A stretch of 46,466 bases of DNA from Bdellovibrionota bacterium (lineage in GTDB: Bacteria; Bdellovibrionota; UBA1018; CAUJDS01), in contig CAUJDS010000036.1 of NCBI GenBank assembly GCA_963169695.1, positions 1 through 46,466 of the forward strand, read 5' to 3'. The position numbers and the translations under genes are program-made. The stretch's first letter is position 1; each line of letters opens with the position of its first letter. Shown here piece by piece: positions 1 through 46,466 of this stretch. A model generated the notes under the pieces. It saw only the letters and a program-made list of their open reading frames with translations. It was not told where the DNA came from and ran no database searches.

Positions 1-183
1 ACCACGGATGTGACTGGAGTGGTGACCTTGCCAGCCAACGTAGAAATGGTGATGCCTGGAGACAATATCGCTATTGAAGTGGAATTGATCACCCCGATCG
101 CTATGGAAAAAGAGCTTCGATTCGCTATCCGTGAGGGTGGCAGAACCGTAGGCGCTGGCGTTGTGAGCGATATCGTAGATTGA
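1..183 (+). CDS. tuf: Elongation factor Tu, C-terminal end (partial)
   Basis: The window opens inside a reading frame that gives 60 residues and a TGA stop. The residues match the third beta-barrel domain of EF-Tu, including the near-terminal stretch [13 protein letters not shown] that is diagnostic of the family. EF-Tu carries aminoacyl-tRNA to the ribosome in a GTP-dependent way in the cytoplasm. The GTPase domain lies upstream of the window. Its position just before rpsJ is the common str-S10 gene arrangement. The identification is secure; only the C-terminal third of domain III is visible. Confidence 0.97.
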
Positions 184-605
184 TCCTTGTCTCGATCTAT
201 TCGCTATAAAACTGAAGATAAAGCATGACATTTTCGATCTATGGGAATTGTGTAATCTAGTGAAACTGGATCGCCATCCCGAAACTAGAGTGGAGCCCTT
301 GTTGCTCTGCTTGAGGCTCTATTTGCTCGGCCTTAGTGGTAAGCTGGGCAATTTTGCTAGGATGGGTTTGCCACATTCAATGGCAAAGAACTGGCATTCT
401 GATCTTTACGAATTTACCGACAAACTGCATCAAAACAAAGTGTTTCCGCTTATTCCACTTTCCTAGGATGAATTGGAGGTTTGAGAGAAGAATCGGAGGA
501 TTTCTTTCTTCGGGAATGCTTTTTGGCCATTTTGGTCCTTGTCAGCCCTAATGAAAAAGCGTATCACCACTACCTTCAACGTATATAAGAGGTAGAGAAG
601 GCAGT
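184..605 (+). promoter_or_regulatory. tuf-rpsJ intergenic region, hairpin-rich leader of the S10 operon
   Basis: This 422-base gap has no convincing gene; two short open frames in it lack ribosome-binding sites and recognisable sequence. It contains several perfect inverted repeats: CTAGT (257-261) with ACTAG (284-288) enclosing GGAT (268-271) with ATCC (276-279); GAGCC (293-297) with GGCTC (315-319); GCTC (325-328) with GGGC (346-349, one GU) enclosing CTTA (332-335) with TAAG (340-343); and TTTGCCA (367-373) with TGGCAAA (381-387). A possible sigma-70 promoter is TTGATC (180-185), a 19-base spacer, and TATAAA (205-210). In E. coli a leader before rpsJ mediates L4 autoregulation, so a functional counterpart is plausible but unproven. 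Confidence 0.5.
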
Positions 606-920
606 ATGGCTATAGCGGAACATAAGATTCGGATCGAATTAAAAGCGTTTGACCACCGAGTCCTGGATCAGTCGGTATATGAGATCGTCAGCACAGCAAA
701 GCGCACGGGCGCAGCTGTTCGAGGTCCTATTCCTCTGCCCACCGTTATCAATAAATATTGTGTTCTTCGATCCCCTCATATAGATAAAAAGTCGCGTGAG
801 CAGTTTGAAATACGCACGCACAAAAGATTGCTTGATATCGTAGAACCTACTCAGCAGACGATCGATTCATTGATGAAATTGGATTTATCGGCTGGTGTGG
901 ATGTCAAGATTAAGTCTTAG
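606..920 (+). CDS. rpsJ: 30S ribosomal protein S10
   Basis: This 104-residue protein is full length for S10 and carries the family's typical features: an N-terminal [14 protein letters not shown] stretch and the central GPIPLPT motif. S10 sits in the head of the 30S subunit and, as NusE, also takes part in transcription antitermination. The ATG is preceded by GAGAAGG four bases upstream. It is the first gene of the S10 operon here. It is unusually separated from rplC by about 290 non-coding bases. Confidence 0.98.
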
Positions 921-1211
921 TTGATAGTGAAAGAGCCACAAAAACTGGGATAGCGATACTGCCTTCTGAACAAATCCCAGAAGGAAAGTCGAAGTTTCAG
1001 GGCTATTTCATGAATGCATCCGCCGAACCGCAAGTGATTGCGGGTTTTGCGCGGTGATGCTGTGAAGTAGAAAAGCCAAGCAGTTGGCGTTTCTAGTGTC
1101 AGAGTCTAACGAGTGCTTCGCTTAGAAGAAGAGTGAGGTCCGCGTTTGTAGAGGATGATCGGGTTGACGTGGGTGTTATCGCGTCAATCGTTTGGAAACG
1201 AAGGAAAAAGT
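921..1211 (+). promoter_or_regulatory. rpsJ-rplC intergenic region with strongly structured RNA potential
   Basis: The gap holds a chain of stems. CTGGGAT (945-951) can pair with ATCCCAG (974-980), and the overlapping CCTTCTG (962-968) with CAGAAGG (978-984), so the two are mutually exclusive. A long interrupted helix follows: CTATTTCA (1003-1010) with TGAAGTAG (1063-1070, one GU), then GCAT (1016-1019) with ATGC (1057-1060), CCGC (1020-1023) with GCGG (1051-1054), and CCGCAA (1028-1033) with TTGCGG (1038-1043) closed by a GTGA tetraloop. Next come TAGAAA (1068-1073) with TTTCTA (1090-1095) around GCCAA (1075-1079) and TTGGC (1084-1088), and TTGACG (1164-1169) with CGTCAA (1182-1187). None is followed by a T-run, so these are not simple terminators. 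I match it to no known riboswitch. Confidence 0.6.
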
Positions 1212-1958
1212 ATGTCTGAGAATCAAATCGAAGAAGGCCAAGTGGCAACAGCAGAGCAAGGAACTACTGGCTCCATTACGCTTAGTGCTGGACGTTGCGG
1301 AATTTTGGGAATCAAGGCCGGGATGACCCAGGTTTACGACAAAAAAGGGAATGCCCTTGCTGTCACCGTTATCGACCTTAAGCCAACGAAAGTGACACAA
1401 GTCAAAACCTTGGAGAACGATGGATACATTGGGATTCAAGTGGGGATTCTTCCTAAAAGAGAATCGCGCGCACTCTCTGCTCAAAAGGGTCACGCCAAAA
1501 AAGTTGGCGGAGAAATTTTTTATCATTATCAGGAAATTCGACTTCCCAGCGACGCTAAGATTGATGGGATTACTCCCGGAGTGCTCCTTGATGCTTCTTT
1601 CGTAAAAGAAGGCGATTTCGTCGATCTTACTGCAATTAGCAAGGGTAAAGGGTTTCAGGGTGTTATGAAGCGGCATCATTTCGCGGGTGGTCCAGCTTCG
1701 CATGGTGCATCTATTTGTCACAGAATGCCTGGTTCTATCGGAAATAGAACGGATCCAGGAAAAGTGGTTAAAGGTCGTAAGATGGCCGGTCAAATGGGCC
1801 ATGAGCGAGTGACGGTTCCTAATGTTCGTGTGATTCGTGTCGATTTGGAGAATCAGCTCCTATTGGTGAACGGCAGTGTGCCGGGTCCTCGTAGTGGGAT
1901 CGTAACCATTCGTAAGACGGCTAAGCCACGCAAGTCGGCTGCGGCTAAAGCGGAGTGA
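1212..1958 (+). CDS. rplC: 50S ribosomal protein L3
   Basis: The L3 core is clear: GILGIKAGMTQVY near the start and the long family loop around GKGFQGVMKRHHFAGGPASHG, which reaches toward the peptidyl-transferase centre. The ATG at 1212 is chosen because AAGGAA lies just upstream; an in-frame start at 1155 would lack a good ribosome-binding site and add residues unlike L3. Even so the 248-residue protein has about 28 extra residues (Glu, Gln and Thr rich) before the usual L3 start. It begins the run rplC-rplD-rplW-rplB. Confidence 0.96.
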   Translation: MSENQIEEGQVATAEQGTTGSITLSAGRCGILGIKAGMTQVYDKKGNALAVTVIDLKPTKVTQVKTLENDGYIGIQVGILPKRESRALSAQKGHAKKVGGEIFYHYQEIRLPSDAKIDGITPGVLLDASFVKEGDFVDLTAISKGKGFQGVMKRHHFAGGPASHGASICHRMPGSIGNRTDPGKVVKGRKMAGQMGHERVTVPNVRVIRVDLENQLLLVNGSVPGPRSGIVTIRKTAKPRKSAAAKAE

Positions 1959-1970
1959 TGAGGAGAATTT

Positions 1971-2621
1971 ATGGCTACGATTGATGTTTTAGACCAGACT
2001 AAGAAAAAAGTAGGAACACTGGAGCTTCGCGACGATGTATTCGGTGTCGAAGTGAATTCGTCTTTGGTTCACCAAGTTCTGAAAGCTCAGCTTGCGGCAA
2101 GAAGACAAGGAACTGCAAAGACCAAGACACGAAGCGAAGTGCGAGGCGGCGGAAAGAAGCCGTATAAGCAAAAAGGCACAGGTAACGCAAGACAGGGCTC
2201 CATTCGGTCCCCTCTTTGGGTTGGTGGAGGACAGAGTTTTGGTCCAGTGCCTCGCTCTTATGAGCAAAAAACACCTAAAGAAATGGTACGAGGCGCATTG
2301 CGAAGTGTTTTGGCAGACCGGTTTAAAGAGAGTCGAATTTTGGTTTTAGATCAATTTCAATTGAAAGATCATAAGACGAAGGCTTTTAGCGAAGTGGTCA
2401 AAAAATACCTTTGCGTTGAAAATGTTTTGGTTGTGGATGAAGAAAATCGCTCCTTGGAATTGGCTTCCCGTAATATTCCAAAGGTCCGGTTTGTGCGATC
2501 TACCGGTATTACGGTTTATGATCTAGTGAAGCATGATTGGCTGGTAGTGACGAAAGCAGCTATCGAGAGCATCCAAGAAAGATTAAAGCCAGCGAAGAAG
2601 GGAGGAGCAGCTCATGCGTAG
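1971..2621 (+). CDS. rplD: 50S ribosomal protein L4
   Basis: The 216-residue protein matches L4 (L4/L1e family), including the Arg/Lys/Gly-rich extended loop around residues 45-85 with KKPYKQKGTGNARQGSIRSP, which lines the exit tunnel. In E. coli L4 also represses its own operon by binding the leader RNA, which is relevant to the structured gaps upstream. The start follows GAGGAG at good spacing, 12 bases after rplC. The 3' end overlaps rplW by eight bases, suggesting translational coupling. Confidence 0.97.
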   Translation: MATIDVLDQTKKKVGTLELRDDVFGVEVNSSLVHQVLKAQLAARRQGTAKTKTRSEVRGGGKKPYKQKGTGNARQGSIRSPLWVGGGQSFGPVPRSYEQKTPKEMVRGALRSVLADRFKESRILVLDQFQLKDHKTKAFSEVVKKYLCVENVLVVDEENRSLELASRNIPKVRFVRSTGITVYDLVKHDWLVVTKAAIESIQERLKPAKKGGAAHA

Positions 2622-2904
2622 TATATATGATGTAGTGAAAAGACCCATTATCAGTGAAAAGAGTACGGCTCTTTCTGAGGTGGCAAGTCGGTACACTTTT
2701 GAAGTGTCTCCAGAAGCCAATAAGTTAGAAATCGCTCATGCAGTTCAGGAGCTTTTCAAAGTGAAGGTTCTCGCTGTTCGTACGATTCATACACACGGCA
2801 AAGTGAAGGTTCGTGGGCGCGCTCGTACAAAGTTGCCTAATCGCAAAAAAGCGATTGTGACTTTGGCCGAAGGGCAAAAAATTGATTATTTTCAGACGCA
2901 ATAG
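2614..2904 (+). CDS. rplW: 50S ribosomal protein L23
   Basis: The 96 residues match L23, with the N-terminal DVVKRPIISEKSTAL motif and the C-terminal KKAIVTLAEGQKID segment. L23 lies at the tunnel exit and is the docking site for trigger factor and SRP. The start codon lies inside the end of rplD, with the GGGAGGAG ribosome-binding site within the upstream gene. Length is normal for the family. Confidence 0.97.
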   Translation: MRSIYDVVKRPIISEKSTALSEVASRYTFEVSPEANKLEIAHAVQELFKVKVLAVRTIHTHGKVKVRGRARTKLPNRKKAIVTLAEGQKIDYFQTQ

Positions 2905-2911
2905 GTGAATT

Positions 2912-3742
2912 ATGCCAGTAAAAAGTTTTAGACCCATTACTCCAGCGCAACGTTATAAAACCTCCCCGGATTTCTCCGTCCTTACTCCTCGATCCGAGCA
3001 GCCAAAGAAGCCACGAGGGCTCATCGTTACTGTTCGAAGGGGTCACGGCCGAAATCAACACGGACATATTACTTCTTATCAGCGTGGGGGCGGTCATAAG
3101 CAAAAGTATCGAGTTATTGATTTTAAGCGCAGCAAGGTTGATGTCCCGGCGAAGGTCGCATCGATTGAGTACGATCCTAATCGTACCGCGTACATTGCTC
3201 TCTTGAATTATGCAGACGGAGAGAAGCGATATATTTTAGCTCCGCAGAATATCAAAGTGGGTGATCCGGTCATCTGTAGTGACAAGGCCGATATTAAGCC
3301 TGGAAATCACCTAACGATTGACTCCATTCCCGTGGGTACTTTGATTCACAATATTGAATTGGAGCCAGGTAAGGGTGGAAAAATTGCACGCTCCGCCGGA
3401 GGCTACGCGCAGCTTATGGCCAAAGAGGGTGAATATTGCCCAATTAGGCTTCCAAGCGGTGAGCTTAGAATGGTTCATAAAAATTGCAAAGCTACGGTCG
3501 GACAAGTTTCTAACCCTGAGCACGAAAATATTTCAATCGGTAAAGCCGGCAGAAATCGCTGGAAGGGCTGGAGACCTCATACTCGTGGTGTTGCTATGAA
3601 TCCTATCGACCATCCAATGGGTGGTGGTGAAGGGAAGCATGCTGGAGGCTTACCTCGTTCTCCATGGGGACAGTGGGCGAAGGGTTACAAGACTCGTACG
3701 AATAAGCGTTCAGCGCGATTTATTTTGAAGAGACGTAAGTAA
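2912..3742 (+). CDS. rplB: 50S ribosomal protein L2
   Basis: At 276 residues this is a full-length L2. It has the N-terminal FRPITPAQR, the [10 protein letters not shown] segment and the highly conserved C-terminal [17 protein letters not shown] loop, whose His is near the peptidyl-transferase centre in known ribosomes. It follows rplW by seven bases. No unusual insertions are seen. Confidence 0.98.
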
Positions 3743-3757
3743 TAAAGGAGAGATGAC

Positions 3758-4054
3758 GTGGCTCGTTCAGTAAAAAAAGGCCCGTTTTGTGATGACCATC
3801 TGGCAAAGAAGGTCACAGTGGCGCAAGAGAGTGGAGATCGAAAAGTCATTAAGACTTGGTCGAGACGGTCTACGATTCTTCCTGAATTTGTAGGACTGAC
3901 TTTTGCAGTTCATAACGGCAGGAAGTTTATTCCTGTGTATGTCACTGAAAATATGGTGGGACACAAACTCGGCGAGTTTGCTTTGACCCGCATGTTCAGT
4001 GGGCACACTCCGGCGGACAAGAAGGCTTCTGCTGAAGAAGTGAAGAAAGTCTAG
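3758..4054 (+). CDS. rpsS: 30S ribosomal protein S19
   Basis: The 98-residue product begins at a GTG preceded by AAAGGAGAG. It shows the S19 features [48 protein letters not shown]19 binds 16S rRNA in the 30S head with S13. Slightly longer than usual because of an Ala/Glu/Lys C-terminal tail of a few residues. Confidence 0.97.
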
Positions 4055-4066
4055 AGAGGCATGATA

Positions 4067-4402
4067 ATGGATTTTAAAGCGAATATTTCCTATGTACGAG
4101 TGGCTCCTAGAAAGATGGGCGCCCTTGCGGATATGATTCGAGGGATGGGTGTGAATCAAGCTTTGGACAGTCTTAAGCTCTGCCCAAAACGAAACGCCGC
4201 CGATATTCTTTACAAGTTGATACGCAGTGCTGCAGCGAACGCTGATCAAAAGGGCACCGTTGATGTCGACAAGCTAGTGATTCGAAGTCTTTTGGTTGGG
4301 CGTGGAACGAGTCTGAAGCGATTTCGTCCACGTGCTAAGGGATCCGCAAGTCCCATTCTGAAAAGAACTAGCAACATTAAAGTCGTTTTAGCGGAGAAGT
4401 AA
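4067..4402 (+). CDS. rplV: 50S ribosomal protein L22
   Basis: The 111-residue protein matches L22, with YVRVAPRKMGALADMIRG at the start and the C-terminal beta-hairpin around RFRPRAKGSASPILKRTSN that reaches into the exit tunnel. There are two nearby ATG codons; the second, at 4067, is chosen because AGAGAGG lies about eight bases upstream of it and too close to the first at 4061. The gene sits in its standard place between rpsS and rpsC. Confidence 0.95.
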   Translation: MDFKANISYVRVAPRKMGALADMIRGMGVNQALDSLKLCPKRNAADILYKLIRSAAANADQKGTVDVDKLVIRSLLVGRGTSLKRFRPRAKGSASPILKRTSNIKVVLAEK

Positions 4403-4411
4403 GAGGAAATT

Positions 4412-5083
4412 ATGGGACAAAAGGTACATCCAATTGGGTTTCGTTTAGGTGTGACTCGGACCTGGGACAGTCGGTGGTATTCCAATAAGGATTACGCCAA
4501 GCTTTTGCATGAAGATTTTAAATTAAGAGATTTTCTGAAAGAGAAGCTCAATAATGCTGGTGTCGCGCGAATAGACATCGAACGAGCAGCCAACAAGGTT
4601 AAGGTCAATGTTCATACAGCGAGACCCGGCGTCGTAATTGGAAAAAAAGGCGCTGGCGTTGAACTCTTGAAGGCTGAAGTTCAGAAGCTTTCTCCTCATC
4701 AAGTGTTTTTGAATATCATCGAAGTGAAGTCACCGGAGTCTAATGCCCAGTTGATTTCAGAAAACGTTGCCATTCAATTGCAAAAGCGAGTCGCTTTCCG
4801 ACGAGCCATGAAAAAGTGTATGGCTGCCGCTTTCAGGCATGGAATCAAGGGCATTAAAATTCGTGTTTCAGGTCGTCTTGGCGGCGCAGAAATCGCTCGC
4901 ACAGAGTGGTACAGCGAAGACAGCGTTCCGCTGCATACGCTTCGAGCTAATATCGACTACGGTACTTCCGAAGCCGAAACGACTTATGGAATTATTGGCG
5001 TGAAGACTTGGGTCTACCACGGTGAAGGTCAAATGTTGAAGAAGCAAGCTGCGCAAGCAAAAGCTGCCGAGAAGGCATCTTAA
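4412..5083 (+). CDS. rpsC: 30S ribosomal protein S3
   Basis: The 223-residue S3 has an N-terminal [11 protein letters not shown] motif, a KH domain with the GxxG loop GKKG at residues 77-80, and the C-terminal S3 domain ([25 protein letters not shown]). It forms part of the mRNA entry site. The C-terminus is a short Ala/Lys-rich tail. The start follows AGAGGAAA closely. Confidence 0.97.
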
Positions 5084-5106
5084 AAAGGGAATGAAGGAGA
5101 AGAACC

Positions 5107-5559
5107 ATGCTATCGCCTAAAAGAGTTAAATGGAGAAAGCAGCAAAAGGGCAATATGCGAGGTCGTGCTGTGCGTGGCGGAACCCTGCATTTTGGTGAAT
5201 TTGGGCTCCAAGCGTTAGAGTGCGGTCGTATCAACTCCAAGCAGCTCGAGGCAGCGCGAGTTGCTATGACTCGATTCACAAAGCGCGGTGGTAATGTTTG
5301 GATTCGAATTTTTCCCGATAAGCCAATTACAAAAAAAGCCGCTGAAACTCGAATGGGTAGCGGTAAGGGTAGCGTGGAAGAGTGGGCAGCAGTGATTAAG
5401 CCCGGAAGAATCATTTTCGAAATGTCGGGCATTTCAAGGGAGGACGCTTTTCAGGCGCTTCGTCTCGCGAATTACAAGCTCCCAATTAAGAGCCGCCCAA
5501 TTGACAAAGAAACAGAAAAGCGCGCAAAAGAAGCAGCGTTGAAGCAGGCTGGAAAGTAA
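5107..5559 (+). CDS. rplP: 50S ribosomal protein L16
   Basis: The product is a clear L16: [15 protein letters not shown] at the N-terminus, then [11 protein letters not shown] and the [18 protein letters not shown] loop. L16 contacts tRNA near the A site. At 150 residues it is about a dozen longer than many homologues, due to a charged Lys/Glu/Ala C-terminal tail. Start is supported by AAGGAGAAG eight bases before the ATG. Confidence 0.97.
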
Positions 5560-5570
5560 GGAGTTTGGAA

Positions 5571-5786
5571 GTGGCTAATAAGCGAATGAAAGAGATCATA
5601 GACTTAACACAGGCAGAATTAGCGGTGAAGATCCGTGAAACTCAAAGTAAGTTATTTGATCTGAAGATCAAGAGTACCACGGGGCAGTTGGAAAAAACGG
5701 CTGACCTTTGGAAGGCCCGCAAGGAGTTGTCCAGATTGAAGACTGCGTTAACTCAAAAAAATACCAGCGCTAGCGCACAGGTTTGA
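5571..5786 (+). CDS. rpmC: 50S ribosomal protein L29
   Basis: The 71-residue helical-hairpin protein matches L29 (MKEIIDLTQAEL, then KLFDLKIKSTTGQLEKT). L29 lies at the exit-tunnel rim beside L23. A GTG at 5571 is chosen because TAAGGAG is about seven bases upstream; a TTG at 5565 would overlap that site. The gene starts 11 bases after the rplP stop. Confidence 0.93.
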   Translation: MANKRMKEIIDLTQAELAVKIRETQSKLFDLKIKSTTGQLEKTADLWKARKELSRLKTALTQKNTSASAQV

Positions 5787-5800
5787 TTGTAGGAGAATTT

Positions 5801-6184
5801 ATGGTTGAAAAGAAAGTAGCAAAACCGAAGAAGGTAGCAGCTAAAAAGATCGAGGCGAAAGCCGTAGAATCTCAAGCTGCTGTAGCTGAGAATCCAGCGC
5901 ATAAACGTCGTGAATTGGTCGGTATCGTCGTTAGCGACAAGATGACCAAGACGATATCAGTTGCAGTTACCAGACAGGTTCGGCATCGGCTGTATAAGAA
6001 GTATTTTTCCAGGTCACGAAGATTTAAGGCTCATGATGAAAATGGTCTGGCAAAAATGGGCGATCTTGTTCAGATCGTTGAGTCACGTCCATTAAGCAAG
6101 ACCAAGCGCTGGGCATTGAAGACTGTATTGCGTAAGGATGTCCGACTCGCAGGATCTTTGGACGCGCTAAAGGAGCAGATATAA
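5801..6184 (+). CDS. rpsQ: 30S ribosomal protein S17, with N-terminal extension
   Basis: The S17 core starts around residue 36 ([19 protein letters not shown]) and includes [20 protein letters not shown] and the [11 protein letters not shown] motif. S17 is a primary 16S rRNA binder. The ATG at 5801 has AGGAGA ten bases before it. The protein is 127 residues, versus about 85 for typical S17, because of a Lys/Ala/Glu-rich N-terminal tail of about 35 residues. The tail resembles those on L5 and L17 in this same cluster. Confidence 0.95.
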
Positions 6185-6185
6185 A

Positions 6186-6554
6186 ATGATTCAGCAAACA
6201 ACTCGATTAGATGTAGCTGATAATTCTGGTGCACGATCTGTGATGTGTATCAAGGTGCTTGGAGGATCCAGGCGGCGGTATGCTCATTTAGGTGATGTGA
6301 TCGTTGTTTCAGTAAAGGATGCGTTGCCAGCTGCCAAGGTTAAGAAGGGCGATATTTTAAAAGCCGTTGTGGTCCGAGTTAAGAAAGAGACTAACCGCGG
6401 AGATGGCACCTATATTCGGTTTGATACAAACTCGGCTGTATTAATAAATGCGCAAAATGAACCCATTGGTACTCGAATTTTTGGACCGGTGGCGCGTGAA
6501 CTAAGAGCGAAGTCGTTTATGAAAATTATTTCATTAGCGCCGGAAGTTCTTTAA
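6186..6554 (+). CDS. rplN: 50S ribosomal protein L14
   Basis: The 122-residue sequence is a normal-length L14 with [17 protein letters not shown] at the start, [20 protein letters not shown] in the middle and [13 protein letters not shown] near the end. L14 helps form the inter-subunit bridge B8. It begins one base after rpsQ ends. In nearly all bacteria rplX follows here, but the next gene is rplE only 23 bases later. Confidence 0.98.
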
Positions 6555-6577
6555 ACGGGTCGCGGAGGAAAGAAGTA

Positions 6578-7303
6578 GTGAGCGAAGATAAGGATAAGCC
6601 TACAAAGGCAAAAAAAGAAGGAAAGAAGCCTGCTGCGGGAGCAGAAGGTGGAGCAGAGGCTGCTGCGCCTAAAGCAAAAAAGAAAGGTAAGGAAGGCTCA
6701 AAAGGCGCAACCAATGCTTTCATTGTTGCGGCTAAGGGCACGACTCGAATTTCTCCGACTAGTACGCCTCGGCTTATGACTGATTACAGTAAGCGAATCG
6801 TGCCGGCCTTGGTAAAGGAATTTCAGTTAAAGAATGCTATGGAAGTGCCACGATTAGAGAAGATCGTTATCAATTGCGCCTCTAAAGATGCAGTAGGCAA
6901 TCCCAAGGTCTTGGATTTCGTTCTGAACGACATCGCACTAATTACAGGTCAAAAGCCGGTTCTTACTCGTGCTCGTAAGTCGATTGCAAATTTCAAGGTT
7001 CGTCAGGGGATCCCCTTGGGAGCTTTTGTTACCTTGCGACGTGCAAGAATGTACGAGTTTTTAGATCGCTTGGTTAATATTGCTTTGCCGCGAGTTAGAG
7101 ATTTTAGAGGAATTAGCCCAAAGTCCTTCGATGGCCGAGGCAACTATTCTCTAGGAATTCGTGAGCAAATTATTTTTCCAGAGATCGATTACGATAAAGT
7201 CGATAAAGTAAGAGGTCTGACGATCACGATTGCAACATCGGCAAAAAACAACGAGCATGCCCGCGCGCTACTTCGCGAATTCGGTATGCCTTTTAGGAAG
7301 TAA
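6578..7303 (+). CDS. rplE: 50S ribosomal protein L5, with long N-terminal extension
   Basis: The L5 core begins near residue 67 ([13 protein letters not shown]) and continues with [32 protein letters not shown] and the C-terminal [15 protein letters not shown]5 binds 5S rRNA. A GTG start is preceded by GGAGGAAAG. The product is 241 residues against about 180 for typical L5; the first 66 residues are rich in Lys, Ala and Gly and contain no KOW-type L24 motif. An alternative start at an internal ATG (residue 67) would give a normal-length L5 but has no visible Shine-Dalgarno sequence. Confidence 0.95.
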
Positions 7304-7315
7304 GCGGGAGGTCTT

Positions 7316-7501
7316 TTGGCTAAAAAGTGTAAGCTCGTAAAAATTGGAAGTAAGCCGAAGTTTGAAACGAGGGTTCGTAATCGCTGCCCACTCTGTGGTC
7401 GGCCCCGAGCCTTCATGCGTAAGTTTAATATGTGCAGGCTGTGTTTTAGAAAGTTCTCATTAAAGGGACTTTTGCCTGGTGTAACGAAATCCAGTTGGTA
7501 G
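7316..7501 (+). CDS. rpsN: 30S ribosomal protein S14, zinc-binding type
   Basis: The 61-residue product is the short, zinc-binding form of S14. It has CPLC at residues 24-27 and CRLC at 40-43, and the end [17 protein letters not shown]. It begins at TTG, with CGGGAGG upstream. S14 assembles late into the 30S head beside S3 and S10. The C+ form is the ancestral, zinc-dependent version. Confidence 0.96.
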
Positions 7502-7514
7502 TGAGGACAATTAT

Positions 7515-7913
7515 ATGACGATGACAGATCCGATTGCAGATTTGTTAACTCGAATTCGAAACTGTGCGAAAGAGGGCCACGAAACGGTCCTAATTCCAGC
7601 CTCAAGAATGAAGGCCAGTATCGTACGAGTTCTCAAGGAGGAAGGGTACATTCGAAATTTTCGCCTGATGCGAGATGAGAATGAGCACCCTGTATTGAAG
7701 GTTTATTTGAAGTACGAGGCGGGCGTGCCCATTATACGTGGATTGAAGCGTATTAGTACGCCCGGTTTGAGGAAGTATTCGGGATTTAAGACGGTACAGA
7801 AGCCACTCAATGGTGCTGGTACTGCAATTCTTTCTACTTCAAAGGGTATTATGACTCATCGACAAGCATTGGCTCAAAAAGTCGGTGGCGAAGTCCTTTG
7901 TGAGGTCTGGTGA
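7515..7913 (+). CDS. rpsH: 30S ribosomal protein S8
   Basis: At 132 residues this matches S8, opening with [15 protein letters not shown] and ending with the conserved [27 protein letters not shown]8 binds the central domain of 16S rRNA; in E. coli it represses the spc operon. A second ATG two codons downstream (7521) is equally possible as the start. Confidence 0.97.
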
Positions 7914-7916
7914 TTT

Positions 7917-8471
7917 ATGTCTAGAGTTGGCAAAGCTCCCATTAAGGTTCCTCAAGGTGTAAAAGTTGTTTTTCAGAACGGTGTACTCAAAGCTGAGGGA
8001 CCTAAAGGGAAGATGAGTTTTGCAGTACCAGATGGAATTCAAGTTACCATTGATAAGGATGTTCTGACCGTTTCTCAGGTTGTAGCAAAGGACCCAGAAA
8101 CAGCTCATTTATTTGGGACCTCTAGGACAGCGATTTCCAATGTGATTCAAGGTGTGCATACTGGATTTACCAAGGTCCTTGATATTGTTGGCGTGGGGTA
8201 TCGTGCTGCAGTTAAAGGTAAGATATTGCAGCTTAATTTGGGGTATTCTCATGGGATTGATTATCTCTTGCCAGAGGGCATTACGGCTGCGGTCGAAAAG
8301 AACACGAAAGTTACCGTTACAGGTTCTGACAGGGTCTTAGTTGGAATGGTCGCAGCAAAGATTCGTGGCTACAAGCCGCCCGAGCCCTATCAAGGCAAGG
8401 GCGTCCGATACACAGACGAGAAAATTATTCGTAAGGAAGGAAAGGCAGCTGGCGCGGCCGGCTCCAAGTAA
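7917..8471 (+). CDS. rplF: 50S ribosomal protein L6
   Basis: The 184-residue protein has the two L6 repeats, opening with [15 protein letters not shown] and closing with the rRNA-binding [17 protein letters not shown] segment. L6 lies near the factor-binding site. It starts three bases after rpsH ends. A short Ala/Gly tail is present at the end. Confidence 0.97.
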
Positions 8472-8488
8472 GCAATACAGGTGAAATT

Positions 8489-8866
8489 ATGGCTGTAAAG
8501 ATTAGACGAAAGACAGACGAGAAAAAGCGGATCAGATACAAGCACAAGACTCGCATTCGTGCGAGATTGGAGGGAACAACAGAGCGTCCACGCCTGGTTG
8601 TCTTCCGTTCCAATTCTCACATGTACCTACAGTTGGTAGATGATCAGAAGGGACACACGCTTGCTAGCGCTTCTACATTAGATGAAGAGCTGAGTGGCAA
8701 GGTGCGAAGCAATCTTGAGGGTGCTAAAGCAGTTGGTGGGTTGATGGCCAAGCGAGCACTCGCTAAGCAGATTTCCAAAGTTGTCTTTGATCGTAGCGGC
8801 TATTTGTATCACGGTAGAGTCAAGGCTATAGCTGACGCTGCTCGTGAGGGAGGTCTTAAATTCTAA
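8489..8866 (+). CDS. rplR: 50S ribosomal protein L18
   Basis: The 125 residues match L18: [21 protein letters not shown] at the basic N-terminus, [18 protein letters not shown], and the C-terminal [25 protein letters not shown]18 binds 5S rRNA with L5. Its last base overlaps the A of the rpsE ATG, so the two are probably translationally coupled. Confidence 0.97.
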
Positions 8867-9387
8867 TGGAAAAACGCGAACCAAGGTCTCAGGGACGGCC
8901 TCAACAAGAAGATTCAGAGTTTGAGGATAAGGTCATACACATCAATAGGTGTGCGAAGGTTGTCAAAGGCGGTAGGCGCTTTAGTTTTTCCGCTATTGTT
9001 GTCGTAGGTGACAAAAAGGGTCGTGTTGGAATTGGGCTAGGAAAAGCTGGCGAGGTACCTGAAGCCATTAAAAAGGCTGGTAAGCGTGCGCGCAAGAGTC
9101 TTGTTCCGATTCATTTGGAAGGAACAACGATTCCTCATGAGATCATGGGAGTTTTTGGAGCGAGTAAGGTTTTGATGAAGCCTGCGCCAGAAGGGACAGG
9201 CGTTATTGCGAGTTCAACGGTCCGAGCAATTTTGGATTCAGTTGGCATTCAGAATATCAATGCAAAGAGTATTCGAAGAGATAATCCACATAACGTAGTG
9301 AAAGCAACGCTGGATGGTCTTATGAAGCTTCGCAGATTTTCTGAGATCGCTAAGGGTCGTGGTAAGACGGTGTCGGAGATTATTTAA
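8866..9387 (+). CDS. rpsE: 30S ribosomal protein S5
   Basis: The 173-residue S5 has the double-stranded RNA-binding-like N-terminal domain ([24 protein letters not shown]) and the C-terminal domain with [23 protein letters not shown]5 is important for decoding accuracy and mRNA helicase activity of the 30S. The ATG overlaps the rplR stop (TAATG), and the ribosome-binding site GAGGGAGG lies in rplR. Confidence 0.97.
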
Positions 9388-9594
9388 ATGGCGACTAAAG
9401 CAAATGCAGGTCGAAAGACAATAACTATTCGATTGAAGCGCAGTACCTTGGGTCAGAAGCCTAAGGCTCGTGCGACAGTAGGCGGTTTGGGTTTGAAGAA
9501 ATTGGGTACGAGTAGGACTCTCGAAAATACTCCTGCGGTTCGTGGGATGATTAAGAAAGTGCTCCACTTAGTAGATGTGGTTTCGGAGACCTGA
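9388..9594 (+). CDS. rpmD: 50S ribosomal protein L30
   Basis: A 68-residue protein with the L30 fold signature [29 protein letters not shown]. It is a little longer than the usual 58-60 residues because of a short basic N-terminal segment. It starts directly after the rpsE stop codon. L30 is absent from some lineages but is kept here in its standard place before rplO. Confidence 0.95.
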
Positions 9595-9614
9595 TTTAAT
9601 AAGGAGTTTTTATC

Positions 9615-10073
9615 ATGTTAAAATTAAACAACATCAAGTCCACGGTAGGTACTACTAGGAATCGAAAGAGAATTGGTAGAGGTTACGGATCTGGCTGGGG
9701 GAAGACAGCGGGTAGGGGCGGTAAGGGGCAGACGGCTCGTTCCGGTTATTCCGCTAAGGCTGGTTTTGAGGGTGGACAGACGCCTTTGTTTCGTCGAATC
9801 CCAAAACGTGGATTCAAAAACTTCATGCGCGAAGAATTCGCAGTAGTGAATTTGACCCAGCTCGATATTTTAAATCCTGCTGACTTTCCAGAAGTTAGTT
9901 TGGACTCCTTGCAAAAGGCGCGCGTTATTGGAAGTCGCCGCTTTAAGCGATTGGCAGTACTTGGGGTCGGTGAATTGAAGGCTCCATTGAAGATTCGTGC
10001 TCACCGCGTGAGTGCATCTGCCCAGGAAAAGATTAAAAAAGCTGGTGGTTCGGTAGAAATTCTAGTTTCTTAA
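9615..10073 (+). CDS. rplO: 50S ribosomal protein L15
   Basis: The 152-residue L15 shows the glycine-rich N-terminal region GRGYGSGWGKTAGRGGKGQ, then GFEGGQTPLFRRIPKRGFKN and a C-terminal globular part. L15 is a late assembly protein of the 50S. AAGGAG lies ahead of the ATG. It ends about 40 bases before secY. Confidence 0.97.
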   Translation: MLKLNNIKSTVGTTRNRKRIGRGYGSGWGKTAGRGGKGQTARSGYSAKAGFEGGQTPLFRRIPKRGFKNFMREEFAVVNLTQLDILNPADFPEVSLDSLQKARVIGSRRFKRLAVLGVGELKAPLKIRAHRVSASAQEKIKKAGGSVEILVS

Positions 10074-10116
10074 GTCATTACATCGTCGTTGTAGTACGTC
10101 GAAGATAGGAGAGCGG

Positions 10117-11421
10117 ATGGCTGGCGTGGAAGGCTTGGCGAAGATTCCTGAGCTAAGGAAAAAGATCCTCTTTACCCTCGGGGTACTCATTGTCTATCGG
10201 ATTGGCGTACATATTCCGACACCGGGTGTAGATGCCGGCGCACTCAAAGATGCATTTGCCAATATGAAGGGCACTATCTTTGGATGGTTTAATCTTTTCA
10301 GCGGGGGCGCTTTGGAGCGCTTCAGTATTCTTGCCCTAGGCGTCATGCCTTATATTAGTAGTTCAATTATATTTCAGCTTCTAACAGTTGTTTGGAGTTA
10401 CTTACACGAGTTACAGAAAGAGGGCGAGCAGGGCCGCAGGAAAATTACGCAATACACGCGTTACGGCACTGTGCTTCTATGTCTTGTTCAGGGTTATGGA
10501 ATAGCTACTGGACTTGAGTCTTACTCAAATCCTCCTGTCGTTTTGGATCCAGGATTGTCCTTTCGTTTAATGACCACAGTTACGCTTACTGGCGGAACCA
10601 TTTTTCTTATGTGGTTAGGTGAGCAAATTTCAGAGCGAGGTATCGGTAATGGGATATCTCTTATCATTTTCGCGGGAATTGCAGCCGGAATTCCAGGTGG
10701 AATCGGAAGCACATTGAGTTTGAACCGTTCAGGTGAATTAAGCTTTATTAAAATTCTTGCTGTGGTTGCAATTATTCTCGTCACCTTCTTTGTCATTATC
10801 TTTGTTGAAAGAGGCGCACGCAGAGTTCCCATTCAATATGCAAAAAGAGTCGTTGGAAGAAAAATTTACGGTGGTCAGAATACTCACTTGCCTCTGAAAG
10901 TGAACACGGCCGGCGTTATTCCTCCTATCTTCTCCTCATCACTCATTATGTTTCCTGCTACGTTAGCCGCATTCATCCACCTTGAGTGGGTTCAGAAGAT
11001 CACGTCTCACCTTCAGCCTGGAGCCCTTTTGTACAATGTAGTTTTTGTCGGGCTGATTGTATTTTTTGCCTTCTTCTATACCGCCATTGTTTTTAAGACG
11101 GATGACGTGTCCGATAATTTGAGAAAATACGGCGGTTTCATTCCCGGTATTCGTCCTGGTCCACCCACGACTGAGTATATTGACTATGTCCTTTCAAGGG
11201 TTACGGCTGGTGGTGCCATTTACATTGCGGCTATTTGCGTACTTCCAAGTCTGATGACTAAGTACCTTAATGTTCCATTCTATTTTGGTGGTACTAGTGT
11301 ATTGATTTTGGTCGGAGTTGCGCTTGATACTGTGGCTCAGATTGAGTCTCATCTCTTAAGTAAGAATTACGAAGGATTTATGAAGCACTCTCGAATCAAA
11401 GGGAGAGCTGCCTACTCATGA
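10117..11421 (+). CDS. secY: Sec translocase channel subunit SecY
   Basis: The 434-residue, very hydrophobic protein matches SecY with ten predicted membrane segments. Visible signatures are IPTPGVDAGALKD, the plug-side FSGGALERFSILALGVMPYI, GNGISLIIFAGI, and the cytoplasmic-loop RVPIQYAKR. SecY with SecE and SecG forms the protein-conducting channel of the inner membrane. The start has AGGAGAGCGG upstream. The last codons overlap the start of adk by four bases (ATGA). Confidence 0.98.
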   Translation: MAGVEGLAKIPELRKKILFTLGVLIVYRIGVHIPTPGVDAGALKDAFANMKGTIFGWFNLFSGGALERFSILALGVMPYISSSIIFQLLTVVWSYLHELQKEGEQGRRKITQYTRYGTVLLCLVQGYGIATGLESYSNPPVVLDPGLSFRLMTTVTLTGGTIFLMWLGEQISERGIGNGISLIIFAGIAAGIPGGIGSTLSLNRSGELSFIKILAVVAIILVTFFVIIFVERGARRVPIQYAKRVVGRKIYGGQNTHLPLKVNTAGVIPPIFSSSLIMFPATLAAFIHLEWVQKITSHLQPGALLYNVVFVGLIVFFAFFYTAIVFKTDDVSDNLRKYGGFIPGIRPGPPTTEYIDYVLSRVTAGGAIYIAAICVLPSLMTKYLNVPFYFGGTSVLILVGVALDTVAQIESHLLSKNYEGFMKHSRIKGRAAYS

Positions 11422-12062
11422 TCATCATTTTTCTCGGTGCACCTGGATCAGGCAAAGGCACCCAAGCCAAACAGCTTTCCGACGCTAGAAGTTGGCCTCA
11501 GCTTTCTACTGGTGATATGTTTCGAGAGCATATTTCGACTAAGTCAGACCTAGGCATGAAGGCGAAGAGCTTTATGGACAAGGGAGAGTTGGTCCCCGAC
11601 TCCGTTGTCGTAGACATGGTGGCCGTTCGCGTGAAGAATCCAGATTGTAAGAATGGATTTATTCTAGATGGTTTTCCAAGGACTACTCCTCAAGCAGAAG
11701 CTCTTGATTTGCAGCTAAAGGGAATGAGTCGTGCAGTTGACAGAGTTGTTCTTTTTGAAATTGAGAATGAGGAACTGGTTCGTAGGTTGACTGGGCGTAG
11801 GACCTGTCCGAAATGTGGAAGTGTTTTTCATTTGGTAAGCAAGAAGCCGCAAGTCGAAGACCTATGTGATAGTTGTGGACACAAGGGCCTTAAGCAACGG
11901 GACGATGACCGCGCAGATGTTGTGCATAATCGCTTGGACGTCTATCGTAAACAAACCGCTCCACTCATTGGATATTATCAGAAGCAGGGTAAGCTTCGTT
12001 CTATTTCTGCCGACCAAGACTTCGATGCCGTATTCCGGGATATCATCGAGGCGACGTCGTGA
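11418..12062 (+). CDS. adk: Adenylate kinase, zinc-binding LID type
   Basis: This 214-residue enzyme interconverts ATP + AMP and 2 ADP. The P-loop GAPGSGKGT is at residues 7-15, the AMP-binding GFPRT at 85-89. The LID domain carries four cysteines (130, 133, 150, 153) in a CPKC...CDSC pattern, the zinc-binding form found in Gram-positives and in some delta-proteobacterial lineages. The start overlaps the end of secY and the stop overlaps the start of map, so secY-adk-map is translationally coupled. Confidence 0.98.
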   Translation: MIIIFLGAPGSGKGTQAKQLSDARSWPQLSTGDMFREHISTKSDLGMKAKSFMDKGELVPDSVVVDMVAVRVKNPDCKNGFILDGFPRTTPQAEALDLQLKGMSRAVDRVVLFEIENEELVRRLTGRRTCPKCGSVFHLVSKKPQVEDLCDSCGHKGLKQRDDDRADVVHNRLDVYRKQTAPLIGYYQKQGKLRSISADQDFDAVFRDIIEATS

Positions 12063-12826
12063 TCCATATAAAATCCGAATCAGAAGTTCAACAGATGCGT
12101 CACGCGTCTCGAGTAGTAGCGGATATTCTGGAGGAGCTTGCCGTAAGAGTGAAGCCAGGTGTCTCAACTTGGGAGTTGGATCAGTATGCCGAAAAGCGAT
12201 GCGCTGACTTTAAAGTTATTCCAGCCTTTAAGGGTTATCATGGTTTTCCAGGTTGTCTTTGTGTCTCAGTAAATGAGCAGATTGTTCACGGAATTCCTTC
12301 CAAAAGGCGGATTATTCAGGATGGCGATATTGTAGGCATCGATTTTGGAGTCATTTCGGATGGCTGGTACGGTGATTCTGCTAGGACGGTTTCTGCCGGT
12401 AGTATTAGCCCGGCGGCTCAAAAATTGATTCAGATCACGGAAGAAAGCCTAAAAAAGGGCATCGAGCAATGCCGACCGGGAAATAAGCTCTATGACATTG
12501 GTTTTGCAATCCAAAATTATGTTGAAGCTTTTGGATTTAGCGTGGTAAGAGAGTTCGTTGGTCACGGCATAGGTCGCGCTCTGCATGAGGATCCTCAGGT
12601 CCCTAATTATGGGCCTAAGGGCAAGGGTATTCCCTTGAAAACAGGCATGGTGTTGGCTATTGAGCCTATGATCAATATAGGTGGGCCTGAAGCGGTCGTG
12701 CTTGATGACGGTTGGACTGCTGTTACGGCAGACCGATCTCTTTCAGCCCATTTTGAACATACTGTAGCAATAACTGATAATGGCCCTGAGGTATTAACAG
12801 TATCAAATGGGGTGTCTTATTTTTGA
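12059..12826 (+). CDS. map: Methionine aminopeptidase, type I
   Basis: This 255-residue cytoplasmic metallopeptidase removes the initiator methionine from new proteins. All five metal ligands of the pita-bread fold are present: D95 (GIDFG), D106 (YGDSA), H169 (VGHGIG), E202 (IEPM) and E233 (FEHT), and the substrate-side His is in VHGIP (residue 78). It begins with GTG overlapping the adk stop by four bases. There is no N-terminal SH3-like extension, so it is the type Ia form. Confidence 0.98.
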   Translation: MIHIKSESEVQQMRHASRVVADILEELAVRVKPGVSTWELDQYAEKRCADFKVIPAFKGYHGFPGCLCVSVNEQIVHGIPSKRRIIQDGDIVGIDFGVISDGWYGDSARTVSAGSISPAAQKLIQITEESLKKGIEQCRPGNKLYDIGFAIQNYVEAFGFSVVREFVGHGIGRALHEDPQVPNYGPKGKGIPLKTGMVLAIEPMINIGGPEAVVLDDGWTAVTADRSLSAHFEHTVAITDNGPEVLTVSNGVSYF

Positions 12827-12844
12827 GGAATTAGGCGGTTGAAC

Positions 12845-13066
12845 ATGACAAAGGAAGAGGCAATTACAGTAGAGGGAACAGTCTTGGAGCCTCTCCCAAA
12901 TGCAATGTTCAAGGTAAAGCTCGAGAATGGTCATCAGGTTTTGGCTCATATTTCCGGAAAGATGCGAATGTTTTACATTAAAATACTTGCTGGAGATAAA
13001 GTGACGGTTGAGTTATCCCCTTATGACTTAACTCGAGGTCGTATTACCTACCGTGCAAAAGGCTAA
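12845..13066 (+). CDS. infA: Translation initiation factor IF-1
   Basis: The 73 residues form a single S1/OB-fold domain with the IF-1 motifs [29 protein letters not shown] and the C-terminal [13 protein letters not shown]-1 occupies the 30S A site during initiation. ATG at 12845 is preferred to an upstream TTG at 12839 because AGGCGG lies six bases before it. The gene sits between map and rpmJ, its most common location. Confidence 0.97.
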
Positions 13067-13100
13067 GGTTTTTCGGCGTAAATTATATTGAGGTTGTGTA

Positions 13101-13214
13101 ATGAAAGTTAGAGCGAGCGTTAAGAAAATTTGTACGAAATGTAAAGTCATTCGGCGTCGAGGAGTCCTTCGCGTAACTTGCGAAAATCCAAGACATAAGC
13201 AGCGACAAGGTTAA
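13101..13214 (+). CDS. rpmJ: 50S ribosomal protein L36, zinc-binding type
   Basis: A short ATG frame gives 37 residues beginning [19 protein letters not shown] and ending in HKQRQG, a textbook L36. The zinc ligands are C11, C14, C27 and H32, so this is the C+ form. It lies between infA and rpsM as in most bacteria. The upstream sequence TTGAGG serves as a weak ribosome-binding site. It is easily missed because of its size, but the match is unambiguous. Confidence 0.97.
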
Positions 13215-13237
13215 AGAAACAGGAGAGGCAGAAATTC

Positions 13238-13621
13238 ATGGCACGTATCTCGGGTGTAGATTTACCAAAAAATAAAAGAGCAGAAATTGCGTTGACCTAT
13301 ATTTTCGGAATCGGTCGTCCAACTTCAAGAAAGCTCTTAACTAAGGCTGGTATCAGTTTTGATAAAAATTCGGATGAGCTTACTAGCGACGATGTGAATG
13401 CAATACGAAGCGCTATCGATCAAAGTGTAAAAGTAGAGGGAGATCTGCGAAGAGAGATCAGCCTCAATATTAAGCGCCTTGTTGATTTGGCTTGTTATAA
13501 AGGCGTTCGTCATCGCAAGGGACTTCCTGTGCATGGACAGAGAACTCATTCGAACGCGCGCACACGCAAGGGCCCAGCGGTTGCAATTGCAGGAAAAAAA
13601 TCAGTTAAGGCCATGAAGTAA
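13238..13621 (+). CDS. rpsM: 30S ribosomal protein S13
   Basis: The 127-residue S13 begins [26 protein letters not shown] and has the C-terminal basic tail with [19 protein letters not shown], which contacts tRNA in the A and P sites. It follows AGGAGAGG with good spacing. First of the alpha-operon genes here (rpsM-rpsK-rpsD-rpoA-rplQ). Confidence 0.98.
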
Positions 13622-13651
13622 AAGAATGAACAAAGGTTACGGAGAGTAGTT

Positions 13652-14095
13652 ATGGCAGAAGAAGCAGCAAAAGAAGTAAGCACCGAGGCGAAGGCGGCAC
13701 TGCCAACGGATGCTCCTGGTGTAGTAAAAGTGAAAAAGAGCAGCAAGAATGTGGTTTCAGGTAAGGCATTTATTCTTGCTACCTTCAATAATACTGTCAT
13801 CACGATGACGGATCAGATGGGCAACGCCGTGGCGTGGTCCAGCGCTGGTCATAAGGGGTTTCGTGGATCTCGCAAAAACACACCATTTGCAGCCCAGGTT
13901 GCAGCGGAAGACGCCGGACGAAAAGCATTTGATCTAGGGATGAGAAGTGTACAGGTTTATGTCAATGGTCCAGGCTCAGGCCGTGAGTCTGCACTGCGAG
14001 CGCTGTCTATGGTCGGTTTGAGAGTTACTTACCTCGAGGATGTGACGCCCATTCCACACAACGGATGCCGTCCGCCAAAAAAGAGGAGAGTCTAA
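13652..14095 (+). CDS. rpsK: 30S ribosomal protein S11, with N-terminal extension
   Basis: The S11 core starts around residue 33 ([21 protein letters not shown]) and ends in the conserved [19 protein letters not shown]11 lies on the 30S platform near the Shine-Dalgarno helix. The 147 residues exceed the usual 129 or so because of an N-terminal tail rich in Ala, Glu and Lys. Start is at an ATG shortly after GGAGAG. The last base of the stop is the first base of the rpsD ATG. Confidence 0.96.
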
Positions 14096-14721
14096 TGGCA
14101 CGCTATTCAGGTCCAGTCTGTCGACTTTGTCGCAGAGAGAATCAGAAGTTATTTTTAAAGGGTGATCGTTGTTACACTGAAAAGTGTGCCTTCGAGAGAA
14201 GAGGTTATCCACCTGGACAGCATGGTCAGGGTAGGATTAAATTTTCAGAGTACGGCCTTCAGTTACGCGAAAAGCAGAAGATCAAAAGAATGTATGGATT
14301 AGTGGAAACACAATTCAGAAATCTTTTTGAAGAAGCTGAGCGTAATAAAGGAATTACAGGTTCAAATCTAGTTTCAATGCTTGAGAGACGTTTGGATAAT
14401 TTTGCTTACCGAGCAGGTTTAGCTAATTCTCGCGCTGAAGCTCGTCATTTAGTTCGTCATGGTCATTTTTACGTAAACGGCAAGCGTGTAAATATCCCGT
14501 CTTTTATGGTGAATAAGGGTGACCTGATTTCCATCAAAGAAAAGAGTCGAGACAAGACGGTAGTTCGTTATGCACTTGAGGCAGTAAAGCGAAGAGAAGT
14601 ACCTCAGTGGATTGAACTTGATGCGGCCCAATTCTCTGCCAAAGTGCGAGATTTGCCATCGCGTGATGACGTGACGGCGCCAATGGAAGAGCGTTTGGTT
14701 GTCGAGTTGTACTCGAAGTAA
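14095..14721 (+). CDS. rpsD: 30S ribosomal protein S4, zinc-binding type
   Basis: The 208-residue S4 has four cysteines near the N-terminus (C9, C12, C26, C31), typical of the zinc-binding form, the segment [20 protein letters not shown], and the S4 RNA-binding domain [33 protein letters not shown]4 nucleates 30S assembly. ATG at 14095 overlaps the rpsK stop and follows AGAGGAGAG; an upstream in-frame ATG at 14065 lies inside the conserved end of rpsK and is rejected. Confidence 0.97.
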
Positions 14722-14757
14722 TTTGGATTGTTTGGAAAAACAGGAGCAAGGAACAAA

Positions 14758-15846
14758 ATGTTAGAAAAGAATTGGCGAGATTTGATCAAACCCAAGGCGC
14801 TTGACGTGGATAAGGAGTCTTTGACTAGTCGCTACGGCAAGTTTATCGCCCGACCCCTAGAGAGAGGTTATGGCCTTACCCTTGGAAATTCTCTACGAAG
14901 GGTTATGTTGTCTTCACTTCAAGGTGCAGCGGTTACGGCTGTAAAAATAGATGGCGTGGTACATGAATTCACGTCTATTTCAGATGTGAATGAAGATATT
15001 GCAGAGATTATTTTGAATCTAAAGGAAGTGCGATTTCAACTTCATACGGAGTCTGGAACAGTTGTCATTGAGAAGACTGGACCTGGCGATGTTCGAGCCT
15101 CTGACATTATTGGACCTGAGCAAGTTAGGGTTCTGAATCCAGATCAGGTGATTTGTACGCTTGGTAAGGATGCAAAATTTCGGGCGGAAATCCGAGTAGA
15201 GCGAGGAAGAGGCTACCGGACTGCTGAGAACAATAAGGATGAAGAGCTTCCGATTGGCTGGATTGCGGTAGATAGCTTTTTTTCGCCGATTCGTAAGGTA
15301 AATTACACGGTGACTCAAAGTCGCGTTGGTCAGCGCACTGATTTTGATAAATTGACGTTGGAAATTTGGACAGATGGATCTGTGCATCCAGAAGATGCAG
15401 TTTCGTTGGGTTCAAAAATTCTTAAGGATCAGCTCTCCGTGTTCTTGAATTTTGAAGAAGAGCCTGAGCCAGTAGTCGAAATGAAAGAAGACAAGCGGCC
15501 AGAGTTCAATCCAAATCTTTTGAGATCAGTTGAAGAGCTGGAACTCTCTGTTAGATCCGCAAACTGTCTTCAAAACGCCGACATCCGATACATCTACGAA
15601 CTCGTCCAAAAGACAGAGGCAGAGATGTTGAAGACTAAGAATTTTGGAAGAAAGTCTCTCAATGAAATTAAAGAGATTCTGGGAGAGATGGGGTTAAGTT
15701 TGGGTATGAAGTTGGAGGGTTTCGTACCTCCAAAGCAGATGCCGCAACCTGCTGATTCGGATGTAGATGAAGGTAAGATTCGGTCCGATCGTACGGATGC
15801 CGAGGCGCCCGATGCTTTTGAAGATATTGATGACGGTGAGGATTAA
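14758..15846 (+). CDS. rpoA: RNA polymerase alpha subunit
   Basis: The 362-residue protein has the alpha N-terminal assembly domain (about residues 1-230, with [23 protein letters not shown]) and the C-terminal DNA-contacting domain (about 270-330, with [23 protein letters not shown] and [14 protein letters not shown]). Start at 14758 is chosen for CAGGAGCAAGG just upstream; the earlier in-frame TTG at 14728 has none. A C-terminal tail of about 30 residues, rich in Asp and Glu, follows the alpha-CTD and is longer than in E. coli. Confidence 0.98.
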
Positions 15847-15849
15847 TCG

Positions 15850-16479
15850 ATGCGACACCAGGTAGATGGACGACAATTTGGACGAAATACTCCTCATCGT
15901 AAGGCGATGATGAAGAATATGGCGAATTCTCTGATTGAGCAAGAGCAGGTCATTACGACCGTTGCTAAAGCCAAAGAGGTACGTCGCGTAGTGGAGCGTC
16001 TCATTACCCTAGGCAAAGAGGGTACCGTTCACGCTAGAAGACTTGCATTCGATAGGACTCGAAGCCGAGACACTGTGGTGAAGCTATTTGGAGTGCTTGC
16101 TGAGCGGTATAAAGACCGCGTTGGTGGGTATACCCGCGTACTGAAGCTTTCTGATCGAAGAAGGGGCGATGGCGCTGAAATGGCGCTTTTTGAGCTTGTG
16201 GATCACCCTGTATTAGATCGTAAGAAGAAGGTAAAGGCCGTTGAGTCGGCTGAAGGTCTGTCTTCTGAAAAGGCTGCTGAGCAGGCCAATGCGGAGATTA
16301 TGAAAAAGGCTGAGCAGACGCTTGGCCGTTTCCGTAAGCTTTTTACCGGTAAAAAGAAGGCTGACAAAGCTGCTGGCGACGCAAAATTAGCGAAGACCAC
16401 AGAAGATAAAGCAAAACCTGTAAAAGAGCCTGCTAAGGCCAAATCAAAGGCGAAGTCAAAAGCTAAGTCAAAAGAGTAA
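15850..16479 (+). CDS. rplQ: 50S ribosomal protein L17, with long C-terminal extension
   Basis: The first 120 residues are L17: MRHQVDGRQFGRNTPHRKAMMKNM, the motif EQVITTVAKAKEVRRVVERLITLGK and RRGDGAEMALFELVD. L17 surrounds the exit tunnel opening. The 209-residue product has about 85 further residues, Lys/Ala-rich and ending in repeats of KSKA, with no known domain. It starts three bases after rpoA ends and closes the ribosomal cluster. Confidence 0.96.
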   Translation: MRHQVDGRQFGRNTPHRKAMMKNMANSLIEQEQVITTVAKAKEVRRVVERLITLGKEGTVHARRLAFDRTRSRDTVVKLFGVLAERYKDRVGGYTRVLKLSDRRRGDGAEMALFELVDHPVLDRKKKVKAVESAEGLSSEKAAEQANAEIMKKAEQTLGRFRKLFTGKKKADKAAGDAKLAKTTEDKAKPVKEPAKAKSKAKSKAKSKE

Positions 16480-16755
16480 GCTCATCGGAGACCTACTATC
16501 GCTGACTAAAAGGAGCATTATGCGCCTTGAACGGTTGCGTGTGTGTCCTTGAGTACCCAGAGAAAGAGTTAGTCGCTGCCTAACATTTGGTCAAATCTCT
16601 TTTGGTGCGGCTAATAAAAGTCTTTAATATTAAGTATTTAATGCCTGACTTTACATGGGCTGGTGGCGTAAAGCTTGCACCTTTAGGGGCGAATGTCAGG
16701 GTTGATTAGGGGCTTCTTAAAAAATTGCTATTTCCACAAAAGAGACCGGGATTCT
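16480..16755 (+). other. Intergenic region after rplQ
   Basis: This 276-base gap separates the ribosomal cluster from an unrelated gene. Inverted repeats are present: GTTAG (16568-16572) with CTAAC (16580-16584), inside AAAGA (16563-16567) with TCTTT near 16598-16602. They are not followed by a proper T-run, so I do not call a terminator. A weak promoter for the next gene may be TTGGTC (16587-16592), a 19-base spacer and TAATAA (16612-16617), and an AT-rich palindrome TTAATATTAA follows. An upstream in-frame ATG for the next gene lies within this gap at 16693. Confidence 0.35.
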
Positions 16756-18126
16756 ATGTCCTGGTTTTGGCTAATTTTGGTCTTCCTCCTATTGGGCGGA
16801 ATTTGGATTTTGCCAGGTGCTGTTGCGGGACAGCAAGCAGGGAGCAGTTACCCTTGGCATACCCCTGAGGAGCCCAAGACGCCTATTCAGGCCACCGTGT
16901 ATAAAGAAGGTGTGGAGAACTATGCCTTTCAAGCGATCTATCTCTTAAAGCAAATTCAGCTACTAGACCCGGAGGGATTGAGTAAGTCGGAGACCACCGA
17001 GCTGATCGAGCGCAATCGGCTCGAAAAGCACTGCGTGATAAGTTCGAACGAAATCGAGGTGGATCCGGTCAGCTGTATTTCGAGGTATCGAGATACCTTA
17101 GCCTCTCAGGTGAAGCAAATTGAACGACGCCTCGAAGAAGGGAAGCTGATGACCGGTGAGTTGGAAGATTCACGGGTAAAGAGTAAGTCCTCTACGCTGT
17201 CGATTGATGGAACTGGTGCGCATCGAAAGCTGCCTGTCGCGGAGATTTCTTATGTGAAGGGAAAGAAGCCTGAGGTCAAAGTTCGGGTTCCCTATATTCC
17301 ATCCACTCAGGATTTGGCAAAAGCCCAGAAGGGATTTGATCCGTTTACTCAAAAGCAGGTAGCGTTGGATTCCAAGAATCAAATCAAGTCTGGAAATCCA
17401 CTCTTTCGAACCGTTCCTTTGGAATATTTGAATGGTAAGGAATTCGAGGAATTTGTAGCCAAACTTCCTCCAGAGCCCAAGCTGGCGGACTATCGTCGCT
17501 ACGAGAAAGTGGAACCAGGAGGAGATCGGCCTAGTTATGTTGCCGCAATTCCGTGCAAGGGAGGCGATCAATGTTACGACATGGAGAAATTCAAATCCGA
17601 CAAAAAACTCTATGATGAAAAGTTTTCACAATTGAAATCGGAATACAGCGAGATGCTTCAGGCAGGACAAATGAATCGAAATTTGGCCGTGACGATTCAA
17701 GGTGAAGCGGCGCCAAGCATTGAGAGCTTGTATTTGGACAAGCAGGGCCGGCTGCGCGAGGACCTTCGAGATACTCCTGAAACCTATCAGGCCTTTCTTT
17801 CGGCTCGGGCGGCGCTGGTCAATGCTGGAAATCAAGCTGTCGAGGACTCGATAAAGAAGCAAGGTGGAAGAGGATTGAGTTCTCAGTCCGCCCTATCTTC
17901 GGATCAGATTCTTCAGAAAATAAAATTAGACCAGGCGCTCTCTAAGGAAGAGCAAACGTCACTGCGTCAGGACTTTTATCGACTTAGAGATGTTCAGGTC
18001 CAGGATCCAAACCTATACAGTGCGTCCGAAAAGGACCGCAAAAATATCTATCTGACGCTAGAGCCAGAAGATATCCGAAAAGCGCTCGAAGCAGTCTACG
18101 CTCCTACATCTGAGAAAGCCAAATAA
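16756..18126 (+). CDS. Exported protein of unknown function
   Basis: I do not recognise this 456-residue protein. It opens with a strongly hydrophobic stretch (residues 2-22) followed by AVAGQQAG, a plausible signal-peptide cleavage site, so it is probably periplasmic or envelope-attached. The rest is hydrophilic, rich in Lys, Glu and Gln, with predicted helices and four cysteines in two groups (about residues 92-106 and a CKGGDQC pair near 270-276) that could form disulfides. No repeats or enzyme motifs stand out. ATG 16756 gives a compact signal peptide; ATG 16693 would add 21 residues with a basic segment. It is convergent with, and overlaps by 23 bases, the sigma-like gene downstream. Confidence 0.8.
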   Translation: MSWFWLILVFLLLGGIWILPGAVAGQQAGSSYPWHTPEEPKTPIQATVYKEGVENYAFQAIYLLKQIQLLDPEGLSKSETTELIERNRLEKHCVISSNEIEVDPVSCISRYRDTLASQVKQIERRLEEGKLMTGELEDSRVKSKSSTLSIDGTGAHRKLPVAEISYVKGKKPEVKVRVPYIPSTQDLAKAQKGFDPFTQKQVALDSKNQIKSGNPLFRTVPLEYLNGKEFEEFVAKLPPEPKLADYRRYEKVEPGGDRPSYVAAIPCKGGDQCYDMEKFKSDKKLYDEKFSQLKSEYSEMLQAGQMNRNLAVTIQGEAAPSIESLYLDKQGRLREDLRDTPETYQAFLSARAALVNAGNQAVEDSIKKQGGRGLSSQSALSSDQILQKIKLDQALSKEEQTSLRQDFYRLRDVQVQDPNLYSASEKDRKNIYLTLEPEDIRKALEAVYAPTSEKAK

Positions 18127-19486
18127 CGACTCGAGTCTGACCCTCTGGTGGTACGGATTTATTGGTCCGATCTCCACGGTAGCGATTGCGATACCAGGTA
18201 AATTTCTGGGTGGAATGATCCGTCGTTGAGTCGTGGCTCGATGCTAACTGGCTCATTTTATCTTTGATTTTTGATACGACCGTCCGAGGTACCATGAGAC
18301 TAAACTGAATGCCTCCAGGGGCTTTGATTCCACTAGATCCCGGAATATTTTTTGTCTCGGGCATACTCCCAAGAAACTCTCGTACGATCTCTCGCAAATC
18401 CTCTGGAGAATCTGTTTTTACATTGAATCTCCAGATTTCGGCGTTTCCAATCTTCAAGTCAGGGGCTCGCTCTTCCTGAACTTGCCCTTCGCCTGATGCG
18501 ATCTGGCGGTCCTCTTCTTCTTCTGGTTCTGCCAGCTTTTCTTCGGAGTCTTCCTCCTCAGCTACCTCGGCATCTAGACGAATAGCGCCGTTATCGGTGC
18601 TCATTGTTTGGCAACCTTCTGAAGTCTCATCTGAGAAAAGTGCGCACTCCGCTGGCATCGGGTTGGAATCATTAGAAGCCTCGCTGGTATCCGCAGCAAT
18701 TTTGGGAGACTTGGCGCTTTCTGAGAAATCCGATAGGTCAAAGGCCAGCAGCCGCCTTTCAAGCTGTCTTTCGTAGAGGTCTTTTAACTTGGGGGCCAAA
18801 GCGATTACCAAAAGAATGGCAGCTCCAACGCCGATGCTTTCTAAGCTGCTACGCAGCCATCGAGATCGCTTCATCCAGGAATTCGAAACAAAGGCACCAG
18901 ATGTCATGACAGGATCTGCAATGGGTAGGGAAGTTGCCTGAAGGGTAGTCTTAAGCGAGGACGACTGTGCCTTAGAGGGAGGATCACCCCAAACATTGAG
19001 TGAAAGTTGGTCCAATGCCTGCCGTGCGATTAGGTCTACCGACCCTTCTGATGTCGAGAGAATGGCTGCAATTTCTATTGGCTTCAATTGAAGTCGATAG
19101 AGCATTGCGAGCACAAGTTGCTCTTCGACTCGCAGTCTTTCCATAAAAAGAAGAAGCGAAGACAGACGTTCTTCAGGGGTGCCTTCCGTTTCGAGTTTGA
19201 CAAGATCAAAGGGCCTTTTTTGAATCTCTGATCTTGAATGGAGCTTTCCACGAATAAGGTCAACTGCTACGCGAATGCCCCAGGCTTTGCGATGGCTTTG
19301 GTATGGATTCTTTTTGAGAGAAAGCGGCAGCTCACGCAACCAAAGCCTATAAATAGATTCTGTTGTCACTCGCTCTTGAAAAAGTGCTTCCAATAGGTCT
19401 CGGACCAAAGGACCCAGCTCGGTGGTGATTTCCGCTAATTTAACGGCTTTTCTTTTTTCGCTCTTCCGGCGCCAGTCTAGGATCAC
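18104..19486 (-). CDS. Sigma-factor-like protein fused to a transmembrane and extracytoplasmic domain
   Basis: The 460-residue product has an unusual build. Residues about 25-90 resemble a degenerate ECF sigma region 2 (RKAWGIRVAVDLIRGKLHSR). Residues 117-161 look like sigma region 4: a predicted helix-turn-helix in EEQLVLAMLYRLQLKPIEIAAILSTSEGSV. A single hydrophobic segment (about 217-232) follows, then an acidic low-complexity linker (about 250-345, rich in Glu and Asp) and a C-terminal domain (about 346-460) with a GGIQFSLMVP strand pattern similar in style to anti-sigma-associated periplasmic domains. The GTG start at 19486 lies inside the end of the HNH gene and has no clear Shine-Dalgarno, suggesting coupled translation. 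The sigma resemblance is by eye and moderate; it may be a membrane-bound regulator rather than a true sigma factor. Confidence 0.6.
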   Translation of the reverse strand: MILDWRRKSEKRKAVKLAEITTELGPLVRDLLEALFQERVTTESIYRLWLRELPLSLKKNPYQSHRKAWGIRVAVDLIRGKLHSRSEIQKRPFDLVKLETEGTPEERLSSLLLFMERLRVEEQLVLAMLYRLQLKPIEIAAILSTSEGSVDLIARQALDQLSLNVWGDPPSKAQSSSLKTTLQATSLPIADPVMTSGAFVSNSWMKRSRWLRSSLESIGVGAAILLVIALAPKLKDLYERQLERRLLAFDLSDFSESAKSPKIAADTSEASNDSNPMPAECALFSDETSEGCQTMSTDNGAIRLDAEVAEEEDSEEKLAEPEEEEDRQIASGEGQVQEERAPDLKIGNAEIWRFNVKTDSPEDLREIVREFLGSMPETKNIPGSSGIKAPGGIQFSLMVPRTVVSKIKDKMSQLASSHDSTTDHSTQKFTWYRNRYRGDRTNKSVPPEGQTRVVIWLSQM

Positions 19487-20033
19487 TTAGAATCTCAACT
19501 TTCAGATTGGTTCTACCTACAGAAAGGTAGATTTTCCAGGATTCTGGTAAAACCGTGAAGCCATAGGGAAGATGGGTCTTGGGAAGCCATCTAGGTTCAG
19601 CAGGCTTACGTATCAGATGCATTCCCGCCTCCTTTGGAGTTCGGCCCCCTTTTTTCTGATTGCAGGAGCGGCACGAGGATACAATGTTTTCCCAGGTTTT
19701 TTTACCGCCTTGGACGACAGGGAGTACATGATCCAAGGTGAGCTGATTTCGGGTAAAGTGATCCCCGCAGTATTGGCAGCGGAATTCGTCACGAACAAAG
19801 ACGTTTCCTCGAGAAAAACGCACGAGATTGCGGCGCTTACCCAAAGGTATATATTGAAGAAGTCTCATAACCATCGGTACGCGAATGGTCACCCGAACCG
19901 TTCTGATTTCACGGCTAGATTCTTCGAGAACTTCTACCTTTCCTTGAAAAAGCAGCTGAATGGCGCGTTTCCACGAAACAACGTGAACAGGTTCGTAAGA
20001 AGCATTCAAAACAAGTACTTGGGAGCCCCCCAT
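19440..20033 (-). CDS. HNH endonuclease family protein
   Basis: The 197-residue protein starts with VLVLNASYEPVHVVSWKRA, typical of a widespread HNH family in cyanobacteria and proteobacteria. The HNH/zinc-finger core lies at residues 86-128: C86-x2-C89, D101-H102, N116, C121-x2-C124, N125 and K128, so both structural zinc ligands and the catalytic His are intact. It is predicted to be a metal-dependent nuclease; its biological role is not known. The start is an ATG about 13 bases after GGAGG. The 3' end overlaps the start of the sigma-like gene by 47 bases, pointing to a two-gene operon. Confidence 0.88.
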   Translation of the reverse strand: MGGSQVLVLNASYEPVHVVSWKRAIQLLFQGKVEVLEESSREIRTVRVTIRVPMVMRLLQYIPLGKRRNLVRFSRGNVFVRDEFRCQYCGDHFTRNQLTLDHVLPVVQGGKKTWENIVSSCRSCNQKKGGRTPKEAGMHLIRKPAEPRWLPKTHLPYGFTVLPESWKIYLSVGRTNLKVEILSDPRLAPEERKKKSR

Positions 20034-20140
20034 AGATTTGGCGCCCTCCTCTTACCATTATACGGGATACTCGCTGAATAAAGGAAGAATCCAATGGAAC
20101 TTCTTGATATGGCTAAGAGAAAACAGTTGGGGCACCTTCT

Positions 20141-20698
20141 ATGCGTTGGAGATTGAATAAAACTCAAACAGTTCCATTGGTTACTGTACTTGCTATTGGA
20201 GGATTGGGATTCCTTTGGGCGATTTTTCAGGAGCCGAGCGTTGAGTCTCGAGATAGGCAAAATATGCCCCATTCCTCAATGGTAGTGGACCAGGGTGGAT
20301 TTGCAATTGCGCAAGATGGCAAGGAGGTCAAGCTATCGACCTTTAAAGGAAGGGGGTTTCTACTTCACTTTTGGGCGAGTTGGTGTGCGCCGTGTCTTAA
20401 GGAGATTCCTGAGGTTTTAGCTTTAGCGAGAAAAGTTCAAGACGCCGAGTTCAAAATTGTATTTGTATCAACAGATGAGCGCTGGGAGGATGCGCTGAAG
20501 GTACTTCCGGTTGGGTCACTCCCTAAAAATGCGGTGTCACTTTTAGACCCTGCCCAGCGGTTGGCGACTCACTATGCCAGCTTTTCTTACCCTGAGACCT
20601 TCTTGATCGACAAAGATTTGAAGGTTGTGACCAAATGGGTTGGTGCTCAAAAGTGGAATGATCCTGAAGCATTGCGGGTTTTGCGGCCTTATTTCTGA
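20141..20698 (+). CDS. TlpA/ResA-like thioredoxin, membrane-anchored
   Basis: The 185-residue protein has an N-terminal membrane anchor or signal (about residues 10-28) and a thioredoxin-fold domain with the redox motif WCAPC at 81-85, preceded by LLHFWAS. The later cis-proline region is visible as SYPETFLID. TlpA-like proteins reduce disulfides outside the cytoplasm, for example for cytochrome c maturation. It is divergent from the HNH gene. Its exact partner cannot be told from the sequence. Confidence 0.9.
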   Translation: MRWRLNKTQTVPLVTVLAIGGLGFLWAIFQEPSVESRDRQNMPHSSMVVDQGGFAIAQDGKEVKLSTFKGRGFLLHFWASWCAPCLKEIPEVLALARKVQDAEFKIVFVSTDERWEDALKVLPVGSLPKNAVSLLDPAQRLATHYASFSYPETFLIDKDLKVVTKWVGAQKWNDPEALRVLRPYF

Positions 20699-20799
20699 TT
20701 GAGTTATAGACAGCAGTTTTTGGAAACTTCGTCCCCCAAAATTAGTTGTCAATTCTTTGGTCACGACTTCCGAAGAGGAAGCTAAGAGGACCTTATCTC

Positions 20800-22413
20800 A
20801 TGATTAACTGGGACGAATTAAAGCACATTCATGTTCTGAGAAAACTTGAGCAGATACTTGCACAGTGGTTCAATACCGAAGTTTTTATTATGGACTCGCA
20901 AGGTCGAGTGCAAAATTATGATCCGACAGACCGACAAAGGCAATTCAAGAATCCTCTCTGCGCAAGCATGTTGCCGTACGAATCGGGACAGATTGCGCTT
21001 CTCGATGTGATGGCCAAGGCCAGTGAAAAATTAAGTTCTGATTCGAAGTCAGCCATCACTTTTACGGGTCCACTTGGATTCGAAAAAGGGATCATTTCTC
21101 CTATTCGATTTGAGAATGATTTTTACGGTGCAGTTTGCGCATTTTCCTTTATCGAAAAATCCGTAACTCAAGATGAACTTGCTAAAGGGCGCAAGCTAAT
21201 CGAATCCCTCGGTTTAGACATCGGTTTTTATGAAGAGGCTGTGTCGAAGCTTAGAGTCCTCGAAGGCAAGGATAAGAAGTATTTTGTCGAATTGGTCGAT
21301 TTGGTCGCTCAGGAAATTGTGGCGTTCCATACAGAGATCAGCAAGCGCGAAGAACGGATCAGCGCTCTGAACAGTGAGTTGGGCAATCGATACAAGTACG
21401 ACTCCATGATAGGAAAATCCAAGCCCATGCAGGACCTCTACAGCCTATTGGACAAGATACGTAGTTCCGAATCCTCCGTTTTAATTCAGGGTGATAACGG
21501 AACAGGTAAGGAGTTAATTGCTCGTGCCATTCATTTCAATTCTCCAAGAAAAGATCGACAGTTTGTAACAGTCAATTGCTCAGCGTTTAATGAAAACCTG
21601 CTGGATAGTGAACTCTTTGGACATGTTAAGGGTGCCTTTACTGGAGCAGTAAAGGACAAGAAGGGGCTCTTTGAAGCCGCGGATGGCGGGACACTCTTTC
21701 TGGACGAAATTGGAGATATGTCCCTCTCCATGCAAGTAAAGCTCTTGCGAGTATTACAAGAAGGCACGTTGACGCCCGTAGGTGGCGTTGAAGAAAAAAA
21801 GGTCAATGTTCGGATTATTGCTGCCACCAATAAGGACCTGAAAGAAATGATTGAAATGCAGCTCTTTCGAGAAGACTTGTTTTATCGAATCAACGTGATC
21901 AATATTCATGTGCCGCGTCTGCGTGATCGCAAAGAAGATATTCCAGTGTTGATTGACCATTTTCTTGTAAAAGGTTGCAAAGAAAAAGCAGTGGCCCTCA
22001 AGACAATCGGCAAGCGTGCATTAGAGAAGATATTCGATTATTCTTGGCCAGGAAATATTCGAGAGTTAGAGAATGAAATCGAGAGACTGATTGTACTTTC
22101 GGGTTCTGAATTGCGCGTTACAGTGGATATGCTCTCTCAGAGAATTCGGGAGCACGGAGCCAATGCCAAGGTTCAAGGTGTACGGATTTCTGGCCGACTC
22201 AAGGATGCTCTCGAAGAATTAGAAAAAACGATGATCCGCGAGGGATTGCGACGTACCAATTGGAACAAGAGCCGTTTGGCAAAGGAACTTGGAATTTCTC
22301 GCGCGGGCTTGATTATGAAGGTTGAGAAATACGGCCTCGATAAGCGAAAGCTCTTGGCCAAGCCTGGTGAAGGCACCACAGAAGAAAGTGGCGAAACGGA
22401 CGAAGCCGTTTAG
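20800..22413 (+). CDS. Sigma-54-dependent transcriptional activator with GAF/PocR-like sensor
   Basis: The 537-residue protein is a bacterial enhancer-binding protein. The N-terminal part (about residues 5-140) resembles a GAF or PocR-type ligand sensor. After a helical linker comes the AAA+ domain: Walker A GDNGTGKE at 231-238, the sigma-54-contacting GAFTGA at 278-283, Walker B TLFLDEIGD at 298-306. A Fis-type helix-turn-helix lies at about 484-512 (WNKSRLAKELGISRAGL). No phosphoreceiver domain is seen, so it probably answers a small molecule. ATG 20800 is chosen because AAGAGGA is nine bases upstream; an earlier TTG lacks one. It points toward, and lies close to, the prp genes, whose regulators in enterobacteria are also sigma-54 activators. 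Confidence 0.93.
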   Translation: MINWDELKHIHVLRKLEQILAQWFNTEVFIMDSQGRVQNYDPTDRQRQFKNPLCASMLPYESGQIALLDVMAKASEKLSSDSKSAITFTGPLGFEKGIISPIRFENDFYGAVCAFSFIEKSVTQDELAKGRKLIESLGLDIGFYEEAVSKLRVLEGKDKKYFVELVDLVAQEIVAFHTEISKREERISALNSELGNRYKYDSMIGKSKPMQDLYSLLDKIRSSESSVLIQGDNGTGKELIARAIHFNSPRKDRQFVTVNCSAFNENLLDSELFGHVKGAFTGAVKDKKGLFEAADGGTLFLDEIGDMSLSMQVKLLRVLQEGTLTPVGGVEEKKVNVRIIAATNKDLKEMIEMQLFREDLFYRINVINIHVPRLRDRKEDIPVLIDHFLVKGCKEKAVALKTIGKRALEKIFDYSWPGNIRELENEIERLIVLSGSELRVTVDMLSQRIREHGANAKVQGVRISGRLKDALEELEKTMIREGLRRTNWNKSRLAKELGISRAGLIMKVEKYGLDKRKLLAKPGEGTTEESGETDEAV

Positions 22414-22422
22414 TTTGTCTTC

Positions 22423-23097
22423 CTAAAGCCGAATTCCAAACGGATAGCGCCATCCGTCGTATTTGCGCGAAGATCCGCCGTCGCTATGGGAAGGCTCAAT
22501 AATAAAGAATCGCATTTGGAAAGTTAGGGCTGCGGCTGGAATGGCCGAAAGTCCATCAGGTGTGGAGAGGGTTTGTCCGGATGCTTCGATGGCTAGGTTG
22601 AAAAAATCGGTAACACGCCAAAGAATGCCCAGCTCAGCCATAAAGGCAATGTTTCCCGAAGCATATTCGATGGAATTGATACCAAGTCCTTGTGCGTATC
22701 GTTTCCAAACAAACGGACTCGCGCCAAATCCGAGATAAAATCGCGGAAGCTCTATTCTCAGCACTGGGTAGGGAATTTGGAGAGACGCCTGAAATCCTTC
22801 ATTCCTACTCGTTGTATACATGTGCTTCAATCCGAGGTGGATCTGAATGGTGGACGAACCCGTAAGATTAGCGAATAGGGTGAAATTAGCAGCAACCCCA
22901 AAAGTAGGGCCACCACCAAGGGACGGAAAAAGGGTCTCAGCACTTCGGATCTGGGACATCCCTACTCCGAAATCTGAATACAAAGTGAAGGCCTGACTGC
23001 GCTCGGGAGCACAGAGGGTCGCGCCCAAAGATAAAACTATAAAATAGATTGCGTCAATTCGATGACGTATCGACTTAAACATCCCTTGGGCATCCAT
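22423..23097 (-). CDS. Small outer-membrane beta-barrel protein
   Basis: The 224-residue product has a signal peptide (hydrophobic stretch followed by an APERSQA cleavage site) and then alternating hydrophobic/aromatic strands typical of an eight-stranded outer-membrane barrel, such as GPTFGVAANFTLFANL and RFYLGFGASPFVWKRYA. No specific family is recognised. ATG 23097 and ATG 23082 are both possible starts; an upstream TTG at 23103 is less likely. It lies just downstream of prpC on the same strand and may be at the end of that transcript. Confidence 0.75.
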   Translation of the reverse strand: MDAQGMFKSIRHRIDAIYFIVLSLGATLCAPERSQAFTLYSDFGVGMSQIRSAETLFPSLGGGPTFGVAANFTLFANLTGSSTIQIHLGLKHMYTTSRNEGFQASLQIPYPVLRIELPRFYLGFGASPFVWKRYAQGLGINSIEYASGNIAFMAELGILWRVTDFFNLAIEASGQTLSTPDGLSAIPAAALTFQMRFFIIEPSHSDGGSSRKYDGWRYPFGIRL

Positions 23098-23121
23098 TCC
23101 CAATTCTAAGATTAGGGTATC

Positions 23122-24261
23122 TTAGGCTCTTCGGTCAATCGGCAAGACCTGGCGGACCTTCTCACCTGTGTACTCACTGAGAGGACGGATGATGCGATTG
23201 CTCAGATTCTGCTCAATGAAGTGGGCGGTCCATCCTGTAATGCGAGACATAACAAAAAGAGGCGTGTAGAGGTCGATTGGAAAGCCCATTAGGTAGTAAG
23301 CGGGTCCAGTTGGAAAGTCGACATTTGGATGAATGTTCTTCTTTTCCAGCATAGCGGCTTCCAATTCCTTAGCAATCTGAAGCCACTTCATATCGCCCTT
23401 AGCGACAGAAAGCTTTTCTAGACACTGATTCATCGTAGGCACGCGTGAATCACCACTCTTGTACACCCGATGTCCGAAGCCCATAATCTTGCGCTTTTCG
23501 GCAAGGGCCTTGTCGAGCCACGCTCGAGCTTTGCTTGGTTCACCTATTTCTTTTAGAACCAACATGACTTGCTCATTCGCTCCACCGTGAAGTGGCCCCT
23601 TCAGTGCGGCAATTCCACCTGTGACAGCGCCATACATGTCAGTGAGGGTCGATGCGATGACACGAGCTGAAAAAGTCGATGCATTGAAGCCGTGTTCTGC
23701 GTAAAGGATGAGTGAAACATCAAATGCTCGAATCACGTCTTTCGAAGGAACTTCTCCAAAGCACATATGAAAGAAGTTCTCGGAATAACCAAGATCCGCT
23801 TTTGGTGCGATGGGCTCCAATCCTTGTCGCAGTCGAAATCCGGCGGCCACAATGGTGGGCGCCTTTGCAAACATATTGAGTGCATGATTGAGGTGATCCT
23901 TGGGGTCATTGTCATAGGAATCTGGATTTTCCATACCCAAAAAACTGATTCCAGTTCGAATCAGGTCCATTGGATGGGCTTTTTTTGGAAAACTTCGCAT
24001 TGCTTGGGCAAGCTCAGGACTGATGGCTCGAAGGGCACGCTCACTTTTCTCGAATTCTTGAAGCTGCGCTTTGCTTGGCAATTCCTTATTCCATAGGAGG
24101 TAAGCCACTTCTTCAAATCGACAATGTTCGCAAAGCTCCTGAACTGTGTATCCACGATAGGTCAGGGAGTTGATGTCCGGCATTACCTTAGACACAGACG
24201 TGGAGTCTACGATGACGCCTTCAAGACCTTTTCGGACTACTACTTGCAATGATTCAGCCAT
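23122..24261 (-). CDS. prpC: 2-methylcitrate synthase / citrate synthase family
   Basis: The 379-residue enzyme belongs to the citrate synthase family. Catalytic elements are visible: H190 in AEHGFN, H225 in LHGGAN, and H264 in GFGHRVYKSGDSR. In the methylcitrate cycle it condenses propionyl-CoA with oxaloacetate. The short length (about 380) and the location directly after prpB and prpD indicate methylcitrate rather than main TCA citrate synthase, although such enzymes are often bifunctional. AAGGAAGG precedes the ATG. Confidence 0.93.
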   Translation of the reverse strand: MAESLQVVVRKGLEGVIVDSTSVSKVMPDINSLTYRGYTVQELCEHCRFEEVAYLLWNKELPSKAQLQEFEKSERALRAISPELAQAMRSFPKKAHPMDLIRTGISFLGMENPDSYDNDPKDHLNHALNMFAKAPTIVAAGFRLRQGLEPIAPKADLGYSENFFHMCFGEVPSKDVIRAFDVSLILYAEHGFNASTFSARVIASTLTDMYGAVTGGIAALKGPLHGGANEQVMLVLKEIGEPSKARAWLDKALAEKRKIMGFGHRVYKSGDSRVPTMNQCLEKLSVAKGDMKWLQIAKELEAAMLEKKNIHPNVDFPTGPAYYLMGFPIDLYTPLFVMSRITGWTAHFIEQNLSNRIIRPLSEYTGEKVRQVLPIDRRA

Positions 24262-24279
24262 TTTTGCCTTCCTTTATGA

Positions 24280-25188
24280 TTAAGAATTTTGACCGGGGAC
24301 TTTGAAATTAAACAACGATTGGTCGAATTGATTGTATCGCTCATAGTGAACAAGTTCGTAGAGACGCTTTCTCGTTTGCATCTTGTCAAGCAAGGACTCC
24401 TGGGTTCCTTCTGATGCAATGGTGCGCAATCCATCTTCTACTGCCTTCATGGCAATACGAAGGGTGGTTACAGGGTAGATTACGAGATTAAATCCCAAGT
24501 TTTGAAGAGTCTTTGCATCCAAGAGCTTGGACTTTCCAAACTCAGTCATATTGGCCAAGAGAGGGACAGTAACTGCTTTTCGAAAGGCTTCAAATTCCTT
24601 TTCATCCGCAAGTGCCTCTGGAAAAATCATCTCCGCGCCCGCATCGACATAGGCCTTGGCGCGATCAATGGCTTTATCTAAGCCCTCTGATGCTCTCGCG
24701 TCCGTTCTGGCAATGATGAGGAACTGATTATCCGTCCGGCCCTGGGCCGCGGCTCGAATTTTTTTGATCATTTCTGGCTGGCCAACCAAGGACTTGTTAT
24801 CTAGATGGCCACAACGTTTAGGATTTTCTTGGTCTTCGAGGTGGCAACCGGCCAATCCCATATCTTCAAGTTCTCGCACGGTGCGTGCGACATTCATTGG
24901 TTCGCCAAATCCGGTATCAATATCAATGATTGCTGGTAGCTTGGTCGCACGCGCAATAGCGCGGCCTCGTTGAACAACCTCCGTCTGAGTGGTGAGTCCG
25001 ATATCAGGGAGACAAAGGTCATTGGCCAAAACAGCACCTGAGATATAGACCCCATCGAATCCGATTTCTTCAATGAGTTGGGTTACTAGGGGTGAGAATG
25101 CTCCCGGAAACTTAAGCAGCTTTCCGGCTTTTAGCTTTTGACGAAATTGCTTTCGCTTTTCGGTTGCTGATAGGGGATCCCAAAACAT
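24280..25188 (-). CDS. prpB: 2-methylisocitrate lyase
   Basis: The 302-residue protein is a member of the isocitrate lyase/PEP mutase superfamily. It carries the catalytic loop KRCGH at 124-128, metal-binding D89 and D91 in DIDTGFG, and E118 in HLEDQ. It cleaves 2-methylisocitrate into pyruvate and succinate. Its ATG overlaps the prpD stop (TGATG) on the minus strand, and prpC follows 18 bases later. It is the diagnostic gene for calling this a methylcitrate cycle operon. Confidence 0.96.
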   Translation of the reverse strand: MFWDPLSATEKRKQFRQKLKAGKLLKFPGAFSPLVTQLIEEIGFDGVYISGAVLANDLCLPDIGLTTQTEVVQRGRAIARATKLPAIIDIDTGFGEPMNVARTVRELEDMGLAGCHLEDQENPKRCGHLDNKSLVGQPEMIKKIRAAAQGRTDNQFLIIARTDARASEGLDKAIDRAKAYVDAGAEMIFPEALADEKEFEAFRKAVTVPLLANMTEFGKSKLLDAKTLQNLGFNLVIYPVTTLRIAMKAVEDGLRTIASEGTQESLLDKMQTRKRLYELVHYERYNQFDQSLFNFKVPGQNS

Positions 25189-26696
25189 CAGAATATTCCT
25201 TTTTGGTCACGAGCGTTTTGAGTGAGCTTATTGGATTCCAGAATCACATTCAGTTGAAGGAGTTGTTCACTGGACAGATTTGGCAAAAGTTGAACCAAGT
25301 CCAAAAATCTTTTGGATTCGCCTGAGTCAATCAAACCTTCCGTGAGTGTTTCAAATTTTCGGATATAGTCTTTTCTTACAAAGGGCCTTGCGCCGAGGGG
25401 ATTGGCGTTGGCGATCGCTAGCTCTTCCACCAATTTGGTGCCATCTTGAAAAAAGATTTCAATCCTACCGCCGAAGGCCTTTTTCTTGGGATCTGTCTCG
25501 TGATAGCGGCGCGTCCATTCAGCATCTTCCACGGTGCTCATTTTATGCCAGAGTGCGACAGTGTCGGGACGTGATGCTCGCTCAGGGGCATAGCTCTTGA
25601 CGTGGTGCCAAGAACCATCTTGAAGCGCTACCGTGAAAATATACATAATACTGTGATCAAGGGTTTCGCGACTGGCTTTGGGATCCATTTTTTGTGGATC
25701 GCCTGCTCCTGTGCCAATGACATAGTGGGTGTGATGGCTAGTATGGAGGACCATTTTGTCGATGAGAGAAAAGTCGGCAATTTTTTCTCTAATTTTGAAT
25801 GCGAGATCAATGAGTGCCTGTGCTTGGTATTCTGCAGAATGCTCTTTGGTGTAGGTTTCAAGGATGGCTTCGCAAGGCTCACCTTTTGCGGGTAGTGGTA
25901 CCTCGTAGTTTCCTTTGGGACCGTCGAGCATGTAGGCAATGACGCTATCTTCACCTTCATAAATGGGAGAAGGGCTGCCTTCACCTCGCATGGCTCTATC
26001 TACGGCCTCAATGCCCAATTTTCCTGCATGTGCGGGAGCATAGGCTTTCCAGCTAGAGATTTGCCCTTTTCGTGACTGTCTCGTTGTGAAGCAAACGTGT
26101 ACGGCTTGTTGAATAGCCTGATAGACCGTATCGGTATTGAGCTTGAGAAGGGCGCCGAGGCCTGCTGCTACCGATGGCCCCAGGTGCGCGATGTGATCTA
26201 CCTTGTGTTTGTGCAGGCAAATCGCTTTGACTAAGTTTACTTGAATTTCGTAGCCAACTGCAATGCCACGTATCAGGTCAGATCCCGATCGCCCACACTG
26301 TTGAGCGACAGCCAATAGAGGAGGAATATTATCGGCAGGGTGCGAATAATCTGCGGCGAGAAAGGTGTCGTGCATATCCAGCTCTCTCACTGCAGTGCCG
26401 TTGGCCCATGCAGCCCACTCCGCATCCACAAGTTGGGAACTTGGGAGACCAAACAAACATGCGCCATTGGGTCGCGGATGTGCGAGAGCCATGGAGCGCG
26501 CATTGGCAACTGGCTTTCGATTGATTGCAGCAAGTGCCACTGAGGCGTTGTCGATGATTCGATTGATGATCATATCCGTAACGGCAGCTGTGGGCGGGGC
26601 AGACTCGGTTGCCACGGTTGCCATTTTCCAAGCAAGCTGTTGTTCTTTTGGAAGAGACTCTTTCGACGGATAAACACGCACGGAATGGGACTTCAT
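25188..26696 (-). CDS. prpD: 2-methylcitrate dehydratase
   Basis: The 502-residue protein matches the MmgE/PrpD family, with features such as [44 protein letters not shown] and the [15 protein letters not shown] region. It dehydrates 2-methylcitrate to 2-methylaconitate (or the cis-isomer) in propionate breakdown. ATG 26696 follows GAGG by five bases, so it is preferred to GTG 26702. It is the first gene of the prpD-prpB-prpC run. No separate acnD, prpF or prpE is present here, so rehydration would need an aconitase encoded elsewhere. Confidence 0.95.
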
Positions 26697-26711
26697 ACGC
26701 ACCTCATTAAT

Positions 26712-26741
26712 ATTGTAGTGGAGGCTCCATACCTAGCATGG
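26712..26741 (-). promoter_or_regulatory. Candidate prp operon promoter -10 and operator palindrome
   Basis: Upstream of prpD on the minus strand a good -10-like TACAAT occupies 26712-26717, but no consensus -35 is seen. Between about nine bases further upstream lies an imperfect inverted repeat, CCATAC (26727-26732), a three-base centre, GCATGG (26736-26741), plus-strand reading. Its position over the -35 region would suit a repressor or activator site. This is inferred from pattern alone. Confidence 0.35.
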
Positions 26742-26762
26742 GGTGCGTTGAAATTCACCGAT

Positions 26763-27851
26763 TTAGGGTTCAGCCAGGGCTTTTTTCAGTAATTCCTGAT
26801 TTTCTTGGGTTCCTATTTTCTTTTCAGCGAGATCTGGGGATACCTGTTCAAAGTCTTTCAAAAACTCTTCTTTGAGGGTCAAAGAGCGGTCTGCTGCCTC
26901 CAATATAACCGAAGGAGAAATAGCTCCCAGGTCCAGAGCTTTGCGTACGGAGTCATAGGCCTTACGAGTTGCTTTTTCGGAGCGATAGATAAGGACGTCG
27001 CAACCGGCAAGGAGGGCTTTGACGGGTGCTTCCTCTACGCCGAAGGTCTTTGTCACAGCCGACATTTCCATATCATCACTAAAAACAATGCGTTGATAGC
27101 GAAGGTCTTTGCGGAGGAGCGTTTTCAGTGTCTTGGGCGAAAAGGTTGCTGGGCTTGTGGGATCTAAGAGATCATTGAGGATGTGGGCGGACATCACCAT
27201 GCTGCAGCGGCTCTTGAAGGCTTTGATAAAGGGCTTGAGTTCGCAATCCTTCAATTGTTGTAGGGAACGATGGATTTTCGGTAGCTCATCATGACTGTCT
27301 TCAACGGTCGATCCATGTCCCGGAAAATGCTTGATGCAAGGTTGGACTCCCGCCTTGATGTGCCCACGGACAAAGGCCGAAACCATTTTCGAAACAAGCT
27401 CTTCGCTTTGGCCAAAGGAACGATCGCCTATGACTTTATTTTTGGGCTCCGTCAGGATGTCGGCACATGGTGCAAAGTTAACGTTGATGCCCGCAAGCTT
27501 AAGCTCCCTTGCGCAAATGTCTGACACTTCAAAGGCCGCCTTGGGTGAATCCAGTATTCCAAGTTCGGCCGCAGGAGGAAGCAGTGTAAATCCGTTTTTA
27601 AATCGTTGAACTCGGCCACCTTCTTGATCCGCTGCGATCCAAAGTGGTAAATCCCTTCGGCAATCTTGGACCTGGTTGGTGAGTTCAGCGAGTTGCCTAG
27701 GATCTTGATAATTGTGCGAAAAAAGTAGGACTCCGCCTATGCTCGCTTGGGAGAGAAAGGCACTTGTGTCATCGGACAAAATCGGGCCGTCAAATCCTGT
27801 CATAAAACACTCGCCAAGGACCTGCATCGCATCGAGTTTGGTGGATTTCAT
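26763..27851 (-). CDS. nagZ: Beta-N-acetylhexosaminidase, NagZ-like (GH3)
   Basis: The 362-residue protein is a glycoside hydrolase family 3 enzyme. It has DQEGGRV (75-81), the NagZ signature KHFPGHG (174-180) with the catalytic D185-x-H187 dyad, and SDDM (258-261) that contains the nucleophile Asp. NagZ acts in the cytoplasm and removes GlcNAc from muropeptides during wall recycling, which in a predator might also serve wall-derived nutrients. No signal peptide is seen. The start overlaps the stop of the upstream exported-protein gene by four bases. A C-terminal extra of about 30 residues is Lys/Glu rich. Confidence 0.93.
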   Translation of the reverse strand: MKSTKLDAMQVLGECFMTGFDGPILSDDTSAFLSQASIGGVLLFSHNYQDPRQLAELTNQVQDCRRDLPLWIAADQEGGRVQRFKNGFTLLPPAAELGILDSPKAAFEVSDICARELKLAGINVNFAPCADILTEPKNKVIGDRSFGQSEELVSKMVSAFVRGHIKAGVQPCIKHFPGHGSTVEDSHDELPKIHRSLQQLKDCELKPFIKAFKSRCSMVMSAHILNDLLDPTSPATFSPKTLKTLLRKDLRYQRIVFSDDMEMSAVTKTFGVEEAPVKALLAGCDVLIYRSEKATRKAYDSVRKALDLGAISPSVILEAADRSLTLKEEFLKDFEQVSPDLAEKKIGTQENQELLKKALAEP

Positions 27852-28663
27852 TTCTTTTTGAACTCCTTCAACGCCTTTTGGGCGATCGATTCGGAGACAG
27901 ACTCAATAAGAATTCCTTGGGAGGTCAATTGAACTTCAAGTGGCTCTCCCGTTTTCTTGATGCACCAAATAGAGTCAAGCTGCTCAAATCGGACTGAAAT
28001 GGGGAAGCAGTCCTTTTCGGGAGTGGCATTGCTAAGCATTCGAGCTGAGCCACTTGCAGCCCTAAAAGGTTCTCGATGGTCATCTTCATAAATCGCAGTA
28101 AAACTTAAGACGCGCTTGGCGCTAAGTTCTTCGATATGCCTTGCCAACCAAACTGGCACAAAGCTCGTCAAGATGGTGCCTTGTTGCAAGGTTTTTGGTC
28201 GATTAGATTTTTTGAGCTCTTGTGGAAAGATCTCATAGGAGAGTTGCTTCCCATCAATAGATCCTAAGAGTTCTATTTTTATTCCATTCGAAAGTGAATA
28301 GAAGTCAAAAGAAACGGGACTAAGCTCTTGGCTGTCGCGTGAGGTCCCTCCCATATGTTCTTCAATGATATTTCCATCGTCCTTTTTCCATGTCTGGCTC
28401 TGATAGATAATATGAGAATCGGAACGAAAAACGCGTTCGCGATAAATGGCAAATAGTGCACCGGGTTCTCCTGAATGCTTCGACTGACGACGAGCAAAGT
28501 ACCACCCATCCCAATACGCCAAATCTTTGGCGTTAGTTGGTTTAGCGGGTGGATTATTTTTGGCGTGGGTGGGCAGAGAGGGCAAAACACCCATGAATAG
28601 CAGCAAAAAAAACCTTCGATACCTCTGGGAACTCACAAATAACGCACCACAGTTAAAGAGCAA
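27848..28663 (-). CDS. Exported protein of unknown function
   Basis: The 271-residue product is unrecognised. A signal peptide is clear: a basic RYRR segment, a hydrophobic core and LPSLPTHA before the mature part. The mature protein is predicted mixed alpha/beta, beginning with a conserved-looking DLAYWDGWYFARRQSKHSGEPG. It has three cysteines, two of them in the pattern CF...IWC. Start could be TTG 28663 or GTG 28636; GTG gives a more typical signal peptide. It is translationally coupled to the NagZ gene (ATGA overlap) and divergent from tadC. Confidence 0.75.
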   Translation of the reverse strand: MLFNCGALFVSSQRYRRFFLLLFMGVLPSLPTHAKNNPPAKPTNAKDLAYWDGWYFARRQSKHSGEPGALFAIYRERVFRSDSHIIYQSQTWKKDDGNIIEEHMGGTSRDSQELSPVSFDFYSLSNGIKIELLGSIDGKQLSYEIFPQELKKSNRPKTLQQGTILTSFVPVWLARHIEELSAKRVLSFTAIYEDDHREPFRAASGSARMLSNATPEKDCFPISVRFEQLDSIWCIKKTGEPLEVQLTSQGILIESVSESIAQKALKEFKKK

Positions 28664-28715
28664 TCAAGCGGAGTCTTTTTCTCGCCGATACGACATTCGG
28701 AGAGTCCTGAATAGT

Positions 28716-29639
28716 ATGGCATTAGTAAGTACCGCCGGACAATACGTTATTTGGATGGCCTACCTTCTTCTAGGTATCTCGGTCTATCTCGTGGCGCGCA
28801 TGTTATTGCGAGAGCAAGAGGTGCGAGAAGCTCAAGAGCGACTTGAAGAAGTAAGTGACATTCGGATTTCTGACCCCATTGCGCGAATGCTCCAGCCGTT
28901 TTATCGCCAGTACCTAGTTCCAGTGGTTCGAGGAAAGCCTTTTTGGGACATCAGGCGGACAGTTTTTAGACGTAAGCTTGTAAGTGCTGGCATGAAGGAC
29001 GAGCTCACAGCAGATGAAATCATTGCACTTAAAATTTTGCTGATTGTCGTATTTCCGCTCCTGGGATCTCTGCTCAAAGTCCTTGGAATGATGGACGTGA
29101 GTTGGATTTGGATTCCGCTTTCGGGGGTTCTTGGCTGGTTCTATCCCAATTTCATTCTATCTAGAAAGATTGAGCGCCGACGCATTGAGATTCTAAAATC
29201 GATGCCCTTCATCGTAGATCTTTTGGCTCTGACGACCGAGGCAGGTTTGGATTTTATTGGTGCAATAGGAAAGGTTGTCGAGAAGGCCAATCCCAGTCCT
29301 CTCATCGATGAACTTGAGCAACTTCTGAAGGAAATCAAAGTCGGTGCGTCGCGAAATGAAGCTATGCGAGAAATGTCGAATCGAATTGACCTCAAGGAAG
29401 TTCGATCTTTTATTGCAATACTGATTTCCGCAGATCAGATGGGCGCTCCCATTGGCAAAACGCTTCGACAGCAATCAGAAACCATTCGAAGTGATCGGTT
29501 TGTCCGAGCTGAAAAAGCGGGAGCCGCCGCATCTCAGAAGCTCCTCCTACCGCTGGTTTTTTTCATCCTTCCTGCCGTTTTATTGATGGTTTTTGGGCCT
29601 TTCTTTCTCAGCTTTCTAGGTTCGGGTGGGGCGAGATAA
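28716..29639 (+). CDS. tadC: Tad pilus assembly membrane protein TadC
   Basis: The 307-residue protein is a T2SSF-domain inner-membrane platform protein of the TadC type. One membrane segment is near the N-terminus (residues about 8-28), two more are in the middle (KILLIVVFPLLGSLLKVLG, then WIWIPLSGVLGWFYP) and one at the end (LLPLVFFILPAVLLMVFGPFFL). The cytoplasmic F domain has KSMPFIVDLLALTTEAGLDFIGAI and GAPIGKTLRQQSE. ATG 28716 gives the usual length; the longer open frame upstream lies over the divergent gene. It lies 13 kb from tadB, which is unusual. Confidence 0.92.
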   Translation: MALVSTAGQYVIWMAYLLLGISVYLVARMLLREQEVREAQERLEEVSDIRISDPIARMLQPFYRQYLVPVVRGKPFWDIRRTVFRRKLVSAGMKDELTADEIIALKILLIVVFPLLGSLLKVLGMMDVSWIWIPLSGVLGWFYPNFILSRKIERRRIEILKSMPFIVDLLALTTEAGLDFIGAIGKVVEKANPSPLIDELEQLLKEIKVGASRNEAMREMSNRIDLKEVRSFIAILISADQMGAPIGKTLRQQSETIRSDRFVRAEKAGAAASQKLLLPLVFFILPAVLLMVFGPFFLSFLGSGGAR

Positions 29640-29650
29640 AAACCTTGTAA

Positions 29651-29666
29651 TTTTAAGCACTTAAAA
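29651..29666. promoter_or_regulatory. Perfect palindrome upstream of the DUF192-FHA genes
   Basis: TTTTAAG, CA, CTTAAAA form a perfect 7+2+7 inverted repeat, too tight for a hairpin terminator and more like a protein-binding operator. It lies 40 bases before the next start codon, and AT-rich elements such as TACTAT (29686-29691) just downstream could serve as a -10. Function is inferred. Confidence 0.4.
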
Positions 29667-29706
29667 ACGTACTTAATTAGTATGTTACTATGGAGGGTAG
29701 GGGAAA

Positions 29707-30084
29707 ATGAAAATCATTCGAGTGCAAACCTTAAGAAATCAAGGGGTTATTGCCGACAAGTGCAACGTGGCAGAACGCTTTTGGGAGCGCGCCGTCGGTC
29801 TCATTGGGCGGAAGGAATTTCGCTCAGGGGAAGGCATGTTTTTTCCACAATGTAACAACATACATATGTGGTTCATGCGCTTGCCGATTGATGTCGTGTT
29901 TTTGAAGGAAAGTCGTTCCGTGGACGGGAGGTCCCAGTGGTGGGTTACTTCCGTTCGCAAAGCGATCAAGCCATGGAGGATCCTTCCGGTGATGGACATT
30001 CGTGCCAATGACACGTTGGAGTTGCCGTCAGGAACCATAGAGAAATGGAGCATACAAGCGGGGGATGAAATGTGTTTAAGCTGA
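29707..30084 (+). CDS. DUF192 (UPF0127) family protein
   Basis: The 125-residue protein matches the DUF192 family: ERFWERAVGLIGRKEF, then the signature IHMWFMRLPIDVVFLKE and the C-terminal DTLELPSGTIEKWSIQAGDEM. The family is a small beta-rich fold with no settled function. No signal peptide is seen. GGAGGG lies just before the ATG. The end overlaps the start of the first FHA gene by 13 bases, so it belongs to that operon. Confidence 0.9.
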   Translation: MKIIRVQTLRNQGVIADKCNVAERFWERAVGLIGRKEFRSGEGMFFPQCNNIHMWFMRLPIDVVFLKESRSVDGRSQWWVTSVRKAIKPWRILPVMDIRANDTLELPSGTIEKWSIQAGDEMCLS

Positions 30085-31697
30085 CCATCGTCGGCGGCCC
30101 AAACACCGGAACCAACTTTGTTCTGAAAGAAGGCGAAAACGTTCTAGGAAGAGGCTCGTCCAATGAAGTCTACCTTCCCTCTTCACGCGTATCAAAAAAC
30201 CATTGTGTAGTGACTGTCAAGGGCCGCACGCTGGAGCTAAGAGACCTGGGTAGTGCAAATGGGACTTTTATCAATGGAGTAAAGGCTCGTCAGAAAGTGA
30301 TTCAGGCTGGCGATCGAATAAGTGTCGGTCCCTTCATTTTTGAAGTCACCCGAGTAAAGAAAAATGAAAAAGTTTCTCAATACCCAGTTCTCGCAGAACT
30401 TCAGAATGGCTCCCTCGCCGCCCGTAAAGACGTAGGTGGAACTCAAGCTGGTTATTCAAATGGTGGAATGCCAGCGGCAGCCCTTAGTTTCTGGGATCGT
30501 GTGAATCTCTATTTTGAAAAGTACGTCATGGCGTTTTTTTACGGCCTGAATATTAAATATGACTGGCGATGGCTTGGGGTAGGACTTTTCACAGGATTTC
30601 TCTTTTTGAATCTCTTTTTCTCAGTCTCTCCCTTATTAGAAGCCAATCAGCAGTCCGTGCTAATCGAGTCCGGAAGAAGAGCCCAGTACATGGCTCGTCA
30701 AGTAGCAGAATTGAACACAGCGAAGTTCGCCGCTGCATCACAGTCTGGATTGACCATGGCGGGAACGGGTGAGGAGTTCGGTGTTCAGGTTTCTGTGATA
30801 GCTGATCTTCAAAATCGCATTCTTGCTCCAGCTGATAAGCTAAACCAGTACCTAAAGAGCGGTACCGAAGCTCGTTTAGCCGTCGCTGCCGCCAACCTCT
30901 TCAAGGAAGGAAGAGAAACAGGGGTCGTTAAGGACTTTCAAGACGAGCTGGTGGTAGCCATCGAGCCGATTCGAATCCTAGATAGAAAATTAGGAAGGAA
31001 TACGACGGTTGCTATGGTCGTGGTTTCGATCGATGCAACCTTCGCAACACCACGGATGGGCTCAATAGGAGTTATTTATTCCAAAACGCTCATTGTCGCG
31101 GTCATTTTTGGCGCGCTTCTCGCCTTAATTTTCTATCGAATGACGCTCAAGCCCTTAGAGATTCTCAATGAAGATATGGAGAAGGTGCTTCAGGGTGAAA
31201 TGCATCAAGTAACTCACGACTTTAAAAATGAAAGTCTTGATTCACTATGGACCATCATCAACTCCGCTCTGCAACGCCTCCCCAAAACGGGATCAGGAGG
31301 TTCGTCCGCAGAAATGGATCGCGAATCGATCGAGCAAACGAGCTTTGAAGTGGCAGTCCAGGCATTTAGGAGCATGGGAGACGGCGCACGCTATGGACTC
31401 CTTGCCTGTGATCAGGCGAGAAACGTTGTTTTTATGAATACAGTTTTTGAAGACATTAGTGGCATTCGATCGGCGGACGCTTTTGGCAAGGAGCTAACAT
31501 CCGTAGCGAGAGACCAGGCATTTTCAGTATTAGTAAGCAATCTCTTTGATGCAGCTCAGATGTCCTTGGGCCAGGCATTGGGTGAAGACTTTGATTTCGG
31601 CGGAATCGTTTACGAAATGAGGACTGTTGCGCTAGGTAAGGATCGCGCAATGGGATTTATTTTATCCGCAACAAGAAAGGAGAGCGCGGAAGCGTAA
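30072..31697 (+). CDS. FHA-domain membrane protein with HAMP and PAS-like regions
   Basis: The 541-residue protein starts at GTG inside the end of the DUF192 gene. The N-terminal FHA domain (about residues 20-95) keeps the phosphothreonine-binding residues: GR in LGRGSSNEV, S-x-N-H in SRVSKNH, and NG in SANGTFING. Two membrane segments (about 163-187 and 335-357) bracket a roughly 145-residue extracytoplasmic sensor-like domain. A HAMP-like helical linker follows, then a PAS-like domain (about 440-530). The layout resembles a chemoreceptor or sensor kinase without the kinase. It probably links an envelope signal to phosphothreonine reading beside the Tad pilus genes. Confidence 0.85.
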   Translation: MFKLTIVGGPNTGTNFVLKEGENVLGRGSSNEVYLPSSRVSKNHCVVTVKGRTLELRDLGSANGTFINGVKARQKVIQAGDRISVGPFIFEVTRVKKNEKVSQYPVLAELQNGSLAARKDVGGTQAGYSNGGMPAAALSFWDRVNLYFEKYVMAFFYGLNIKYDWRWLGVGLFTGFLFLNLFFSVSPLLEANQQSVLIESGRRAQYMARQVAELNTAKFAAASQSGLTMAGTGEEFGVQVSVIADLQNRILAPADKLNQYLKSGTEARLAVAAANLFKEGRETGVVKDFQDELVVAIEPIRILDRKLGRNTTVAMVVVSIDATFATPRMGSIGVIYSKTLIVAVIFGALLALIFYRMTLKPLEILNEDMEKVLQGEMHQVTHDFKNESLDSLWTIINSALQRLPKTGSGGSSAEMDRESIEQTSFEVAVQAFRSMGDGARYGLLACDQARNVVFMNTVFEDISGIRSADAFGKELTSVARDQAFSVLVSNLFDAAQMSLGQALGEDFDFGGIVYEMRTVALGKDRAMGFILSATRKESAEA

Positions 31698-31709
31698 AAC
31701 CATTTTTGT

Positions 31710-32720
31710 ATGAGTAGTGTTATGAAGTTTAAAGATCATCATGTTCCCATGCAAAACGGTGAACTTGCGCGTATCAAGGTCGTTCAGGGACCCGATCTGG
31801 GTTCTACATGGTGCATCTTCTCGCCGGTGGCAACATTGGGTCGAGGAGAAGACAATGATATCGTCGTTTCGGATTTAAAGACCTCTCGCAATCATATTCG
31901 AATTTATATTGATGGCGCACGGTGGGGCGTTGCTGACTTAGGAAGTGCTAACGGAACGCTCCTCAACGGCCAACCTCTCAAAAACGCTGTTCTGTCGACT
32001 GGAAATACCTTGGCTCTTGGAGAAAGCATCCTTGAATTTTCGGCCAGGGAAGCAGGGACGCTGGTTTTCACAGCACCGCCAAAGAAGCCATCCCAACTTT
32101 TGGATGAAAGGCGCGCAATCGAGCAGCATCATAAAAAATTGCGGGCATTGACCACCGTTGGCGGTCTTGACATTCCGAAGTTAACCGGAAGTTTTGCCGT
32201 TTCTGGTGTTTCTACTGGAGGAAGCAAACGACCATTGATTTATGGAATCCTTGCCATTGGACTCGCTGCTGTTTTGTTTCTGGATGATTCCGAATCACCT
32301 AATAAATCCAACGCCAAGAAAGATGACAAAGGCAGAGCATTGGCGTCTTTCTTGCCCGATGAAAGCAAAGGCGAGGTTCATCGCACGGCCGAGCAGTTCT
32401 TCTCGGTAGGATTTCGAGAGTATCGAGAGAAGAACTACCTTCGGGCCAAACTTCAATTCGAAACCACTCTACAGGTTGATCCGGGGCACTTCTTGGCTAG
32501 GCTGTATTTGGATAAGTGCAATCAAGATATCGACGATGAAGTGAAGTTTCATTTGGATCGTGCCAAAAAGAGTATATCCGCAGGGAAAGTGGCGTCGGCC
32601 AAAGGCCATTACGAATCAGTGACTCGACTTCTGTACCGTGATCAGTCTAACCCGGCTTACGTGGAAGCAAACGAAGAACTCAAGGGTATTAAAAAAACGC
32701 TCGAGCGAGGAAGTAGCTGA
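31710..32720 (+). CDS. FHA-domain protein with TPR-like C-terminus
   Basis: The 336-residue product has a FHA domain at about residues 38-110 with GRGEDND, TSRNH and SANGTLLNG all intact. A single membrane segment lies near residues 173-192, and the C-terminal part (about 225-330) has helical TPR-like repeats (YREKNYLRAKLQFETTLQVDPGHFLARLYLDKC). The FHA is expected in the cytoplasm and the TPR part outside the membrane. The stop codon shares one base with the next ATG. TadD of classical Tad systems is a TPR protein, so this could substitute for it. Confidence 0.85.
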   Translation: MSSVMKFKDHHVPMQNGELARIKVVQGPDLGSTWCIFSPVATLGRGEDNDIVVSDLKTSRNHIRIYIDGARWGVADLGSANGTLLNGQPLKNAVLSTGNTLALGESILEFSAREAGTLVFTAPPKKPSQLLDERRAIEQHHKKLRALTTVGGLDIPKLTGSFAVSGVSTGGSKRPLIYGILAIGLAAVLFLDDSESPNKSNAKKDDKGRALASFLPDESKGEVHRTAEQFFSVGFREYREKNYLRAKLQFETTLQVDPGHFLARLYLDKCNQDIDDEVKFHLDRAKKSISAGKVASAKGHYESVTRLLYRDQSNPAYVEANEELKGIKKTLERGSS

Positions 32721-34972
32721 TGGATACAGCAAAACTGATCCTCTTTCGAGACGGAAAAAAAATACGAGAGGAAAGTCTCTCTGGAGAGCTACAAATTGGT
32801 CGAGGACCTTCTTGTGATATTCGTTTAGACGATCAGGGAATTTCTCGTCATCATGCAACAGTTGCTCTCAAGGAAGGGCAGCTCGAAGTCGTGAAGCGAT
32901 CGGAGTTTGGGCCTTTGTGGGTCAATGGGCGAGAAGTATCGCAGGCTATTCTTAAGCAAGGCGATGTTTTTCGGATGGGGTCTTTTGACTTTGAGTTTCA
33001 GCTCGAAAGGAAATCAGAAGATGTGCGCCCTTCTCTTCCCACTGCGGAAGTTCTGACAAGCATACCTACCGTAGACCTTGGTCAAGTTGAAGAGGTACAG
33101 CTAGTGAGTGAAGAAAATTCACCCGCCGTCACCACTCCTACTCCGTCTTCAGATTTTGGTATTCAAGACGGTCCCGAAGTTGATTTACACTTGGATTTGG
33201 ATGCTTCTCCCCAGACACCCATAGCTGAGCCAATGGTGATTGAAAGCCCAAAAAGCTTTGAATTGGAGCCCTCGCAGTCTCAGCTTTCGGCTCAAGTATC
33301 GGACGAAGCTCAGACGCGGCTGGTATCTGCATCTAAAATGGAAGCCAGACTGTTATTCAAAACGGGAACCGCGAGCGTTGAGACCTTTGCTGTACGCGGT
33401 GAAGAGACGTCGATTGGTCGAAGTAAGAATTGCGATATAGTCATACTTGATAAGAAGTCATCCCGGCGAAATACCGTCATTGTACGAAAGGGGATTCAAT
33501 TTTTTGTTCGCGATTTGGACTCTTCAAATGGCACCTACCTCAATGGTGTTCGTATTACGGAGGCCGAGTTAACCGGAGATGATGAACTGAGGATCGGGGA
33601 TACCTCCTTTGATTTCGAGATCGTAAGTGCCGAGTTTGAAAAGAAGAAAGAAGATCTGTTTGTTCCAAAAGAGGAGCCGGAGATAGAGCTTCCTCCGCCT
33701 GCCATGGAAAGTGCTGCCGCTCAGAATGCAATTCCAGCGGGGGAATTTTCTGCCAATAAGGCGCCATGGAATGCCCCGCTAGGTGGTACGGGCGCAATTC
33801 CGGGGCTGGGGCTACCTTCAAATGTCCAACTCCCATCACCGGGGAAGACTTCCCTTTTAGCCAAATACCGTCAGCTCCCTCCAAGAAAGCGAATCCTGTA
33901 TTTGGCGGTAGCTGTGGCTGCTATTTGGTTCCTATTGGACGAGGAGCCTGGTGGTGGCGATAAAAAAGTCGCTGAAAAGTCGGTAGATCGTAAGGTATCC
34001 TCTGAAGGGCAAGATGGAGGAGCTGGGGGGCCTACCTACGAGTCATTGACTAAAGAGCAAAGAGGATTTGTGGAAAGCCAGTATCAACTGGCCAGTAATT
34101 TTTATTACAACAAGGAGTATGACAAATCCTTGTTTGAAATACGTAAGATCTTTCAACTCGTACCAGAATACAAAAATTCTCGTGAAATTGAGCGCTATGC
34201 CGAAGAAGGAAAACGCCGCATGGAAGCGCAAGAGCGAGAGCGAAGAAGAAAAGAAGAAGAAGCAAGGATTCGAGCCGAAGTCGCAGACCTCATAGAAAAA
34301 GCGCGTAACGCTATGATCAAGAAGAAATACAAGGATGCGTCCGGACTCTTCCCCCAAATTTTATCACTAGATCCCGAAAACAAGGATGTGGCCCGTTGGC
34401 AAAATGAGATGGACACTGAGGTAGAACAACAAAGACTCCAAGAACAACAGGTCAAAGTTCAAGATGAAATTAATAAATATGGATGGGATCTCTACAAGAA
34501 GGGCGTGGAAGAATATACTGCCGGAAGGTTTCCTCAATCTGTTGCTACGTTGACGAAAATCGAAGACATCGGATCAACCGATGCAAAATTGAAATCTCAG
34601 AGTAAGGAAAAGATCACTGAGGCAGAGTTGAAACTGAAAGAACTACTAGAACCTATGGCTGCAGAGGCGAAAGCCGCCGAAGATGCTTCCGACTACTCAA
34701 AAGCTTATAAATTATACGAGTCCATGAAAGAAGCAGATAGCCGCGACTCTCGGGGAATAGAAGGAATGAATCGCATTCGCGGAATCCTTCACGAACGTGG
34801 AAAAGTTCAATACATTGAAGCGGTTCTAGCAGAGAGTTATAGCGATTTTGAAAATGCTCGGCAGCTATTTGAATCCTGTAAGAATGCGGCGCCTAAAGAG
34901 GATATTTACTTTCAACGTTGTTCGGACAAGCTTGAGCGATACAAGGCTTTTGACATCAAGGGATCGGATTGA
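32720..34972 (+). CDS. Double-FHA membrane protein with TPR/coiled-coil C-terminus
   Basis: The 750-residue protein has two FHA domains. The first (about residues 15-95) has GRGPSCD and ISRHH, with a less typical end WVNG. The second (about 205-300) has GRSKNCD but reads SSRRN at 247-251, so the conserved His is Asn, then SSNGTYLNG. A Pro/Glu-rich linker, a membrane segment (about 390-406) and a long helical C-terminal region (about 440-745) follow. That region is highly charged, coiled-coil and TPR-like. It probably forms a scaffold bridging phospho-signals and the pilus base. ATG overlaps the previous stop. Confidence 0.83.
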   Translation: MDTAKLILFRDGKKIREESLSGELQIGRGPSCDIRLDDQGISRHHATVALKEGQLEVVKRSEFGPLWVNGREVSQAILKQGDVFRMGSFDFEFQLERKSEDVRPSLPTAEVLTSIPTVDLGQVEEVQLVSEENSPAVTTPTPSSDFGIQDGPEVDLHLDLDASPQTPIAEPMVIESPKSFELEPSQSQLSAQVSDEAQTRLVSASKMEARLLFKTGTASVETFAVRGEETSIGRSKNCDIVILDKKSSRRNTVIVRKGIQFFVRDLDSSNGTYLNGVRITEAELTGDDELRIGDTSFDFEIVSAEFEKKKEDLFVPKEEPEIELPPPAMESAAAQNAIPAGEFSANKAPWNAPLGGTGAIPGLGLPSNVQLPSPGKTSLLAKYRQLPPRKRILYLAVAVAAIWFLLDEEPGGGDKKVAEKSVDRKVSSEGQDGGAGGPTYESLTKEQRGFVESQYQLASNFYYNKEYDKSLFEIRKIFQLVPEYKNSREIERYAEEGKRRMEAQERERRRKEEEARIRAEVADLIEKARNAMIKKKYKDASGLFPQILSLDPENKDVARWQNEMDTEVEQQRLQEQQVKVQDEINKYGWDLYKKGVEEYTAGRFPQSVATLTKIEDIGSTDAKLKSQSKEKITEAELKLKELLEPMAAEAKAAEDASDYSKAYKLYESMKEADSRDSRGIEGMNRIRGILHERGKVQYIEAVLAESYSDFENARQLFESCKNAAPKEDIYFQRCSDKLERYKAFDIKGSD

Positions 34973-34976
34973 GCTT

Positions 34977-35723
34977 ATGACAAAAGCGGGGCAAATGAAG
35001 GCATTTGAGTTATCGAGCCAAGGTAGTCGGAAAGAGAAGGAAGAGGTCTTTCAGTTTCGAGCAGATAGAGGAATTTTTGCGATGGCCGATGGCTTTGGTG
35101 GAGGAGGAGCGGGGGTTAATGCAGCTCGACTCGCTTGCGATAAGAGCCTTCAGTTTTTGGACAGAGAAGCCGGCGATCGCGACGCCACGTTGCCATTTGT
35201 ATTGAAGCCCTATTACTCGCTTGCAGGAAACATCGTATTCAATTCTGTATTGCACGCTAATCGAGAGGTCCTTAGGGCAAACCGTGAGGTCTCTGGAAAT
35301 GCAAAAGGAGGCGCATCCGTCCTGACAGGATTTCTGGATGGCGGATTCTTGGCTTTGGCCAATGTTGGGTCTTGCTCTGCTTCTCTCATTAGGGAAGACC
35401 GTGTGAGCTCGATCGTCCGCGCGAGGAGCTATCGGTCCTTGATTGATCCGACTGGTACCCTGGCCAGTGCTCACCAGCTGCAGGTGCCTTTGATGGCCCT
35501 TGGAATGGTGGAAGGCTTGGAGCCCGAGATAGCGGAGGTGCGTACGGCACCTGGAGATGTGCTTTGGTTACAGTCCGAGGGGGTGGAGCCAAAATACCTC
35601 AATGATTTCATGGGTTTTTATCTCAATAACAGGGATGCCGCCGCAACAGTGGCGCAGTTGAAAGAAAGGCTAGGCGAAGGACTTTCAGGAATTAACTATA
35701 TGATATCATTAGTTTTTATATAG
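34977..35723 (+). CDS. PP2C-like protein, probably catalytically inactive
   Basis: The 248-residue protein has the PP2C (PPM) fold outline: GIFAMADGFGGGGAGVNAAR (residues 32-51, like VADGMGG), GGASVLTGFL (like GTT motif), LANVGSCSASLI (usual ANVGDSR) and VLWLQSEGV (usual LLCSDG). The metal-binding Asp residues are missing in the GDS, SDG and final DN motifs (Ser, Glu and Ile-Asn here), so activity as a Mn/Mg phosphatase is doubtful. The start at ATG 34977 lies four bases after the FHA gene; ATG 34995 is possible. It may act as a pseudophosphatase reader in the FHA group. No Ser/Thr kinase gene is seen in the window. Confidence 0.7.
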   Translation: MTKAGQMKAFELSSQGSRKEKEEVFQFRADRGIFAMADGFGGGGAGVNAARLACDKSLQFLDREAGDRDATLPFVLKPYYSLAGNIVFNSVLHANREVLRANREVSGNAKGGASVLTGFLDGGFLALANVGSCSASLIREDRVSSIVRARSYRSLIDPTGTLASAHQLQVPLMALGMVEGLEPEIAEVRTAPGDVLWLQSEGVEPKYLNDFMGFYLNNRDAAATVAQLKERLGEGLSGINYMISLVFI

Positions 35724-35733
35724 GAAGGTATAC

Positions 35734-35769
35734 TTGACTGAAAATGTACGAATTTGTTACACTGAAAAT
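35734..35769 (+). promoter_or_regulatory. Candidate promoter and direct repeats of the flp genes
   Basis: TTGACT (35734-35739), an 18-base spacer and TACACT (35758-35763) form a fair sigma-70 promoter about 70 bases before the first pilin start. The nonamer ACTGAAAAT occurs twice, at 35737-35745 and 35761-35769, exactly 24 bases apart, overlapping both the -35 and the -10. These repeats may be a regulator site. The promoter lies after the PP2C-like gene, so pilins may be transcribed separately from the FHA genes. Confidence 0.5.
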
Positions 35770-35834
35770 AGGTCTCAACTATGCCGCTAGATTGGCCGAA
35801 AGGGGAGATGGAGAGGGAGGAAGGGGAGTCCGCC

Positions 35835-36029
35835 ATGAATTTTCTAATAAATAAAATGCGCGATCTCTTCATCGATGAGGAAGGCCAGTCGACGACGGAG
35901 TACATCCTGATTCTTCTGCTCGTTGCACTCATTGTGGCTAAGTTTCGATCCAAGTTCATTGGAGACGGTGGAATTATGGAGAAAATTCTTACCCAGATGG
36001 AAACGCAGATCGAAAGCTCCCTGAAATAA
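35835..36029 (+). CDS. flp1: Flp-type pilin (first)
   Basis: The 64-residue product is a Flp (type IVb) pilin. It has a short leader, then DEEGQSTTEYILILLLVALIV: cleavage is expected after Gly, giving a mature Q-S-T-T-E-Y N-terminus with the required Glu at position 5, followed by a hydrophobic helix. Start 35835 is chosen because GGAAGGGGAG lies upstream; earlier in-frame ATGs lie within that site. Flp pilins polymerise into adhesive fibres. The gene lies just ahead of a second pilin. Confidence 0.88.
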   Translation: MNFLINKMRDLFIDEEGQSTTEYILILLLVALIVAKFRSKFIGDGGIMEKILTQMETQIESSLK

Positions 36030-36076
36030 CTGAGAATCCAGACTCTGGATTCCATCATTCTTAGGCGAGGCTGGCT

Positions 36077-36295
36077 ATGAAGACCCTAATTCGAGGAATC
36101 CAAGCACTTATTCACTCGGAATCTGGCCAGGCTACTGCGGAGTATATCCTTCTTCTCGCGACGGTATCGCTCATCAGCACTACCATCATAAAAGAAATCT
36201 TGCGCAGCATTGACCTCGGAATATTGGGGCTTGGTGCATCGCTAGAGCGTTACCTTAAGACAGGAAGGGCTCCCGCAAGTGTTTGGTCAAACTAA
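36077..36295 (+). CDS. flp2: Flp-type pilin (second)
   Basis: The 72-residue protein has the leader then ESGQATAEYILLLATVSLIS, the same G-Q-x-T-x-E-Y-I pattern and hydrophobic helix as the first pilin, but a different C-terminus (GLGASLERYLKTGRAP). Expected to be cut by TadV and be a second or minor pilin. It overlaps the tadV start by 17 bases. The two pilins are not near-identical, so they are not a recent duplication. Confidence 0.87.
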   Translation: MKTLIRGIQALIHSESGQATAEYILLLATVSLISTTIIKEILRSIDLGILGLGASLERYLKTGRAPASVWSN

Positions 36296-36818
36296 TTTCG
36301 AACTCATCTTGCTCATGCTAGTTTCACTCATTGCTCTTGCAACAGATCTTGCACGTGGTCGAATCTACAATTGGCTGACTTTGCCATTGATGGTCCTCGC
36401 ATTTATTTGGGCGTATTCGAATGGCGGCGTGTCCGGACTGCTCTCTGCATTTGCCGGTTGGTCCTTAGCGGTCGCGGTTTTGTTTCCCTTATTCTTGATT
36501 AAGTGGATAGGAGGAGGAGACGTCAAGCTGCTCATGGGGTACGGGGCTTTGCTTGGGGTACGGCCCTTTGCGGAGCTGCTCCTTCTAACGTTGCTGGTTG
36601 CATCCGTATTTGCTCTTCTCATTCTAATAACCAAAGGGAGGCTTCGCTCTTTCCTCCAAGAGCTTAGCTGGAAAGCCATGGCCCTTTTCATATTGAAAGA
36701 CCAAAAAATTGATCTCACCCTTACTCAGCAAACTCGCATGCCCATGGCCCTCCCCATTGGGATTGCAGTCATTTGGACCGTGCTGAGTCGCCCCCTTTTG
36801 GGAGGCTTAGGTCTATGA
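36279..36818 (+). CDS. tadV: Tad prepilin peptidase TadV (CpaA)
   Basis: The 179-residue, polytopic protein is an A24 aspartic prepilin peptidase. The two catalytic Asp are visible: D23 in ATDLARGRIYNW and D81 in IGGGDVKLL. It cleaves the leader from the pilins and TadE/F proteins nearby. The start is GTG inside the end of the second pilin gene. Its stop overlaps the ATG of the next gene by four bases. Length is normal for the short CpaA form without the methyltransferase domain. Confidence 0.92.
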   Translation: MFGQTNFELILLMLVSLIALATDLARGRIYNWLTLPLMVLAFIWAYSNGGVSGLLSAFAGWSLAVAVLFPLFLIKWIGGGDVKLLMGYGALLGVRPFAELLLLTLLVASVFALLILITKGRLRSFLQELSWKAMALFILKDQKIDLTLTQQTRMPMALPIGIAVIWTVLSRPLLGGLGL

Positions 36819-37084
36819 ATCAGCAGGGTCAAGCCACCTTAGAGTACATTCTTCTGACGGTGGTATTGGTATCGGTTTTTGTTATGAGCCAGCGCTTTCT
36901 CAGGGAATCTACTATTGCAAGCTCGCTAACCTCTCCATTGAAAACGACCTTTAAAAGTACTTATCAGTATGGAAAGCCCAACGTCAAAGGAGCTGGCGAC
37001 CGTGGTGGTCCAGAAGATCATCCTCGGGAAGTTCAGCCTTTAAATAAGAATTTTCGAATATTCATTTATAGGAATCCCCAGTGA
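36815..37084 (+). CDS. Pilin-like protein (third), TadV substrate candidate
   Basis: The 89-residue product begins MNQQGQATLEYILLTVVLVSV, again a G-Q-A-T-x-E-Y-I prepilin-like cleavage site and hydrophobic segment, but without the typical Flp length. The hydrophilic C-terminal half (residues about 35-89) contains Gly, Arg and Pro and is longer than in Flp. It is probably a minor pilin. ATG overlaps the tadV stop and its 3' end overlaps the next GTG, so it is translationally coupled on both sides. Confidence 0.8.
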   Translation: MNQQGQATLEYILLTVVLVSVFVMSQRFLRESTIASSLTSPLKTTFKSTYQYGKPNVKGAGDRGGPEDHPREVQPLNKNFRIFIYRNPQ

Positions 37085-37623
37085 AAAAAATAAAGGAAGA
37101 GAGCGGTCAATCAACAGTTGAGTTTGCGCTTACGCTATCCTTGTTGATTGGATTCTCACTCTTCTTTCTTCAGCTCTCTCTTATTTTCTCCGTTGGAAAC
37201 TACTTTCACTACGCCACTTTTATGACAGCGAGAGCCTTGCTCTCTGCAGGTCCGGATAAAGCGGACCAATTAGAGCGTGCCCGTGTGCTGGGTACGGAAA
37301 TGGTTAAGCAATCAGTTGGCGTGGCCGGAGCAGACCGTTGGCCAGGCATAGCCAAAGGTATTGGAGGCGGCCAACCCACTGGAATGGAAATTGGTGAAGG
37401 ACGTCAATTTTCTGGCGGAGATCCGGCTCACAGTTGGGAGGAAGGTGTCCGATACAACTTTAGGAGTCCTTTGTTCTTGGGATTCTTAGGCGGAGCGACA
37501 ACGTCTGGTCAAGGGATGGAGCTCACTTCAGAAAGCTGGCTGGGTCGCGAACCAAGCTATCAGGAGTGTCAGGAAGAAATGTCTTCACGTGCGCCAGGAG
37601 CGATCATTGATAACGGGTGTTGA
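37081..37623 (+). CDS. tadE: TadE-like minor pilin
   Basis: The 180-residue protein opens with KIKEESGQSTVEFALTLSLLIG, the TadE pattern of a short positive leader, Gly, and a hydrophobic helix with Glu at position 5. The body contains the TadE-like YATFMTARALL. A few cysteines at the C-terminus (CQEE, DNGC) may form a disulfide. TadE proteins are pseudopilins processed by TadV. GTG start overlaps the previous gene by four bases. Confidence 0.85.
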   Translation: MKKIKEESGQSTVEFALTLSLLIGFSLFFLQLSLIFSVGNYFHYATFMTARALLSAGPDKADQLERARVLGTEMVKQSVGVAGADRWPGIAKGIGGGQPTGMEIGEGRQFSGGDPAHSWEEGVRYNFRSPLFLGFLGGATTSGQGMELTSESWLGREPSYQECQEEMSSRAPGAIIDNGC

Positions 37624-38137
37624 GAAAAGTAAATCAAACTTCGAAAAACAGGGCGGGCAAAGCGTCGTTGAATTTCTGTTGCTTCTCCCTATGCTACTTG
37701 CCATTCCCTTTTTGCTGATTAAAGTGAATTCTGCTGTTCAAACTTCAATCGTCAATCAACAGTATTCTCGATCTCAGACGCTTTTCCTAGCTTACAATAG
37801 TCCAATCTATCCGGAATTGCGATTCAGAGTAGGATCTGGAAAGCTCGAAAGTTCTGGAATGTCCCAGATTACGCTAGGAGTATCAGACAACTTAGCTACG
37901 GGTCAGGACGACTACACGCCGCGAGCCACCGAGCAAAACGTTCAGCGCACTAAATCCGAAGATGTTGGAAATAATGACAACCGATTTGAGGGAGCACGTC
38001 TCAGGGGAAATGTTCGAGTGCGAGGCACAGTTAGCCTTTGCACCCAGACCAATTCAGTGGCCACGGGGACTGGCTTTACTCCTATCAATCAAATCCGGCA
38101 GGGAGCAAATCTTCAGATCTGCAGAGGGCCTTTTTAA
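37607..38137 (+). CDS. TadE/TadF-like minor pilin
   Basis: The 176-residue product has EKQGGQSVVEFLLLLPMLLAIPF, another G-Q-S-x-x-E-F leader and helix. The remainder is polar, with RTKSEDVGNNDNRFEGARLRGNVRVRGT and two cysteines near the end (SLCTQ, LQICRG). It starts at TTG 37607, seven bases after AGGAG in the end of the TadE gene, overlapping it by 17 bases. It may be the TadF or TadG counterpart. It shares one base with cpaB. Confidence 0.8.
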   Translation: MITGVEKSKSNFEKQGGQSVVEFLLLLPMLLAIPFLLIKVNSAVQTSIVNQQYSRSQTLFLAYNSPIYPELRFRVGSGKLESSGMSQITLGVSDNLATGQDDYTPRATEQNVQRTKSEDVGNNDNRFEGARLRGNVRVRGTVSLCTQTNSVATGTGFTPINQIRQGANLQICRGPF

Positions 38138-38985
38138 TGAATAATCGCGCAGTCACCTTATCCGTTGCCATGGCGATCTTAGCAATTTTCTTCATGCAGA
38201 GTTATGTTTCAAGTATTGAGGAAGAAGCAAAAAAGAAATTTGGAACCGAGGTTCTGGCAGTCGTTGCGAGCAAGGATATCAAAGAAATGGCTACCATCGA
38301 TGAGACTTATTTAGAGCTCAAGGCCATTCCAAAAAGATTTTTAGAACCAGCCGTCATTTCATTCTCCGGGGTTAAAGAAGAGGACGCTAAGAAGGACATG
38401 CGAGACTTGGTCGGGACGGTGGCAATTGTACCGATCAAAAAAGGTGAGCAGATTTCTTATAATAAATTAACTGAGCCGAGTATGCGTACGGGCCTATCAC
38501 CGCAAGTAACACCGGGACGTCGAGCAGTTTCAATTCCTGTTACCGAAATTACTGGAGTTTCAAAGCTCATCAAGCCTGGAGATCGTGTCGATCTTATTGC
38601 TGTTATTCAGGTGGGTACTAGCGCAGACTCCACATTGGCAAAGACCATCCTCCAGGATGTGCCGATTCTTTCAGTGGGTCGGTACATAACGAATAATGTG
38701 GCTCGCCTTGTTGAGATGGACGAATTGCGAGGAAAAGAATCCGTAAAATCGCTCGCTAGTTTTGATGGGTTCTCCTCAGTTACGCTAGAGGTCGATCCTA
38801 CTCAGGCACAGAAAATCGCCGTCCTGGTAGGCAATCCTAGGAATCAGCTTATTTTGTCTCTTCGCAATAATGACGACAATGAGCAAACGGGAGTGGAAGG
38901 CCTAACGATGGGCGATGTCCTAGGTAGAGATGCGGCAAAAGTTGTACGTGGTCCCGCTAGCACCAATGGAGGTCAGCGGCGATAG
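38137..38985 (+). CDS. cpaB: Flp pilus assembly protein CpaB
   Basis: The 282-residue protein has an N-terminal membrane segment, a SAF-type domain (VLAVVASKDIKEMATIDETYLELKAIPKRF) and the CpaB/RcpC region around GRRAVSIPVTEITGVSKLIKPGDRVDLIAV. CpaB is a periplasmic component that works with the secretin. ATG 38137 overlaps the preceding stop. It ends with a short polar tail and is followed at once by the secretin gene. Length is normal. Confidence 0.94.
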   Translation: MNNRAVTLSVAMAILAIFFMQSYVSSIEEEAKKKFGTEVLAVVASKDIKEMATIDETYLELKAIPKRFLEPAVISFSGVKEEDAKKDMRDLVGTVAIVPIKKGEQISYNKLTEPSMRTGLSPQVTPGRRAVSIPVTEITGVSKLIKPGDRVDLIAVIQVGTSADSTLAKTILQDVPILSVGRYITNNVARLVEMDELRGKESVKSLASFDGFSSVTLEVDPTQAQKIAVLVGNPRNQLILSLRNNDDNEQTGVEGLTMGDVLGRDAAKVVRGPASTNGGQRR

Positions 38986-40581
38986 ATGAAGAAGCAAAAT
39001 GCTTTTTATTTCATCATGATTCTGACCGTAGCCAAGTTTGCAATTTGGCCAATCGAGGCTTGGGCACAAGAGGAAGAGTCTTATAAAAAGTCTCGACTTA
39101 CGAGCGATCGGTCAGAAGGAAAGGCCGATCGAAGGGACCTAGTCCTAGCCGTTGGAAAAGACAAGGTGGTTGACCTCGACTTTGATCCAAACGCAGGAGC
39201 TGCAGGTATCAGCATTGGAAATCCAAAAGTCTTAGCAACTACCTTAGTTCGAGTGGGTGACCAAAAGCAAATCGTCTTCAAGCCATTGGCAGGCGGCAGA
39301 ACTACGATCACCATTCGAGATGCCGATGGGAATATTAAGCTCATTTTCGACGCTGTAGTTGCCAATACGTTTATTGAATCTCAACTTCAAGACCTCAAGG
39401 ACCTCTTAAAGAACATCGAAGGAATACGATACGAAATTCGGGGTGACCGTATCTATCTGGATGGCGAGATCCTTGTGCCACAGGATTATGGTAGGATACT
39501 GGCGGTAACCGAAGGAAAAAATTCACCCTTTGTTGAAGTAGTCATCAACCTGGCAACCCTGTCTCCCATCGCACTTCAGTTGCTTTCTAAGCGTATTACT
39601 AAAGATGTGTCAGCATTTGCTAGCGGAGTAACTTCTCGAGTTGTGAATGGACAAATTTGGTTAGAAGGAACTGTCGACAATATTGATACTGCAAGACGCG
39701 CGGAAAAAGTCGCGGAGCTCTATTTGCCCGAGCTTAAACCTGGGAGTCAATTAGAGAAAGATCCCACCGTTCAGCGATTGCCACCTCGAAGTCTTGTGCA
39801 GAATTTTATAGTAATCAATCCAGCACCTTCTACAAAGAAGGACAAACTCGTCAGAGTGACGAACCACTTTGTGGAGCTTTCTAAGAATTACAGCAAGCTG
39901 TTTGGTTTTAAGTGGCAACCTGGATTTACTTCTGACCCCCAGATCCAAATCGGATCGACCACCGATGGGGGTACAGGCGCTTCCGGGGCTAGCTCCTTCA
40001 CTGCGACCATTTCTAGTCTTATTCCAAAGCTAGAGAGTGCTCAAAAGGCAGGGTATGCTCGCGTGTTAAAGACTGGCACTTTGATCGTTCGAAGCGGAAA
40101 AGTAGCTGTACTTAATGATCAGACTGAAACTCCATTTCCTGTTACGGGGGCTAATGGCCAAGTAACAACCCAGACTGCCGCGACAGGGCTCAATCTCAGC
40201 GTTACCCCTCTCATTCTTGGCCAAACGGAAGATATTCAGATGGATCTCGAGATGAACCAGGTCAATCCAGCTGGAAGGGCTGCGGGTAGGTTGATCACTG
40301 CGAACCACCAAGTGAAGACAACTCTCTACGTAAAGTCTAACGAAAGCGCAGCTGTGGCAGCTGTATTTGCCACGGACGTAAAAACAGATTTTAACGAAGA
40401 CGATCCAAATCAAGGAACGTTTCAAGGCCCGACAACTTCTCCTCTCTTCACGTTATTAAGCTCAAAGAATTTCACTAAGCGCAGAAATCACTTTGTCATT
40501 TTTGTGACGCCGCAAATTATTGAAGACGCCTCTGAGGGAACAGGCGATTTGAAGAAGAATTTCAGAATCAAGATCAATTGA
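38986..40581 (+). CDS. cpaC: Tad secretin CpaC/RcpA
   Basis: The 531-residue protein has a signal peptide (IMILTVAKFAIWPIEAWA), an N-terminal pilus-assembly domain (GKDKVVDLDFDPNAGAAGISIGNPKV), a BON-like middle part and a C-terminal secretin domain (residues about 330-515) that ends with KNFTKRRNHFVIFVTPQIIED. Secretins form the outer-membrane gate for the pilus. It follows cpaB immediately. The usual order cpaB-cpaC is kept. The C-terminal tail beyond the secretin domain is short. Confidence 0.94.
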   Translation: MKKQNAFYFIMILTVAKFAIWPIEAWAQEEESYKKSRLTSDRSEGKADRRDLVLAVGKDKVVDLDFDPNAGAAGISIGNPKVLATTLVRVGDQKQIVFKPLAGGRTTITIRDADGNIKLIFDAVVANTFIESQLQDLKDLLKNIEGIRYEIRGDRIYLDGEILVPQDYGRILAVTEGKNSPFVEVVINLATLSPIALQLLSKRITKDVSAFASGVTSRVVNGQIWLEGTVDNIDTARRAEKVAELYLPELKPGSQLEKDPTVQRLPPRSLVQNFIVINPAPSTKKDKLVRVTNHFVELSKNYSKLFGFKWQPGFTSDPQIQIGSTTDGGTGASGASSFTATISSLIPKLESAQKAGYARVLKTGTLIVRSGKVAVLNDQTETPFPVTGANGQVTTQTAATGLNLSVTPLILGQTEDIQMDLEMNQVNPAGRAAGRLITANHQVKTTLYVKSNESAAVAAVFATDVKTDFNEDDPNQGTFQGPTTSPLFTLLSSKNFTKRRNHFVIFVTPQIIEDASEGTGDLKKNFRIKIN

Positions 40582-40599
40582 TCGGTTAGGGGTAGGGGT

Positions 40600-42765
40600 T
40601 TGGCTGGACATATTATTGCAATCACTGGGGGCAAAGGTGGCGTTGGCAAAAGCGTATTCGCTGCTAACTTTGCGCTCGCGTATTTAAAGAACTTCAAGAA
40701 TCGACCACTGATTATTGACATGGACTTGAATAGTCTAGGTGATCAAAACCTCATTCTAGGCCAAAATCCACCACGCAGTATCGTCGATATTTCTAAGATG
40801 CCGCAAGGGCCTTTAGACATCAAAACCCTGAGCCCATTCATGGTCAATTCGCCTCAGGGCTATCACTTTATAGGTGCTCCACGTGACTCGATTTCAGCCA
40901 AAGACATGGATATTGAGGGTCTAGGAAGATTCCTTAAGGGTATCACCCAGCTATTTGATCTCGTCGTTATCGATGTCGGAAGCTCGATGGACCCCTTTGC
41001 CTTGAAAGCTTTGGAGTATGCAACAGCCATTTTTGTTGTGACGACAGCAGATATGATCGTCATGGCGCAAACGCGTAGAATCCTTTCAAAGATTCAAGAA
41101 TTGCTTTTCCCACCTGAAATGGTTCAGGTTATTTTGAATCGATACAGTGGAAGCAGTTTGCTCAATCCCCAAATGATTCAGAAAAACCTGAATCGAGCAA
41201 TTTTTGCTGCGCTTCCGGATGATTTACCTACTTCAGAAGGCGCGTTGGCTAAGAGCATCCCTATGGTGCTAGCGGCGCCCAATGCTCCCGTCGTGCGTGC
41301 TTACCATGATCTGGTACGGAAGATTGAGCAAAGTCAGCTATTTCCCCAGCTGGCGAAACTCAAGAAGCCCTCTGGCGTTGCCAACAAAGTGCTGGCGGAT
41401 ATCAAGCAGGCTGCGAATGCCTCTTCTGGTGGTGGGGGTAATGAAGGTTTTCGAAATATTCGTGTAAAGGACGGACCATCCGATCCTTGGACTTCGATGA
41501 AACTTCGAATCCACAAAGGCCTCGTTGAGCGAATGGACCTCAAAAAGACTAATACCGATACCGATGATCCAAAAAAACTCGCCGTGCTTAGAGAACGCAC
41601 TCAGAAGGTTATTTTAGAGGTGCTCGAATCAGAGGACACCTCCTCGCTTCTTTCCTCCCGTGAATTAAAGGCTCAGATAATCAAAGAAGTCCTGGATGAA
41701 GCACTTGGACTAGGGCCATTGGAAGATTTGCTTGCAGACGATAGTGTTACAGAAGTAATGGTGAATGCTCGCGATCAAATCTACATCGAGAAGGGCGGAA
41801 AGCCCCAGCTTTCTAAGGTTGTATTTTCTAGCGAGCTGCAGATGATGAATGTTGTCGAAAGAATTGTTACTCCGCTCGGAAGGCGAGTGGATGAAAAGGT
41901 GCCCTATGTGGATGCCCGGCTACCGGATGGGTCTCGTGTACATATTATCATTCCACCGCTTGCCCTGAGAGGTCCAACGATTACGATTCGAAAATTTCCT
42001 AAGAAGCGCATTACCGCGAAAGACCTTGTTCAGTATGGATCGATGACCACTGAGGTCGCTGATTTCTTGAGGTCTTGCGTAGAAGCCAAGCTCAACGTGA
42101 TTGTATCAGGAGGAACAGGATCTGGAAAAACAACGCTCCTCAATGTTCTCTCCAATTTCATTCCTGAAACGGATCGAATCATTACTATCGAGGATTCAGC
42201 CGAGTTGCAGCTCGTTCAACCTCATGTGGTTCGACTTGAATCGCGGCCAAAAAATATCGAAGGCGAGGGTGAAGTGACGATTCGCGATTTGGTAAAATCA
42301 AGTTTGCGTATGAGGCCCGATCGGATTGTAGTGGGAGAGTGCCGAGCTGGAGAAGCCTTGGATATGCTACAAGCGATGAATACTGGGCACGACGGCTCTT
42401 TGACGACGCTTCACGCAAATTCACCCAGAGAAGCTATTCAGCGTTTGGAGACTTTAGTGATGATGGCTGGATTAGGGCTTCCTTCCAAAGCCATTCGCGA
42501 GACGGTGGCATCCGCTGTCAATATCATCATTCAGCAGTCAAGACTGAGCGACGGCTCTCGTAAAGTAACTCATATTTCGGAAGTAACTGGTATGCAGGGA
42601 GAAGTGATCAGTCTTCAAGACATTTTTACCTTTAAGCAAGAAGGACTAGATAAATCTCGCAAAGTGATTGGGCGATTCGTGCCTACCGGATTTATTCCAA
42701 AATTTGTGGAAGAATTAGAGGCGAAGGGTATGCGGATATCGCGCGGAATTTTCTCGGTGAAGTAG
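40600..42765 (+). CDS. tadZA: Fused MinD-like (TadZ/CpaE) and TadA/CpaF motor ATPase
   Basis: A single 721-residue frame joins two normally separate proteins. Residues 1 to about 245 are a MinD/ParA-type ATPase with the deviant Walker [10 protein letters not shown] (10-18), [10 protein letters not shown] and [12 protein letters not shown]. After a variable Gly/Ser/charged linker (about 265-320), residues about 330-721 are the TadA/CpaF secretion ATPase with GGTGSGKTT (504-512), an Asp box around [21 protein letters not shown] (Walker B) and the His-box area [12 protein letters not shown]. The receiver-like domain often found N-terminal in TadZ is absent. The TTG start has GGGGTAGGGG upstream. 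I see no frameshift or internal stop. Confidence 0.93.
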
Positions 42766-42766
42766 G

Positions 42767-43633
42767 ATGGCATTAAAGTATTTAGGATTCCTAGTATTTG
42801 GCATAGCCATCTTTATCCTTTCCTACCACTACAATAAGCGATTTCTCGAGTGGCTACGATTTCAATCGCTAGGAACTCGAGATTACATCCATGAACGTTT
42901 ATCGGTCATGTTTATTGATTTTCCGCCAAACCAAATTTTATTAGGTCAATTTCTGGTAAGCTTTGGCTTGGGTATTGTCGTTTTTGCGCTTTTTGTTCCA
43001 TTTTTTTTTCCAGCTACCCTTTTCGGTCTGACCATGACCATCGTGGGTTGGAAGCTCCCAAAGCCGATTGTGGATTGGATGTATCGTCGTCGAGTCTCGA
43101 AAGTGATTCTTCAAATGGTAGACGGATTGGCCTTGATGTCTAATGGTCTCAAGTCGGGATTGTCGATTGTTCAGTCCATGGAGTTGGTAACCCGCGAGAT
43201 GCCGGACCCACTTCGCCAAGAGTTTCAGCTTATTTTGAACGAAAATCGACTCGGGGTGTCTCTCGAGGATGCCTTCACCAATTTTTCCAAGCGTGTAGAA
43301 TCTGACGATGTCGAAATGTTTGTTACGTCCGTCAATATTTTGAAGGAGACGGGTGGAAATCTGGCTGAAACCTTCGATACCATTGTCAGCACGATACGAG
43401 AGCGGATAAAGGTGGAAAATCGGATAGATGCGCTCACTGCCCAAGGGTACTATCAGGGAGTCTTCGTCATGATGGTACCTCCAGCTTTGTTTGCAACCTT
43501 CTATCAGAGTGATCCTGAGTTTATGAAACCCTTGGTAACGACTCCTATAGGATGGTTTATTCTGGCAATTATTCTTGGGTTGGAGATTGCGGGTTTTTTT
43601 GTCATCATGAGGATTGTAAAAATCAATGTATAG
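42767..43633 (+). CDS. tadB: Tad pilus assembly membrane protein TadB
   Basis: The 288-residue protein is the TadB-type T2SSF platform protein. It has membrane segments near the N-terminus (YLGFLVFGIAIFILSY), two in the middle (ILLGQFLVSFGLGIVVFALF, then FFPATLFGLTMTIVGW) and one at the C-terminus, and the F-domain LALMSNGLKSGLSIVQSMELV and LKETGGNLAETFDTI. It starts one base after the fused ATPase. Its partner TadC lies at 28716-29639 rather than next to it. Confidence 0.94.
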   Translation: MALKYLGFLVFGIAIFILSYHYNKRFLEWLRFQSLGTRDYIHERLSVMFIDFPPNQILLGQFLVSFGLGIVVFALFVPFFFPATLFGLTMTIVGWKLPKPIVDWMYRRRVSKVILQMVDGLALMSNGLKSGLSIVQSMELVTREMPDPLRQEFQLILNENRLGVSLEDAFTNFSKRVESDDVEMFVTSVNILKETGGNLAETFDTIVSTIRERIKVENRIDALTAQGYYQGVFVMMVPPALFATFYQSDPEFMKPLVTTPIGWFILAIILGLEIAGFFVIMRIVKINV

Positions 43634-43669
43634 TGGAAAATGGTTAGTGTCGACCGGATGGGGGAGACT

Positions 43670-45343
43670 ATGAAACGAATCGTCATTTTATTGGCTGTAA
43701 TGTGTGTATTGCCTTCTTTTTCTCAAGCGAATGTGAGCTTGAGAAACGGCAATTTTTTCATCGGGTATACCGACCTTATTTACCCAGGCGGATTTGAGCC
43801 CAAAATTGAGCGGGTCTATAATTCCAAAACCCCCTATCAAGGAATTTTTGGCTGGGGTTGGGGCACGGAGTATGAAGCCTACATTAGCATAGCTTTAGAT
43901 GGCAGCCTCCTCGTCAATGAATACGGCGGTGGTGCGCAGAATCGATTTTACCCTAAGAATTTTAAAGCGGAAGACCTTGACGCAGCAATTAAACGATTAG
44001 CCGAAGTTGCAAAAAAATCTGGTGCGCTGGGCAGTGAAGCACAATTGGCAAGTTACACTCAGAAACTTAAAAACGACGCGATCTTTAGAAATGCGGAATG
44101 GGATAAGTTTCGTTCGCAAGGGAAAATCAAACCTGTCTCAGTAAAGACTGGAACTCAATTCTTCTCCAGTCGCTTTAGTTATCAGATGATTGCTAAAGTC
44201 AATCAAGGCTATCAGCGAGGCTTTGAAAACGGCAAAGTCGAGCTGTTTGACTCGAACGGAAGATTGATTCGTGTGTCTGATAAGAACAATAATTCACTAT
44301 CCTTTAAATATGGGAAGGATGGAAATCTTATCAGTGCCATTGATAATTTCAATCGCAAAATTCTCTTCTCGTTCAATTCAAAGGGATTTGTTGAGAAAAT
44401 CGAGGGAGAGAACGGAAAGAAAGCTTTCTACAAGTATAACAACAATGGTGAACTTACTGACACCAAAGACGTTGATGGCAATACTTATCAATATGCGTAT
44501 GACGATCGCCATAATATGACCAAGATTGGTTATACAGATAAAACCGCGATGGAAATCGCTTATCATCCACGAAGCGAGAATGAAAATGTTAAATCTGTTC
44601 GTGATCGAGATGGCACATTGACTGAGTATACTTATGACAATAAGAAGTCAGATGGCAGCCATTTGCTCGTAAGCCTCAAAATGAAAAACAAAGAAGGCAA
44701 AGAATTCTCAACGAGCTCTTATGAATACGTTATGAAGACCAAGCCAACCGGTGAGCAATGGACCTACCGCATGGTCGCAACGGTGGATGGGCTTTCGACG
44801 GATACTACTTATAATGAGGAATTGGGTCTGCCGGTCGAAATTAAAAAAGGCGGAGATGTTAGTCGCTTTAAGTACGATGCCAAGGGTCACGTTATTGAAA
44901 AAGACACTCCTCTAGAATTAGTCAAACTTTCTTATGACCCAAAAGTCGGCAAAGTGTCTCGCGTCGTTAGGGTGAGTAAGTTGGGAGATCAAAAGGGTCA
45001 GCAAACTTGGTCAGAATTTCAGTATGATAAAGGGAATGGTAACCTCCTGTTTGCAAAGAATTCTAGCAAGCAGGGCGTGAAGCTACTCTATGACCGCAAC
45101 GGTAGAATCAGCAGCATGGTTGATCAGACCAAAAGAGTGATTGCCTTTAAGTACAATGAAAACTCAAAGCCAGTAGAAATTCGGGATCCTAAGCTTGGTT
45201 CTATTCGCGTCAAATATAAGAATAGTGGTGAAGTTGCGGGTGTTGAAAGTACCGCCGGAAGGCAAATTGCTCTTCAGGTCACTTCAGCATTCCAGAATCT
45301 GCTAGATATTGTACGGCCGGCAGGTGTTACGCTTAGTTTTTAA
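43670..45343 (+). CDS. Exported YD-repeat (RHS-type) protein
   Basis: The 557-residue product has a signal peptide (IVILLAVMCVLPSFSQA) and then a DUF6531-like RHS N-terminal pattern: SLRNGNFFIGYTDLIYPGG, ERVYNSKTPYQGIFGWGWG. The rest contains YD-type repeats, such as NGELTDTKDVDGNTYQYAYD and FKYGKDGNLISAIDNF. It ends without the RHS hyperconserved core or a C-terminal toxin, so it is short for an RHS protein. It lies directly after tadB and ahead of the small exported protein, matching what I recall of Bd0109 in the Bdellovibrio hit locus. ATG 43670 follows GGGGAG. Confidence 0.85.
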   Translation: MKRIVILLAVMCVLPSFSQANVSLRNGNFFIGYTDLIYPGGFEPKIERVYNSKTPYQGIFGWGWGTEYEAYISIALDGSLLVNEYGGGAQNRFYPKNFKAEDLDAAIKRLAEVAKKSGALGSEAQLASYTQKLKNDAIFRNAEWDKFRSQGKIKPVSVKTGTQFFSSRFSYQMIAKVNQGYQRGFENGKVELFDSNGRLIRVSDKNNNSLSFKYGKDGNLISAIDNFNRKILFSFNSKGFVEKIEGENGKKAFYKYNNNGELTDTKDVDGNTYQYAYDDRHNMTKIGYTDKTAMEIAYHPRSENENVKSVRDRDGTLTEYTYDNKKSDGSHLLVSLKMKNKEGKEFSTSSYEYVMKTKPTGEQWTYRMVATVDGLSTDTTYNEELGLPVEIKKGGDVSRFKYDAKGHVIEKDTPLELVKLSYDPKVGKVSRVVRVSKLGDQKGQQTWSEFQYDKGNGNLLFAKNSSKQGVKLLYDRNGRISSMVDQTKRVIAFKYNENSKPVEIRDPKLGSIRVKYKNSGEVAGVESTAGRQIALQVTSAFQNLLDIVRPAGVTLSF

Positions 45344-45364
45344 TTGAAGTAAGGAGTTCGTAAA

Positions 45365-45604
45365 ATGATACAGTCAAATTCGATTCGTCTTGAGAGAAAA
45401 GTGCGGAGCCTGCTGTTCGCGGGACTTTTGATTCTAGGGATCGGAACGGTTTTATCTGTTCAGGCAGTCGAAAAAGATCCAGACTGTTCAAGCGTAACGG
45501 ATCATAATCAGTCTACTGGTGAAGCTCAAGTAACAGTAGGGCCAGGCGGCAAGAGCAATGCTGAGAAGGCCGGCGTTGGAAAAAGCAAATCGGATAAGAA
45601 ATAG
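45365..45604 (+). CDS. Small exported protein, possible Bd0108 (hit) counterpart
   Basis: The 79-residue product has a signal-like N-terminus (RSLLFAGLLILGIGTVLSVQA) and a polar, Gly/Ser/Lys-rich mature part with one cysteine (about residue 41) and no known domain. AAGGAG lies nine bases before the ATG. Its position, just after the YD-repeat gene at the end of a Tad cluster, matches what I recall of the Bdellovibrio gene whose mutation allows prey-independent growth, but sequence homology could not be checked. Length there is about 100 residues. Confidence 0.65.
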   Translation: MIQSNSIRLERKVRSLLFAGLLILGIGTVLSVQAVEKDPDCSSVTDHNQSTGEAQVTVGPGGKSNAEKAGVGKSKSDKK

Positions 45605-45626
45605 TTCATCTTCTTTCGTTGTTTGA

Positions 45627-46466
45627 TTATGGGTTAGGGGTCAGGGGCTCGAACTGCACCAGCTCTACATAGTTGCCTTCAAGTAACGCGTGATGTTTAC
45701 GCTTGGATTTCAAGTCATTGAGGTTCTTACTGTTTTCCTGATGGCTTTTTGGCCAGGGATAGCCCGTGGGGCCCTTCTCCTGAATAAGTAAGAATGCCCC
45801 TGATTGTTCGTTAATTTTGGTACTGGTTTCTAGGTGGTGGACCTCTCCAAATTCGATCAACCTTGGAGCCAATATTCCAGACGCAAAGATGGTAGCTCCC
45901 CGTCGTTCTAGGATTGCTTCGCGTGCGTATTGGAGTTCAGTCAGACGTTCATGATCACTGGGACAATCTTGCATTCCGCCTTCAAAGTAGGTTCGATAGA
46001 AGACCTTGCCATAGTACTGGTGCTGACAGGCGACTACTAGCATTGCCGTCAACCAAATCGTCCTTGCTGGAGGCTGACTTTGATTTCTCTGTGAAGTGAG
46101 AAACAGCCCAATAAGGCAGGCCGCGACGGGTATCTCATAATGCAAATCCCATCGGCCTGCCACAAAGCGGATCAAAAAATAGCTGAGACCAGCTACCCCC
46201 ATCCCTAGGTTGATGGGGTATTTGGTTCTCTTTGCCCAGATTAAAAGCGGAATGAAGGGTAGCAAGAGGTAGAGGTACACTTTCTGAAGTCCGCTAGAAG
46301 TGAGTCGCTGCAGCAGTGTTGCAAAGAAATCTGATTTCCAAGGAGCCAGAAATTGACCGGAGTAGCTTTGGTAGTCCGTGAGGATCTGAGTCCTGTACCA
46401 AAAGATAGCCACAAAACCTGCTATAGAAATTCCGGCGAGAGGCAATGCAAGATCCTTGCGCTTTCT
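45627..46466 (-). CDS. Membrane protein, 3' part (runs off the window)
   Basis: An open frame on the minus strand enters from the window edge and ends at 45627, giving at least 280 residues; the visible TTG at 46445 need not be the start. It has several hydrophobic segments (AGISIAGFVAIFWYR, VYLYLLLPFIPLLIWA, INLGMGVAGLSYFLIRFVAG, YEIPVAACLIGLFLT, TIWLTAMLVVACQHQYYG) and a soluble C-terminal part with GATIFASGILAPRLIEFGEVHHLE. The layout suggests a polytopic glycosyltransferase-like or DUF2079-type protein, but no family is certain. It is convergent with the small exported gene. Confidence 0.65.
   Translation of the reverse strand, partial: RKRKDLALPLAGISIAGFVAIFWYRTQILTDYQSYSGQFLAPWKSDFFATLLQRLTSSGLQKVYLYLLLPFIPLLIWAKRTKYPINLGMGVAGLSYFLIRFVAGRWDLHYEIPVAACLIGLFLTSQRNQSQPPARTIWLTAMLVVACQHQYYGKVFYRTYFEGGMQDCPSDHERLTELQYAREAILERRGATIFASGILAPRLIEFGEVHHLETSTKINEQSGAFLLIQEKGPTGYPWPKSHQENSKNLNDLKSKRKHHALLEGNYVELVQFEPLTPNP

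Follow-up and report, generated by a model that had tools for sequence, protein, structure and literature searches.

A counterpart of the Bdellovibrio host-interaction locus behind the Tad pilus genes of another class of Bdellovibrionota

Among genetic switches between prey-dependent and prey-independent growth, the host-interaction (hit) locus is the best known; it encodes a small protein without known relatives beyond Bdellovibrio. In strain HD100 this protein, Bd0108, is disordered and a weak binding partner of Bd0109. Cells that have lost it show far fewer visible type IVa pili and are altered in pilus extrusion and growth mode; bd0108 mutants are prey-independent, and deletion of bd0109 failed (PMC3818213, PMC4267844). 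Is there a hit locus outside Bdellovibrio, and if so, to which extent is the small protein recognisable in it? The question is raised by a contig of 46,466 nucleotides (CAUJDS010000036.1, analysed as a whole and called the window here) from the draft genome of a Bdellovibrionota bacterium (2.79 Mb in 82 contigs, 95.6% complete), which belongs to the same phylum as HD100, but to a different class.

The right end of the window is occupied by a Tad (Flp) pilus cluster, including pilin-like ORFs and a TadE-like protein; the window genes given here with coordinates between 36279 and 45604 are on the plus strand. Domain searches identified a Peptidase_A24 prepilin peptidase (TadV-like, 36279..36818) inside the cluster and, together with a comparison to HD100, RcpC/CpaB (38131..38985, 34% identity), the Tad secretin RcpA/CpaC (38986..40581, 31%), a ParA/CpaE-TadA fusion ATPase of 721 aa (40600..42765, 47% identity to the 739-aa HD100 fusion) and a T2SSF-family Tad platform protein (42767..43633, 44% identity to Bd0110). 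The same fusion recurs in numerous genomes elsewhere in the phylum. Ahead of the Tad cluster (30072-35723), inspection by eye pointed to FHA-domain-like proteins and possibly a phosphatase of PP2C type, which suggests phospho-control of the pilus. The genome also encodes PilT-family ATPases, so that type IVa pili are plausible in this organism.

Behind the platform gene follows the gene of P0001 (ATG at 43670, stop at 45343; an alternative in-frame ATG at 43640 is possible), which is present once in the genome. ORF, domain and homology searches as well as structure prediction characterise P0001 (557 aa) as an exported YD/RHS-repeat protein, with RHS_repeat (E = 3e-23) and N-terminal DUF6531 (E = 1.7e-10) domains. 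The gene of P0002 (45365..45604), a small exported protein of 79 aa, starts 21 bp past the P0001 stop, with a strong ribosome-binding site (AAGGAG, read from the sequence at 45349..45357) about 8 nt ahead of its ATG. By inspection, both proteins carry Sec-type signal peptides (PSFSQA/NVSL in P0001, LSVQA/VEKD in P0002). Between the P0002 gene and the end of a convergent ORF at 45627 lie 23 bp.

For comparison, the HD100 locus was found by an exact match of the primer GGAGAAGGTGATTATATG, located just before bd0108 (Capeness et al. 2013, PMC3818213). The HD100 genes are arranged in the order CpaB, secretin, ParA-TadA fusion (739 aa), T2SSF, Bd0109 (550 aa) and Bd0108 (101 aa); the Tad genes of this locus are bd0110-bd0119. 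Order and orientation are the same in the window, whose Tad proteins share 31-47% identity with those of HD100. P0001 and Bd0109 align end to end, the non-repeat N-terminal part included (34% identity, 564 columns, E = 2e-96). This full-length alignment and the homologous Tad genes in HD100 order therefore establish P0001 as the Bd0109 orthologue in a syntenic locus. The first-pass annotation had seen a YD-repeat ORF and a 79-residue exported ORF after the Tad platform gene, and had read them as a hit counterpart with the order and orientation of Bd0109 and Bd0108 behind the Flp/Tad genes. Both ORFs are present at 43670 and 45365, HD100 has the same neighbourhood, and the Bd0109 similarity upholds this reading; sequence comparison confirms the window locus as a genuine counterpart of hit from another class of Bdellovibrionota. 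Differences concern the gap between the YD gene and the small gene (15 bp in HD100, 21 bp in the window), the small protein itself (79 aa with one Cys in P0002, 101 aa with two Cys in Bd0108) and the prepilin peptidase, present in the window cluster and reported missing from Bdellovibrio (PMC5430801).

AlphaFold2 gave a confident YD-repeat model for P0001 (pLDDT 87). The best Foldseek match was RhsA (7q97, E = 7e-25), the nearest solved structures being RHS cores; with TM-scores as low as about 0.2-0.55, the resemblance to them extends no further than the repeat fold. This fold is common to P0001 and the RHS/YD-repeat proteins RhsA, teneurin YD shell and TcB/TcC, but P0001 comprises only about 560 aa, has no toxin tip, is Sec-exported and is linked to Tad genes. 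A small ORF behind YD/RHS repeats could also point to a polymorphic toxin of the RHS type and its immunity gene. This is highly improbable for an exported, polar downstream protein and a YD gene that is a single-copy core gene beside Tad genes; we rejected it because the YD C-terminus is conserved phylum-wide (NLLDI-PAGV type) and shows no variable toxin tip.

The small protein is harder to place. AlphaFold2 predicted no structure for P0002 past the signal helix, the low pLDDT of the mature part (about 46-52) being consistent with disorder, though no proof of it; a charge-hydropathy plot, applied as a disorder test, did not separate the small proteins from folded control fragments. P0002 matches no Pfam or NCBIfam model. 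Its alignment to Bd0108, with the shared tail PGG..EKAG.G, reached E = 0.026 as a single comparison and is not significant (374 of 5000 shuffles scored as high). The same holds for P0002 against the Bdellovibrionaceae profile (147/500 shuffles as high); hhalign between group profiles yielded no useful probability. Of the expected similarity to the two HD100 proteins, that to Bd0109 was thus borne out and that to Bd0108 was not. The first-pass annotation had rightly remarked that P0002 has no domain to compare and that its match rests on order, size and export signals: the Bd0108 alignment is insignificant, and the slot is nearly always filled by a small exported protein (see below).

These null results could mean that true orthology is confined to the YD protein and Bd0109, while P0002 is a non-homologous replacement, the slot drawing unrelated small exported proteins without a Bd0108 role. 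It would also fit that a profile of the window's order fails to detect the Bdellovibrionaceae members. Against it, a profile built from Bacteriovoracia picks up the window's order (MWU p = 3e-6) and, with a weaker signal, the Bdellovibrionaceae (p = 4e-4). Within the window's order, none of 5000 shuffles scored as high against P0002 (DPDCSSVTDHNQ) as the small protein DSDCTSVTDATS of genome G006. The G006 gene (locus L032, G006:C27:50232-50396) is inverted in one genus, where it is convergent to the YD gene and still adjacent; P0002 is therefore not without a real relative in its order, and an inversion has not separated the two genes of the pair. The window's order and the Bacteriovoracia are enriched in a micro-motif, [TV]G[EQ]..C, that was selected post hoc.

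In HD100, a 10-bp repeat (CAAAGGCTCC) spaced 42 bp underlies the recurrent 42-bp bd0108 deletion. The P0002 gene lacks this repeat and with it the mutational hot spot, its longest repeat being 7 bp at a spacing of 109. We also considered direct repeats as a family-wide phase-variation device and rejected this, as the longest repeats measure 7.7 bp versus 7.5 bp in codon-shuffled genes.

How widespread is the pair? Of the 369 genomes searched in the phylum, 334 (223 of the 235 good ones) have a Bd0109 orthologue at a threshold of E<=1e-40, nearly always in single copy; the named carriers include Bacteriovorax and Halobacteriovorax. Genomes without an orthologue at this threshold still carry TadA-type ATPases. 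Among the nearest relatives of the window organism, all 40 genomes searched (26 genera) have the YD orthologue, and a small signal-peptide ORF stands behind nearly all of them. A T2SSF gene lies directly upstream of the YD gene in 138/140 loci. Directly downstream, 135 of 143 non-redundant orthologue loci (about 94%) have a small, polar ORF with a signal peptide, whereas such an ORF was found behind only 3 of 187 other long HD100 genes (from 400 kb of that genome), in 6/715 shuffles and in 3/143 cases on the opposite strand, one of which is the inverted gene of G006; the criteria were fixed after the first loci had been seen and were identical for the controls. So regular a filling of the slot also argues against replacement by unrelated proteins. 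Small partners are also present in several deep families. In the members of families f22 and f25 that were checked, the YD gene is retained but no small partner can be recognised, and the pairing is therefore not an absolute rule.

Outside the phylum, the YD gene was found only on a contig of Geobacter sp. OR-1 (L132 / G369:C43), one of 247 genomes of its phylum. It encodes a 40%-identical YD protein, a second YD relative and, upstream, a small Cys-rich exported ORF; the stretch read contains no Tad neighbours. Contamination or transfer is a possible explanation. A genome recorded as 'Lysobacteraceae bacterium WA131c' also carries a YD locus (L124); the record is probably misnamed.

The small partner diverges rapidly. 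Between YD proteins that are 88-94% identical, the mature parts of the small proteins often share only 27-47% identity, with a background of 24% in distant pairs. Because the small parts drop to near background beside such similar YD proteins, loss of similarity between P0002 and Bd0108 is to be expected, and this further lowers the standing of the replacement reading, which we regard as rather unlikely. Purifying selection acts on the small genes of the closest pairs (dN/dS 0.02-0.12), from which it follows that these ORFs are real genes; the higher dN/dS values of diverged pairs are overestimates caused by poor alignment. Fast divergence beside a conserved YD protein, a Cys in 135/136 mature parts and the ability of YD/RHS folds elsewhere to enclose partners would all suit small proteins that are cargo, tip or surface parts that pass out through the Tad machine and are diversified by prey or phage contact, the YD protein acting as chaperone or holder. 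Fast change is, however, common in disordered proteins too, and close small-gene pairs are under purifying selection. The altered pilus extrusion and growth mode after bd0108 loss in HD100 fit a regulator instead (PMC3818213), and we give the cargo interpretation a lower chance still than replacement.

Bd0108 has been described as unique to Bdellovibrio (PMC3818213) and as not conserved in strain SKB1291214 (PMC5941755), as would result from so fast a divergence of the small partner. From sequence, Bd0108 is best regarded as a member of a fast-diverging set of partners that extends through the phylum. Exported proteins of 57-133 aa beside Bd0109 homologues were noted in 20 Bdellovibrionales bins, with weak or no similarity to Bd0108 (PMC10469934), and the synteny of bd0109-bd0113 in BALOs was noted earlier (PMC5430801). 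Whereas the arrays of PMC10469934 cover the Bdellovibrionales only, with BLAST E values up to 10, our survey adds other classes and controls; as far as the literature shows, the phylum-wide extent of the pairing, with controls, is new beyond these two studies.

HD100 differs from the window in having a second small gene and transcript behind bd0108. This gene (96483-96683, minus strand; L049:4484-4684, BD_RS00505 by position) encodes 66 aa with a signal peptide, and AAGGAG precedes its ATG. It lies inside the published hit-locus small non-coding RNA of 261 bp (96455-96716, PMC3818213), and both RT-PCR primers for this RNA fall within the ORF. Counterparts occupy the same place in 20 further Bdellovibrionaceae loci looked at, and in the close genomes of L055 and L056 all 14 differences within the ORF are at third codon positions. 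Conservation of the ORF, primer overlap and third-position differences therefore make it very probable that the hit-locus RNA is an mRNA, which would encode a 66-aa exported protein. P0002 shows no significant direct similarity to this second HD100 protein, and no second small exported ORF was found downstream of P0002 in the window, where the convergent ORF leaves 23 bp. Further downstream of bd0109, some Bdellovibrio species (L059, L064, L065, L066) encode a third small exported protein, with a single Cys.

We thus return to what the pair may do. For the window organism, the simplest reading by analogy is that P0001 and P0002 bind each other and control the pilus as in HD100. Both would be expressed as the last part of the Tad operon, leave the cytoplasm through Sec and act in the periplasm. 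P0001 may work as a small YD/RHS beta-structure at the interface of pilus and cell wall, and P0002, disordered and with a weak affinity for P0001, may adjust how the pilus is extruded or retracted. We consider it likely that the window contains, in this sense, the hit locus of a bacterium of the Bdellovibrionota outside Bdellovibrio, with an orthologue (P0001) and a positional counterpart (P0002) forming an exported periplasmic pair that tunes the pilus. With somewhat greater confidence we propose that Bd0108 is no invention of Bdellovibrio: a core periplasmic YD protein and a fast-evolving small, exported, disordered partner would stand at the end of the Tad operon phylum-wide, the Bdellovibrionaceae adding a second partner gene, and the mRNA of this gene would be what has been described as the small RNA of the hit locus.

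The coding reading of this RNA offers a direct and cheap test of the proposed RNA-signalling model. Pairs of YD and small proteins across the phylum make the binding interface and the role in the pilus testable by comparison, and they argue that the Bdellovibrio switch was built on an older pilus-control pair.
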